Shown one piece after another: positions 1-39,237 of a stretch of 39,237 nt of DNA (the first letter of the stretch is position 1; the number at the start of each line of letters is the position of its first letter). The stretch covers positions 1 to 39,237 of the IMG/VR virus record IMGVR_UViG_3300023094_000020. The stretch is one strand, 5' to 3'. The stretch comes from a virus. The notes below the pieces were generated by a model that did no database searches, was not told the origin of the DNA, and saw nothing but the letters and a program-made list of their open reading frames with translations. The translations under genes were made by a program, and so were the position numbers.

Positions 1-1071
1 ATCTTGAATGGCCTTGATTTCAGCGTTGTAGCCGTCAATCCGCTTTTGAGTGGCGGCGGCAGTCTCTTTAAGCCCGAATCGAACCTGTGTGGCGTACTGC
101 TGTTCTGCCGTTGCGCGCTCAGTTACAAGCTTGGCTAGTTGCTGTTGGTCATCAAGCTGCCCGGAAGACAAGCGAATGCCCTTAGCCACAGCGTCAAGAG
201 CCTGCGCGAGCGCACGAGAAGCGCCAGCAGCCTGGTCAATCTTGGAGATTGCCACGCCCATCGAGTTAACGATTGCGTTGCTAGCATCACCAACGGAGCG
301 CGGGACATTCTTGAATTCAGCGTTTACCTTGCCTGTCTGCTCATACACAGCAGTCAACACGCGATCAATGGTCAGCTTGCCATCAAGCATCTGCTGACGA
401 AGCTCGCCAAATGGAATACCCAGCCCGTCTGCGATCTTGCGACCAAGTTCCGGCATCTGCTCAATGATCGAGTTGAATTCTTCAGCCCGCAATGTGCCGC
501 CTGCCACAGCCTGCGAGAACTGACGCAGCGCCGCGCTAATCTCTTCAGCGCTAGAGCCGCCAATCTTGCCGATCTTTTGCAGTGTGTCAGTCAGGCTAAG
601 GACTTGATCTCGAGTAACGCCCAAGCTAGTCAGAGAGGCTGTCAGGCTCTCCCACAGCTTAATGGTGGTCGTTAGGTCGGAGCCGCCAGCCGATGAGATC
701 TGGATGAGGGCCGCATAGTTGGTGCGCGCATCTGATGCAGTTGCGGACAGACGTTTAACCCGCGATTCCAGCAGGGTGAACTGCTCGCTGAGTTTTTGCA
801 GGTTGGCAATGGCCTGCACGGAAACGATGCCAGCGATTGCGCCGGCCAGAGGAGTTAATGCCGTTCCGAATTTGTTAGCCTCGCCACCAGCCGTAGAAAT
901 GTTCTTGCCAAGAGTGCCCATGCTCTTGGAAGAGTTTGCAGCGGCCTTGTCTGTCTTGTTGAAGCCAGTCTGCAAGCCATCAAGACTCTTGTTCACATTC
1001 TGCGAGCCAGTCAGGACTTGAGCCGTCTCAATTTCAACCTGGTATTGGATGGATCCGGCATTGATAGTCAT
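1..1071 (-). CDS. Tape measure protein, N-terminal part (runs off the left edge)
   Basis: This is the N-terminal 357 codons of a phage tape measure protein, which sets tail length and is packed inside the tail tube. The frame is open from the ATG at 1071 to the window edge. The translation starts MTINAGSIQYQVEIETAQV and is followed by a low-complexity Ser/Ala/Lys linker, a hydrophobic Gly/Ala stretch and helical segments. It contains the conserved tape-measure N-terminal block around IEQMPELGRKIADGLGIP. The start overlaps the stop of the upstream gene (ATGA), so translation is probably coupled. The opposite-strand ORFs here are shadows. The family call is from recognition of the sequence, and the rest of the gene lies outside the window. 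Confidence 0.9.
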   Translation of the reverse strand, partial: MTINAGSIQYQVEIETAQVLTGSQNVNKSLDGLQTGFNKTDKAAANSSKSMGTLGKNISTAGGEANKFGTALTPLAGAIAGIVSVQAIANLQKLSEQFTLLESRVKRLSATASDARTNYAALIQISSAGGSDLTTTIKLWESLTASLTSLGVTRDQVLSLTDTLQKIGKIGGSSAEEISAALRQFSQAVAGGTLRAEEFNSIIEQMPELGRKIADGLGIPFGELRQQMLDGKLTIDRVLTAVYEQTGKVNAEFKNVPRSVGDASNAIVNSMGVAISKIDQAAGASRALAQALDAVAKGIRLSSGQLDDQQQLAKLVTERATAEQQYATQVRFGLKETAAATQKRIDGYNAEIKAIQD

Positions 1072-1691
1072 TTATTCACCTGATACTGACGCAATCTGTT
1101 AATTTCTGCGAGGCGGGCCATTGCTTCGTCGTGTTCTTCTGTCGGCGGAAGTGTTTCAGGCTTGCCGAACTTTGATTGCATGGCTCCTGAAAACTCTGTC
1201 ATCGTCAGATTCCAGGCTTCTGCGCTAGAAAGTCCAAGGTGCGCGATTGCCTGAGCGACGAATTCACGAGGGCGAAACTCGGGCACATATTCTTCTTTCG
1301 GCTTTGCTAGCAGCCGACCTTCAGGTTTTACTCCGACGATCCCATGACGCATAAGGCATCGGGCAATGTGGACCATATCCTGAGACGGCATTGCGCCAGG
1401 AACGAAAGATCCCCAGCGGCTACCCACATGTCCAAGCAAAGGCGTCACGTCGGCATCACAGCAAGCCATAAGCACGTCATAAGCCGTAGCCATTACCTCT
1501 CGCTCCCACGCCCTGTACGCAGGCACAGGCCAGAACGGATTGATCTTTGGCGCAGAGAAGAGGATGCCGAATTTAGATACGATTTCGGATGGAGATCCTA
1601 GCGAGTCGATAGCGGCGAGACTTGGCCGAAATATGTAGTCGGTTTCACCAAGGCTAACCCCACACTCTCCCACAGAAGTGATTGCTCGCAT
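1068..1691 (-). CDS. Tail assembly protein in the chaperone position (unknown family)
   Basis: A 207-residue soluble protein sits directly before the tape measure gene and after the tail tube, the place normally held by tail assembly chaperones. The C-terminal half (FVAQAIAHLGLSSAEAWNLT, then a helical tail) looks like the region in chaperones that recognises a tail protein. It may belong to DUF6246, but I cannot verify that. I saw no slippery heptamer or second frame that would support the lambda G/GT frameshift, so the role rests on position. The gene has its own late-type promoter 26 nt upstream and overlaps the tape measure start by ATGA. Confidence 0.6.
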   Translation of the reverse strand: MRAITSVGECGVSLGETDYIFRPSLAAIDSLGSPSEIVSKFGILFSAPKINPFWPVPAYRAWEREVMATAYDVLMACCDADVTPLLGHVGSRWGSFVPGAMPSQDMVHIARCLMRHGIVGVKPEGRLLAKPKEEYVPEFRPREFVAQAIAHLGLSSAEAWNLTMTEFSGAMQSKFGKPETLPPTEEHDEAMARLAEINRLRQYQVNK

Positions 1692-1715
1692 GATTTGCGT
1701 CCATAAATAATTGCA

Positions 1716-1726
1716 CTATTTTACCA
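1716..1726 (-). promoter_or_regulatory. Late-type extended -10 promoter, copy a
   Basis: The minus strand reads TGGTAAAATAG, an extended -10 (TGG plus TAAAAT) with no convincing -35. The start codon of the tail chaperone-position gene is 26 nt downstream. It is one of seven related sites at heads of minus-strand late units. Confidence 0.6.
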
Positions 1727-1734
1727 TGCGGGTA

Positions 1735-1762
1735 TTGACTGCAAGAAAACCGTAGCTATACT
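1735..1762 (+). promoter_or_regulatory. Sigma70-type promoter of a small plus-strand cassette
   Basis: TTGACT (1735-1740) and TATACT (1757-1762) are separated by 16 bp, a near-consensus housekeeping promoter. It reads into the gene at 1793 and lies back-to-back with late promoter copy a. Confidence 0.75.
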
Positions 1763-1792
1763 CGGCGAACTCAAACGAATTAAGGATGTGAA

Positions 1793-2002
1793 ATGCTTAC
1801 TCTTATGCTTGTGCTGGGACTGTGTTCCGATGTTGGCTGCGATTACATTGATTTGACTAGCCGAGAGTCAGTAGTTAGCGATAGGGATTGCTTCGAGAAG
1901 GCTCAAGCCTACAACGAATACAACCGGTCGATTGGTGAAGATCCTAGATTCGCCTGCCTTGAGCCCGCGAAGTATCTGGCACTGGCGAAGAAGGAAATTT
2001 GA
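1793..2002 (+). CDS. Small accessory (moron-like) protein, unknown function
   Basis: A 69-residue protein is encoded against the direction of the surrounding tail genes. The start has a clear AAGGA site six bases upstream. The N-terminus (MLTLMLVLGLCSDVGC) is hydrophobic and could be a short signal or membrane anchor, and four cysteines suggest an exported, disulfide-bonded product. The gene has its own promoter (1735-1762) and terminator (2005-2030), which is the classic arrangement of a phage moron: an added gene expressed independently of the host operon. No family was recognised. Confidence 0.75.
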   Translation: MLTLMLVLGLCSDVGCDYIDLTSRESVVSDRDCFEKAQAYNEYNRSIGEDPRFACLEPAKYLALAKKEI

Positions 2003-2004
2003 AT

Positions 2005-2030
2005 AAAAAAAGGCCCCGATCAAGGGGCCT
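2005..2030. terminator. Bidirectional rho-independent terminator
   Basis: AGGCCCC (2011-2017) and GGGGCCT (2024-2030) form a 7-bp stem with a 6-nt loop. Seven A residues before it give a strong U-tract on the minus strand, so it best ends the tail tube transcript. It also closes the plus-strand gene at 1793. Confidence 0.8.
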
Positions 2031-2047
2031 TTGTGTATCTGCTGCAT

Positions 2048-2779
2048 TTACGCAGTTACTGTAACCGACGTAGTATCCAGCTTGGTAGGGTCGACCACAG
2101 ACTTAGCAGTGATAACGACCGTGCCGACAGCCACGCCAGTAACTCGACCTTGAGCGTTGACTGTTGCGGTCGCCGGAGTTGCCGAAGTCCATGTTACAGC
2201 CTGATTAGCAGCGGCAGGAGCTACTACGGAATCAAGGTTAGTCACGTTGCCAACCTGAACTGTGGCAGTCGCAGGGATTGTGGTGACGGATACAACAGCG
2301 ATTGGAGTGTCTTCAACAATAACGCTAGGCAGGCCTCCTGGGCGCGAGGTAGCGCTTGCTGTGATCGAGTAGGTAGCAATATCGTCATACGGGAACTCTT
2401 GGCTGAACTCAGTCAGCACACAGAAGCCGATTACAGTGTTGATCGGGCCTGTCAGACGCAGCCACACGTATGGTTGAGGATCGGTAACGAAGTGGTTGAA
2501 CAAGAGTTGCTGGTTTGAAGTGGTGCCGTCATCGCGCTTGGTCACACCATCGATAGAAACTTCGAAGGTTTTGTAGGTAATCAAGGTGTCGCGAAAGCTG
2601 CCAACCGAATCGTCAGCGGTAGCATCAACAGTGTCGGCACTCATGGTCAGCGACTTGTTGCGAGCAGCGCCAAGTGGTTGCCATGTCAGCGTGTTTGGAT
2701 CAACATCGCCGCAAGCCAGAGCAAATTCTGCTAGGACGCTCTTGCCGACGAATTTGGAACTTGCACAGTTAAGGGCCAT
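2048..2779 (-). CDS. Major tail tube protein with C-terminal Ig-like domain
   Basis: A 243-residue tail tube subunit. Residues 1-155 match the tube fold seen in siphoviruses (MALNCASSKFVGKSVLAEFA start, acidic loops, a TEFSQEFPYDDIATYSIT strand pair). Residues 160-243 form a bacterial Ig-like domain of the Big_2 type, with the hallmark VTWTSATPATATV and GVAVGTVVITA segments. Such domains decorate the outside of the tail and probably bind weakly to cell-surface carbohydrate. The start has an AGGAGG site. The gene follows late promoter copy b and is ended by the terminator at 2005-2030, so it is a single-gene transcription unit, fitting its high copy number. Confidence 0.88.
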   Translation of the reverse strand: MALNCASSKFVGKSVLAEFALACGDVDPNTLTWQPLGAARNKSLTMSADTVDATADDSVGSFRDTLITYKTFEVSIDGVTKRDDGTTSNQQLLFNHFVTDPQPYVWLRLTGPINTVIGFCVLTEFSQEFPYDDIATYSITASATSRPGGLPSVIVEDTPIAVVSVTTIPATATVQVGNVTNLDSVVAPAAANQAVTWTSATPATATVNAQGRVTGVAVGTVVITAKSVVDPTKLDTTSVTVTA

Positions 2780-2839
2780 TCTCGGCGCCTCCTATAAGGT
2801 TGTTGAGTATCGCCCACAACTGAGCGTATATTTCAAGCA

Positions 2840-2850
2840 ATAGTTTAACA
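2840..2850 (-). promoter_or_regulatory. Late-type extended -10 promoter, copy b
   Basis: The minus strand reads TGTTAAACTAT. It overlaps the stop codon of the tail terminator gene and lies 62 nt before the tail tube start, giving that gene its own promoter. No -35 was recognised. Confidence 0.5.
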
Positions 2851-3231
2851 CGTCAGCTCGAAATTAATTTCTAGCCAAGGTCGGTTTGTCTCTGTGTAAT
2901 AAGGCCCTTGAATGCTTCCGATGGGCCTGATCTGCATCATGCAGCTTGTTTCAAAGTTTGCGATTGCCGCATCAAACAATGATTCTATAAATAGCTCAGC
3001 CGGTTCAACATCCCCAAGAGCCCGACCATTAGCGCGACCTGTGACGATTACGCGAATATGCGGATACTGGATTTCACCATTTGGCGAACGACCAGCATCA
3101 GACCAGACGGCTACAAACTTCTTGGTCGAGTTATTAGTCTCTTCCCACATGCCGCGACTGATTGTATAGCCGGCAGTAGACACGTACGCCTCTAGCCAGT
3201 CGCGGAATAGGTTGATTGGTGTGTGGCTCAT
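2845..3231 (-). CDS. Tail terminator protein
   Basis: A 128-residue protein between the gp10-like gene and the tube gene, the standard place of the tail terminator that caps the finished tail tube and joins it to the head. The pattern NLFRDWLEAYVSTAGYTI, a central IRVIVTGRANGRALGD block and C-terminal NRPWLEINFEL strand is what I expect of phage terminator/gpU-like proteins. Its start shares a base with the stop of the upstream gene (TAATG), so the two are translationally coupled. Confidence 0.75.
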   Translation of the reverse strand: MSHTPINLFRDWLEAYVSTAGYTISRGMWEETNNSTKKFVAVWSDAGRSPNGEIQYPHIRVIVTGRANGRALGDVEPAELFIESLFDAAIANFETSCMMQIRPIGSIQGPYYTETNRPWLEINFELTC

Positions 3232-3644
3232 TAGACTTTCATCCCGCGCTTAATGACTGCATCAATTGCCGCACGAGCATCTGAGTCTTCGAATGCTTTG
3301 CGTAGGAATTCTGGTTCGCCGTCTTTATCCCATACGTTTCCTCGTGATGGGTCTGACGATGAGCGTGGCGTATTAGTGCCGAGTAGAGTGCCAGGAGCAT
3401 TGTGAACAGCAGCAGCATAGGCAGCTGTGTACCCGATAGCGCCTACAACACGAGTGCCATATGCAGTGATCTTGCGATACTGGCTATTGATCAGGTTGCT
3501 AGTGTCGATTGGTGTCATCGTTGCAGCGAAGCCAGCAGCGGTGATCAGAACTTCAGTTAGCGTCTTCTCTGCTTTCGGTCCCTGGATGTCTCCAAAGACG
3601 CGTTTTAGCTGCTGCCTGACTTCCTTAAGTCCGCGAACCGGCAT
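3231..3644 (-). CDS. HK97 gp10-like head-tail joining protein
   Basis: A 137-residue protein with the HK97 gp10 pattern: MPVRGLKEVRQQLKRVF at the N-terminus, the TPIDTSNLINSQYRK core, and YTAAYAAAVHNAPGT, which is the conserved region of this family. These proteins act at the neck between connector and tail. It lies between a small connector gene and the tail terminator and overlaps both by one base. Confidence 0.8.
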   Translation of the reverse strand: MPVRGLKEVRQQLKRVFGDIQGPKAEKTLTEVLITAAGFAATMTPIDTSNLINSQYRKITAYGTRVVGAIGYTAAYAAAVHNAPGTLLGTNTPRSSSDPSRGNVWDKDGEPEFLRKAFEDSDARAAIDAVIKRGMKV

Positions 3645-3988
3645 CAGACAGTCTCCAGCTCGTACTCGTCTTCGTAGTTAAACGCCGACATTCCATGACG
3701 TGCGACTTTTCGTATCTCTGCGGCCTGCGCTGTATCCCAATCTTGAGCGGTGGTATCGCCGTATGCAATGCGGTCCAAGTAGCGAGGACGAACATCGCCA
3801 GTGTAATAGACGTCACGCGTTACGAACTCTGCGCCTTCAGTGTCGCGAGATTGGCGAGAAACTCCTTCGTGACCGCAAAGGATTGTGTATGGAGTGCCGT
3901 ATGTAACAGCGCCACCCCACTCATTCTCTGCGATCCTTGGGTAGATCGTTGCGGTGTCGATCATGTACCACGCGGACATGAAGGCCAT
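3644..3988 (-). CDS. Small neck or connector protein, unknown family
   Basis: A protein of 114 residues (MAFMSAWYMIDTATIYPRIA start). An upstream in-frame ATG at 4018 would overlap the previous gene by 31 bases. I chose the ATG at 3988 because it overlaps the upstream stop as TAATG, like its neighbours. Position between the connector and gp10-like genes suggests a head completion or stopper role, and content such as NEWGGAVTYGTPYTILCGHE fits a compact beta-rich fold. No family was confirmed. Confidence 0.7.
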   Translation of the reverse strand: MAFMSAWYMIDTATIYPRIAENEWGGAVTYGTPYTILCGHEGVSRQSRDTEGAEFVTRDVYYTGDVRPRYLDRIAYGDTTAQDWDTAQAAEIRKVARHGMSAFNYEDEYELETV

Positions 3989-4377
3989 TAGCAGCACTTC
4001 CCGCCAGTAGAAACCCATAGGCCGGCACTTGCGCCAGGCTCAGGCGGAATTACAGAGGAGGTACAACCAGAAGTGTCCAGCGTATCAAGAAGAGAACGCA
4101 GAGAGCGATAACGGTCAGCAAAAGCGCCCCAACGAAAAGACTGAGAAGCACCAGACGGAGCAGTCTGCGAGCTGATCTGGCGATCCACATTAACGTACCC
4201 CGTTAAGCCGAGCAGATACAGATAGATAAGGGTTTGAGTAGACTCCGGATAACCGGCGCCATCTAGGCAAGGCTGGATAACTTCAACCGAATCAATCCAG
4301 AGTTGCAAGATGAAATCAGGCGGAACAGGAATGCCGTACGCCAGAAAGTATTGCTTAATTTGCTCAAGCGTAGGCAT
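3988..4377 (-). CDS. Head-tail connector (adaptor) protein, DUF4054/DUF7370-like
   Basis: A 129-residue, mainly helical protein (MPTLEQIKQYFLAYGIPVPP, then LYLLGLTGYVNVDRQISSQ). The segment FRWGAFADRYRSLRSLLDTLDTSGC resembles the connector family often annotated DUF4054 or DUF7370 next to gp10-like genes. It would form the ring under the portal. The neighbourhood supports this strongly; the exact family name is from memory. Confidence 0.65.
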   Translation of the reverse strand: MPTLEQIKQYFLAYGIPVPPDFILQLWIDSVEVIQPCLDGAGYPESTQTLIYLYLLGLTGYVNVDRQISSQTAPSGASQSFRWGAFADRYRSLRSLLDTLDTSGCTSSVIPPEPGASAGLWVSTGGKCC

Positions 4378-4676
4378 CAGCGATCCTTAATCTTCAAGTA
4401 AATAGACCGAACAGCCGTACGACCTTCTGCCGTCGTGATTGCGCAGGTAACGTATGCCGTAGTACCGTTAGTGCCGCCAGAAATCCAGACGGTAGCAGCA
4501 GTAGTCGTATGGCTAGATACTCCCATCTCTACACCAACCGGCTCAAACACTACAGACGCAATCGTATCGCTGATTTCAGCCAAGTATGCAGACCAGTCAA
4601 ACGTGTAATCCAGAACCTCTTCAGGATCTTTAACAATCGTAGGCTTATCCGTACCTCCAGTGTATGTCTCTGTCAT
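4377..4676 (-). CDS. Ig-like small structural protein (fiber-tail adaptor type)
   Basis: A 99-residue, beta-rich protein with the pattern DYTFDWSAYLAEISDTIAS, VWISGGTNGTTAYVTC and TAEGRTAVRSIYLKIK. This is the small Ig-like family found with phage head and tail genes, often labelled phage fiber-tail adaptor protein. It overlaps the repeat-rich structural gene upstream by ATGA, so the two products may act together. Confidence 0.6.
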   Translation of the reverse strand: MTETYTGGTDKPTIVKDPEEVLDYTFDWSAYLAEISDTIASVVFEPVGVEMGVSSHTTTAATVWISGGTNGTTAYVTCAITTAEGRTAVRSIYLKIKDR

Positions 4677-6037
4677 TCTGCGATGTTCCTGTTCTGAGGT
4701 TCTGGAGCTAGCTTTCTGTTCTGCGCTTCTAGTGCTGATACGCGATTCTGCGCGACCATAGAGACAACTCTGTTCTGCGCTACAGGATAAAACTGTCTTA
4801 GCTGAGCGTTAACCGGGTTAATGCGCACCTGAGCGCCGATAAACAGTGTTCTTTCAAGAGAGAATTCAACCTCTCCAGCCGAAGCCGATGCGGACATTAT
4901 ATCATCGGCGTTTGCGGCTGATAGGCTGGCGTAAATCTCTAGACTTGATTCTGATGATGCTGAGTCTGAGGGTTCATCAATCGATGCGTTGGCCGATATC
5001 AACACAGACGACGACGAGCTAGATGAGTCGCTCGCAACCTGAGATTCCAGCGACGCGCTCACGCCAGAAGACAGCAGGCTAGATACAGAGTCAGACTGAA
5101 CCGTTACTGAGGACTGCGCAGAGATCGCTACCGATGACAAAGACGAGGCTTGGTCATTCGCAAGCTGCACAGCTAACGATGCCGAGATAGCAGACTGCGA
5201 AGAGGCTTGGCTTGATACCGAGTCGCCCTGGTTAGTCATCGATGCAGAGCCGGAAACGCTAGCCTGACCTTGGCTTGACACGGTATCCGACTGCATAGTC
5301 ACTGCCGACTGAGCCGCGATCCCAGCAACAGAAGCAGAGGCCGAAGAGTCGTTAGCCAGAGTTACAGCCAGAGTCGCGTTAATCCCAGCCGATGCAAACG
5401 TCAGGTTATCAGCACTGAACTCAAGGAATGATGCGTGATCAGTGGCGAACGTGTTCGTTACTGTTGTTACTACGGTACCATCGAAGAACAGCGTACCTGT
5501 GCGCGTAACAGCCAGCGTCTGAGTGTGGATCTGCCAGACCTCGCAGACCAGCACGTCGCCTGCCAATGCCGCTACCTGAGTCGTCGCAGTGGTCGTGCCT
5601 TGGTTAACTCGCTCTGTAGTGTTGCTGACAATAGCGTCACCAGTCAGCCCAAGCGCATCTCCGACTGTTCCGACCTTGGCTCCTGTAGACGGTCGCCATA
5701 CGTACACATTGAACCGTAGATCGCCACCCAAGGCCATCATGGTTCCGTTCATTGAGTTGGCAATGTTTAGCGTTACTGTCTGTCCTGCACCGCCGACGTT
5801 CTGGTTTGCCGACAAAGGATCTGAACAGAAGAAACCGTAGAAGCCACTTTGCTCTGAAAGTGTTGCAAGACTCGCGGCGACCGCTGAGGATTGCAAAACC
5901 CCCTTAGTCGTATCCATTTTCCTAAGCGTGTTCGCGCCGGTTGCCGAGTAGCTAGCAACCAACGACGACTGCTCGCCAGCAGGAAACGTGCCGCTTAGCG
6001 CATTGCTAGCAGCATGGAAGTACAGCCGCGTTGCCAT
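4673..6037 (-). CDS. Virion structural protein with Ser-rich 21-residue repeats and QNR nonapeptides
   Basis: A 454-residue protein in three parts. Residues 1-215 look like a folded beta-rich virion domain (MATRLYFHAASNALSGTFPA; LRFNVYVWRPSTGAKVG). Residues about 215-385 are eight repeats of about 21 residues of the form SAxxxVxxxSDSxSS. The C-terminus is four tandem nonapeptides built on AQNR. It lies between a conserved capsid-associated protein and an Ig-like adaptor, so a capsid or neck fiber is likely. The repeats suggest an elongated beta-helical or beta-roll stalk, but that is inference. Function unknown. Confidence 0.8.
   Translation of the reverse strand: MATRLYFHAASNALSGTFPAGEQSSLVASYSATGANTLRKMDTTKGVLQSSAVAASLATLSEQSGFYGFFCSDPLSANQNVGGAGQTVTLNIANSMNGTMMALGGDLRFNVYVWRPSTGAKVGTVGDALGLTGDAIVSNTTERVNQGTTTATTQVAALAGDVLVCEVWQIHTQTLAVTRTGTLFFDGTVVTTVTNTFATDHASFLEFSADNLTFASAGINATLAVTLANDSSASASVAGIAAQSAVTMQSDTVSSQGQASVSGSASMTNQGDSVSSQASSQSAISASLAVQLANDQASSLSSVAISAQSSVTVQSDSVSSLLSSGVSASLESQVASDSSSSSSSVLISANASIDEPSDSASSESSLEIYASLSAANADDIMSASASAGEVEFSLERTLFIGAQVRINPVNAQLRQFYPVAQNRVVSMVAQNRVSALEAQNRKLAPEPQNRNIAE
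4676..4786 (-). repeat. Four tandem nonapeptide (QNR) coding repeats
   Basis: The C-terminus reads AQNRVVSMV, AQNRVSALE, AQNRKLAPE, PQNRNIAE. The DNA repeats a TTCTG-rich word on the plus strand every 27 bases. Confidence 0.8.
4883..5395 (-). repeat. Eight degenerate 21-residue Ser-rich coding repeats
   Basis: The units diverge but keep a small hydrophobic residue, SA, a hydrophobic residue and a terminal SD(S/T)xSS. Six units are exactly 21 residues, one is 23 and the first is shorter. Confidence 0.75.
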
Positions 6038-6441
6038 TACGCGTTGCCGGTGGTCAGCGTGAAGGAGTTAACGGTAACGACTTGCGAGACGGCGATGCTG
6101 GTGTTATCGAGGATCATATCGCCGCCGCCAGCAGTGATAGTGCAGGTGCCTTGCGCGTGAGTAGTAGTGCCAGCAGTGTCGACGATACGGAAGTATCCAG
6201 CCGTGCCAGCAGCAGCGCCAGTGCCGGACCATGTGCCAGCCTTAGCCTTGACGCCGGATGCAGCAGCGCCCATCCAGTCAGGCGGCAGCGCCATCTCGAC
6301 AAGCAGCGTACCGGTAGCAGCAGCCGCGCAGTTAGCCGGAACCGAGCCCGTGTAGATTCGCAGTTTAGCCGAAGTACCAGCCGTGCTTTCGAATGCGTCA
6401 AGGCGTGCGTTGTTTACTGCTACCGAATACTGGAGTGTCAT
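6037..6441 (-). CDS. Conserved capsid-associated structural protein
   Basis: A 134-residue protein, MTLQYSVAVNNARLDAFEST followed by a GTSAKLRIYTG block and LPPDWMGAAASG. This pattern is common in virion genes of proteobacterial siphoviruses and sits just downstream of the capsid cluster. The composition (Ala, Gly, Thr) suggests an all-beta virion protein. It is the first gene after late promoter copy c, 27 nt from the element, and its stop overlaps the next start. Confidence 0.65.
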   Translation of the reverse strand: MTLQYSVAVNNARLDAFESTAGTSAKLRIYTGSVPANCAAAATGTLLVEMALPPDWMGAAASGVKAKAGTWSGTGAAAGTAGYFRIVDTAGTTTHAQGTCTITAGGGDMILDNTSIAVSQVVTVNSFTLTTGNA

Positions 6442-6466
6442 TTTTCTGGCCTGGAAATGGTTTTGG

Positions 6467-6477
6467 CTATTTTAACA
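6467..6477 (-). promoter_or_regulatory. Late-type extended -10 promoter, copy c
   Basis: The minus strand reads TGTTAAAATAG, with no -35 at the proper distance. The start codon of the 134-residue structural gene is 27 nt downstream. It faces away from the plus-strand promoter at 6485. Confidence 0.6.
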
Positions 6478-6484
6478 TTTTTGC

Positions 6485-6513
6485 TTGACGTGGAATTTAA
6501 GCGGGGCTAATAT
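6485..6513 (+). promoter_or_regulatory. Sigma70-type promoter of the leader-RNA cassette
   Basis: TTGACG (6485-6490) and TAATAT (6508-6513) are 17 bp apart, an almost ideal promoter. Transcription should start near 6520, leaving about 185 nt of untranslated leader before the ATG at 6705. Confidence 0.8.
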
Positions 6514-6519
6514 CTGTTT

Positions 6520-6704
6520 ACCGAAACGAAATATCTTCGGTCCCAGCAGCTACCCTGGGTCAACAAGGGTAGTCCGGAAGCGTGAAGCAAGCCGGATCCT
6601 CCTAAGGCAGCGAGGACTAAAGGAAAAGCCTCAGGTCTAGCCCGCCGAGTACAAAGAAAGGGCCTTACACAGAACCTGAAATCCGGCAGCTTGGAGCGAC
6701 AGAG
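6520..6704 (+). ncRNA. Candidate structured leader RNA or cis-regulatory element
   Basis: This stretch has no ORF of note but is rich in complementary segments. Hairpins are 6520-6525 with 6536-6541 (6 bp), 6550-6556 with 6566-6572 (7 bp), 6573-6577 with 6592-6596 (5 bp), 6597-6601 with 6612-6616 (5 bp) and 6631-6636 with 6674-6679 (6 bp). A long-range 7-bp match, GCCGGAT (6591-6597) with ATCCGGC (6681-6687), excludes the third hairpin and ends close to the Shine-Dalgarno site at 6693. That is the layout of a switch. No known riboswitch or ribozyme class was recognised. Confidence 0.55.
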
Positions 6705-6920
6705 ATGACCAGCCAAGAGTTCAACCAAGCAATCGAAGCGGTAATGGCCACCTACGCCAAGCACGCCAACGTGGAAAAGGTTCTGGCTTCTGGCGTTCAT
6801 AACGCAACTTGCTTCGAAGACCTTTGCGAAATCGCTACCTACAACTGCGGCGAGTTTGGCGACACCGCTGAATGCGTCGAATGCTTCGGAAACAGCCTTG
6901 AAGCGATGTTGTCAGCATGA
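6705..6920 (+). CDS. Small cysteine-containing protein, unknown function
   Basis: A 71-residue acidic helical protein (MTSQEFNQAIEAVMATYAKH) with cysteines in the second half (TCFEDLCEIATYNC, ECVECFG). A GGAG site lies eight bases before the ATG. It is the first gene behind the structured leader and is coupled by ATGA to the zinc-finger gene. Orientation is opposite to the head and tail genes on both sides, marking a separately expressed accessory cassette. No family recognised. Confidence 0.75.
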   Translation: MTSQEFNQAIEAVMATYAKHANVEKVLASGVHNATCFEDLCEIATYNCGEFGDTAECVECFGNSLEAMLSA

Positions 6921-7045
6921 GCACTTACAAGCACTGCCGCCATTGCGACGGGAAAGGCTTTGAGCCTTCCGATAACTTCAGGATTTGCCATCGCTGCTTA
7001 GGCGCTGGTGGGAAGTACCAACCCCGCCCAACTCAAGCCCCTTAA
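6917..7045 (+). CDS. Minimal DnaJ-type zinc finger protein (42 residues)
   Basis: The reading frame MSTYKHCRHCDGKGFEPSDN... encodes two CxxCxGxG-type half sites, CRHCDGKG (residues 7-14) and CHRCLGAG (residues 24-31), exactly the pair that holds one zinc ion in the DnaJ cysteine-rich domain. Nothing else of DnaJ is present: no J domain and no substrate domain. The start overlaps the upstream stop (ATGA) and the stop lies inside the terminator stem. Such a module could bind an unfolded protein or RNA. This is a real small gene in my judgement because both motifs and both couplings fit. Confidence 0.75.
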   Translation: MSTYKHCRHCDGKGFEPSDNFRICHRCLGAGGKYQPRPTQAP

Positions 7046-7059
7046 TAGGGGCTTTTTTT
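7035..7059 (+). terminator. Rho-independent terminator of the leader-RNA cassette
   Basis: AAGCCCC (7035-7041) and GGGGCTT (7048-7054) form a 7-bp stem with a 6-nt loop, followed by a run of T. The stop codon of the zinc finger gene lies across the 5' arm and loop. Confidence 0.88.
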
Positions 7060-7073
7060 CATTCCTCATCTTT

Positions 7074-7256
7074 CTATTTAGGTGGACGACCGCGCCGAGG
7101 TGTTGCTACTTCTAGCGTCTTCTCGCCAGCAAATTCGACTTCCTTAGCCTTGTTGACCAAGCCAGCCGGCAGAGATTCATGCTTAACCCGAGCGCCAACC
7201 TCAAGCTCTACTCCGCCAACAAACACACCTTTCTCTGTAATCTCAAACTCTTTCAT
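7074..7256 (-). CDS. Small protein downstream of the capsid gene, unknown
   Basis: A 60-residue protein starting MKEFEITEKGVFVGGVELEV and ending in a basic tail, PRRGRPPK, like an AT-hook. An AGGA site precedes the ATG. It lies after the capsid terminator (7270-7294), so it is presumably expressed by readthrough at low level. The beta-rich acidic N-terminus and basic tail might suit a DNA- or capsid-contacting role, but there is no family match. Confidence 0.65.
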   Translation of the reverse strand: MKEFEITEKGVFVGGVELEVGARVKHESLPAGLVNKAKEVEFAGEKTLEVATPRRGRPPK

Positions 7257-7269
7257 TTCTTTTCCTCAA

Positions 7270-7294
7270 TAAAAAGGGGCCCGCTAAGGCCCCC
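7270..7294 (-). terminator. Terminator after the major capsid gene
   Basis: On the minus strand GGGGCC and GGCCCC form a 6-bp GC stem with a 6-nt loop, followed by TTTTT. It lies directly after the major capsid stop at 7311. Confidence 0.82.
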
Positions 7295-7310
7295 ATTCTA
7301 ACCCAGCGGA

Positions 7311-8318
7311 TTAGCCTTTGGTGAACTGGGCGTACCCGGCATTTCCAGCAAAATCGCGCTTGAACTGTGGAGCAACTGCGGTCATGATCTGGAAGCTGTA
7401 CTCGTCGGTGAAGTTTTTACGCTCAATCGGCATAGTGGTTACAGGCATACCAGTCAGGATCTCAACAACCCGACGCTCTTTGACCACTGCCAGAATTTCG
7501 TTGGCAGGTACTGCGGTCGATGGAACGATTGCCAGAACGCCTGGGATCGCCATGATGCGAGTCAGGATGGTGTTCTGTGGAGCTGCGGTCACGTAGTCGG
7601 CAACCGACATTGCGAACCAATCACCGTAGTTCAGGTATACAGTAACACCACCGTAGTAGTTCTTGGCTTGCAGGCCCTGAAGAACCTTGGTGATAGCGGT
7701 TACCCACTGAGCGCCGGTAGCGGTTACCAAGTCGAAGTTACCGAACAAACCGGTAGCACGACCAGGCGCAGTACGCAGGCCGTATACCTGAGCGCCGCTT
7801 ACGTTGAACTTGGTGTCACCGTTAACAACCAGGTCCTCAAGTTTTTCCAAAATGCGGCGGTTACCGTTGTCACGAGTAGCAGCGTCCAGATACTGCCAGC
7901 CACCATCTTGACGAGCGGCTTCAACATCGCGCCAGCCGAAAGTAAAGGTGGTGTCGTAGATCGGCAGTGGAGTACCTTCGTAATCCAGAACCGGCGCATC
8001 TGCTTTAGCGCGGCTACGACCATCCAGCGAGCTGTTCACTTCGCCCGAGTCGGAGACTTTGGAGAAGTAGTTCAGAACCTTGCCGATTGGAACGTTCTTT
8101 TGCAGGCTCGACAAGTCGGCAAAAACTCCGAGCTGAGCGCGCTGCAAGGTGATCAGATCTTTGTCGTAGGTAGCCCAAGCATCACGAGGGATGGTGTAGG
8201 CGTTACCGATCAGCTCGCCTTCGCTTTCTTTTGCGAGACGTTCCTGGCGGGCGTTGTGAGCGCGGCGCTTGCCGATAACGGCTGCTTCCTGCTCTTTGTT
8301 AAAGGTCAAAATAGGCAT
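7311..8318 (-). CDS. Major capsid protein
   Basis: A 335-residue HK97-fold capsid subunit. The N-terminal segment (MPILTFNKEQEAAVIGKRRA) is followed by a long helix-rich arm, the FTFGWRDVEAARQDGG region and the central LVVNGDTKFN, which are typical of the DUF6260 group of major capsid proteins. The C-terminal SFQIMTAVAPQFKRDFAG is also typical. It follows the decoration-like gene and protease/scaffold, the usual maturation order, and is ended by a strong terminator. Several opposite-strand ORFs inside it are shadows. Confidence 0.9.
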   Translation of the reverse strand: MPILTFNKEQEAAVIGKRRAHNARQERLAKESEGELIGNAYTIPRDAWATYDKDLITLQRAQLGVFADLSSLQKNVPIGKVLNYFSKVSDSGEVNSSLDGRSRAKADAPVLDYEGTPLPIYDTTFTFGWRDVEAARQDGGWQYLDAATRDNGNRRILEKLEDLVVNGDTKFNVSGAQVYGLRTAPGRATGLFGNFDLVTATGAQWVTAITKVLQGLQAKNYYGGVTVYLNYGDWFAMSVADYVTAAPQNTILTRIMAIPGVLAIVPSTAVPANEILAVVKERRVVEILTGMPVTTMPIERKNFTDEYSFQIMTAVAPQFKRDFAGNAGYAQFTKG

Positions 8319-8324
8319 GTCTAA

Positions 8325-8756
8325 TTACACCACGTAGGAGTTAGCGAGGATTCGGACGTCGCCCAAACCGTTAGCGGCAATGGCGCGGGATGCTGCCTCG
8401 TCGAATACAGCTACAGCGACTTCGCCGGTTGCGGCTGCCTTGAACTGACCGTTGGCAATGCTCAACATTGCGCCTGGAGCGTAGGTTGCGGCTGCCATGC
8501 GAACCTGGAACTCGTACTGAGGAACAGGCTTGAATGCTTCGCCGGTTTCGCCAGCAGGGATCGCGGTGTCCACGGTTTCGCCGATGTAGGCGCGGTTGTG
8601 GGTGATGAAGAAGTCAACCTTCGAAGTTGCTGCCACTACGAACTGACCGGTAGTGATCGAAACCGCCAAGCCAGGCAAGGTCGAAGCAGTGAACTTCAGA
8701 GTGCGCGAATCAGGCTGTGCAAGATGCACAGGACCACGCCAAATTACGTTAGCCAT
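8325..8756 (-). CDS. Capsid decoration (cement) protein candidate
   Basis: A 143-residue, Ala/Val-rich beta protein between the protease/scaffold and the major capsid protein. The pattern GLAVSITTGQFVVAATSKVD and MLSIANGQFKAAATGEVAVAVFDEA is like the DUF2190-type capsid cement proteins, which bind the outside of the shell at many copies. The start overlaps the protease stop by one base. The role rests on position and general likeness. Confidence 0.65.
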   Translation of the reverse strand: MANVIWRGPVHLAQPDSRTLKFTASTLPGLAVSITTGQFVVAATSKVDFFITHNRAYIGETVDTAIPAGETGEAFKPVPQYEFQVRMAAATYAPGAMLSIANGQFKAAATGEVAVAVFDEAASRAIAANGLGDVRILANSYVV

Positions 8757-10066
8757 TATTTGGCCTCCTGGTCAGCTTGGTTCAAGCTATAGCCTTCGAA
8801 CTCGTCTTTGGCGTTGGTAACTGGAGCGCCCGAAACGATGCCGGCAGCGGTTTGCACGCTAGCGAACATCTGGTCCAGAGCTTCACCACTCAAGGCGTTT
8901 GCAACAACTTCGCCGTGAACTTTTGCTACGGCGGCGCGCTTGTCTTTCAGGCCGGATTCAGCGGCTTCGTTCAGCTTGGCATTTACAGCAGTAAGCGCCT
9001 CGGCATTTTTAGCTTCAAGAGCTGCAAGCGCCGTATTGAATGCGCCCTGCAACTTATCGGCCTGCGCATCGAGCGCGGCTTGCAGTTCTTCAGGTTTCAT
9101 ATCGGGTGTTTCCTCGATCACATTAGCCACTACTGGCTGTTTAGTTTTGGTACTGAAATATTTTAGCACGCTTCGGACGTGCTCAATCATGGAGTTAGTT
9201 TTCACCTTGTATGACGTTTCAACAGTTACTACTTTCGATTCTCCAGTAAGGATTGGATTGTCGCCCTCATAGTGATAATCGATGGTGTAAGTGCCTTCTG
9301 GTGTCACGTAGATCAGTGCGCGATCATCAAAGTCCTGCACGTATGCGTAGGAATCCGAAGTAGCAAACCGCTCTTTGACTGCCTCGCTCAGAATGGCAAG
9401 CTTCTCGCCGTATGAGTCGTCTAGGGCGTCTTCGTTGGTAACTGGAACAGCAGAGTTGATTACGAAGGTTTTGTTGACCATCATGCCAACTCCGTCTTCT
9501 GGAGTTGCTGCGCCAGTCTCGCCAATGAGGATGGCGTCATGGTCGAATTGCATATTGCGCGCAATCCAGCCGTAGCCATCAGCGTTCGGCGTCATCTCGC
9601 GATCAAGGAAAATGCCAGTCGAAGTATGGATAGGCTCTTGCTTGTCGATAGCCTCAAGCAGTGCGCGACCGCTTTCCGAATTCTTGGCGAATTCAACGTC
9701 GATCCACTTTTCGATGCTTACCCGATTACCGACACGTTGCACGTTGCGATTCCAGGCGCCTACGTGATAGGCGTTAATCGCTTCAGGTTGTCGAGCGCTA
9801 ACGTAATCACCATCAACCATCGGATGCGACAGTGGCGCTAGAGTGCCTTCAAGTCCCGCATACGCCTTATCGATCTCTTCCTTTGGATAGAGGCCGTTAT
9901 TCATCACGACGCCATCAGGAAGAGTGAACGACGGCACCACGATATGCTCGCGACCGTTATGCTGCTCACGACGGATTGAGGCAGCGTTAACCGCTACTCG
10001 GACGTTGACTCGCGTACTTGTGGCGTCGGTGGTCGCGCTAACGACGAACGACTGTTTTTGGTGCAT
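8756..10066 (-). CDS. Prohead protease with fused scaffold (DUF2213-like)
   Basis: A 436-residue protein. Residues 30-205 resemble DUF2213 prohead proteases, with catalytic candidates His81 (in LSHPM) and Ser149 (in HTSTGIF). Residues about 215-285 form a small inserted beta domain, and residues 325-400 are a charged Ala/Glu/Lys coiled coil typical of a scaffold. The enzyme would assemble within the procapsid, cut the scaffold and mature the head. It is the first gene after late promoter copy d, 25 nt from the element, and feeds the decoration and capsid genes. Confidence 0.8.
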   Translation of the reverse strand: MHQKQSFVVSATTDATSTRVNVRVAVNAASIRREQHNGREHIVVPSFTLPDGVVMNNGLYPKEEIDKAYAGLEGTLAPLSHPMVDGDYVSARQPEAINAYHVGAWNRNVQRVGNRVSIEKWIDVEFAKNSESGRALLEAIDKQEPIHTSTGIFLDREMTPNADGYGWIARNMQFDHDAILIGETGAATPEDGVGMMVNKTFVINSAVPVTNEDALDDSYGEKLAILSEAVKERFATSDSYAYVQDFDDRALIYVTPEGTYTIDYHYEGDNPILTGESKVVTVETSYKVKTNSMIEHVRSVLKYFSTKTKQPVVANVIEETPDMKPEELQAALDAQADKLQGAFNTALAALEAKNAEALTAVNAKLNEAAESGLKDKRAAVAKVHGEVVANALSGEALDQMFASVQTAAGIVSGAPVTNAKDEFEGYSLNQADQEAK

Positions 10067-10089
10067 AGGATAGTCTCCAATAATTGCGC

Positions 10090-10100
10090 CTAGTTTACCA
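10090..10100 (-). promoter_or_regulatory. Late-type extended -10 promoter, copy d
   Basis: The minus strand reads TGGTAAACTAG, 25 nt upstream of the protease/scaffold start. It would drive protease, decoration protein and capsid. Confidence 0.62.
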
Positions 10101-10123
10101 TGCCGAATTTACTCAATAAGCAA

Positions 10124-10132
10124 TGATAGAAT
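10124..10132 (+). promoter_or_regulatory. Extended -10 promoter for the portal operon
   Basis: TGATAGAAT is an extended -10 (TGA plus TAGAAT) without a good -35. The portal ATG is 26 nt downstream. It may be a diverged member of the late promoter family on the plus strand. Confidence 0.45.
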
Positions 10133-10158
10133 GTAGGTAATTTACGAGGCCCTATTTT

Positions 10159-11526
10159 ATGACTGTGAAACGCACGCCTGCACTAGATTTGGCGCTGAAC
10201 TCGGCATTGAGCGAGCGGGCGACGTTGATGTCTCGTCAGTCGCTCATGAGTGGCAGCATCGATGCAGCCCGCCCCAATTCTTGGTGCAGCTACGGCTACA
10301 AAGAACATCTGTGCTTCAGCGACTTCTATCGCCTTTTTGAGCGCGGTGGCATTGCTCATGGCGCGGTAATGACTCTGAATGAATCGTGTTTCAGCTCGGA
10401 TCCAGAAATTATCGAGGGTGACGAGGAAGATCGCGCCGAGGCTCCTACTGCCTGGGAGAAGCAATTTAAGAAGCTAGCTAAGCGCCTGAAGCTGTGGGAG
10501 AAGTTCCGCGATGCCGATATGCGACGTCTGGTTGGCCGGTACTCGTGCATCCTCCTGCAATTCAAAGACTCGAAGCAATGGGATCAGCCTGTAGGAAAGG
10601 CATCTGAACAGCAACTGATTAACTTGATCGTTGCATGGGAAGGTCAAATCAAGGTTACGTCTTGGTACGACAACCCGGCAGATGCTAACTTCGGCAAGCC
10701 AAAGACCTTTGAGTACTGCGAAAACGCACTGAATGACAACTTCAACGCAGAGCCTGGGCGCATCATCACGGTGCATCCGGATCGCGTTGTTGTTGTAGGC
10801 GACATGCGCAACGGGATTCCGTATCTGCTCGCCGGCTACAATGATTGCGTGAACATGGAGAAGGTGCTTGGTGGCTCAGGCGAATCGTTCCTGAAGAACG
10901 CCAGCCGTCAACTGGCAATCAACTTCGAGAAGGATGTTCAGCTAGACCAGATTGCCCGTGCTCACGGCGTTCCAGTTGGCGACCTACAGGAGATCTTTAA
11001 CGAGGTGACGGTTGGTATGTCGAAAGGCATTGACCAGACGATCATCACTCAAGGCGCGACTGTTAGCCCTCTCGTTGCGACCGTTCCTGACCCGTATCCA
11101 GCATTCGATGTATCGCTGCAATCCTTCTGTGCCTCTATCCGCATCCCATCCAAGATTGTCGTTGGCAATCAGACTGGCGAGCGTGCGTCTACTGAAGACC
11201 AGAAGACGTTCAACAAGCGCTGCCAGGGTCGCCGGGTTAGCCTGTTGTCGTCGGACATCGAGACGTTTGTTGATCATCTGATGCGCCTTGGTGTGCTGCT
11301 AACTCTGGAATATTCTGTTTGCTGGGACGATCTGACCGAGGCTAGCAAAGACGAGAAGATCAGCATTGTCGTCAAGATGGCCGACGTGAATAGCAAGATG
11401 CTGGCGAGTGGTCAGCCAGTGTTTACGGCTGAAGAGATGCGCGAGGTGGGCGGCTATGACAACGATGTAGAGTTGCCGCCACTACCTGACATCGCGCCGC
11501 CAGAAGATCCGGCAACCGTGCAATAA
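10159..11526 (+). CDS. Portal protein (DUF1073 type)
   Basis: A 455-residue portal that forms the dodecameric DNA gate of the head. Characteristic segments are the early CFSDFYRLFERGGIAHGAVM, the RIITVHPDRVVVVGD block, a long helix and the QTGERASTEDQKTFNKRCQG loop found in DUF1073 portals. Its Shine-Dalgarno GAGG lies nine bases before the ATG. It is encoded on the plus strand although terminase, protease and capsid are all on the minus strand. Some databases name this family after the anti-CBASS protein Acb1; I saw no Acb1 nuclease domain here. Confidence 0.85.
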   Translation: MTVKRTPALDLALNSALSERATLMSRQSLMSGSIDAARPNSWCSYGYKEHLCFSDFYRLFERGGIAHGAVMTLNESCFSSDPEIIEGDEEDRAEAPTAWEKQFKKLAKRLKLWEKFRDADMRRLVGRYSCILLQFKDSKQWDQPVGKASEQQLINLIVAWEGQIKVTSWYDNPADANFGKPKTFEYCENALNDNFNAEPGRIITVHPDRVVVVGDMRNGIPYLLAGYNDCVNMEKVLGGSGESFLKNASRQLAINFEKDVQLDQIARAHGVPVGDLQEIFNEVTVGMSKGIDQTIITQGATVSPLVATVPDPYPAFDVSLQSFCASIRIPSKIVVGNQTGERASTEDQKTFNKRCQGRRVSLLSSDIETFVDHLMRLGVLLTLEYSVCWDDLTEASKDEKISIVVKMADVNSKMLASGQPVFTAEEMREVGGYDNDVELPPLPDIAPPEDPATVQ

Positions 11527-11528
11527 TC

Positions 11529-11553
11529 AAAGGCCCTACGGGGCCTTTCTTAA
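11529..11553 (+). terminator. Weak terminator or hairpin between portal and minor head genes
   Basis: AAAGGCCC (11529-11536) and GGGCCTTT (11541-11548) form an 8-bp stem with a 4-nt loop. The 3' T-tract is interrupted, so it may act as an attenuator giving more portal than minor head protein. Confidence 0.6.
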
Positions 11554-11565
11554 TTAGAGGTAAGT

Positions 11566-12471
11566 ATGGCAGGCAGCCCAATTCTCCCGCGCTCAAGCAC
11601 AGATCCGTCGGGCCAGGACGTGCGCGAAAGACGATTCATGAAGGACTTTGACCGGCGCGTTAATGCAATCGGCAAAGAGGTGCTGCGAATCCTCGGCGAG
11701 CAGAATTACACCGTCGTTACGCTGAATGCATTGCAGAACAACGCGACCACGTATCAGTTTGAGCTTGATCAGGCGATCTTGGCCGGCATCAGTTCCGAGA
11801 TTGAGCGGATCATTAACCTGATCATCTTGGAAGGGGGAGAGCAAGAGCTATGGAGTATGCGAGCGTACGTTGAGCCAGCATATGTGCAGGGTACGGCTAT
11901 GACAGCCGCAAACCTGACAGTTCAAAGCGAGCTGTATGCATTGAGCAAGCCTAGTCTTGACGCGATCCTATTCAGTCCTCCTTATCGCAAACGCATCAGC
12001 CTGTTAGCTGCTCGTGAGTTCGAACTGATGCAAGGATTCGCCGGCACGCTGAAATCGGATCTTGCGCAGACGTTAACGCGAGGTATGATCGCTGGACAGA
12101 GCCCACGAGTGATCGCTAAGGACATTCAGGCGCGTACAGGAGTGAATAAGAGTCGAGCGGAAAGGATTGCGCGGACTGAAGTTACGAATGCGTTTAGGCA
12201 GGCGCGCATGGATGAGGCGCAAGATGCGCAGACTAGTTTGGGGATTAAGACAAATATCATGCACTTGAGCGCTCTCAGTCCGACCACTAGGCCGGATCAC
12301 AGAGCTAGGCATGCAAAGCTGTACACGATTCAGGAGGAGCGCACTTGGTATGCGACAACGCCGGGGGCGCCAATAAATTGTCGATGCGGAATGACAGAGG
12401 TTCTCGTTAACGACAAAGGGGAGCCGCTGTCACCAGCAATCATCGAGCGAGCCAAGAGAAAGCTAGGCTAG
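11566..12471 (+). CDS. Minor head protein, Mu F / SPP1 gp7-like
   Basis: A 301-residue head morphogenesis protein. Helical N-terminal two thirds lead to the Mu F-type C-terminal domain: RAERIARTEVTNAFRQARMD, then TTRPDHRARHAKLYT and the signature GAPINCRCGMTEVLV. These proteins enter the prohead with the portal. It directly follows the portal in the usual order, which supports both calls. A short attenuator-like hairpin separates the two. Confidence 0.85.
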   Translation: MAGSPILPRSSTDPSGQDVRERRFMKDFDRRVNAIGKEVLRILGEQNYTVVTLNALQNNATTYQFELDQAILAGISSEIERIINLIILEGGEQELWSMRAYVEPAYVQGTAMTAANLTVQSELYALSKPSLDAILFSPPYRKRISLLAAREFELMQGFAGTLKSDLAQTLTRGMIAGQSPRVIAKDIQARTGVNKSRAERIARTEVTNAFRQARMDEAQDAQTSLGIKTNIMHLSALSPTTRPDHRARHAKLYTIQEERTWYATTPGAPINCRCGMTEVLVNDKGEPLSPAIIERAKRKLG

Positions 12472-12510
12472 CGCCCCCAGTCCTAGGACAAAGGACACTC
12501 TCTAGCACAC

Positions 12511-12596
12511 TTGACAAATAGAAAAACACCAAACCTAAACTGTCCACGGTTTATGGATCGTGGACAGTTGGGGAATGGTGTTTTGGTGTTTGTCAA
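12511..12596. repeat. Large nested inverted repeat at a convergent gene junction
   Basis: Outer arms are TTGACAAA (12511-12518) with TTTGTCAA (12589-12596). Next are ACACCAAA (12526-12533) with TTTGGTGT (12582-12589). The inner core is a perfect 10-bp arm pair, ACTGTCCACG (12539-12548) and CGTGGACAGT (12559-12568). It lies between the ends of the plus-strand minor head gene and a minus-strand gene, so a bidirectional terminator is the simplest role. The size and exact inner palindrome leave room for an origin or protein binding site. Confidence 0.7.
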
Positions 12597-12608
12597 ATCC
12601 TTGCGGTG

Positions 12609-12776
12609 TTACTCGTACGCCTCAACAGGCTGCCACTTGCCTTCGATGTATCGCTCAATACCTCCAGATAGGAAGCGGTAGATGTCGCAGTAGCCGTCGT
12701 TCGCAGCATCAAGATCTTCTGCGCTAGGCTCAACCAATGTATTGCTGGCGCCATCTTCGAAAATAATCAGATACAT
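12609..12776 (-). CDS. Small protein, unknown (55 residues)
   Basis: The frame encodes MYLIIFEDGASNTLVEPSAE... ending in IEGKWQPVEAYE. The ATG overlaps the upstream stop as TGATG, and gene density supports it. It is acidic with aromatic residues and probably a small folded protein. No family recognised. Confidence 0.65.
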   Translation of the reverse strand: MYLIIFEDGASNTLVEPSAEDLDAANDGYCDIYRFLSGGIERYIEGKWQPVEAYE

Positions 12777-13366
12777 CACTTCACCTCCCGCTTAAAGCCT
12801 GCACGATCTAGGCGAACTGCCAACCAATCAATTGCATGTGGAGTGAGATGCATGCAGTAATCTTGGCTTAACTCGTCCAATACCTGTTTGAAATCGATAA
12901 CCGCTTTCTCCCGATCTTCTGCGGCTAGTTGTTCTGGTGTGCGGATGGAGCGAAGGCACCCCTCGGCAATCGTGCCAGTGAAGTTTTCATCTACAACACA
13001 GATAACGCAGACAGGCCCAGTGGCGCCATCAAACATCGCATGACCGCCAACCTCTACTTTTGTGCCAGCTTCAAACCAGTCTGATGTCTCAGAATCAGCA
13101 AGAAGAACGCTTTCGGAAAGCTCGCACACTGTCCCTACTGGCGGCAACCCATCTTCCGGGCCTGACCATGTTGCCGCCTTTGGGCGCTCTTCAATGCTGG
13201 ATAACGCACAAAACTTAAAGGTACATGCATCTCCGAATGCATGCTTATTTCCATCGTGAAGGTACTCGTAATGATGATCGTCAAACCAAACCTCGAATTC
13301 ACCAATTCCGATCAGCCCGAAACCTTTGCACCATGCAGGCGCCAAACTCCAATCAACCTTACTCAT
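12776..13366 (-). CDS. Conserved phage hypothetical protein (196 residues)
   Basis: A soluble acidic protein. The central LPPVGTVCELSESV, the KVEVGGHAMFDG strand block and the AAEDREKAVIDF helix occur in many hypothetical proteins of tailed phages. The C-terminus is helical. It is coupled to its neighbours on both sides (TGATG and ATGA) and follows the promoter at 13686-13714. Function unknown. Confidence 0.7.
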   Translation of the reverse strand: MSKVDWSLAPAWCKGFGLIGIGEFEVWFDDHHYEYLHDGNKHAFGDACTFKFCALSSIEERPKAATWSGPEDGLPPVGTVCELSESVLLADSETSDWFEAGTKVEVGGHAMFDGATGPVCVICVVDENFTGTIAEGCLRSIRTPEQLAAEDREKAVIDFKQVLDELSQDYCMHLTPHAIDWLAVRLDRAGFKREVK

Positions 13367-13656
13367 AACTTAACCCCGTCCGCGTCGAATGCTTTGTGGT
13401 GCACATTGAGAACGTGCTTGAACTCTCCGGCCTTTTTAACAAAATCATCCTCTGAAAAGATATCATCAGAGAAATATGCAGGAGATTTCGAGTGATACAG
13501 CCAGTAATCGAAGTCTATGTGCTTGACGTCGTGAATGCGCATATCAATGCCTGACGCACGAATGTCCAGGCTTACGTTTACCTTGCCTTGCTCGTTAACC
13601 TGCATTGCAAGCTCAGACAGCTCTACAGTCAACGACTTCTCTTTTTCAGTAGCCAC
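13363..13656 (-). CDS. Hypothetical protein with GTG start
   Basis: A 97-residue protein beginning MATEKEKSLTVELSELAM. The start is a GTG behind a GGAGGG site at six bases; no ATG fits. Aromatic acidic stretches (DFDYWLYHSKSPAYFSDDIF) suggest a compact fold. It is the first gene of a three-gene unit behind a strong promoter. Function unknown. Confidence 0.68.
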   Translation of the reverse strand: MATEKEKSLTVELSELAMQVNEQGKVNVSLDIRASGIDMRIHDVKHIDFDYWLYHSKSPAYFSDDIFSEDDFVKKAGEFKHVLNVHHKAFDADGVKL

Positions 13657-13685
13657 TTTCCACCCTCCGTTTCAGTTGTGAGCCG

Positions 13686-13714
13686 ATTAAACGACACATT
13701 CAGCTCAGCGTCAA
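13686..13714 (-). promoter_or_regulatory. Sigma70-type promoter downstream of the large terminase gene
   Basis: On the minus strand TTGACG (13714-13709) and TTTAAT (13691-13686) are 17 bp apart. The dispersed palindrome at 13717-13730 lies two bases upstream of the -35, so the promoter is probably under its control. Confidence 0.7.
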
Positions 13715-13716
13715 GT

Positions 13717-13730
13717 GTTCTCCGGAGAAT
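13717..13730. promoter_or_regulatory. Dispersed palindrome, copy 1
   Basis: GTTCTCCGGAGAAT differs in one base from the perfect 14-bp palindrome. It lies two bases after the large terminase stop and directly upstream of a promoter. Confidence 0.7.
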
Positions 13731-13732
13731 CG

Positions 13733-15397
13733 TTAGCGCCTGAGTCTTGCCGGCAGCAACAATCCGCCCGAAGCCTGTTTCTCAATCAGCATTTCAGCCA
13801 CAGCATCAAAGAGGGGGTCGAGTTGGTCGTCATGCTTGTGCGAGTCGTCTGCGCTAAAGTCTGCAACCTCTGCAAGGAATGGAAGTACCCAATCAGTCTT
13901 GGCAATCAGCTTGCCATTGCTGTCTTGAGTGCGCAGGATCGGATAGCCTTCCTCGCTCAAGATCGCAGGCACGAACACGCGCCCATTCTTGACATAGCTC
14001 TGAATGTCCAGGCATCGCGATACCTTGTTGTTGTCAGGGCCTCGAGGAATAGCCTTGATCGGGATGTGATTCTTGTTGGTCAAGGTCTGGATCAGGCCAG
14101 TGCCACTAGCCTTGTCCTCAATCGCCATGTGCCGGATCTGGCCTTGATAGGTGCTATCCCATGACGACCATTCAGCCCATGCGTTCTGCGCAGTCGTGAT
14201 CAGCTCATCAGCGTCCCACTTCCCGCGCCTGACGTCGATCAGGTAAGCGTTGTTATCGACACCCAGGCCCCACAACTCAAACACGGAGTAGTCGTTAAGC
14301 TCGCCCTTCTTCTGCGCTGTATCGGCGTATACAGCTCGCCACTGCATTTGCGGCAACTGTTCGTATCGTTGCAGCCATGCAGAGTCAAGCAGGCCGCCAG
14401 TAAGCGCTTGAGGCCGCTGCATGTACTGAGACATGAACGTGTACTCGTCTCGCTCCCACAACGACATGAGGTCGTTTACGTGTTCCATTTCCGGCCAATA
14501 TGACCAGTAACGAATTCCGCCTTTCTCGACCGAGTCAGTATCCTTGACCGTATCCCAGCACATTTGCCTGTATGGCTCAGGCAGAGTGGCGATGTAGTCC
14601 TCTGTAACCAGCGCAGGAATGGCGATGTTCTTGAACTCGACACCCATACCGCCAGCCATCATGAAGCCGGTGGCGTCCATTGTGTGGAGACGCTGCTGGA
14701 TGGAAACGATGGGCGTAGGGTGTTCTTTCGACTTGTCGCCACGACGAGAGCGGAAAGTGCCGGTGAGCCGCGCATTGCTCGCGTCACGCTTTGTATTCGA
14801 AAGCATGTCGTCGGGTTTATTGAGGTCGTCAAAGAGCAAGCAGCCGGAGAACTCAGGCCCGAAGTAGCCAGCACGACCACCTGTGATCTGACCGCCAGCC
14901 GATTTGCTGATTGTCTGCCCAACTGATCGCCCCTTATCGTCGATCAGCTCCCACTCTTCAGCCTGGTTCACGCCAAAGACGGAAGGCCAAAGCTCTTGGT
15001 ATTCCTTAGACGCAATAATGTCCCGCGTGCGTCTGGAGTTACGACGTACAAGCGAGTCAGCATAGGAAACGTTGAGGTTTCGGAACCGGCGCAGCTTCTT
15101 GGACTGGACTTTCGTGTTGATGTATGCCGGAAGGTGGATAGAGAAGAACTCTGTCTTCGTACCGCCAGGTGGAATGTTGACGATCAGGTTGCCAGGCTTA
15201 AGCTTCCCGTTGATCAGGTCGTCAATAGACGCTGCCATCATCTTGTGGTGCCAGTTCACAAGCAGCCGATCACCCTGGAGCAGTTCGAACCAGATGCGGG
15301 TGAAGTTAAGGAATGACTTCTCTGACTTCTGCTTGAGGATCAAGCGGTCAGCGAAATTCATATCCTCCCAATCGAGCAGCTTATTAGTCGAGGTCAT
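13733..15397 (-). CDS. terL: Terminase large subunit
   Basis: The 554-residue packaging motor. The ATPase has a deviant Walker A (NIPPGGTKTE, residues 74-83) and Walker B (CLLFDD, residues 186-191). The C-terminal nuclease has the expected acidic residues: Asp359 in VYADT, Glu427-Asp428 in IEDKASGTG, and Asp523-Asp524 in KHDDQLDPLFDA. It acts at the portal to cut and pump DNA. The start overlaps the small subunit gene by 14 bases. It is expressed from late promoter copy e. Confidence 0.93.
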   Translation of the reverse strand: MTSTNKLLDWEDMNFADRLILKQKSEKSFLNFTRIWFELLQGDRLLVNWHHKMMAASIDDLINGKLKPGNLIVNIPPGGTKTEFFSIHLPAYINTKVQSKKLRRFRNLNVSYADSLVRRNSRRTRDIIASKEYQELWPSVFGVNQAEEWELIDDKGRSVGQTISKSAGGQITGGRAGYFGPEFSGCLLFDDLNKPDDMLSNTKRDASNARLTGTFRSRRGDKSKEHPTPIVSIQQRLHTMDATGFMMAGGMGVEFKNIAIPALVTEDYIATLPEPYRQMCWDTVKDTDSVEKGGIRYWSYWPEMEHVNDLMSLWERDEYTFMSQYMQRPQALTGGLLDSAWLQRYEQLPQMQWRAVYADTAQKKGELNDYSVFELWGLGVDNNAYLIDVRRGKWDADELITTAQNAWAEWSSWDSTYQGQIRHMAIEDKASGTGLIQTLTNKNHIPIKAIPRGPDNNKVSRCLDIQSYVKNGRVFVPAILSEEGYPILRTQDSNGKLIAKTDWVLPFLAEVADFSADDSHKHDDQLDPLFDAVAEMLIEKQASGGLLLPARLRR

Positions 15398-15878
15398 CGA
15401 GCTTGTTCCCTAGCTCTAGTTCGGCCTGCTTGTAATCTGCGGGGGAGTAGTTGACGTGCGTGACTGTGCCGGAGTTGCTGACTTCTGACTTCTCAACCAG
15501 CCCAATATCCCGCGCAATCAGCGTAGGGTTCATGAGCCCAGCAACGGCATTCTCGAACTTGTACTGCTTCATGCGGTCTTCAATCTCGTCGCACACAAGA
15601 TCGAACTCTTCGCTGATGCGGTAGTTCTGCCAGGTGTGGCGATGGATTCCTAGATGCAGGCACAGGCCGACGATAGTGACGGCGCGAGGCTTCTTTAGCT
15701 CAGCCGTGAAGATCTGCCCTTGAGCGCAGAAGTGTTTCTCTTCAATCAGAGGGTTAGCATCTGCCCATTCGAGGTAGGCTAGGCACGATTCGCGCAAGTC
15801 ATCCGGCGTCTCAAACATCCGAGTACGCCCGACAGCAGAAGTCTTATCCCCGGTGTGTACTACTGGCTTATTAGCCAT
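15384..15878 (-). CDS. terS: Terminase small subunit
   Basis: A DNA-recognition subunit of 164 residues beginning MANKPVVHTGDKTSAVGRTR. The central helical part includes the HTH-like VTIVGLCLHLGIHRHTWQNY, as in small terminases that choose the packaging site. An upstream ATG at 15893 lies in the loop of the terminator hairpin, and GGAGGG sits just before the ATG at 15878, which I take as the start. It lies directly before the large subunit. The Shine-Dalgarno overlaps the terminator stem. Confidence 0.8.
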   Translation of the reverse strand: MANKPVVHTGDKTSAVGRTRMFETPDDLRESCLAYLEWADANPLIEEKHFCAQGQIFTAELKKPRAVTIVGLCLHLGIHRHTWQNYRISEEFDLVCDEIEDRMKQYKFENAVAGLMNPTLIARDIGLVEKSEVSNSGTVTHVNYSPADYKQAELELGNKLDDLD

Positions 15879-15903
15879 AAAAAAGCCCTCCATATGAAGG
15901 GCT
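15879..15903 (-). terminator. Terminator after the holin-like gene, overlapping the terS ribosome site
   Basis: On the minus strand AGCCCT (15903-15898) pairs with AGGGCT (15889-15884) and a T-run follows. The 3' arm contains the terS Shine-Dalgarno, so readthrough RNA hides it. Confidence 0.75.
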
Positions 15904-15912
15904 ATCTTACCA
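15902..15912 (-). promoter_or_regulatory. Late-type extended -10 promoter, copy e
   Basis: The minus strand reads TGGTAAGATAG, 25 nt before the terS start. Its expected transcription start near 15897 lies just past the 5' arm of the terminator hairpin. Confidence 0.6.
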
Positions 15913-16248
15913 TTAACCGCTTATATCGGCCTTCTTGGTGGCAAACTTAGCAGCAAATGCCTTAGCCTGGTCAATACCGAACACTGCAATAGCGCCGCCA
16001 ATCGCGAATCCCCAGCCGCTAGAGAATCCGAACGCCTCAACCGTCGAGCCAACGACGAATGTAATCACACCGCCGCTAGTCACCTCCCAGAAAGAAGTCC
16101 AGAAGGTTCGCTCTTTGTTCCGGAAAGCCATCACTGTCGAGAGGATAACGTTCATTATTGCGGCCTTGATTGGCTCCGGAAGACTCGCCCAAAACTGAGC
16201 AATTACGCTTGGGTCGCTAGTAGGGTCGCTCATTGGTGACTTCTTCAT
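15913..16248 (-). CDS. Holin-like membrane protein
   Basis: A 111-residue protein. After a short polar N-terminus it has an amphipathic segment (IKAAIMNVILSTVMAF) and two hydrophobic segments, VTSGGVITFVVGSTVEAFGF and WGFAIGGAIAVFGI, ending in a basic tail (AKFATKKADISG). Size and topology suit a holin or holin family III-like protein that controls lysis timing in the inner membrane. The endolysin and spanins lie 18 kb away, which is unusual, so the call rests on topology and its late promoter (copy f). The start might instead be the ATG at 16233. Confidence 0.65.
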   Translation of the reverse strand: MKKSPMSDPTSDPSVIAQFWASLPEPIKAAIMNVILSTVMAFRNKERTFWTSFWEVTSGGVITFVVGSTVEAFGFSSGWGFAIGGAIAVFGIDQAKAFAAKFATKKADISG

Positions 16249-16285
16249 GGGATGGGTCTGATAGGAGGAATGTATCCATTTGACC

Positions 16286-16296
16286 GTAGTTTAGCA
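16286..16296 (-). promoter_or_regulatory. Late-type extended -10 promoter, copy f
   Basis: The minus strand reads TGCTAAACTAC, 39 nt before the first ATG of the holin-like gene. It is one of the less conserved copies. Confidence 0.5.
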
Positions 16297-16339
16297 TTTG
16301 CGGTTCGGTAGCTTTTTGATATCACTTTTTGGCGGGCAA

Positions 16340-16363
16340 TAAAAAGCCCTCGATTGTGAGGGC
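16340..16363 (-). terminator. Rho-independent terminator
   Basis: On the minus strand GCCCTC and GAGGGC form a 6-bp stem with a 6-nt loop, followed by TTTTTA. It ends the transcript of the gene at 16449-16706 and separates early from late genes. Confidence 0.8.
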
Positions 16364-16448
16364 CGGGTTATTCTTTGCAGGCTAACGGCTTCCTGCTTTC
16401 ACCGTATCCCTACACCATGATTTCGATCTCCATGCTTGGCGTATTAGG

Positions 16449-16706
16449 TCATTCGCCTTCTGGTCTCGGCCCGATGTACCCGCCACCGACGAATGCGCTG
16501 AACTCTACGACGCCCTTTCCTTGGTCACTGCCTTCTTCATCGGTGTAGCCGCAAACAGGATAAGTCTTGTAGTGCGTATTATGCAGAACGCTTACCTGAA
16601 TTCCACCTTCAACCGCTTCAACCGAGCGAACGCGATGGATTCTGTGTCCCAGAACGTCAAATGCTGCAATCTTGCCCGCAATCATGTCTTTGTAGCTGAT
16701 TTTCAT
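16449..16706 (-). CDS. Hypothetical protein (85 residues)
   Basis: A beta-rich protein starting MKISYKDMIAGKIAAFDVLG and ending FVGGGYIGPRPEGE. An AGGAAG site precedes the ATG. It is a single-gene unit between two terminators (16340-16363 and 16817-16850) with its own -10 at 16741. Function unknown. Confidence 0.7.
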   Translation of the reverse strand: MKISYKDMIAGKIAAFDVLGHRIHRVRSVEAVEGGIQVSVLHNTHYKTYPVCGYTDEEGSDQGKGVVEFSAFVGGGYIGPRPEGE

Positions 16707-16740
16707 TTCATTCTTCCTGTTGTGCCGTTATGGCAAGAAA

Positions 16741-16749
16741 ACTATAACA
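16741..16749 (-). promoter_or_regulatory. Extended -10 promoter for the gene at 16449-16706
   Basis: The minus strand reads TGTTATAGT (TGT plus TATAGT) with a TTGCAA about 14 bp upstream. The gene is isolated by terminators, so it needs a promoter here. Confidence 0.5.
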
Positions 16750-16816
16750 CACGCATCAGATTGCAAATTTTCTTTAACTGATCGATGAAAATAGTAATTT
16801 AATGCATATCGCAGGC

Positions 16817-16850
16817 AAAAAAAAGCCCATCGGACGGTTCACGATGGGCT
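16817..16850 (-). terminator. Strong terminator at the end of the small-gene operon
   Basis: On the minus strand AGCCCATCG and CGATGGGCT form a 9-bp stem with a 9-nt loop, followed by seven T. Confidence 0.88.
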
Positions 16851-16891
16851 AAGGATGGAGCAAGCGATGAGGGGGAATCGCTTGGTTTACA

Positions 16892-17107
16892 TTATTGCAC
16901 AGTCTTGTACTTTGGCGCAACTCTGATTCGCAATTCTAGCTCGTGCTCCTTATCAACGTTGTAGTGAATGAACTGCCTCAGCTTATCGCACGCCTCGTCA
17001 TCCATCTTTAACCCTGCACGGAACCGCTCATACCGCGCATACCCAAGCTCGCACATGGTCATCATTGCCATTGTGTTGATTTGTTCTAGGTCGTTGATTG
17101 TGGTCAT
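16892..17107 (-). CDS. Hypothetical protein (71 residues)
   Basis: A helical protein, MTTINDLEQINTMAMMTMCE..., followed by a basic KYKT end. It overlaps the upstream gene by ATGA and is the last gene before the strong terminator at 16817. Function unknown. Confidence 0.7.
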   Translation of the reverse strand: MTTINDLEQINTMAMMTMCELGYARYERFRAGLKMDDEACDKLRQFIHYNVDKEHELELRIRVAPKYKTVQ

Positions 17108-17352
17108 GCATGTACTCCGATTTTCCAGCGCTGAGGTGCGCCGATGATGTCAACCAGCTTGTCACCATGATACGCAAGCAGCACCCCGTAGTCACTCAAC
17201 CGCTCATATGCCTTGCTTGTAGAGATTTTACCGTGCAGATATTCCCTGTTTGTTTTAGCAATGAATAAAGCCACGACCTTCTCAGCAATCTTAAGCTGAT
17301 CCTCTGTTTTGCAGCTATTAATGATCTCGGCAACCTTTGCAAATTCGCTCAC
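17104..17352 (-). CDS. Hypothetical protein with GTG start (82 residues)
   Basis: I take the GTG at 17352 as start: it overlaps the upstream stop (GTGA) and has a GGAGG site eight bases before it. A longer version from 17445 would overlap the upstream membrane gene by about 95 bases. The product MSEFAKVAEIINSCKTEDQL... is helical with a C-terminal beta part. Function unknown. Confidence 0.7.
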   Translation of the reverse strand: MSEFAKVAEIINSCKTEDQLKIAEKVVALFIAKTNREYLHGKISTSKAYERLSDYGVLLAYHGDKLVDIIGAPQRWKIGVHA

Positions 17353-17543
17353 TTCTTCGCCCTCCACCAATACCAAGCATTCATCACGTTCCAGTACGGC
17401 CAGGATACGCACCACATTGCCCAGGCCATTGCCCAGTGGTGCCATTGACCTGTGGCTAACTCTTCCTTGTCAAGCCAGAAGTAGACCATTGGCCAGTAGC
17501 TGACCACGCCGAACAGGAGGTATATTGCGATTAGGGTTGTCAT
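17349..17543 (-). CDS. Small Trp-rich membrane protein (64 residues)
   Basis: The product starts MTTLIAIYLLFGVVSYWPMV, with one clear transmembrane segment, and has an unusual Trp-rich second half (WHHWAMAWAMWC, WPYWNVMNAWYWW), perhaps a second membrane or interfacial helix. I prefer the ATG at 17543 to that at 17588 because it overlaps the upstream stop by ATGA. Function unknown. Confidence 0.65.
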   Translation of the reverse strand: MTTLIAIYLLFGVVSYWPMVYFWLDKEELATGQWHHWAMAWAMWCVSWPYWNVMNAWYWWRAKK

Positions 17544-17674
17544 GTCAAGGATGCCCCGATTGTGATAGGAATTACAATAGCCCACCATTGCCAGTCAGTA
17601 ACATTTAGACCGCCTACTGCATTAAGCATTACGCCGCCAAGGAACATAAGCGAATACCCAACAAATTTGCTCAT
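17540..17674 (-). CDS. Small membrane protein (44 residues)
   Basis: The frame encodes MSKFVGYSLMFLGGVMLNAV and then WWAIVIPITIGASLT, two hydrophobic segments. ATGA overlaps at both ends tie it into the operon. Two consecutive small membrane genes may form a pair. Function unknown. Confidence 0.65.
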   Translation of the reverse strand: MSKFVGYSLMFLGGVMLNAVGGLNVTDWQWWAIVIPITIGASLT

Positions 17675-17889
17675 TTCAAAACCCCCAAAGAACGCTGAAC
17701 CGCCATCGACTGCAACCAATCTAGCTCATGCGCCTCAATCAGCGTGGTGTGCTTGAGGATCTTCTGCGTACTCGTGAGAGCCGTATTGCTTCCTACCAGC
17801 GCGTATTCTCCGGATTCGTATAGGAGGAATTGGCCGGGTTTGAAGTGTGCAGGTGGACCTGATTGCCATTTTACGATTACGTTGATCAT
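17671..17889 (-). CDS. Hypothetical protein (72 residues)
   Basis: A protein starting MINVIVKWQSGPPAHFKPGQ, beta-rich then helical. It is linked by ATGA overlaps on both sides. Function unknown. Confidence 0.68.
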   Translation of the reverse strand: MINVIVKWQSGPPAHFKPGQFLLYESGEYALVGSNTALTSTQKILKHTTLIEAHELDWLQSMAVQRSLGVLK

Positions 17890-18203
17890 TTAATTACCGT
17901 CCACTCGATATCAGAAGGTGTTTCTACAGACTCTGAGCCGTCGTATTCATCAATACGGTACACATTCGATTCTATTTCTGCGATTTTCAGTTCGGCGCAT
18001 CGGCCCGCTGCATCTTTACCAAGCCGCTCAACTACAGCAACAAGAATCGGGTCGTGTCGCTCGATATCACCACCAAGATATCCGTATTCCTCTGAAACTT
18101 TGCTCCACGCTGAATTCTTGCCTGCTGCCCGCTTAGCCAAGCGCACAGCATCTGCACTCAGAGAGAATCCACCAAAGCAAGCGTTATAAACAACCTTGTG
18201 CAT
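17886..18203 (-). CDS. Conserved phage hypothetical protein (105 residues)
   Basis: The product starts MHKVVYNACFGGFSLSADAV. This VYN.CFGGFSLS opening is widespread in phage hypothetical proteins. I chose the ATG at 18203, with GGAGGTG five bases before it, over an upstream GTG. It is the first gene behind the sigma70 promoter at 18231-18259, so likely expressed early. Function unknown. Confidence 0.72.
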   Translation of the reverse strand: MHKVVYNACFGGFSLSADAVRLAKRAAGKNSAWSKVSEEYGYLGGDIERHDPILVAVVERLGKDAAGRCAELKIAEIESNVYRIDEYDGSESVETPSDIEWTVIK

Positions 18204-18230
18204 ACCCACCTCCACTCGTTAATTTCAGCA

Positions 18231-18259
18231 AGATTAGACCTGCATTTTCAGCAGGTCAA
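18231..18259 (-). promoter_or_regulatory. Sigma70-type promoter with embedded operator-like palindrome
   Basis: On the minus strand TTGACC (18259-18254) and TAATCT (18236-18231) are 17 bp apart. The spacer and part of the -35 form GACCTGC-N7-GCAGGTC (18237-18257). A protein bound there would block RNA polymerase. Confidence 0.72.
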
Positions 18260-18268
18260 GTCTTAAAT

Positions 18269-18305
18269 GCGATGCATATCAAAAAATCTACAGGAAATGC
18301 ATCGC
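18269..18305. repeat. Inverted repeat upstream of the 18231 promoter
   Basis: GCGATGCAT (18269-18277) and ATGCATCGC (18297-18305) are perfect 9-bp arms 19 bp apart. It lies after the HNH gene stop and upstream of the -35. A hairpin has no T-tract, so a binding site is as likely as a terminator. Confidence 0.6.
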
Positions 18306-18312
18306 GTATTGG

Positions 18313-18951
18313 TCAAAGCAGCCTGCCGTTTTCTTTAGCCCAGTCTAGCGGATGTTTTGCAGACTTTCTGCGATTGCAGCCAGGACAGAGAAGCTGTAGA
18401 TTTTCTGGGAAGCTTGATCCGCCAAGCGCAATAGGCATCACATGATCTATGTGGAATTTTTCCTTTCCTTCCGTCTTTAGCTTCTTCGTACAGCTAGCGC
18501 ATTTCGCCTTCTGAGAGAAATACAACCTGTTCACGTCATCAACGGTAAACGACCCACCATTCTCGGCGACCTTTGCTCGCCTGGTGTTCTGGTAGCAGCG
18601 CTGGTAATCCCGTATTGATATTCGATTGGCAAGGACGTAGCGCCTTTTCATTGCCTTGATCTGATCACCTTTGCGGCCTATGTAATCAAGGCGCCACTGG
18701 TCATATCGATCCTTGTTTGCGAGATAATGCACCAGCTTTGCAGCAGCAATGCTTTCTTTGTTTTCTTCTCGATAGACGCGCTGATACTCAACGCGATCAG
18801 GTGTAGATCCTCTACCTTCGAAGCACTTGATGCATTGACCAGTGATCGTATAGCGCTCGCTAATGTGACCGCGCTTGCAGGTAGATGCAGGAAAATACCG
18901 CTTAAAGCCCATAGCCTTAGCAGTAGAACGAAGAATGATGTGAATGTGCAT
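18313..18951 (-). CDS. HNH endonuclease
   Basis: A 212-residue free-standing HNH nuclease. The N-terminal part has a zinc module (STCKRGH...QCIKC), the middle is basic and helical, and the C-terminal HNH domain shows CASC, HIDHVMPIALGGSSFPENLQ and CPGCNRRKSAKHP. Such genes are commonly homing endonucleases that spread between phages. It lies in the early operon, not near terminase, so a packaging role is less likely. The start at 18951 has a GGTGG-type site. Confidence 0.85.
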   Translation of the reverse strand: MHIHIILRSTAKAMGFKRYFPASTCKRGHISERYTITGQCIKCFEGRGSTPDRVEYQRVYREENKESIAAAKLVHYLANKDRYDQWRLDYIGRKGDQIKAMKRRYVLANRISIRDYQRCYQNTRRAKVAENGGSFTVDDVNRLYFSQKAKCASCTKKLKTEGKEKFHIDHVMPIALGGSSFPENLQLLCPGCNRRKSAKHPLDWAKENGRLL

Positions 18952-19044
18952 CTGATACCACCGATATGGCTAGAAGGATTTGCGGATAATCCATGTATCG
19001 GCATGGAAAGGCTGGCCGGCCCTGTCTCCGCAAAACGAATCATA

Positions 19045-20238
19045 TCATACCGAGTGAACAATCCGCCGTTGTTTAGCAGCAGTCCCAGGCATTGCGCCTG
19101 CGATCAGATCTTGAACCTCCTCAACCGTCAAAGTCACACGACCTTTTTCGCCGTATGTCTTGGAGCGGATAACCATCGTCAGGCACGAATTAGAGCGCCA
19201 CCCGCCGTCATGCGCGTACTTGTCGACAGGTGCTAGCTGGTTCCATGACTCTACGGTTACGCCTGAGAATTCCTTGCTCACCTGTCTATGGTGAATATGT
19301 CCAATATCGATATATCTGTATTTAGACTCGCCCCAGTCATGCGCGAAGTCAGTAGCCATAACGTCAACCAGGCGAGCCGGCTTGCATTTGTCGCTGTGGT
19401 GACACATCACGAACGTGTTGCCCATGCGGTATGGGATGAACACGCTTGAGTTGTCGAGGATCTTGACGCGATCCGTATCGCCGTACACGTGCTGAAGGAA
19501 TACGCGCATCCATACGTCGTTGGATCGGCTGTGGTTGCCCTGATTGATGATCACGTCAACGTAGAGGAACTTGCTCAGCGCCTTCTCGATAATCGACCGC
19601 ATGATGCGAGCGACGGACTCGATCATCTTTGGATAGCGGCTGTCATAGTCGAAGTCATGCCCTGATTCGCTCTTGGCTGTAAAGTCTTGGTAGTGGGTCA
19701 TATCCCCCAGGTCTTGAATCACGCACCGCTCACAGCTAGGCGCACGATCAATCAGCAGGTGCATTGCCTTGACAAGCTCGCGCTCGGCAATCTTGATATC
19801 GAAGTCATGGCCTACTTCTTTTGAGTGGGCAAGCATGCCGACGTGCCCGTCACCGATCTGGAACCAAGGAATGATATCGGTATCGAACTCCGAATCTGCT
19901 GGCGGTGCAGGAGGCTCAAGGCGCTCGATCTCTTCAACGTAAGCGTGTGCGTACTCACGCAGCATCTCAGCCAATTGCTCATGCTGAATGCTGGTCTTCA
20001 CCCACTCAAGGACTGGCGCCTCTTCTCCGCGCTTGTAGAGCTGACTGGTGCCTTTGACGATGTACGGCTTTGGAACTTGCCGCGTCATCTGGTGTTCAGG
20101 GCTATAACCGCTCAGCGCCAACCTAGCCTTCCACCGCCGCATAGTCCTTTCGCTAACCCCTAAAGCCTCAGCCATGATTGCATTAGTAGCGCCCGAATCA
20201 ATCGCTTCCTTGACTAGCTGCTCGTTGTATTCGGTCAT
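19045..20238 (-). CDS. HTH-linked metallophosphoesterase (SbcD/Mre11-like)
   Basis: A 397-residue protein. Residues 16-40 form a helix-turn-helix (MAEALGVSERTMRRWKARL). From residue 120 a calcineurin-like phosphoesterase carries the metal motifs: IGDGHVG (129-134), DLGDMTHY, NQGNHSR, CHHSD and GHIHH. These residues usually bind two Mn or Fe ions, as in the nucleases Mre11 and SbcD. The HTH suggests DNA targeting. Possible roles are processing of replication or packaging intermediates or attack on host DNA. No SbcC partner is near. The family match is strong; the role is inferred. Confidence 0.82.
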   Translation of the reverse strand: MTEYNEQLVKEAIDSGATNAIMAEALGVSERTMRRWKARLALSGYSPEHQMTRQVPKPYIVKGTSQLYKRGEEAPVLEWVKTSIQHEQLAEMLREYAHAYVEEIERLEPPAPPADSEFDTDIIPWFQIGDGHVGMLAHSKEVGHDFDIKIAERELVKAMHLLIDRAPSCERCVIQDLGDMTHYQDFTAKSESGHDFDYDSRYPKMIESVARIMRSIIEKALSKFLYVDVIINQGNHSRSNDVWMRVFLQHVYGDTDRVKILDNSSVFIPYRMGNTFVMCHHSDKCKPARLVDVMATDFAHDWGESKYRYIDIGHIHHRQVSKEFSGVTVESWNQLAPVDKYAHDGGWRSNSCLTMVIRSKTYGEKGRVTLTVEEVQDLIAGAMPGTAAKQRRIVHSV

Positions 20239-20777
20239 TTGGCTGTGCTCGTTGGGCGGGATGCGAATCGGTATTTGTCTGCGTCTCGCGCTCGGTTATC
20301 ACCTTCCGAGTCAATGAACCGTATATCTCCATTCTCATCAGGATCTGCAATCAGTATGTAAAATCCGCCATTTTCGATACCTTGCGTCGCCTCCATTGAC
20401 TCTACAACATCACCGCCATTCCAGTTTTGCCACTCCTGCATATCAGGAATATCGGAAATAATACGTGCAGACTTTTCTGTTTCTTGTGCCTCCAACTGCC
20501 CACACTGCTCACTAGCCGCCTCAGCGTACAGTGACGCATAAGCAACGAAGTCAAGCGCGGAGTCATGATGGTATTGCTCTGGGTTTTGCGACTGTCTGAC
20601 GAGCTTAAGGAGGCCCAGGAACATCCAGCCATCGCTCTCTTCCAGCATGCTGCCAGTGATGCAGTTGAATGCGCTCACAGTTGCAGCCATAGACCGCTCA
20701 CCAGTCGGCTTGTCGTACTGCTTGCCACGCTCAGCCTGAACGTCGATTGCTGCTTGTAGGAATTCTGTGGATTTCAT
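20235..20777 (-). CDS. DUF6378 domain protein
   Basis: A 180-residue protein with an N-terminal helical domain of the DUF6378 type: AERGKQYDKPTGERSMAATV, EESDGWMFLGLLKLVRQSQ and YHHDSALDFVAYASLYAEAA. This family is common in phages and distantly resembles all-alpha MazG-like folds. The C-terminal 80 residues are acidic and less conserved, beta-rich. The start is coupled by ATGA to the small HTH gene upstream. Confidence 0.78.
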   Translation of the reverse strand: MKSTEFLQAAIDVQAERGKQYDKPTGERSMAATVSAFNCITGSMLEESDGWMFLGLLKLVRQSQNPEQYHHDSALDFVAYASLYAEAASEQCGQLEAQETEKSARIISDIPDMQEWQNWNGGDVVESMEATQGIENGGFYILIADPDENGDIRFIDSEGDNRARDADKYRFASRPTSTAK

Positions 20778-20959
20778 TCTTGCTCCCCCAGTGAGTCAAT
20801 ATCGATCTTTGCTTCGTTCGTTGCGATTTCGTACAGCTTTCGTTCTTCCCTCACGCCGAGGTTGCAGTCTCGTAGGCGATTCTCTGAGATCCCAGTTCTC
20901 AGAGCAATGATCGGATAGGTCCAGCCCCTGCTAATCATTTCCATGATGACCTCATGCAT
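20774..20959 (-). CDS. Small HTH protein (61 residues)
   Basis: The product MHEVIMEMISRGWTYPIIAL carries a helix-turn-helix pattern, ALRTGISENRLRDCNLG, and an acidic C-terminus. It could be a small DNA-binding regulator. It overlaps neighbours by 4 and 8 bases. Function unknown beyond the HTH likeness. Confidence 0.68.
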   Translation of the reverse strand: MHEVIMEMISRGWTYPIIALRTGISENRLRDCNLGVREERKLYEIATNEAKIDIDSLGEQE

Positions 20960-21224
20960 GTAGTTCTTCCTTATGGGTTACGTCGAGTCGGTCGGCTTCT
21001 GGCTTTATGGCAAGTAACTGGGACTTGCAGAACCATCCAGATTTTGCGCGCTTAAACTCACCATCAACGAAGACAACCATGTCATCGCAGGAAAGATGTA
21101 TTTCACATCCTAGATCATCGCTGTCTACTGCTAGTACCTGCCCAATTTTGCCAATGTTCTCTTCTAATTGGCCTGATTCTGTTTTTACAACTAGTGCCAA
21201 CATCCCAACCTGCAACTCACTCAT
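20952..21224 (-). CDS. Hypothetical protein (90 residues)
   Basis: The product starts MSELQVGMLALVVKTESGQL, a small beta-barrel-like pattern (VGMLALVV, GKIGQVLAVD, GWFCKSQLLAIKP) like KOW/SH3-type domains. The ATG at 21224 overlaps the upstream stop by ATGA. Function unknown. Confidence 0.68.
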   Translation of the reverse strand: MSELQVGMLALVVKTESGQLEENIGKIGQVLAVDSDDLGCEIHLSCDDMVVFVDGEFKRAKSGWFCKSQLLAIKPEADRLDVTHKEELHA

Positions 21225-21445
21225 ACCCAAAGCCCCTGCGTAATCAGATTCTCATGAACCTCAGCCAGGTCGACCGAGAATTCGAGTTTAGTACAGAAAT
21301 TGGCGCAGGCGTTCCAGTATTCGTGGCGTGCGTGGGTCAGCGCTTCCTTCGCGATATGGGTAGCAGTCGGATGCTCGATATCCGCCTTAGTGAATGCCAG
21401 GAGTGCTGCCTCTACTGCTTCACGGGCTTGTTTGACTGTGGTCAT
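21221..21445 (-). CDS. Hypothetical helical protein (74 residues)
   Basis: The product MTTVKQAREAVEAALLAFTK is almost wholly helical. ATGA overlaps link it on both sides. Function unknown. Confidence 0.68.
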   Translation of the reverse strand: MTTVKQAREAVEAALLAFTKADIEHPTATHIAKEALTHARHEYWNACANFCTKLEFSVDLAEVHENLITQGLWV

Positions 21446-21675
21446 GATTTATTCCCCTCTATCTGCGCCCAGATGGCGCGTTCGATGTCACTTTGGAACT
21501 GGATCGAGATTAAGTCAAGCGATTCTTTTGAAATTGTTTCGCCTATTTCGTCTATGCCGGATTCAAGAGTCCACTCAAGCTCGCTGTGGCCGTTTGCGTG
21601 CGATGTGGCTGGCTCTGCGTGGGCGTAGTGGATATCGGCGTCCAGAGTCAGCCCTAGGATGCTCAGCGTTGGCAT
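21442..21675 (-). CDS. Hypothetical protein (77 residues)
   Basis: The product MPTLSILGLTLDADIHYAHA is acidic. Its start overlaps the upstream stop as TAATG, immediately after a dispersed palindrome (21681-21694). Function unknown. Confidence 0.66.
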   Translation of the reverse strand: MPTLSILGLTLDADIHYAHAEPATSHANGHSELEWTLESGIDEIGETISKESLDLISIQFQSDIERAIWAQIEGNKS

Positions 21676-21860
21676 TAAGGGTTCTCCGGAGAACGATTAA
21701 CTGCTGCTGATGCCTGCCAACCCCACCATGCGGCCTGCACTTGTGTATTTCTGTACTGCCCATCTTTTGGGTGTCCCGGCTGATTCCTAAGCAATAATGC
21801 ATTCCGTGACCACCCTGCAAGCAATAAGGCTGATTCGAACTCTTCACGCATCTCACTCAT
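21675..21860 (-). CDS. Conserved phage hypothetical protein (61 residues)
   Basis: The product begins MSEMREEFESALLLAGWSRN and contains YRNTQVQAAWWGWQASAAVN, a motif common in short phage proteins of unknown function. The dispersed palindrome is read through and encodes the last residues, NRSPENP. The GGAGGGG site supports the ATG at 21860. Confidence 0.7.
   Translation of the reverse strand: MSEMREEFESALLLAGWSRNALLLRNQPGHPKDGQYRNTQVQAAWWGWQASAAVNRSPENP
21681..21694. promoter_or_regulatory. Dispersed palindrome, copy 2
   Basis: A perfect GTTCTCCGGAGAAC with TTAA two bases beyond each side. It lies inside the last codons of one gene, six bases upstream of the next ATG (minus strand). Confidence 0.72.
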
Positions 21861-21943
21861 ACACCCCTCCAATAACTAATTTTCGTCTTGACTGTTGGCA
21901 GGATATACACAAAGGCGAACCATGTGCAAGCTAGGATTGGCAT
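21857..21943 (-). CDS. Possible 28-residue membrane peptide
   Basis: The frame MPILACTWFAFVYILPTVKT ends in KISYWRGV. It is one hydrophobic segment with a basic tail. The start overlaps the end of the upstream gene by 13 bases and the stop overlaps the next start by ATGA. The coupling supports it, but it is short. Confidence 0.4.
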   Translation of the reverse strand: MPILACTWFAFVYILPTVKTKISYWRGV

Positions 21944-22230
21944 TTTAGGGATTCTCCGATGCGTGCCGCGATGTTTACTATGGATTCGCGAACATATGCG
22001 TTCCTGCTTTCCCTGTCGTCGTGTGCCTGCCATGCCTCTGCAATAACCCATTGGAGATTCAAGCCAGAAATACACACAGCCAGCCGAAGAGAATCCCCAT
22101 CGTCCGCGCCCGGCTCCCACCTCCGCAATATAGCGCCGTCCTTGACCAGATAATGGCTGCCGTCTGGATCAGTGAAAAGGTCATGCTCGATGGCGAAGGC
22201 TGCGTTTTTTAGGGTTGTTTGGCTTACCAT
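21931..22230 (-). CDS. Hypothetical protein (99 residues)
   Basis: The product MVSQTTLKNAAFAIEHDLFT has a helical N-terminus, a central beta part (SHYLVKDGAILRRW) and a helical C-terminus. It is part of the ordered series of small genes and overlaps its upstream neighbour by 7 bases. Function unknown. Confidence 0.68.
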   Translation of the reverse strand: MVSQTTLKNAAFAIEHDLFTDPDGSHYLVKDGAILRRWEPGADDGDSLRLAVCISGLNLQWVIAEAWQAHDDRESRNAYVRESIVNIAARIGESLKCQS

Positions 22231-22466
22231 GGCGACGATACCTGCTCAGGATTGAATGGGCTATGAATCGCGTGGTCTTCCATTGGTCCTAGCCACATGG
22301 TAGCCATTTCAACCTCCGTGATTCGGCCATCAGTCTGATACGGCCCCATCTCGTAAGCGTTGCAGTCCCAGCAGATAGCGCCAGTCACCTGCACCATACC
22401 GACGCCAACATCCACGAACTCTGCGTCTGTTTCACCACTACACCATCTGCAATCCGGCGACTTCAT
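22224..22466 (-). CDS. Putative zinc-binding small protein (80 residues)
   Basis: The product starts MKSPDCRWCSGETDAEFVDV. CRWC near the N-terminus and CWDC in the middle form two CxxC knuckles suited to one zinc. The ATG at 22466 has GGAGGGTGT before it; the longer version uses an upstream start without such a site. Function unknown. Confidence 0.7.
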   Translation of the reverse strand: MKSPDCRWCSGETDAEFVDVGVGMVQVTGAICWDCNAYEMGPYQTDGRITEVEMATMWLGPMEDHAIHSPFNPEQVSSPW

Positions 22467-22487
22467 ACACCCTCCAAATTTTCCGCA

Positions 22488-22516
22488 AAAAGAAAGGCTC
22501 ACATTAGGAGCCTTTT
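22488..22516 (-). terminator. Internal terminator of the early operon
   Basis: On the minus strand AAAGGCTC and GAGCCTTT form an 8-bp stem with a 7-nt loop, followed by CTTTTT. It would attenuate expression of everything downstream. Confidence 0.75.
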
Positions 22517-22534
22517 GGTGTGCGTGTCAAGCAT

Positions 22535-22705
22535 TCATTGGCGCTTAATTTCTATCTCTACAACGGTTCCAAAATCACCGATCAGATCTTCTGCAATATC
22601 TCGGCAGTCGCCCTCTGTTTCACCATCCGCGCAAACCATCCATTGTGACCACAGATAGCCGCCGGTCGTATGCTCTGTGAATTTGTATCGCCATAGTGCA
22701 ATCAT
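22535..22705 (-). CDS. Hypothetical protein (56 residues)
   Basis: The product MIALWRYKFTEHTTGGYLWS is a small acidic beta protein. The ATG at 22705 overlaps the upstream stop by ATGA, better than the longer version. It is the last gene before the terminator at 22488. Function unknown. Confidence 0.66.
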   Translation of the reverse strand: MIALWRYKFTEHTTGGYLWSQWMVCADGETEGDCRDIAEDLIGDFGTVVEIEIKRQ

Positions 22706-22908
22706 TTCAGAATCTCCAGCGCCAACCGCTGAATGTCGGACCACAATTGCGATGAGGGCGAGTCGTCGTACTGCGCCAGCATCTTAGCCAACTGCCTGCC
22801 ACTAGACGCACAGAAGGCCTCGTAGGTGATTCCTAGTTCCTTTGCGCGTATCGGTCGCGGCTTATGATCAATCACAGTCGCTAGCTCCATCTGTCCAGGC
22901 AATTTCAT
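22702..22908 (-). CDS. Hypothetical protein (68 residues)
   Basis: The product MKLPGQMELATVIDHKPRPI continues with KELGITYEAFCASSGRQL, which could be an HTH-like element. It is linked by ATGA overlaps on both sides. Function unknown. Confidence 0.68.
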   Translation of the reverse strand: MKLPGQMELATVIDHKPRPIRAKELGITYEAFCASSGRQLAKMLAQYDDSPSSQLWSDIQRLALEILK

Positions 22909-23216
22909 TTCTTATCCGCCATGATTTGTTTGGCGCGTTCAAGTACAGGTGAGACATAGAACCTATCAAGGTCGCCAGCAATTGCCATTCGTAGCTGACC
23001 ATAGCAGCTCTCTAACTCTTTCACCATCTCATCCACCAACGAAACATAAACATCAGTCGTCTCCTGGCAGCGGGTGAAGGTGTCGAGGCGTGTATCCCAT
23101 TCCACGCATAAATCTCCGTCGCATCCACCATGCGGCATGTACTCGCCGAAGTCATCACTCCAACGAACACCCTCAGGCACCGGCCAAATTTCCTCAAAAC
23201 GTTCGCGAATGTTCAT
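22905..23216 (-). CDS. Hypothetical protein (103 residues)
   Basis: The product MNIRERFEEIWPVPEGVRWS is conserved in style with many phage small proteins. I use the ATG at 23216, which has GGAG nine bases before it, over the ATG at 23231, which lacks a site. It has a helical C-terminus. Function unknown. Confidence 0.68.
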   Translation of the reverse strand: MNIRERFEEIWPVPEGVRWSDDFGEYMPHGGCDGDLCVEWDTRLDTFTRCQETTDVYVSLVDEMVKELESCYGQLRMAIAGDLDRFYVSPVLERAKQIMADKK

Positions 23217-23284
23217 ATTGTTCGTCTCCATGTTCGTTATTGTTAAAAGGCGAAGATTTAATCAGGATTGTATACAGTTCGGCT

Positions 23285-23593
23285 CTATTTTGTAGCTAAA
23301 TCAATAGCTTCCTGCGCAATACTTCTCACCAGATCTGTAGCCAATGTTCCGTACTGGCATCCGTCGCTATCGTTGGCGTAATCGATCAGCATCTGTAAAG
23401 CGTCGATAAGCCTTGGAGCAGCGGCAACCAGCTTGATATTTTGTTCTGCTTCGTCTCTGCGACCATTGATAGATGCTACAGCCCAATAGTTTGGCGATCC
23501 ATCTGGAATGTCTTTGTGAAGATCTGTAACGACTGTATACGTCCATTCGTCTGGACGAATTGCAATCCATGGTCCTTCAGTAAATCCATGCAT
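23285..23593 (-). CDS. Conserved phage hypothetical protein (102 residues)
   Basis: The N-terminus MHGFTEGPWIAIRPDEWTYT and the NIKLVAAAPRLIDALQMLI block define a very common phage family of unknown function, likely a small beta domain followed by a helix. A related protein is encoded on the plus strand at 30478. It overlaps the next upstream gene by 17 bases. Confidence 0.75.
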   Translation of the reverse strand: MHGFTEGPWIAIRPDEWTYTVVTDLHKDIPDGSPNYWAVASINGRRDEAEQNIKLVAAAPRLIDALQMLIDYANDSDGCQYGTLATDLVRSIAQEAIDLATK

Positions 23594-23774
23594 CTTGCTT
23601 CCCCTCTGCTACTCGCTTAGTTCGTGCCGACATTGCGTTCAGGCATCGCTTGCAGGTTACATATATCGCTCGGCCAGTGCTTTCATATTCATCTGATGCG
23701 ATGCGGCAGTAAGCGCTGCATTCGCAGTCGTCACCACTGCAATGGCATGGGACGTAATGCACTTTCTTTTCCAT
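23577..23774 (-). CDS. Putative zinc-binding small protein (65 residues)
   Basis: The product MEKKVHYVPCHCSGDDCECS has a cysteine cluster (CHCSGDDCECSAYC) and a later CKRC, enough for one or two zinc ions. The ATG at 23774 follows GAGGGTG. Function unknown. Confidence 0.7.
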   Translation of the reverse strand: MEKKVHYVPCHCSGDDCECSAYCRIASDEYESTGRAIYVTCKRCLNAMSARTKRVAEGKQDAWIY

Positions 23775-23785
23775 GGCACACACCC

Positions 23786-23959
23786 TCAGTAAAAATCAAC
23801 AAACAACTCCCCTTTCTTCCCCACCTCGCAATCTTTCTCGATTGGCGAGATGAGTACGCCGAGGATTTGGCGGTGGTCGTCGAATCCAGTACCAAGAGGA
23901 AGGTCGCCATGCTCCTCGTAGGCTGCCAGGAGGATTGGGAGTAGGTCGGTTAGGGTCAT
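23786..23959 (-). CDS. Hypothetical protein (57 residues)
   Basis: The product MTLTDLLPILLAAYEEHGDL starts with a hydrophobic helix and then a beta pattern. The ATG at 23959 overlaps the upstream stop by ATGA. A similar PLGTGFDDHRQILGV pattern is common in phage hypotheticals. Function unknown. Confidence 0.68.
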   Translation of the reverse strand: MTLTDLLPILLAAYEEHGDLPLGTGFDDHRQILGVLISPIEKDCEVGKKGELFVDFY

Positions 23960-24204
23960 TTGGTGCGGATTCCGGCTGCGTTGATTTTGTGCTTGGTTAA
24001 TGTAATTCCGTGGCGCATAGACTCGCATTCGGCTGACGTGCATGTCCAGTCTTTGTCAACGATTACAGGAAGCTCGATAGTGATTGCTTTTCGTGAAGCC
24101 TGCCACGTGCCCCACATCGCTTCCTTGCAACACACCGTTATTGCTGGCGGCCAGTCCTTAGACTCCTCCGCGTACCACTCTTCAAACTGCTGCCTGCTAT
24201 CCAT
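23956..24204 (-). CDS. Conserved phage hypothetical protein (82 residues)
   Basis: The product MDSRQQFEEWYAEESKDWPP contains CCKEAMWGTWQASRKAI, the same W..WQASR type element as the gene at 21675. The ATG at 24204 follows GGAGGGG. Function unknown. Confidence 0.72.
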   Translation of the reverse strand: MDSRQQFEEWYAEESKDWPPAITVCCKEAMWGTWQASRKAITIELPVIVDKDWTCTSAECESMRHGITLTKHKINAAGIRTK

Positions 24205-24238
24205 AAACCCCTCCACCCAATAACGTTAAAGGTTAACT

Positions 24239-24252
24239 GTTCTCTGGAGAAC
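24239..24252. promoter_or_regulatory. Dispersed palindrome, copy 3
   Basis: GTTCTCTGGAGAAC, one base off the perfect palindrome, overlaps the stop codon of the gene at 24252. TTAA lies two bases from it on one side and a similar TTTAA on the other. Confidence 0.68.
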
Positions 24253-24548
24253 TATTTAAGCGCTTCGACAATGGCATCACGCGCATCTACGGCACTGCCT
24301 GCCCATGGATCATTGCCAACGATCCCGAAATTCTCACGTACTGCGGCTCTCATGTCTCTTTCTACGCATGGTTTTGCAAGCCTCAATGCTTCTCGAAGAG
24401 ATTCAATCTCATCAACCATTGAAAGCACGAAATCAGGATTAGCCGCATTAATGAAACGCTCAACCTCTTCGTACCGAAAGATTCCAGAATTCTCCCAGTT
24501 CGCTTTTGCTTCTTCTGCTCTCTGCTTAACATCTGAGTAATCAATCAT
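24252..24548 (-). CDS. Hypothetical helical protein (98 residues)
   Basis: The product MIDYSDVKQRAEEAKANWEN is helical, ending DARDAIVEALK. I use the ATG at 24548, with GGAGGG seven bases upstream. The stop lies in the dispersed palindrome. Function unknown. Confidence 0.7.
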   Translation of the reverse strand: MIDYSDVKQRAEEAKANWENSGIFRYEEVERFINAANPDFVLSMVDEIESLREALRLAKPCVERDMRAAVRENFGIVGNDPWAGSAVDARDAIVEALK

Positions 24549-24590
24549 TTCCACCCTCCGTAAATGTCTGCTGATTATGGCTTAGGTGTT

Positions 24591-25280
24591 CTACCAGTCA
24601 AGCTTTTTCTTCATCGGTGGAAATGTTTCAAGCGTAGCCAGGTTGATGAAGGTGAAATAGCCGTCAGCAGTCCAGCCGGCTGTATCGATGTGATAGACGT
24701 TTCCTAGGACTACTGGAGCGCGCAGTGGAGTGTGACCGCAGATAACAGCTCGCACACCATCAACGCCAGAATCATCATCATGCTCAAAGCGATTACGCGA
24801 CCACATGACGAAATTGCGCCCATTGCGATTGGAGAAATGGCTTTCCAGGTTCTGCCATCCGCCATTGGGCACGTCTGCGTGAACGATGCCGACTGGCCCT
24901 TCATCAGTCTCAACCTCGATAGCCAGTGGAAGGTCATTGAACAGGATCTGCAAGCACTGCTGCTGCACTGTAGGCAGCCCAACGAACCAAGATCCGCCGT
25001 TGTACATCCAGTTCCCGATGTCGCAGGTGTCGTAGCGGCATACGTAGTCGTCATGATTTCCGCGCACAGGATGGAACCAGCCCTTTGCAAGCCACTCCTC
25101 TACCTCTTCGCACTCAGGCCCACGATCAACCAAGTCGCCAACGCTGAACAGGCGGTCGCACAGAGGATCAAAGCCGATAGCGTCCAGAGCCTTTTGCAGC
25201 TTAGTGAAATGACCGTGGATGTCGCCGACGCAGAAGTCTCGGCCTGCTGTGTTTTTGGTGAAGCGTTTGATCTGCTGCAT
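24591..25280 (-). CDS. Serine/threonine protein phosphatase, lambda PP-like
   Basis: A 229-residue metallophosphatase with the complete PPP signature: GDIHGH (19-24), GDLVDRGP (48-55), RGNHD (73-77), a later HADVPNG and CGHTPL. It matches phage lambda phosphatase and bacterial PrpA/PrpB in length and motif order and would hydrolyse phosphoester bonds with two metal ions. Substrate in infection is unknown; candidates are host phosphoproteins or 2',3'-cyclic nucleotides. The ATG has a GGAGG site. Confidence 0.88.
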   Translation of the reverse strand: MQQIKRFTKNTAGRDFCVGDIHGHFTKLQKALDAIGFDPLCDRLFSVGDLVDRGPECEEVEEWLAKGWFHPVRGNHDDYVCRYDTCDIGNWMYNGGSWFVGLPTVQQQCLQILFNDLPLAIEVETDEGPVGIVHADVPNGGWQNLESHFSNRNGRNFVMWSRNRFEHDDDSGVDGVRAVICGHTPLRAPVVLGNVYHIDTAGWTADGYFTFINLATLETFPPMKKKLDW

Positions 25281-25324
25281 CTCAATCCTCCAGAATTACG
25301 CTCAGTTAGGTCGACCTCGTTACA

Positions 25325-25348
25325 CCTGCTCCGTATTGATGGAGCAGG
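25325..25348. other. Perfect 8-bp hairpin before the phosphatase gene
   Basis: CCTGCTCC (25325-25332) and GGAGCAGG (25341-25348) are separated by 8 nt. No T-tract follows on either strand, so it may be a pause, a processing site or a binding site rather than a terminator. Confidence 0.5.
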
Positions 25349-25361
25349 CGCAACACGACCT

Positions 25362-25709
25362 CTATTTGTCGGCGTAGATCTTTACAACGACCTTGCCGCC
25401 TGTGAATTTATCCATTACGCGAACACGTATCTGGAAGCGAACGTCATCAATCCCTAGAGCCTCCGCAATGCCGTCTCTACCGTTTTTGAAAGCTGCAACC
25501 ATATTGTCATCGTCACGACGTCGATTGTCTGGTGGATAGAACTCAAGATCAAGCACTAAATCACCAGCAGGGATAGGCCATATCCGCATTGAAGCAATGT
25601 CCTTGCAAATACCTCTGTACGCCTTCACAAATCGTCCTTTGACAGCCCAATGAAGCTTCTTGTTTGGGTTCAGTTCTTTCGGCGGATACGGCATGATGAG
25701 CTTGATCAT
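25362..25709 (-). CDS. rusA: RusA-like Holliday junction resolvase
   Basis: A 115-residue endonuclease of the RusA family. The acidic active-site region is clear: FYPPDNRRRDDDNMVAAFKN with conserved aspartates, then GRDGIAEALGIDD. RusA dimers cut four-way junctions at replication and recombination. It lies near the replication genes and overlaps the small gene upstream by ATGA. Confidence 0.9.
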   Translation of the reverse strand: MIKLIMPYPPKELNPNKKLHWAVKGRFVKAYRGICKDIASMRIWPIPAGDLVLDLEFYPPDNRRRDDDNMVAAFKNGRDGIAEALGIDDVRFQIRVRVMDKFTGGKVVVKIYADK

Positions 25710-25858
25710 TTGACTACGCTTCTCCAGCTTGACTCTAATTTCCTTTGTTTGTAGCCCTGCTCATATCCAGCCATATAAGCCTCAGCAGCGGACCCTCTTG
25801 CTTCTGGATGAAGGAATTTCCATTTCAGCTCAAGCCATTTCGCTAGGTAGCTCTTCAT
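25706..25858 (-). CDS. Small hypothetical protein (50 residues)
   Basis: The frame MKSYLAKWLELKWKFLHPEA continues with AAEAYMAGYEQGYKQRKLES, a helical basic protein. The AGYEQGY element is frequent in small phage proteins. The stop overlaps the rusA start by ATGA. Function unknown. Confidence 0.66.
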   Translation of the reverse strand: MKSYLAKWLELKWKFLHPEARGSAAEAYMAGYEQGYKQRKLESSWRSVVK

Positions 25859-25872
25859 AAGTTGTCTATTCA

Positions 25873-26130
25873 CTATTTCTTCACCTTCAGCAATGCGTTC
25901 AATTGGTTTCGTGTTTCTTGCTGTATTTCCGGCCTTGATAGAAGCTCTCTCTCAGCCCACATTCGGCCCCTGTTCGATTTCAGGCCCAAATAAATCTGAC
26001 TGGCATGCTCCTTGGCTAGACTCCATTTCCGGAGACATTCCGCTTTGTGGCTCTCTATGGCTTCTCTCTCTGCAATCGAAAGGGTTGCCAAGTTGTGCGA
26101 TGAAACAGGTTCCGCAGATAAATCCATCAT
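25873..26130 (-). CDS. Hypothetical protein (85 residues)
   Basis: A helical basic protein, MMDLSAEPVSSHNLATLSIA, then an ESHKAECLRKWSLAKEHASQ helix and KSNRGRMWAERELL. A GGAGAG site precedes the ATG. It lies 9 bases after the helicase stop, suggesting a replication-linked small protein, perhaps a helicase loader or nucleic-acid binder. No family confirmed. Confidence 0.65.
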   Translation of the reverse strand: MMDLSAEPVSSHNLATLSIAEREAIESHKAECLRKWSLAKEHASQIYLGLKSNRGRMWAERELLSRPEIQQETRNQLNALLKVKK

Positions 26131-26139
26131 TGCTCTCCA

Positions 26140-27504
26140 CTAGAATTTCATCCCGCGTACTTTATCTGTCTTTTTCGGATTTTCCTGTTCATCCGGGATG
26201 TATGCACCTGCCTCGAGCGGGGCGAATCGAGCATAGCGACCCTGGAACATAGCAAAGAACGTTTTAGCCTCGTTCTCACGAGAGATAGACAGGATGATCT
26301 CTGCAATCCCCTTGCGATCACTGTCGGGGTTGTATACCTCGTCGCGGTAAACAAAGATCACCATGTCAGCATCCTGCTCAATGGACCCTGAGTCTCGCAG
26401 ATCGGATGGTACTGGACGTTTATTAGGGCGCTGCTCAAGCGAACGGTTAAGTTGAGATAGCAGAAGAACAGGTATTTTCATCTCTTTTGCAAGAAGTTTT
26501 GCTTGTCGAGAGATCTCCGTCACCTTTGCAACCTGATTCATCTTTGGATCATCCGCATCTAGCAATCCAAGGTGGTCAATCATTACAAAGTCAAGGCCGT
26601 GCTTCCGTCGGTGGCGTCGGCACATTGAGCGGATCCGGCGCATAGTCAGACCTGGCCGATCAGACAGAGTGATTCTTGCATTCTTGATATTGGCTGCTGC
26701 CAAACCTAAGAATGGTGCGTAGTCAGAAAGCACTGAGCCATCCTTCATTGCGTCAAGCGGGATTGAACCCTCTGCTGCAATAAGTCGATCCATTAGCTGC
26801 CTGTTGCTCATCTCAAGACTGATAACAAGAACCTCCTTGCCTTGTCGTATAGCAGCGTTACGCACGATATCCATAGCAAGAGTTGTCTTGCCCATCTTTG
26901 GCCGTCCAGCGATGATAACGAGCTGCTCAGGCTGCAACCCACCGGTATGTTTGTCGAAGTCTTCTAGACCCGTGCAGATTCCAGAGATTGCGTCTCCTTG
27001 ATTCATCCTTTTTTCTAGAAGATCAATGTGATCAACGAGCACGTCGTAAGCATCGACTGTTTCAGCGGTAGCAGATTCGCCATCAATGGCTAGAATTTCA
27101 GATTGTGCCTGAGCGATCTTGTCAGGCGTATCCATCGTGCTGTGCGCAATCTGGTGAATCTCTTGTGCGGCAGCAATCAAGCATCGATCAAGTGAGCGCT
27201 CACGCACGATCCTAGCGTATTGCTCTGAGTTGGCAATGCTTGGGGTTCCGTTCTGTATCTCTGCTGTATAGGCGAACGCAGGGTTTCCGCTATCCAGGGT
27301 GCCGATGTGCTCTCCAACTGTAAGAAAGTCAATCTTCCTGTTTAGAGAGTTAAGCTCAAGGATTGCCTTGAAAACATCAGCGTTGTCCTGCCAGTAAAAA
27401 TCCTTTGCCTCGATGTCTGCCGCTAGCAAATCAATCAGCGAAGGATCAATCATCATTGCGCCAAGGACGCTCTGCTCTGCTTCTAGGCTAAACGGGTCTC
27501 TCAT
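26140..27504 (-). CDS. dnaB: Replicative DNA helicase, DnaB-like
   Basis: A 454-residue DnaB-family helicase. Residues 1-110 are the N-terminal helical domain (MRDPFSLEAEQSVLGAMMID). Residues 176-440 are the RecA-like motor with Walker A AGRPKMGKTT (199-208), the ISLEMSNRQLMDRLIA motif, Walker B DFVMIDHLGLL, and RDSGSIEQDADMVIFVYR. It unwinds DNA as a hexamer at the fork. It overlaps the DUF1376 gene by ATGA, indicating a combined replication unit with an AAGGAA site. Confidence 0.95.
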   Translation of the reverse strand: MRDPFSLEAEQSVLGAMMIDPSLIDLLAADIEAKDFYWQDNADVFKAILELNSLNRKIDFLTVGEHIGTLDSGNPAFAYTAEIQNGTPSIANSEQYARIVRERSLDRCLIAAAQEIHQIAHSTMDTPDKIAQAQSEILAIDGESATAETVDAYDVLVDHIDLLEKRMNQGDAISGICTGLEDFDKHTGGLQPEQLVIIAGRPKMGKTTLAMDIVRNAAIRQGKEVLVISLEMSNRQLMDRLIAAEGSIPLDAMKDGSVLSDYAPFLGLAAANIKNARITLSDRPGLTMRRIRSMCRRHRRKHGLDFVMIDHLGLLDADDPKMNQVAKVTEISRQAKLLAKEMKIPVLLLSQLNRSLEQRPNKRPVPSDLRDSGSIEQDADMVIFVYRDEVYNPDSDRKGIAEIILSISRENEAKTFFAMFQGRYARFAPLEAGAYIPDEQENPKKTDKVRGMKF

Positions 27505-28289
27505 TGCGTATTTTCCTTGTGGTATGTGCCTTCAATGATCTTTCTGAAGTTCTTAGGCTTGAAGATCCAGTCAAAATTGCAAGACTTCCATCCGGTTTCA
27601 CCCATCAAGAAATCAGATTTAGCTACGTATCCAAAAAAACGGTCGAAGAAATCAACGGACCCATAATCCTCTTCCTTAGTCCAGATAGCCTTTACTGCTT
27701 GCCTGCGATCAGGATCCAGCTTCCTAGGCTGCGGGAATGACGGAAGCCTTTTGCCAAACGAAGCCAAAATCTGGTCATAAGGGATATGTATCTGAACCGT
27801 CTTTACCTTTTGATCATCACCAAGCAAATCGGGTGATTCAGCTTGCTGATCACAAGGGCTTTTCTCTTTATCTGTATCTGTTTCTGTATCTGTATGGTTA
27901 AGCGTTCGTTCAATCGTTCGTTCAACGTTCGTTGATTTAGGCTGCGAAGCCTCCTGTTTACGGGCTGCTCTTGCTCTTGCTGAGGCCTTCCCTGCTCCTG
28001 ATGCCTTGATGCTTTTGCTGTTTACAGCCTCCAAATCAGCCTCAACACGGAAGTGAATCCACTGATTACCGTCTTCAAAGAAGAATTCTCGCAACGACTC
28101 TTTAACATCAGCCCAACGTTCGTTGGACAAACGTGCAACAGGCGCTAAGCGGTCGTGACGCAATGCCTTCCCTGTCTGCCAATAGCTGAACAGCAATAGA
28201 AGGTATGCCCCGTGCTCCTCCGTGGTTAGGTGCTGCGTGTCTGCCAGGTAGTCGGCAACGTAAAGCTGCATGTATGGAAGGGCAGCCAT
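27501..28289 (-). CDS. DUF1376 replication initiation protein
   Basis: A 262-residue protein. Residues 1-100 match DUF1376 (YdaU-like): MAALPYMQLYVADYLADTQH, TTEEHGAYLLLLFSYWQTGK and LSNERWADVKESLREFF, a winged-helix domain used in phage replication initiation. The middle is a charged linker encoded by tandem nucleotide repeats (27868-27933). The C-terminus contains WKSCNFDWIFKPKNFRKIIEG, the usual end of replication initiators that contact a loader or helicase. It stands directly before DnaB. Confidence 0.85.
   Translation of the reverse strand: MAALPYMQLYVADYLADTQHLTTEEHGAYLLLLFSYWQTGKALRHDRLAPVARLSNERWADVKESLREFFFEDGNQWIHFRVEADLEAVNSKSIKASGAGKASARARAARKQEASQPKSTNVERTIERTLNHTDTETDTDKEKSPCDQQAESPDLLGDDQKVKTVQIHIPYDQILASFGKRLPSFPQPRKLDPDRRQAVKAIWTKEEDYGSVDFFDRFFGYVAKSDFLMGETGWKSCNFDWIFKPKNFRKIIEGTYHKENTQ
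27868..27933 (-). repeat. Low-complexity tandem repeats in the linker of the DUF1376 gene
   Basis: The plus strand shows a repeating TCTGTATCTGT-type run at 27868-27896 and three CGTTCGTT units at 27903-27933. They encode the Thr/Asp/Glu linker and the NVERTIERTLNH segment. Such runs are prone to slippage and could act as iteron-like sites. Confidence 0.6.
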
Positions 28290-28291
28290 AT

Positions 28292-28456
28292 TTAAGCCTC
28301 TGCCTTGAGCTTCCCGGCGCTCTTAACCTGTAGCTCGTACTGTCTTGCCATAGGAACCTTCTCCCCCCAACGGCTGATGTTGTGAGGCCAGATGCCTAGC
28401 GCGTCTGCCAAAGCCTTGATACCGCCGTAGTAGCTAATAGCGTCCTTCGTTTTCAT
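28292..28456 (-). CDS. Cro-like transcriptional repressor (54 residues)
   Basis: The frame MKTKDAISYYGGIKALADAL, then GIWPHNISRWGEKVPMARQY and ELQVKSAGKL, is the compact helix-turn-helix design of P22 Cro, matched in size and in the YGG--ALADALG--NISRWGE--P pattern. It lies at the head of the leftward operon, immediately before the replication genes. It would repress early transcription, perhaps through the palindrome at 28512 or that at 28585. No CI partner was seen in the window. Confidence 0.82.
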   Translation of the reverse strand: MKTKDAISYYGGIKALADALGIWPHNISRWGEKVPMARQYELQVKSAGKLKAEA

Positions 28457-28489
28457 CTATTGCACCTAGGTGTTTACGTTGAGTGACAA

Positions 28490-28498
28490 AGCATACCA
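28490..28498 (-). promoter_or_regulatory. Leftward early promoter for the cro/replication operon
   Basis: The minus strand reads TGGTATGCT, an extended -10 (TGG plus TATGCT). The dispersed palindrome copy 4 occupies the -35 position 16 bp upstream. The start codon of the Cro-like gene is 33 nt downstream. Confidence 0.6.
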
Positions 28499-28511
28499 CA
28501 AACCAAAAACA

Positions 28512-28525
28512 GTTCTCCGGAAAAC
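28512..28525. promoter_or_regulatory. Dispersed palindrome, copy 4, at the cro promoter
   Basis: GTTCTCCGGAAAAC differs in one base from the perfect form. It covers the expected -35 of the leftward promoter, the strongest evidence that the repeated palindrome is an operator. Confidence 0.72.
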
Positions 28526-28576
28526 ACTTAGATTTTCGCAGCGATAAACGATCCATCTCTTATAACCAATTCGTCT

Positions 28577-28605
28577 TTGACTTCAGTACAGGATGTACTA
28601 GCCTT
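28577..28605 (+). promoter_or_regulatory. Possible rightward promoter with operator palindrome
   Basis: TTGACT (28577-28582) is followed by a perfect palindrome AGTACA-GGA-TGTACT (28585-28599). A usable -10 (TAGCCT at 16 bp) is weak, so the promoter is tentative but the palindrome is exact. Confidence 0.45.
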
Positions 28606-28682
28606 AATCACAGGGGTAGCTACCTAGCCGCCCCTTGGACTCAACCCTAACGAAAGGATTAATACTAAAGCGAGGATTCATC

Positions 28683-29240
28683 ATGACTACTACTAAAAGC
28701 AAGCAAGCAGTGGTGCTCCAAAAGATCGCCGAACAGGGCGACAAGATGGACAACGTGGCAGGCGCCTTTATGAAGCTAGTCAAGGAAGAGAAGATAGACA
28801 CGCTGGAGAAATTCAACCCGTGGCTGTCGATTGGTTACGAAGAGAATGGCTGGTCGAATGTGATTGGTCGTCCGGTTCCTGGGTCGACGTTGGTTCCTGC
28901 GCCTAGGTCTGTCAAGCAGTACGCGTCGATGTTTCGAGCTGCCTACAAGTACGAGATGGACGTGATGGCGTTCGAGTCGGTGCGGCAGATGGTTGACGCG
29001 GTTGCTGAGAAGCGTAAGGAGCTGTCTAAGCCACCAGAAAGGCTGCCAGACCCCGAGCTAAAGGGTGTACTACTGCGCTCCACTGGGCACATGAACGGCG
29101 CTCTCTGGCATGACGCGATTGTCGTCATTGAAAACCTGAATGAAGAGGACAAAGATGATTTCGAGCAGCGATTGCGAAAACTGGTTATGCGTTTCCAGTC
29201 CAAGGTGCCGAAAGAGATCAGGAAGCCGAAAGCCGCTTAA
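28683..29240 (+). CDS. Conserved phage protein divergent from cro, unknown
   Basis: A 185-residue protein starting MTTTKSKQAVVLQKIAEQGD. The start at 28683 has GAGGA before it; an upstream in-frame ATG at 28635 lacks a site. The middle block VPAPRSVKQYASMFRAAYKY and a helical C-terminus suggest a helical nucleic-acid or partner-binding fold. No classical HTH was recognised. It sits where a temperate phage would have its repressor, between two dispersed palindromes, so a regulatory role is plausible but unproven. Confidence 0.72.
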   Translation: MTTTKSKQAVVLQKIAEQGDKMDNVAGAFMKLVKEEKIDTLEKFNPWLSIGYEENGWSNVIGRPVPGSTLVPAPRSVKQYASMFRAAYKYEMDVMAFESVRQMVDAVAEKRKELSKPPERLPDPELKGVLLRSTGHMNGALWHDAIVVIENLNEEDKDDFEQRLRKLVMRFQSKVPKEIRKPKAA

Positions 29241-29242
29241 TC

Positions 29243-29256
29243 GTTCTCCAGAGAAC
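29243..29256. promoter_or_regulatory. Dispersed palindrome, copy 5
   Basis: GTTCTCCAGAGAAC lies two bases after the stop codon of the gene at 28683 and has TTAA two bases beyond each side. A terminator follows at once. Confidence 0.7.
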
Positions 29257-29260
29257 AATT

Positions 29261-29290
29261 AACCCCAGGTCGAAAGGTCTGGGGTTTTTT
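29261..29290 (+). terminator. Rho-independent terminator
   Basis: AACCCCAG (29261-29268) and CTGGGGTT (29279-29286) form an 8-bp stem with a 10-nt loop and a T-run. It ends the single-gene unit at 28683. Confidence 0.88.
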
Positions 29291-29319
29291 GTTGCTATCC
29301 AAAAAATCTAGGAGTACGA

Positions 29320-30129
29320 TTGCCGAACTCAAAACAAATCGGCGGACGAAATCGAATGCAGCTAATGAATGGCGATTGCTTGGAACTGATGAAAGGGATT
29401 CCTGATGGATCGGTCGATATGGTGCTTTGTGATTTGCCTTATGGGACTACGGCGTGCGCATGGGATTCGGTAATATCTTTCGACCGTCTTTGGGACGAAT
29501 ATAAGCGAGCGTTGAAACCAGATGGTGTTTTGGCGTTTACGTCTTCTCAGCCGTTCACTACTACACTTGTTGCATCGAACATGCAGTACTTCCGGTACGA
29601 GCTCGTGTGGGAAAAATCAAAGGCGACAGGGCATGCATTGTGCAATAAGCGCCCAATGAAGGCACACGAAAGTATTTGCATCTTCAGCAAGGGAGCACAT
29701 CTTTACAATCCACAGAAGACCCCTGGCAAACCATACAAACAGAGGCTTGGGACGAAAGAATCTAAAGAGTTTTCAACAGGTACTAGTCGAAATGATAATG
29801 CTTCTGGGGACCGATACCCGCGCTCAGTTCTATATTTCAAAACTGCTGAAAGCGAGGGGAAATCACAGCATCCCACCCAAAAACCAGTAGCCCTAATGGA
29901 ATACCTAATCCGAACCTACACGCACGAGGGCATGACCGTTCTCGATAATTGCATGGGTAGCGGCACAACCGGAGTCGCCTGCGTAAACACCGGCCGGAAA
30001 TTCATCGGTATTGAGATGGACGAAGGATATTTTGATATCGCACAGAAGCGTATCGCTGGAGCCGTTGCTGCGAAAGACCTTGAAACCGCTATTTCCTTGA
30101 GCCTGGACGCATCAGACAAAACAGCCTAA
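29320..30129 (+). CDS. DNA methyltransferase (beta-class, N6-adenine or N4-cytosine)
   Basis: A protein of up to 269 residues. Motif IV DLPYG (from residue 38) precedes the SAM motif DNCMGSGTTGVAC near the C-terminus, the beta-class order. The DLPY form suggests N6-adenine methylation. The TTG at 29320 has AGGAG before it; the ATG at 29356 begins MQLMNGDCLELMKGIPDGSV and is the conserved part. No restriction enzyme accompanies it, so an orphan enzyme protecting phage DNA is likely. It is flanked by two terminators and so is its own unit. Confidence 0.85.
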   Translation: MPNSKQIGGRNRMQLMNGDCLELMKGIPDGSVDMVLCDLPYGTTACAWDSVISFDRLWDEYKRALKPDGVLAFTSSQPFTTTLVASNMQYFRYELVWEKSKATGHALCNKRPMKAHESICIFSKGAHLYNPQKTPGKPYKQRLGTKESKEFSTGTSRNDNASGDRYPRSVLYFKTAESEGKSQHPTQKPVALMEYLIRTYTHEGMTVLDNCMGSGTTGVACVNTGRKFIGIEMDEGYFDIAQKRIAGAVAAKDLETAISLSLDASDKTA

Positions 30130-30139
30130 GCAGAACAGA

Positions 30140-30169
30140 AAGGCCAACTAGAAATAATTGGCCTTTTTT
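30140..30169 (+). terminator. Terminator after the methyltransferase gene
   Basis: AAGGCCAA (30140-30147) and TTGGCCTT (30158-30165) form an 8-bp stem with a 10-nt loop followed by T. Confidence 0.88.
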
Positions 30170-30170
30170 G

Positions 30171-30199
30171 TTGACTGGGTTATGTGGGTGGGCTAAGGT
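30171..30199 (+). promoter_or_regulatory. Sigma70-type promoter for the recombination operon
   Basis: TTGACT (30171-30176) and TAAGGT (30194-30199) are 17 bp apart, directly after the terminator. It would drive 30231 to 33929. Confidence 0.7.
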
Positions 30200-30208
30200 T
30201 CGGTTTAC

Positions 30209-30222
30209 AAATAGAGCGGAGG
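30209..30222 (+). repeat. 14-bp linker repeat, copy 1
   Basis: AAATAGAGCGGAGG includes the ribosome site of the gene at 30231. It is identical to 30459-30472. Confidence 0.75.
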
Positions 30223-30230
30223 GTTTTGAA

Positions 30231-30464
30231 ATGTGCAATTGCAGGCAGGAATTCGAATCAAGGGCAGCAGAGCATTACCCTGAAATAGATAATGGGAAGG
30301 CGACGCTGCAAGGATACATGCTGATCCCGTCAGGCTTTCAGTACCTGGAATGCGAAGTGGTCGGCACACGCACCACTGCCAAAGGAAAGGTTATCAAGCA
30401 GAAGAAAGTAATCAATGCGCTTGGTAAATTCTGCATGTTCTGCGGCGAAGCATTCAAAAAATAG
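30231..30464 (+). CDS. Putative zinc-binding protein (77 residues)
   Basis: The product MCNCRQEFESRAAEHYPEID ends with GKFCMFCGEAFKK. CNC at the start and CxxCG at the end could form one zinc site joined through a beta domain. I chose the ATG at 30231, which follows GGAGG. Function unknown. Confidence 0.72.
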   Translation: MCNCRQEFESRAAEHYPEIDNGKATLQGYMLIPSGFQYLECEVVGTRTTAKGKVIKQKKVINALGKFCMFCGEAFKK

Positions 30465-30472
30465 AGCGGAGG
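30459..30472 (+). repeat. 14-bp linker repeat, copy 2
   Basis: AAATAGAGCGGAGG holds the TAG stop of the first gene and the ribosome site of the gene at 30478. Confidence 0.75.
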
Positions 30473-30477
30473 TGGTT

Positions 30478-30765
30478 ATGAGTATTACAGGTGGTGATTG
30501 GCACGTAGCAGGCACAACACAATCTCGATATATTGATGCGCGTCAACCGGACGGCATGGTTCAAGAGGTTGCCTGGTGCGGTCAGTGCGAGTACGGCGAT
30601 AACATTGATAATGCGCGGCTGCTGTGTGCGGCGCCTGATTTGCTGGAGGCTCTGGAAAATCTAGCGCTTCAGGTAAAGCGTCATGCCGATTTCCAGGGCC
30701 ACACTGAAGGATGGATGGCATTCGATGACGCAATGCAGGCAATCTCAAAGGCTACCGGGAAATGA
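30478..30765 (+). CDS. Conserved phage hypothetical protein (95 residues)
   Basis: The product MSITGGDWHVAGTTQSRYID contains the NARLLCAAPDLLEALENLAL element shared with the gene at 23285 and many phage proteins. GGAGGTGG precedes the ATG. It is coupled by ATGA to the next gene. Function unknown. Confidence 0.72.
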   Translation: MSITGGDWHVAGTTQSRYIDARQPDGMVQEVAWCGQCEYGDNIDNARLLCAAPDLLEALENLALQVKRHADFQGHTEGWMAFDDAMQAISKATGK

Positions 30766-30887
30766 CCTACCGCGACGCACTATGGTCCGCCATCATCGGC
30801 GAGGCTGACAAGTTTGGGCATCGGATTACCAAAGCTAAGCGGGATCGGTATTTGCGCCTAGTGAAGCACTGGGAGATGACGAAATGA
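30762..30887 (+). CDS. Small basic protein (41 residues)
   Basis: The frame MTYRDALWSAIIGEADKFGH ends KHWEMTK. ATGA overlaps on both sides and a strongly basic composition support it. Function unknown. Confidence 0.65.
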   Translation: MTYRDALWSAIIGEADKFGHRITKAKRDRYLRLVKHWEMTK

Positions 30888-31096
30888 GCGAATTTTACAT
30901 GCATGCATTCTTGAATGCAAATCCGCCGCCAAGAGCAAACGATGCACGGGATGAATTCGCCATGCGAGCGATGACCATGTTTGTAGGCATGGACATAACA
31001 TGCGATTCAGATATTAGGCGGCAATACGATTTCTCAGAGGCGGCCTCACTCGCCTACCAATATGCCGACGCAATGATGAAGGAGCGCGCTAAGTGA
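30884..31096 (+). CDS. Hypothetical protein (70 residues)
   Basis: The product MSEFYMHAFLNANPPPRAND ends AYQYADAMMKERAK, a type of short protein common beside phage recombination genes. It is coupled by ATGA and GTGA overlaps. Function unknown. Confidence 0.68.
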   Translation: MSEFYMHAFLNANPPPRANDARDEFAMRAMTMFVGMDITCDSDIRRQYDFSEAASLAYQYADAMMKERAK

Positions 31097-31938
31097 AACC
31101 AGGCATCTACACAGCAGACCAGCTTTCAAACGCTGCATACCACTCAGGACCAGGTATTAGCTGCACTGGTCTCAAGAAGATCGCGGTCAGTCCGGCACAC
31201 TTCAAGCGCGGCGAATTCAAGCAGACTGCGGCGATGGCAATGGGTAGCGCGACTCACTCAGCGATCCTTGAGCCTGATTCGTTTGCTAAGCAGTATGCTT
31301 TCTTGCCGCAAGGGAAAGATCGCCGCTCAACTGAATACAAGGCTTTGTGCGCTGAACATGGCGCGGATAACGTATTAACCAATCTAGATAATTTCCAGAT
31401 TATCCAGATGCAGCGAGCCGTTCGCGCCAACCCAATCGCTAACAAATGGCTGTATCAGGAGCAGGGGCGCAACGAGCTGTCTGTGTACGCCAAAGATCCA
31501 GAGACCGGCGTGCTTGTTCGGTGCCGGTTTGACCGGTTGCTTGATCGTGGGTTCTCTCCGGACCTGAAGACGACGACCGATGCTAGCCCGCGCGGGTTTA
31601 GTAACGCGATTGCAAAATACGGGTACGCGTTCCAGGCTGCGTTCTATCTCGACACGTATTACTGGGCAACTGGTGATGTGCTGGACGGTTTCGGGTTCAT
31701 CGCGGTCGAGAGTAAGGCGCCGCATAACGTCATGTGCTACCGACTGGATGATGAGTCGATTGAGGTTGGTAGAAATCAATACCGATCCGCGCTAAATACT
31801 TATGCGAATTGCCTTGAATCCGGTCGCTGGGAAGGTTACGATGGCGCCTCAGAAGAACAGTTGATTGGGTTACCTATGTGGTCGCTAAATCAGTATCAAG
31901 ATGAACTGGACGATTCCATTGTTTTTGGAGATGAGTAA
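31093..31938 (+). CDS. RecE/exonuclease VIII-like nuclease (DUF3799, PD-(D/E)XK)
   Basis: A 281-residue nuclease. The GTG start overlaps the upstream stop (GTGA). The sequence has the family pattern: AAYHSGPGISCTGLKKIAVS, MAMGSATHSAILEP, then the catalytic region VRCRFDRLL with Asp, SPDLKTTTDAS and a Gln helix (YAFQAAFYLDTYY). It resects double-strand ends 5' to 3' to feed strand annealing. The next genes are an unknown protein and SSB, giving a recombination cassette. Confidence 0.85.
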   Translation: MKPGIYTADQLSNAAYHSGPGISCTGLKKIAVSPAHFKRGEFKQTAAMAMGSATHSAILEPDSFAKQYAFLPQGKDRRSTEYKALCAEHGADNVLTNLDNFQIIQMQRAVRANPIANKWLYQEQGRNELSVYAKDPETGVLVRCRFDRLLDRGFSPDLKTTTDASPRGFSNAIAKYGYAFQAAFYLDTYYWATGDVLDGFGFIAVESKAPHNVMCYRLDDESIEVGRNQYRSALNTYANCLESGRWEGYDGASEEQLIGLPMWSLNQYQDELDDSIVFGDE

Positions 31939-32504
31939 TGAGTGACATCAGCAGCTTGCGAGACACCATTATCCCTAAGGCCGATCAAATTAATTTTGAC
32001 GACGTCCAAGTGGCGCCTGTAACAGTCAAGGTGGTGAACGTTCGCCGGGGTGACAAAGAATCGCCTGTGTTCATTGATCTAGAAGGTTACGAAGGCCGAG
32101 CATTCAAGCCTTGCAAGACAGTGCGCCGACTGATAATCAATGCGTGGGGCGACGACGGCAGGGCTTGGATTGGTCGAAGCATGACTCTGTACGGCGATCC
32201 GACCGTTGTCTATGGCGGCGTAAAGGTTGGCGGGATTCGAGTGAGTCACATGTCAGACCTGGAAAACGACATGACTGTTAGCCTGACTGCCACTCGTGGA
32301 AAGCGGGTTGCGCATACCGTCAAGAAGCTGTCGATTGCGATGTATCCCGTCGATAAGTTCGAAGCTAACCTACCAGCCTGGCACGCAGCAATCGCAGCCG
32401 GCAAAGCAACCGCAGAAAATGTTATTGCAAAAGTTCAGCAGTCTGGTAAATTGACGCCTGAGCAAATCGAACTAATCAAGAATCCACAAGAGGCGGCACA
32501 ATAA
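31938..32504 (+). CDS. Conserved phage protein in the recombination cassette
   Basis: A 188-residue protein, [20 protein letters not shown], with the [17 protein letters not shown] and [18 protein letters not shown] blocks, which I recognise as a frequent but unnamed phage family. It lies between the nuclease and SSB (TAATG overlaps on both sides), the position of a single-strand annealing protein. I do not see RecT or Redbeta motifs, so it is only a candidate partner. Confidence 0.7.
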
Positions 32505-32965
32505 TGGCACGCGGCGTAAACAAAGTAATTCTAGTAGGAACTTGCGGACAAGATCCAGAGATCAAGTATTTGCCTAATGGCAATGCTGTCTGCAACCTGA
32601 GTCTTGCAACCAGTGAGCAATGGACCGACAAGCAAACCAATCAGAAGGTCGAGAAAACCGAATGGCATCGTGTGTCGATGTTCGGAAAGGTTGCGGAAAT
32701 TGCCGGAGAATACCTGCGTAAAGGTTCGCAGGTATACATCGAAGGCAAGCTGCAAACACGCGAATGGGAAAAGGACGGCATCAAGCGTTACACGACTGAG
32801 ATCGTGGTTGATATGCGAGGCACTATGCAGTTACTAGGCGGCAAGCCTGCTGATGGTGGTAGTTCGCAGCCGAAGCCTCAACATCAGTCGCGGCCATCGC
32901 CTCAACAAGCAGCTCCACAGCCAGCGCCAGACTTTGACTCGTTTGACGACGATATCCCATTCTGA
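32504..32965 (+). CDS. ssb: Single-stranded DNA-binding protein
   Basis: A 153-residue SSB. The OB fold covers residues 1-112 ([55 protein letters not shown]). The tail is Gln/Pro-rich and ends in DSFDDDIPF, the acidic tip that recruits partner proteins. It protects ssDNA in replication and recombination. Confidence 0.95.
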
Positions 32966-32977
32966 TCTAACCACCCA

Positions 32978-32996
32978 GCCCCGCTAACCACGGGGC
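32978..32996. other. Hairpin after ssb
   Basis: GCCCCG and CGGGGC form a 6-bp stem with a 7-nt loop and no T-tract. It may stabilise the mRNA or slow polymerase before the HTH genes. Confidence 0.4.
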
Positions 32997-33019
32997 AATC
33001 CCAACAAACGGAGCCAGCA

Positions 33020-33424
33020 ATGTCTTGGGCATTCGAACTTTACAAGGAAATTGGTCGGCCAGCAGTTGAGGTCGTCCGTGAGCTTCTTATGGAAAACAGC
33101 ATTTCAGCGACGGCGCAGATTATCGGAATCTCGCATAACACGCTGAAAAAATATGTCAGCGAGCGGTCTATACCATTCACTCCCAAGCTGATGCCGAAAG
33201 AGATGGCGCCTAGAAAAGATCGGCGTGCAGATAGCCGCTCCAGGTTTTTAGAGCTGGATGGTAAATCGCAGTCGATTACGAAATGGGCCAAGGAGATTGG
33301 CGTGAGTCGCTGCAAAATCTCTAAGCGGCTTGATCGCGGCATGTCAGTTCGTGAAGCGTTGCAGCCTGGATCTGAGCGCTACAAGTTTCCAGCCAACAAC
33401 ATCAAGGGGAAAGCTCGTGGCTAG
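33020..33424 (+). CDS. HTH DNA-binding protein with two motifs
   Basis: A 134-residue protein. The first HTH-like segment is TAQIIGISHNTLKKYVSE (about 32-49). The second, WAKEIGVSRCKISKRLDRGM, is the type found in NUMOD-like modules of homing endonucleases and regulators. No nuclease domain is present, so a transcription factor or orphan DNA-binding module is likely. Confidence 0.75.
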   Translation: MSWAFELYKEIGRPAVEVVRELLMENSISATAQIIGISHNTLKKYVSERSIPFTPKLMPKEMAPRKDRRADSRSRFLELDGKSQSITKWAKEIGVSRCKISKRLDRGMSVREALQPGSERYKFPANNIKGKARG

Positions 33425-33929
33425 GTCCGTTATTAGCGAGGTAGAACAGGAGTACGGAGAGCCGTTCTGGGATGTCGTGCGCGCCTACGCTGCTGACGGA
33501 AACTCGATGCAGATGACGGCCAAGATACTTGGCTATACGAACGGATCAAGCCTTTGGTATCTGATCAAGCATCACAAGAAGGACATTGAATTCCCGAAGA
33601 TGGGCTACTGCAATGCCGTACAAAACCCCGATCCGATGAGGGAAGAAGACAAGCAGAAGATCAGCGACATCAAGCGCTCTCACAATCTAAGCGCTGCTGG
33701 TGATTACGAACGTCGCACCGGTGAATCAGCAGAGGCTGCTATCCGTCGCTTAGCTGGAACCAATACGGTAGCAGGAACAGCTAGAGCAATTGGCTGGAAG
33801 AATGCCTCTTGCATGCGAGCGTGGATGAAGATTCGCGGCATTGAGGTTGAGTTCGGTAAGTACAATCCTGTTCCGCCTCGCCGGAATGGCTGGGGAACAA
33901 TTAATTTGCGCGCTGCAAGCCACGGATAA
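33417..33929 (+). CDS. Basic DNA-binding protein, related to its upstream neighbour
   Basis: A 170-residue protein from the GTG at 33417 (GGGGA site). It repeats the upstream design: an HTH-like block (MQMTAKILGYTNGSSLWYLI) and a second (NTVAGTARAIGWKNASCMRA). A duplication of the upstream gene is possible. The stop lies 29 bases inside the convergent Rz gene. Confidence 0.7.
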   Translation: MARSVISEVEQEYGEPFWDVVRAYAADGNSMQMTAKILGYTNGSSLWYLIKHHKKDIEFPKMGYCNAVQNPDPMREEDKQKISDIKRSHNLSAAGDYERRTGESAEAAIRRLAGTNTVAGTARAIGWKNASCMRAWMKIRGIEVEFGKYNPVPPRRNGWGTINLRAASHG

Positions 33930-34323
33930 TTTCTTGCAGTGCCGAGATCTGAGCATCCTTCTTGGTAATCAGTTCTCGATGGGCAAAATAAGCTCGTCGA
34001 GCGTCTTGGTTGAGGATGGCAATTTCTCCATGGTCCACGCTGGGATCACTGGTAGCTGGCAAACAGGAGGCGCGGACTGACAGGCGCTTATTGCTAGCAG
34101 CGAGAGCAGAAGTAACAGCTTGTGCATCTGATAATTCCTTGCTGGCCTTTGCGTCAGCTTGAGTTACTACGATTGATTGCTCTAATACCGACCGCGCCTT
34201 CTCCTGAGCCTGGTGCAGCTCAATCCTCGACACGCTAGCATCATGCCAAAGCCAAACGACTATCGCGCCGCATGCGAGGCCTGAGAGGAAGCGCCAAGGT
34301 AGCGCGGTTAGCCAGAGCGGCAT
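33901..34323 (-). CDS. Rz-like inner-membrane spanin subunit
   Basis: A 140-residue protein with an N-terminal transmembrane segment (WRFLSGLACGAIVVWLW) and a periplasmic helix rich in Gln/Ala/Glu, ending KDAQISALQEIIRGLQRAN. This is the i-spanin topology. It lies directly after the endolysin (TAATG overlap) and has Rz1 embedded in another frame. It completes outer-membrane disruption at lysis. Confidence 0.88.
   Translation of the reverse strand: MPLWLTALPWRFLSGLACGAIVVWLWHDASVSRIELHQAQEKARSVLEQSIVVTQADAKASKELSDAQAVTSALAASNKRLSVRASCLPATSDPSVDHGEIAILNQDARRAYFAHRELITKKDAQISALQEIIRGLQRAN
33969..34127 (-). CDS. Rz1-like outer-membrane lipoprotein spanin, nested in Rz
   Basis: The +1 frame inside Rz encodes 52 residues: MHKLLLLLSLLAISAC, a lipoprotein signal with a lipobox ending in Cys16, then a Pro-rich mature part (QSAPPVCQLPVIPAW...). 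AAGGA lies nine bases upstream of the ATG. This is the classical nested Rz1, and it shares the C-terminal half of Rz. The mature protein of about 36 residues is short but within range. Confidence 0.85.
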   Translation of the reverse strand: MHKLLLLLSLLAISACQSAPPVCQLPVIPAWTMEKLPSSTKTLDELILPIEN

Positions 34324-34784
34324 TAGTGTTCTCCGTAGAACAGTTGTCTGGCCTTGAAGTAGGAAATCAAAGTCTCTGCTTTATGCTCAAATTGTCCGTA
34401 ATTTGCGCCAGGAAGAGAAGCCCAGCGAGACTTGCACTTGATCAGCGCATCCCCAATACGGCCAGCCTCAATATCACCCAGCGCCTTGCATTCCTTGATA
34501 AGCCGGATAGCGATCTTGTCTTGGCTAGCCGGCGAGAAGTCAGGCAGTTTAAGCAGAACCTTATAGGCATCGTAGAACCTCGCCAGAATCTGATAGCGAC
34601 CAGCAGCGGTCGACTTGATGCCTAGCTTTGGCAGATAGACCAGCTTGCGAGGGTGGTCCTTGTAGCCGCTGAATAAATCTCCGCCAACCACCACATCGTA
34701 GCCTCGATCCTTGGTTGGCTGGCGTCCATTATCTGTTCCTTCGCTCATCGCCAGGGTGTCGAGGAAAGCCTGCATATTGCTCAT
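34323..34784 (-). CDS. Endolysin, lambda R-like transglycosylase
   Basis: A 153-residue muralytic enzyme of the lambda R (GH104) kind: MQAFLDTLAMSEGTDNGRQP with the catalytic Glu in SEGTD, then RGYDVVVGGDLFSGYKDHPR, LPKLGIKSTAAGRYQ and WASLPGANYGQFEHKAETLI. It cuts the glycan backbone of peptidoglycan. There is no signal peptide, so it needs a holin. It is the first gene after late promoter copy g (27 nt). The end is encoded within dispersed palindrome copy 6. Confidence 0.92.
   Translation of the reverse strand: MSNMQAFLDTLAMSEGTDNGRQPTKDRGYDVVVGGDLFSGYKDHPRKLVYLPKLGIKSTAAGRYQILARFYDAYKVLLKLPDFSPASQDKIAIRLIKECKALGDIEAGRIGDALIKCKSRWASLPGANYGQFEHKAETLISYFKARQLFYGEH
34328..34341. promoter_or_regulatory. 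Dispersed palindrome, copy 6
   Basis: GTTCTCCGTAGAAC, one base off the perfect form, overlaps the last codons of the endolysin gene just before the Rz start. Confidence 0.62.
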
Positions 34785-34809
34785 GACATCACCATCTGAA
34801 AATATATTC

Positions 34810-34820
34810 CTATCTTAACA
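34810..34820 (-). promoter_or_regulatory. Late-type extended -10 promoter, copy g
   Basis: The minus strand reads TGTTAAGATAG, 27 nt upstream of the endolysin ATG. It is back-to-back with a plus-strand promoter. Confidence 0.6.
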
Positions 34821-34828
34821 AAAATAGA

Positions 34829-34858
34829 TTGCCTTTCCTGTGTGTGGCGGAATACAAT
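34829..34858 (+). promoter_or_regulatory. Sigma70-type promoter for the right-hand accessory operon
   Basis: TTGCCT (34829-34834) and TACAAT (34853-34858) are 18 bp apart, and the first gene starts at 34885. Confidence 0.65.
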
Positions 34859-34884
34859 CACTCCAAGCCAACAGGAGCAACCAC

Positions 34885-35136
34885 ATGCATACCAAGAATC
34901 AAGAAGAGTTCGCCAAGCAAATACACCGGGCAATTTCCTTCGCAGACGATAAATTCCAGCGTTCACGCACAAGCGAATACAAGCACATCTTTGGCATGCT
35001 TCGTGGTGCGCTTCTGATGGGCCTGCCATACGCGATGTACTCGTCGCTTTACTCGCACGTTTGGGAGTGCAAATTCGACTCAGAAGGCGTCGATATGGAA
35101 GATCCAGAGCAAGCCGAACTGAACATGGAGGATTGA
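34885..35136 (+). CDS. Hypothetical protein (83 residues)
   Basis: The product MHTKNQEEFAKQIHRAISFA has a helical N-terminus, a hydrophobic middle (MLRGALLMGLPYAMYSSLYS) and an acidic end. The ATG at 34885 follows AGGAG. It leads the right-hand operon. Function unknown. Confidence 0.7.
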   Translation: MHTKNQEEFAKQIHRAISFADDKFQRSRTSEYKHIFGMLRGALLMGLPYAMYSSLYSHVWECKFDSEGVDMEDPEQAELNMED

Positions 35137-35138
35137 TT

Positions 35139-35318
35139 ATGAACATGCGAACAATTACAACAATCGCAATCGTAGCTCTACTGTCTATTGGTTTCGTGAT
35201 ATCTAATCGAATGAGCTACCAAGACGGTCTGGATGATCAAGCGTTTAAGTGCTCCATGATTATCGAGGGCGCATGGCCAGACGTTGACGGATACTTTGAA
35301 AAGGTCTGCAAATCATGA
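35139..35318 (+). CDS. Small exported or membrane-anchored protein (59 residues)
   Basis: The product MNMRTITTIAIVALLSIGFV begins with a clear membrane segment or signal, then an acidic soluble part with two cysteines. GAGGA precedes the start. Function unknown. Confidence 0.7.
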   Translation: MNMRTITTIAIVALLSIGFVISNRMSYQDGLDDQAFKCSMIIEGAWPDVDGYFEKVCKS

Positions 35319-35386
35319 TTATTCAGGCGATTGCGTTCAATATCGTTTTTGTCTGGCTGCCAATTTCCTTCTGGTTTGCTTCCTGA
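35315..35386 (+). CDS. Possible 23-residue membrane peptide
   Basis: The frame MIIQAIAFNIVFVWLPISFW... ends FAS and is one hydrophobic helix. The start overlaps the upstream stop by ATGA, which is the only support beyond composition. Confidence 0.4.
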   Translation: MIIQAIAFNIVFVWLPISFWFAS

Positions 35387-35404
35387 ATTTTTGATGAGGT
35401 GTTT

Positions 35405-35836
35405 ATGAGCGAAGTTAAGCGGTACCTGATAGATCCACAAATAATTGCAAATTGGAGCGATGAGCCAGGAAAGTTCGACTACCTGAGAATTTCAGTCGTA
35501 CTGGCTTCAGACTTCGACGCCGAACGCCTGCGAGCTGACACCGCTGTGGCTGAGGTGGCGGCTTTGCGGGAAGAGTTGGAACAAGCGAAGAGAGACCGTG
35601 ACTGCGAGCAGCGCGCATGCATTGAGGCTAACGCTAGCCTGAAAGCCGCCGAGCAGCGGAATTCGGAGCAACTGTCATTACTGCATATGTCAAAGGAACT
35701 GCTTTCAACGATAAGCCTGCACAGAACGATGGCCCCTAATGACTGGTGCGATAGCTTCAAAAATGAAGTAGCCGACAGACTGGAAAATCTACGCGCAGTC
35801 TTGGCCAAACCCACCGAATCGGGAGCAAGCGAATGA
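35405..35836 (+). CDS. Coiled-coil hypothetical protein (143 residues)
   Basis: The product MSEVKRYLIDPQIIANWSDE has a small N-terminal part and a long coiled coil from residue 45 (DTAVAEVAALREELEQAKRD). GAGGTG precedes the ATG. The end, TESGASE, is encoded by a linker repeat found again at 36654. Function unknown. Confidence 0.7.
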   Translation: MSEVKRYLIDPQIIANWSDEPGKFDYLRISVVLASDFDAERLRADTAVAEVAALREELEQAKRDRDCEQRACIEANASLKAAEQRNSEQLSLLHMSKELLSTISLHRTMAPNDWCDSFKNEVADRLENLRAVLAKPTESGASE

Positions 35837-35839
35837 GCA
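35816..35839 (+). repeat. 24-bp gene-end linker repeat, copy 1
   Basis: The stretch includes the last codons, the GGGAGC ribosome site and the ATGAGC of the next gene. It matches 36654-36677 with one mismatch. Confidence 0.8.
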
Positions 35840-36117
35840 AACTTTGCAAACTTTTGGCGGCAGGTTTTACAGAAGACCAAGCCAGAAGAATTACCAACCC
35901 TAGATTCGCTAAGGGTTACGACATAAAACAGAGGTTCGAGAACTGGGGAACCATCACGATTTTTATGTGGTGCCTCAACAAAGACGCTCGATTGAGCAGC
36001 TGGGTATTTTGGCTCAGCGACTCGCTTAAATGGACCTGCAAATTCTCACCAGCTGCACTAAAGGCTGCAACTATCGTCACCCATGATCGCTACCTTGTTT
36101 GGAGTGAAAAGAAATGA
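35833..36117 (+). CDS. Hypothetical protein (94 residues)
   Basis: The product MSKLCKLLAAGFTEDQARRI continues with a basic, Trp-rich middle (NWGTITIFMWCLNKDARLSS) and SLKWTCKFSPAALKAATIVT. ATGA overlaps occur on both sides. Function unknown. Confidence 0.68.
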   Translation: MSKLCKLLAAGFTEDQARRITNPRFAKGYDIKQRFENWGTITIFMWCLNKDARLSSWVFWLSDSLKWTCKFSPAALKAATIVTHDRYLVWSEKK

Positions 36118-36674
36118 GCGTATCCAGTTTTGATGAAGCACTTGTATGGGACCCTGAGTTTGCAAAACTCCCGGAGTCGTTAAGAACAAAAATTATTAAT
36201 CATATAAGAACGCAGGCTAGTGAGAACTACCAGCTAATGCAGCGCCTTGCCCCTGCGCCTACCGAAGAAATTGACTTGCGTGTGGAACTGGTTACCGCCT
36301 TGGCGAGAGCTGACGAGGCGCTAGCACTCACCGGAGTCTTCTATCAGAAACATCTGCTCTCCGAAAACCTGCGAAAGAACCTGCAGACTAAAAATTCGGA
36401 TCTGGCTCAAAATGCAAAGCTCGGTGAAATTCTCCTGCGTTTTATTGATCGCCTAAACGACCCATCGCCGAACGACCCGCTAACCCTGGTGGTTGTACAA
36501 CTTGTGGCCGCTGTGGATGCGGCTATGAAGGAAACTCAAACGGACCGGGCCGCAGAAAATGCCGCCTGGGTAGCGAAAAATCCGTTCTGGCCGTGCGACA
36601 GCGCTGAGCAGCAGGCCGAGTTCAAGGAATGGAAACTTCTTAAGCGCGCCGCTGAATCGGGAGCAATCGAATGA
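36114..36674 (+). CDS. Hypothetical helical protein (186 residues)
   Basis: The product MSVSSFDEALVWDPEFAKLP is helical throughout and acidic. The end AAESGAIE lies in linker copy 2. No family recognised. Confidence 0.68.
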   Translation: MSVSSFDEALVWDPEFAKLPESLRTKIINHIRTQASENYQLMQRLAPAPTEEIDLRVELVTALARADEALALTGVFYQKHLLSENLRKNLQTKNSDLAQNAKLGEILLRFIDRLNDPSPNDPLTLVVVQLVAAVDAAMKETQTDRAAENAAWVAKNPFWPCDSAEQQAEFKEWKLLKRAAESGAIE

Positions 36675-36677
36675 GCA
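36654..36677 (+). repeat. 24-bp gene-end linker repeat, copy 2
   Basis: It matches 35816-35839 with one mismatch and has the same position relative to the stop and the next start. Confidence 0.8.
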
Positions 36678-37177
36678 GGCTATTAGATATTTTGGTGCGA
36701 GAGCTAAAGGCATGGCCTGAAGGCTGTGACGAACTTTTCCAGACTTCATCCGGGCGGGTGATAGGCATTTCTGAATCAGACCCTGACTTAACAGAAAAGG
36801 TAGGCCCGTTCACATTAAATGATGAAGGGACCGATCCTCACGTTAATCGCGCCGAGTTTGAAGATGCTCGATCACGTATAGCCGCCCCTATCGTTGAGGC
36901 TGACGGAATGGGGGAGGCGGTGGCGATCATGACGCACGGATCGGAAGGTAACTGCTGTATCTGGTTCAGCCGACCGCCTGACGGAACGCTGCTGTACGCC
37001 TCGCAGCCCGCGCCGGTATCGGTTCCGTATGGCTGGAGACTGGTTCCACTGCACCCGACTATGGATATGCTTGATGCGTTGATGGAATGGAGCAAGGTCG
37101 GCAACGTCAATGCCTACAACAACATTCTCGAAGCCGCACCGGACTGCCTCGACAATGTCAAGGAGCTGAATCAATGA
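36671..37177 (+). CDS. Conserved phage hypothetical protein (168 residues)
   Basis: The product MSRLLDILVRELKAWPEGCD joins a small N-terminal domain to a C-terminal VPYGWRLVPLHPTMDMLDAL module, which many phages add to the ends of variable proteins. Function unknown. Confidence 0.7.
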   Translation: MSRLLDILVRELKAWPEGCDELFQTSSGRVIGISESDPDLTEKVGPFTLNDEGTDPHVNRAEFEDARSRIAAPIVEADGMGEAVAIMTHGSEGNCCIWFSRPPDGTLLYASQPAPVSVPYGWRLVPLHPTMDMLDALMEWSKVGNVNAYNNILEAAPDCLDNVKELNQ

Positions 37178-37389
37178 GATCCATCTACGGCAAGGAGTGC
37201 GCCAAGCATCCAGAATTGGCTGGCCGACGCTACTTGCCGAACAACAACTGCATCAAGTGTCACAGTGAATCGATGAAGATTCACAACGAGAGACGACGCA
37301 ATGCTCTACTTGAGCTAATAGCAGCCGCACAAGAATCGCGCCACTGCTCGCCAAGAATTGATCTGGCGTTGCAGGCGATGGGGAAATAG
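37174..37389 (+). CDS. Stand-alone zinc module like that of HNH nucleases (71 residues)
   Basis: The product MRSIYGKECAKHPELAGRRY is followed by LPNNNCIKCHSESMKIHNER. The C-x2-H-x-n-RRY-x-n-CIKC order resembles the N-terminal part of the HNH enzyme at 18313 (STCKRGH...QCIKC), but no HNH domain follows. ATGA links it to the upstream gene. Confidence 0.7.
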   Translation: MRSIYGKECAKHPELAGRRYLPNNNCIKCHSESMKIHNERRRNALLELIAAAQESRHCSPRIDLALQAMGK

Positions 37390-37391
37390 TT

Positions 37392-37577
37392 ATGCAGCAC
37401 AAGATACTATCAAATCCATACTACCTTGAAGGCAAGCTAGCATTTTTGGAGAATAAGCATGAGTGTCCTTATCAGCCAGGACCGGAGAAAGGACTTTGGT
37501 TGGCAGGAGTTGCAGAGATGCGCGAAGAACTTAGAGTTCTCAGAGAAAGCCTGTCATTGCAAGCACGAGCTAGGTGA
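37392..37577 (+). CDS. RMF/CrpP-like small protein
   Basis: A 61-residue protein, MQHKILSNPYYLEGKLAFLE, then NKHECPYQPGPEKGLWLAGV. The G-x-A-x-n-CPY-x6-8-WLAG pattern is that of ribosome modulation factor and its CrpP relatives. RMF dimerises idle 70S ribosomes, and phage copies might modulate host translation; some CrpP proteins were reported as antibiotic-modifying, which is disputed. A GGGGA site precedes the ATG. The end overlaps the next gene by 119 bases in another frame. Confidence 0.7.
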   Translation: MQHKILSNPYYLEGKLAFLENKHECPYQPGPEKGLWLAGVAEMREELRVLRESLSLQARAR

Positions 37578-37665
37578 GACAGGGGCGATTTTTCTGAGGA
37601 GTTACGGTGTACTGTATTGCAATGAATGTTCCGGACTTCAACCAATCAAACACGAGATCCGATAA
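37459..37665 (+). CDS. Putative zinc-binding protein overlapping the RMF-like gene (68 residues)
   Basis: The frame starts MSVLISQDRRKDFGWQELQR and has a CHCKHE and CNECSG pair suited to zinc. GGAG lies nine bases before the ATG. Its stop and the next start share a base (TAATG), which supports the frame. The 119-base out-of-frame overlap with the previous gene is exceptional here. Confidence 0.6.
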   Translation: MSVLISQDRRKDFGWQELQRCAKNLEFSEKACHCKHELGETGAIFLRSYGVLYCNECSGLQPIKHEIR

Positions 37666-37859
37666 TGAGCCAACGAATCAAGCTGAAATTCTTCCCGTTT
37701 CCAGATATGGTTTCGGATCTTGTGGTTAACTTGGCGGAGGCCGGATTCAATATCGAAATGAGTCCGTGCGAAGGTCAGGACTTCAGCGTAATGATTGCCG
37801 AGCGCTGTTATGAGGGGGAGGAGTGTACGGTATTGCCAACAGGTCCAACTATCCACTAA
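37665..37859 (+). CDS. Hypothetical protein (64 residues)
   Basis: The product MSQRIKLKFFPFPDMVSDLV has a ferredoxin-like beta-alpha-beta pattern and an acidic Cys-containing end. It is the last gene before the bidirectional terminator. Function unknown. Confidence 0.7.
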   Translation: MSQRIKLKFFPFPDMVSDLVVNLAEAGFNIEMSPCEGQDFSVMIAERCYEGEECTVLPTGPTIH

Positions 37860-37862
37860 AAG

Positions 37863-37889
37863 AAACCCCGCCTTGTGAGCGGGGTTTTT
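37863..37889. terminator. Bidirectional terminator between the accessory operon and tailspike gene
   Basis: AAACCCCGC (37863-37871) and GCGGGGTTT (37879-37887) form a 9-bp stem with a 7-nt loop. T-tracts exist on both strands, so it closes both converging units. Confidence 0.88.
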
Positions 37890-37892
37890 GTT

Positions 37893-39237
37893 TTAGCTGA
37901 CTACGTTAGCTTCTACTGTTGCGCTTGATAGCGTCATTGCACCGCCACCAGTTACTTCAAAGGTGTAAGTGCCTAGCGCAGAGTTAAGGAATACCTCTCG
38001 ATATACCGGACCAGAACCAAAAGAAGCTGCTGGGATTGTGATGATCGTGGTGCCGTTCATGTTTAGCAATACCGGAGCCGAAGCAGCGGAAGAGTTAAAG
38101 ATGTTAAGGCGAACACGAATAACAGTCGCGCCAGTAGGCAGGGTGAATCCGGACGGAGAAGACTTTATCATCGATACCGTATGGACTTCGCCAGTGATCG
38201 CCGTAAATAACTTACCCTGAGCAAATCCAGAGAACAGGCCAAGGCTAGGACTAAGGTCTCCAGTTTTTACATGGATGCTTGAGTTCGTTATAGGAGTTGA
38301 ATCCGTTCCTACATAGGCGTATTTGGCCACGCGAATCTTGTTGTTTGAGCCGTGAAATCCATTAATTGCACCAGCAAATTCGATGCCAGAGTTAGAAATC
38401 ACGTTAACGACGTTATCATGAACCTCAAGTTCATTGACGCCGCTGCCGCCTATATAAAGCCAGCGCGAATTTGAACCGCCAAAATCAGTAAGCCTACGGA
38501 ACATATCGTTGCTAATCATCCCAACCGTGCCCTCGTTGTAAGTCACACGAGTGCAGCTGCCCATGACAGAATCAAACAGAACGCCGAAAGACTGAACTGT
38601 CTTATATCCGGCAGAAACGTATTGATGAATGTCACCAATATTTACTGCTGATGTGCTGGAATCAGGAATCAGGACGGAAGTAGCGTCAATGATCTTGTAA
38701 GCGAAATCAAGTGCTCGCTGGTGAGTATACCCAGTTGATGCCCCTGCACGGCTAAGCGCATGGTTTCCGCGAATGCCGAGGAAGTTCGTATCTGTAATCG
38801 AGTGGTGGAACAGGCAGTCGTAAGTCTGGTTGTTGGTAATCGAGTTTCCGCTATCAGTAGCGCCACCAATGGCGTTCACGCTGAACCCGTAGGTGCACTT
38901 CGAAACCTCGTTGTTGTAAGCGTTGCCGGTGGTCAGGTTGCTGATTAGGCTGATGCCCTGATAGCAGTCATTAACCTTGTTGCCGAACACGCGAATATCT
39001 GAGTTTGCACCTTCGACTTCAATGCCATACAGGCCGACGTTGTCGATCACGTTGTTGCTAGCCACGCCTTTCTGCACGCCGGCATGACCAATACCAGACT
39101 CTTGCGTGCAACAGTTGATATTCACTGCGTCTGTTACAACGTCTGTGCATTCGACGTAGATAACACCCCAGCCCATGAAGTAATCAAGCTTGCCAACGCC
39201 TTCGCCAAGTACCCGTGCGCCATTGCAGCGAATGAAC
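37893..39237 (-). CDS. Tailspike or tail fiber with parallel beta-helix, C-terminal part
   Basis: The frame is open to the right edge, so the N-terminus is missing; at least 447 residues are present. Repeating Asn/Gly turns (NNVIDNVGLYGIEVEGANSD; VFGNKVNDCYQGISLISN) are typical of pectate-lyase-like beta helices. The last 100 residues, from about TAITGEVHTVSM, form a beta-sandwich-like C-terminal domain. Such spikes bind and often cut surface polysaccharide. Active-site acids cannot be assigned without the whole protein. Confidence 0.85.
   Translation of the reverse strand, partial: FIRCNGARVLGEGVGKLDYFMGWGVIYVECTDVVTDAVNINCCTQESGIGHAGVQKGVASNNVIDNVGLYGIEVEGANSDIRVFGNKVNDCYQGISLISNLTTGNAYNNEVSKCTYGFSVNAIGGATDSGNSITNNQTYDCLFHHSITDTNFLGIRGNHALSRAGASTGYTHQRALDFAYKIIDATSVLIPDSSTSAVNIGDIHQYVSAGYKTVQSFGVLFDSVMGSCTRVTYNEGTVGMISNDMFRRLTDFGGSNSRWLYIGGSGVNELEVHDNVVNVISNSGIEFAGAINGFHGSNNKIRVAKYAYVGTDSTPITNSSIHVKTGDLSPSLGLFSGFAQGKLFTAITGEVHTVSMIKSSPSGFTLPTGATVIRVRLNIFNSSAASAPVLLNMNGTTIITIPAASFGSGPVYREVFLNSALGTYTFEVTGGGAMTLSSATVEANVVS

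Follow-up and report, generated by a model that had tools for sequence, protein, structure and literature searches.

The window analysed here is the whole of a 39,237-base stretch of viral DNA (IMG/VR virus record IMGVR_UViG_3300023094_000020, positions 1 to 39,237). On its plus strand, among head genes encoded on the minus strand, lies a compact cassette (6485-7059) that contains, in order, a promoter, a leader of ~185 nt, two small ORFs, and a terminator. The sigma70-type promoter, TTGACG-17-TAATAT (6485-6513), matches the consensus at nine of 12 positions. It is followed by a structured RNA module of ~144 nt (6520-6663), which begins at the predicted transcription start, within ~7 nt of the -10 box, and by a non-conserved leader tail (6664-6704) carrying the ribosome site GGAG (6693-6696). 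ORF1 (6705-6920) encodes an acidic protein of 71 aa, and ORF2 (6917-7045) a 42-aa CxxCxGxG protein, zinc-ribbon-like and of the DnaJ central-domain type. The unit is closed by an intrinsic terminator (7035-7059), a terminator-like stem (7035-7054) and then a T-run. An earlier note on this sequence had described a self-contained cassette with a near-consensus promoter and two coupled genes, and each of these elements is confirmed, the coupling residing in an ATGA overlap of ORF1 and ORF2. The flanking virion genes, both on the minus strand, are phrog_3758 (6037-6441) and a head protein, phrog_771 (7311-8318).

The cassette fits the definition of a moron: it has its own promoter and terminator, lies between conserved phage genes, and has moved in a relative, L005, where it is placed elsewhere within the same variable interval, which is bounded by a 60-aa and a 129-aa gene. 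Adjoining the 60-aa gene in this interval is a T5orf172/MUG113 (GIY-YIG-type) endonuclease-like gene (L005:791-1720), which suggests that the interval collects mobile genes. Like phage morons, the cassette is an autonomous promoter-gene-terminator unit between conserved structural genes, variably placed among relatives; unlike them, it bears a long structured RNA, whose presence varies independently of that of the genes. The sequence type of its terminator also occurs in several Pseudomonas phages, and only this resemblance and that of the RNA to Pseudomonas phage PP21 suggest that the host of the window may be a Pseudomonas.

The two proteins offer few functional clues. No Pfam, PHROGs, NCBIfam, or PADLOC family matches ORF1 above noise, and its predicted structure is all-helical with low confidence (pLDDT 66). 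A profile search of 349 genomes from the second of two genera with Pseudomonas-type OprI found no ORF1, and phage and plasmid collections gave no match to it. ORF2 has a sub-threshold match to Pfam DnaJ_CXXCXGXG (E=1.7e-4). It also shows very weak similarity to the anti-TRAP protein RtpA. Neither ORF has a hit in PADLOC, or one above cut-off in NCBIfam, toxin families included.

Homologs of the RNA occur at three further loci. A search with ORF1 returned two viral contigs, L001 and L002 (92% and 89% identity). The former carries the whole cassette, with an RNA block identical at 143 of 144 positions, whereas in the latter, a virus record of 105 kb, ORF1 occurs but the RNA does not. BLAST of the leader retrieved a single sequenced phage, PP21, at 77% over 6574-6662, and a covariance model built from the window and L001 only (R1) recovered PP21, absent from its training, at 54 bits (E 2e-15). 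The remaining copy, on IMG/VR contig L068, was reached by a pattern from the 3' part of the RNA; it matches model R2, which does not contain L068, at E 7e-17, and PP21 by BLAST at E 7e-7. Here the RNA stands directly ahead of an ORF1 homolog of 38% identity. Three of the four RNA copies therefore precede an ORF1 homolog, the exception being PP21, where the nearest annotated gene start is ~255 nt downstream. ORF2 is confined to the window and L001 and is absent after ORF1 in L002 and L068.

The genomic settings of the four copies differ. In PP21 the RNA opens a gene block diverging from the tail genes, and in L068 its unit diverges from a Cro-like gene and a primase; both copies thus head apparent early operons. 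The copies in the window and L001 lie in cassettes within head genes. On the minus strand of L068, beyond the ORF1 homolog, a single arm of a terminator of the cassette type survives (L068:3195-3225, CCACCTCAAACCCCTTAA); the arm that would pair with it is missing, as though terminator loss had merged an earlier cassette into an operon.

Neither the window nor its homologs match a family of Rfam 15 at the gathering threshold, the sole signals being sub-threshold sRNA noise around the window terminator. The view that no known riboswitch class fits is therefore upheld, and the RNA appears to represent a new family within a known kind, the structured phage leader RNA. Pattern searches of viral contigs gave further candidates, mostly coding or chance (L006-L043 and L049, none recognised by R1), and among a later group (L064-L069) only L068 was recognised, by R2. 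In bacterial and archaeal genomes, a tight pattern gave no matches and a looser one eight, all chance. Model searches of 391 genomes of one order and 369 of the class, and of 25 and 399 genomes of the two genera with Pseudomonas-type OprI, returned chance matches only, with few-sequence models and stricter filters. Among these chance matches, L060/L061 fall within an iron-sulfur reductase gene resembling queG, and L076 at the end of an oprD-like gene.

Comparison of the window with PP21 and L068 supports a model of the ~144-nt RNA as an autonomous structured RNA of five hairpins and one pseudoknot. Hairpin P1 (6520-6541) pairs 6520-6525 with 6536-6541 as ACCGAA/UUCGGU, replaced in a hand alignment by GUGG/CCAC in PP21 and CCCA/UGGG in L068; its alignment is the weakest among the helices. 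P2 (6550-6572; 6550-6555 with 6567-6572) is CUACCC/GGGUAG in the window versus CCGGC/GCCGG in PP21 and L068. P3 (6573-6596; 6573-6577 with 6592-6596) changes from UCCGG/CCGGA to GCCGG/CCGGC in PP21 and CUUGG/CCAAG in L068, around a conserved loop AGCGYGAAGCA (GUUAAGCA in L068). P4 (6597-6616; 6597-6601 with 6612-6616) has the loop CUAAGGCAGC on a stem that is UCCUC/GAGGA in the window versus CAGUC/GACUG in PP21; in L068 it has four pairs and one G.A mismatch, and an extra hairpin is inserted after it. A segment of the window overlapping the conserved P4 loop (6600-6613, UCCUAAGGCAGCGA) matches E. coli 23S rRNA 1923-1936 at 13 of 14 positions, probably by chance, because three of 60 shuffles reach the same score.

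The pseudoknot (6602-6634) is formed between the P4 loop (6602-6608) and 6628-6634, with strands CUAAGGC/GCCUCAG in the window, CUAAGAC/GUCUCAG in PP21, and CUAAGAA/UUCUCAG in L068; two of the pairs covary, and an A.C mismatch is constant throughout. The conserved A-rich strand UAAAGGAA joins P4 to the pseudoknot and holds an invariant UAAAGG, which would be typical of an A-rich strand lying in a minor groove. P5 (6640-6663; 6640-6643 with 6660-6663), GCCC/GGGC versus ACCC/GGGU in PP21, closes the conserved loop CCGAGUA..GAA. The motifs CUAAG, UAAAGG, and CCGAGUA are invariant. Just past P5, sequence homology with L001 breaks off abruptly. The conserved RNA ends at 6663, ~40 nt ahead of the ORF1 start codon in the window.

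Folding energy is unremarkable (z -0.69 for the leader and -1.05 for the core alone; -0.7 to -1.4 overall), so the hairpins by themselves are insufficient for this claim, and it is covariation with PP21 and L068 that places the structure beyond chance. The R1-model alignment with PP21 contains 32 pairs including the pseudoknot, of which 98.9% are paired and 12 are changed on both sides, against 4.0 +/- 1.6 such double changes in shuffles and 0-2 in slid controls. Because this alignment is fitted to the structure, covariation was retested on sequence-only alignments in the P3-P5 region. With ordinary gap costs, the window and PP21 show four compensatory pairs (P about 2e-4 by permuted substitutions) together with three broken ones; with cheap gaps, only one compensatory pair is seen. 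Given this yield of one or four, the P1-P2 part depends on the structural alignment. A hand structural alignment that includes L068 has 17 covarying pairs over the six helices, that is, the five hairpins and the pseudoknot, from four loci with three distinct sequences, L001 being near-identical to the window. The earlier note had named covariation among homologous leaders as the check on its long structured non-coding leader, with its absence counting against the proposal. Covariation beyond chance, indicative of a conserved structured RNA, is found among the three distinct sequences, and the leader structure is borne out on this basis rather than by folding energy. It also makes it very improbable that the region is a conserved site in the DNA, or conceals a coding sequence, instead of specifying an RNA element. 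Two frames do cross the region, one of 51 codons (6485-6640, starting with TTG) and one of 97 codons on the minus strand, but both are lost in PP21 and L068 through indels and stops, and the compensatory changes in six helices largely refute this reading.

A different fate met the proposal that the leader acts as a translational switch, with a 7-bp pairing between 6591-6597 and 6681-6687 in the leader tail excluding a local hairpin. The pairing exists in the window, where it is the longest complement between the RNA core and the post-RNA leader, but it is absent from L001, L068, and PP21. In L001 the post-RNA leader is an unrelated sequence that replaces that of the window (13 of 27 aligned positions identical to 6664-6704, with 16 gap columns), and it has no complement of at least 5 nt to the core. 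The L068 leader resembles that of the window but is not complementary to the 3' strand of P3. Since the pairing is missing in the homologs and P3, the hairpin to be excluded, itself covaries, the structure is supported and the switching is not; no mutually exclusive pairing is conserved in the homologs. An alternative 5-nt pairing of the P3 5' strand with the leader is present in the window (CCGGA/UCCGG) and L068 (UUGGA/UCCAA) and is a weak lead only, because it is absent in L001. These comparisons indicate that the RNA is a separable block and not a leader built around the ORF1 ribosome site.

The same observations bear on any ligand- or protein-responsive leader controlling ORF1 translation, whether through the switch originally envisaged or through autoregulation by the ORF1 protein. 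An aptamer-like core with a pseudoknot, placed ahead of an ORF1 homolog at three of four loci, is consistent with such control, as are the 5-nt alternative pairing and an unconstrained folding of the window leader that pairs the ribosome-site region with the core at a mean probability of 0.64. However, the ribosome-site pairing is weaker in L001 (0.48) and L068 (0.25), and the spacing from RNA to start codon varies from 29 to 41 nt. The RNA and ORF1 also occur apart, the RNA alone in PP21 and ORF1 alone in L002. Together with the unconserved 7-bp pairing and the divergent L001 leader, these points render ORF1-specific translational control unlikely.

That the block is portable is seen at related sites that lack it. 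In PP21 the RNA sits between a TTGACA-17-TAGCAT promoter and CAACGGAACCGACAATCTTG. Its relatives FBPa8, O4, K4, and HHBS10_2 (L045-L048) have near-identical -35/spacer and downstream sequences, separated by no more than a few bases and lacking the RNA, and PA11 (L044) retains the downstream part only. The ORF1 leader of L002 shares AACGAAACGAAC with the L001 leader, but without the RNA. These RNA-less relatives of PP21 and the RNA-less L002 imply that, in two unrelated settings, transcription units have acquired or lost the block at their 5' ends. The comparisons thus show the RNA to be a portable unit, with a promoter region before it and an unrelated leader after it, that does not belong to any single gene. 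Clear promoters are found only in the window and PP21; consensus scans gave none at L001 and L068, the L001 counterpart of the window promoter failing the scan.

The RNA is also the best-preserved part of the cassette. Between the window and L001, identity is 99.3% over its 144 nt, compared with 92.5% for ORF1, 90.7% for ORF2, and 86% for the promoter region (43 of 50 positions). In counts, 1/144 RNA positions differ, against 16/213 in ORF1, where 11 of the changes fall at third codon positions, and 7/50 in the promoter region; the higher identity of the RNA has Fisher p values of 0.002 and 3e-4. In this one comparison, near-identity could mean that almost all bases are strongly constrained or that the block was exchanged recently. 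Its extension to unpaired bases would suit a trans-acting phage non-coding RNA that binds a host protein or RNA as a decoy or in anti-defence, released or still attached, with the genes merely co-transcribed. The autonomous fold, the invariant loop motifs, and the distance to the nearest annotated gene in PP21 point the same way, and the portability of the cassette and its early positions would be in keeping with host takeover or counter-defence. Such a role in trans is nevertheless doubtful: no terminator or processing signal is seen at the 3' end of the RNA, which always heads a longer transcription unit and in three of four copies is followed by an ORF1 homolog.

The reading tentatively preferred, ahead of a trans-acting RNA and, in third place, an ORF1-specific translational switch, is that of a cis-acting 5'-terminal element on phage early and accessory transcripts, here within a moron-like cassette. 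The cassette transcript would open with an independently folding pseudoknotted RNA, in the order P1-P2-P3-P4+pseudoknot-P5, and the nascent RNA would act in cis on its own transcript or on RNA polymerase, through stability, processivity, or antitermination. Expression of early and accessory phage genes would thereby be raised or conditioned. Portability, the 5'-terminal position, the lack of a conserved link to any ribosome site, and the early-operon settings of PP21 and L068 favour such an autonomous cis element. Against it, the ORF1 homologs behind three of four copies could mean gene-specific control. Strong antitermination would also be odd in the window, because the terminator follows ~380 nt after the RNA and, further downstream, genes run in the antisense direction.

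In its positional logic, the proposed cis element comes closest to the put RNAs of phage HK022, which suppress terminators through the zinc-binding domain of the RNA polymerase beta-prime subunit. These are self-contained RNAs of complex tertiary structure near the start of an early transcript made by host RNA polymerase, and they need no dedicated phage protein; putL, just downstream of the early PL promoter, is ~70 nt long with two stem-loops (PMC9378689). The likeness is one of position at the transcript start and not of fold, since the window RNA has ~144 nt, five hairpins, and a pseudoknot; model R2 found no match in HK022 (NC_002166) at E<=10. By gene order, a place at an early-transcript start fits PP21 and L068, the other two copies being in head-gene cassettes.

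H-type pseudoknot riboswitches such as preQ1 and SAM-II are likewise 5'-leader pseudoknots with an A-rich strand joining two helices. The window RNA shares this architecture but differs in having no Rfam match, no downstream metabolic gene, and no conserved expression platform. ToxI, of type III toxin-antitoxin systems, is a small pseudoknotted RNA of tandem short repeats beside a toxin gene. Phage mimics of ToxI exist (PMC3475682). The window RNA resembles ToxI in its small size, its pseudoknot, and its carriage by a phage, but no ToxI-like tandem repeat array is present at it.

A broader possibility, itself rather unlikely, is a portable RNA-only device placed behind promoters and mobile independently of genes, acting on host RNA polymerase as a second, structurally unrelated put-like class or serving as an anti-defence RNA. 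To our knowledge, conserved tertiary structure is documented in few regulatory RNAs of phages. The present one has no Rfam entry, its boundary is defined, sites naturally lacking it allow comparison, and one of its carriers, PP21 (on P. aeruginosa), is an isolated phage; its effect should therefore be directly measurable. Action on RNA polymerase would provide another example of protein-free RNA antitermination; action in trans may expose a host target or defence.

Two features of the window outside the cassette merit mention. The portal gene (phrog_146) and the ORF after it (10159-12471) lie on the plus strand. Their neighbours on both sides, the head protein, the 436-aa gene, and the terminase, are encoded by the minus strand, so that the head module contains an unusual local inversion. 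A 454-aa ORF (4673-6037) without a PHROGs match contains several degenerate Ser/Ala-rich repeats (SDSVSS-like) and possibly encodes a repetitive virion surface protein.
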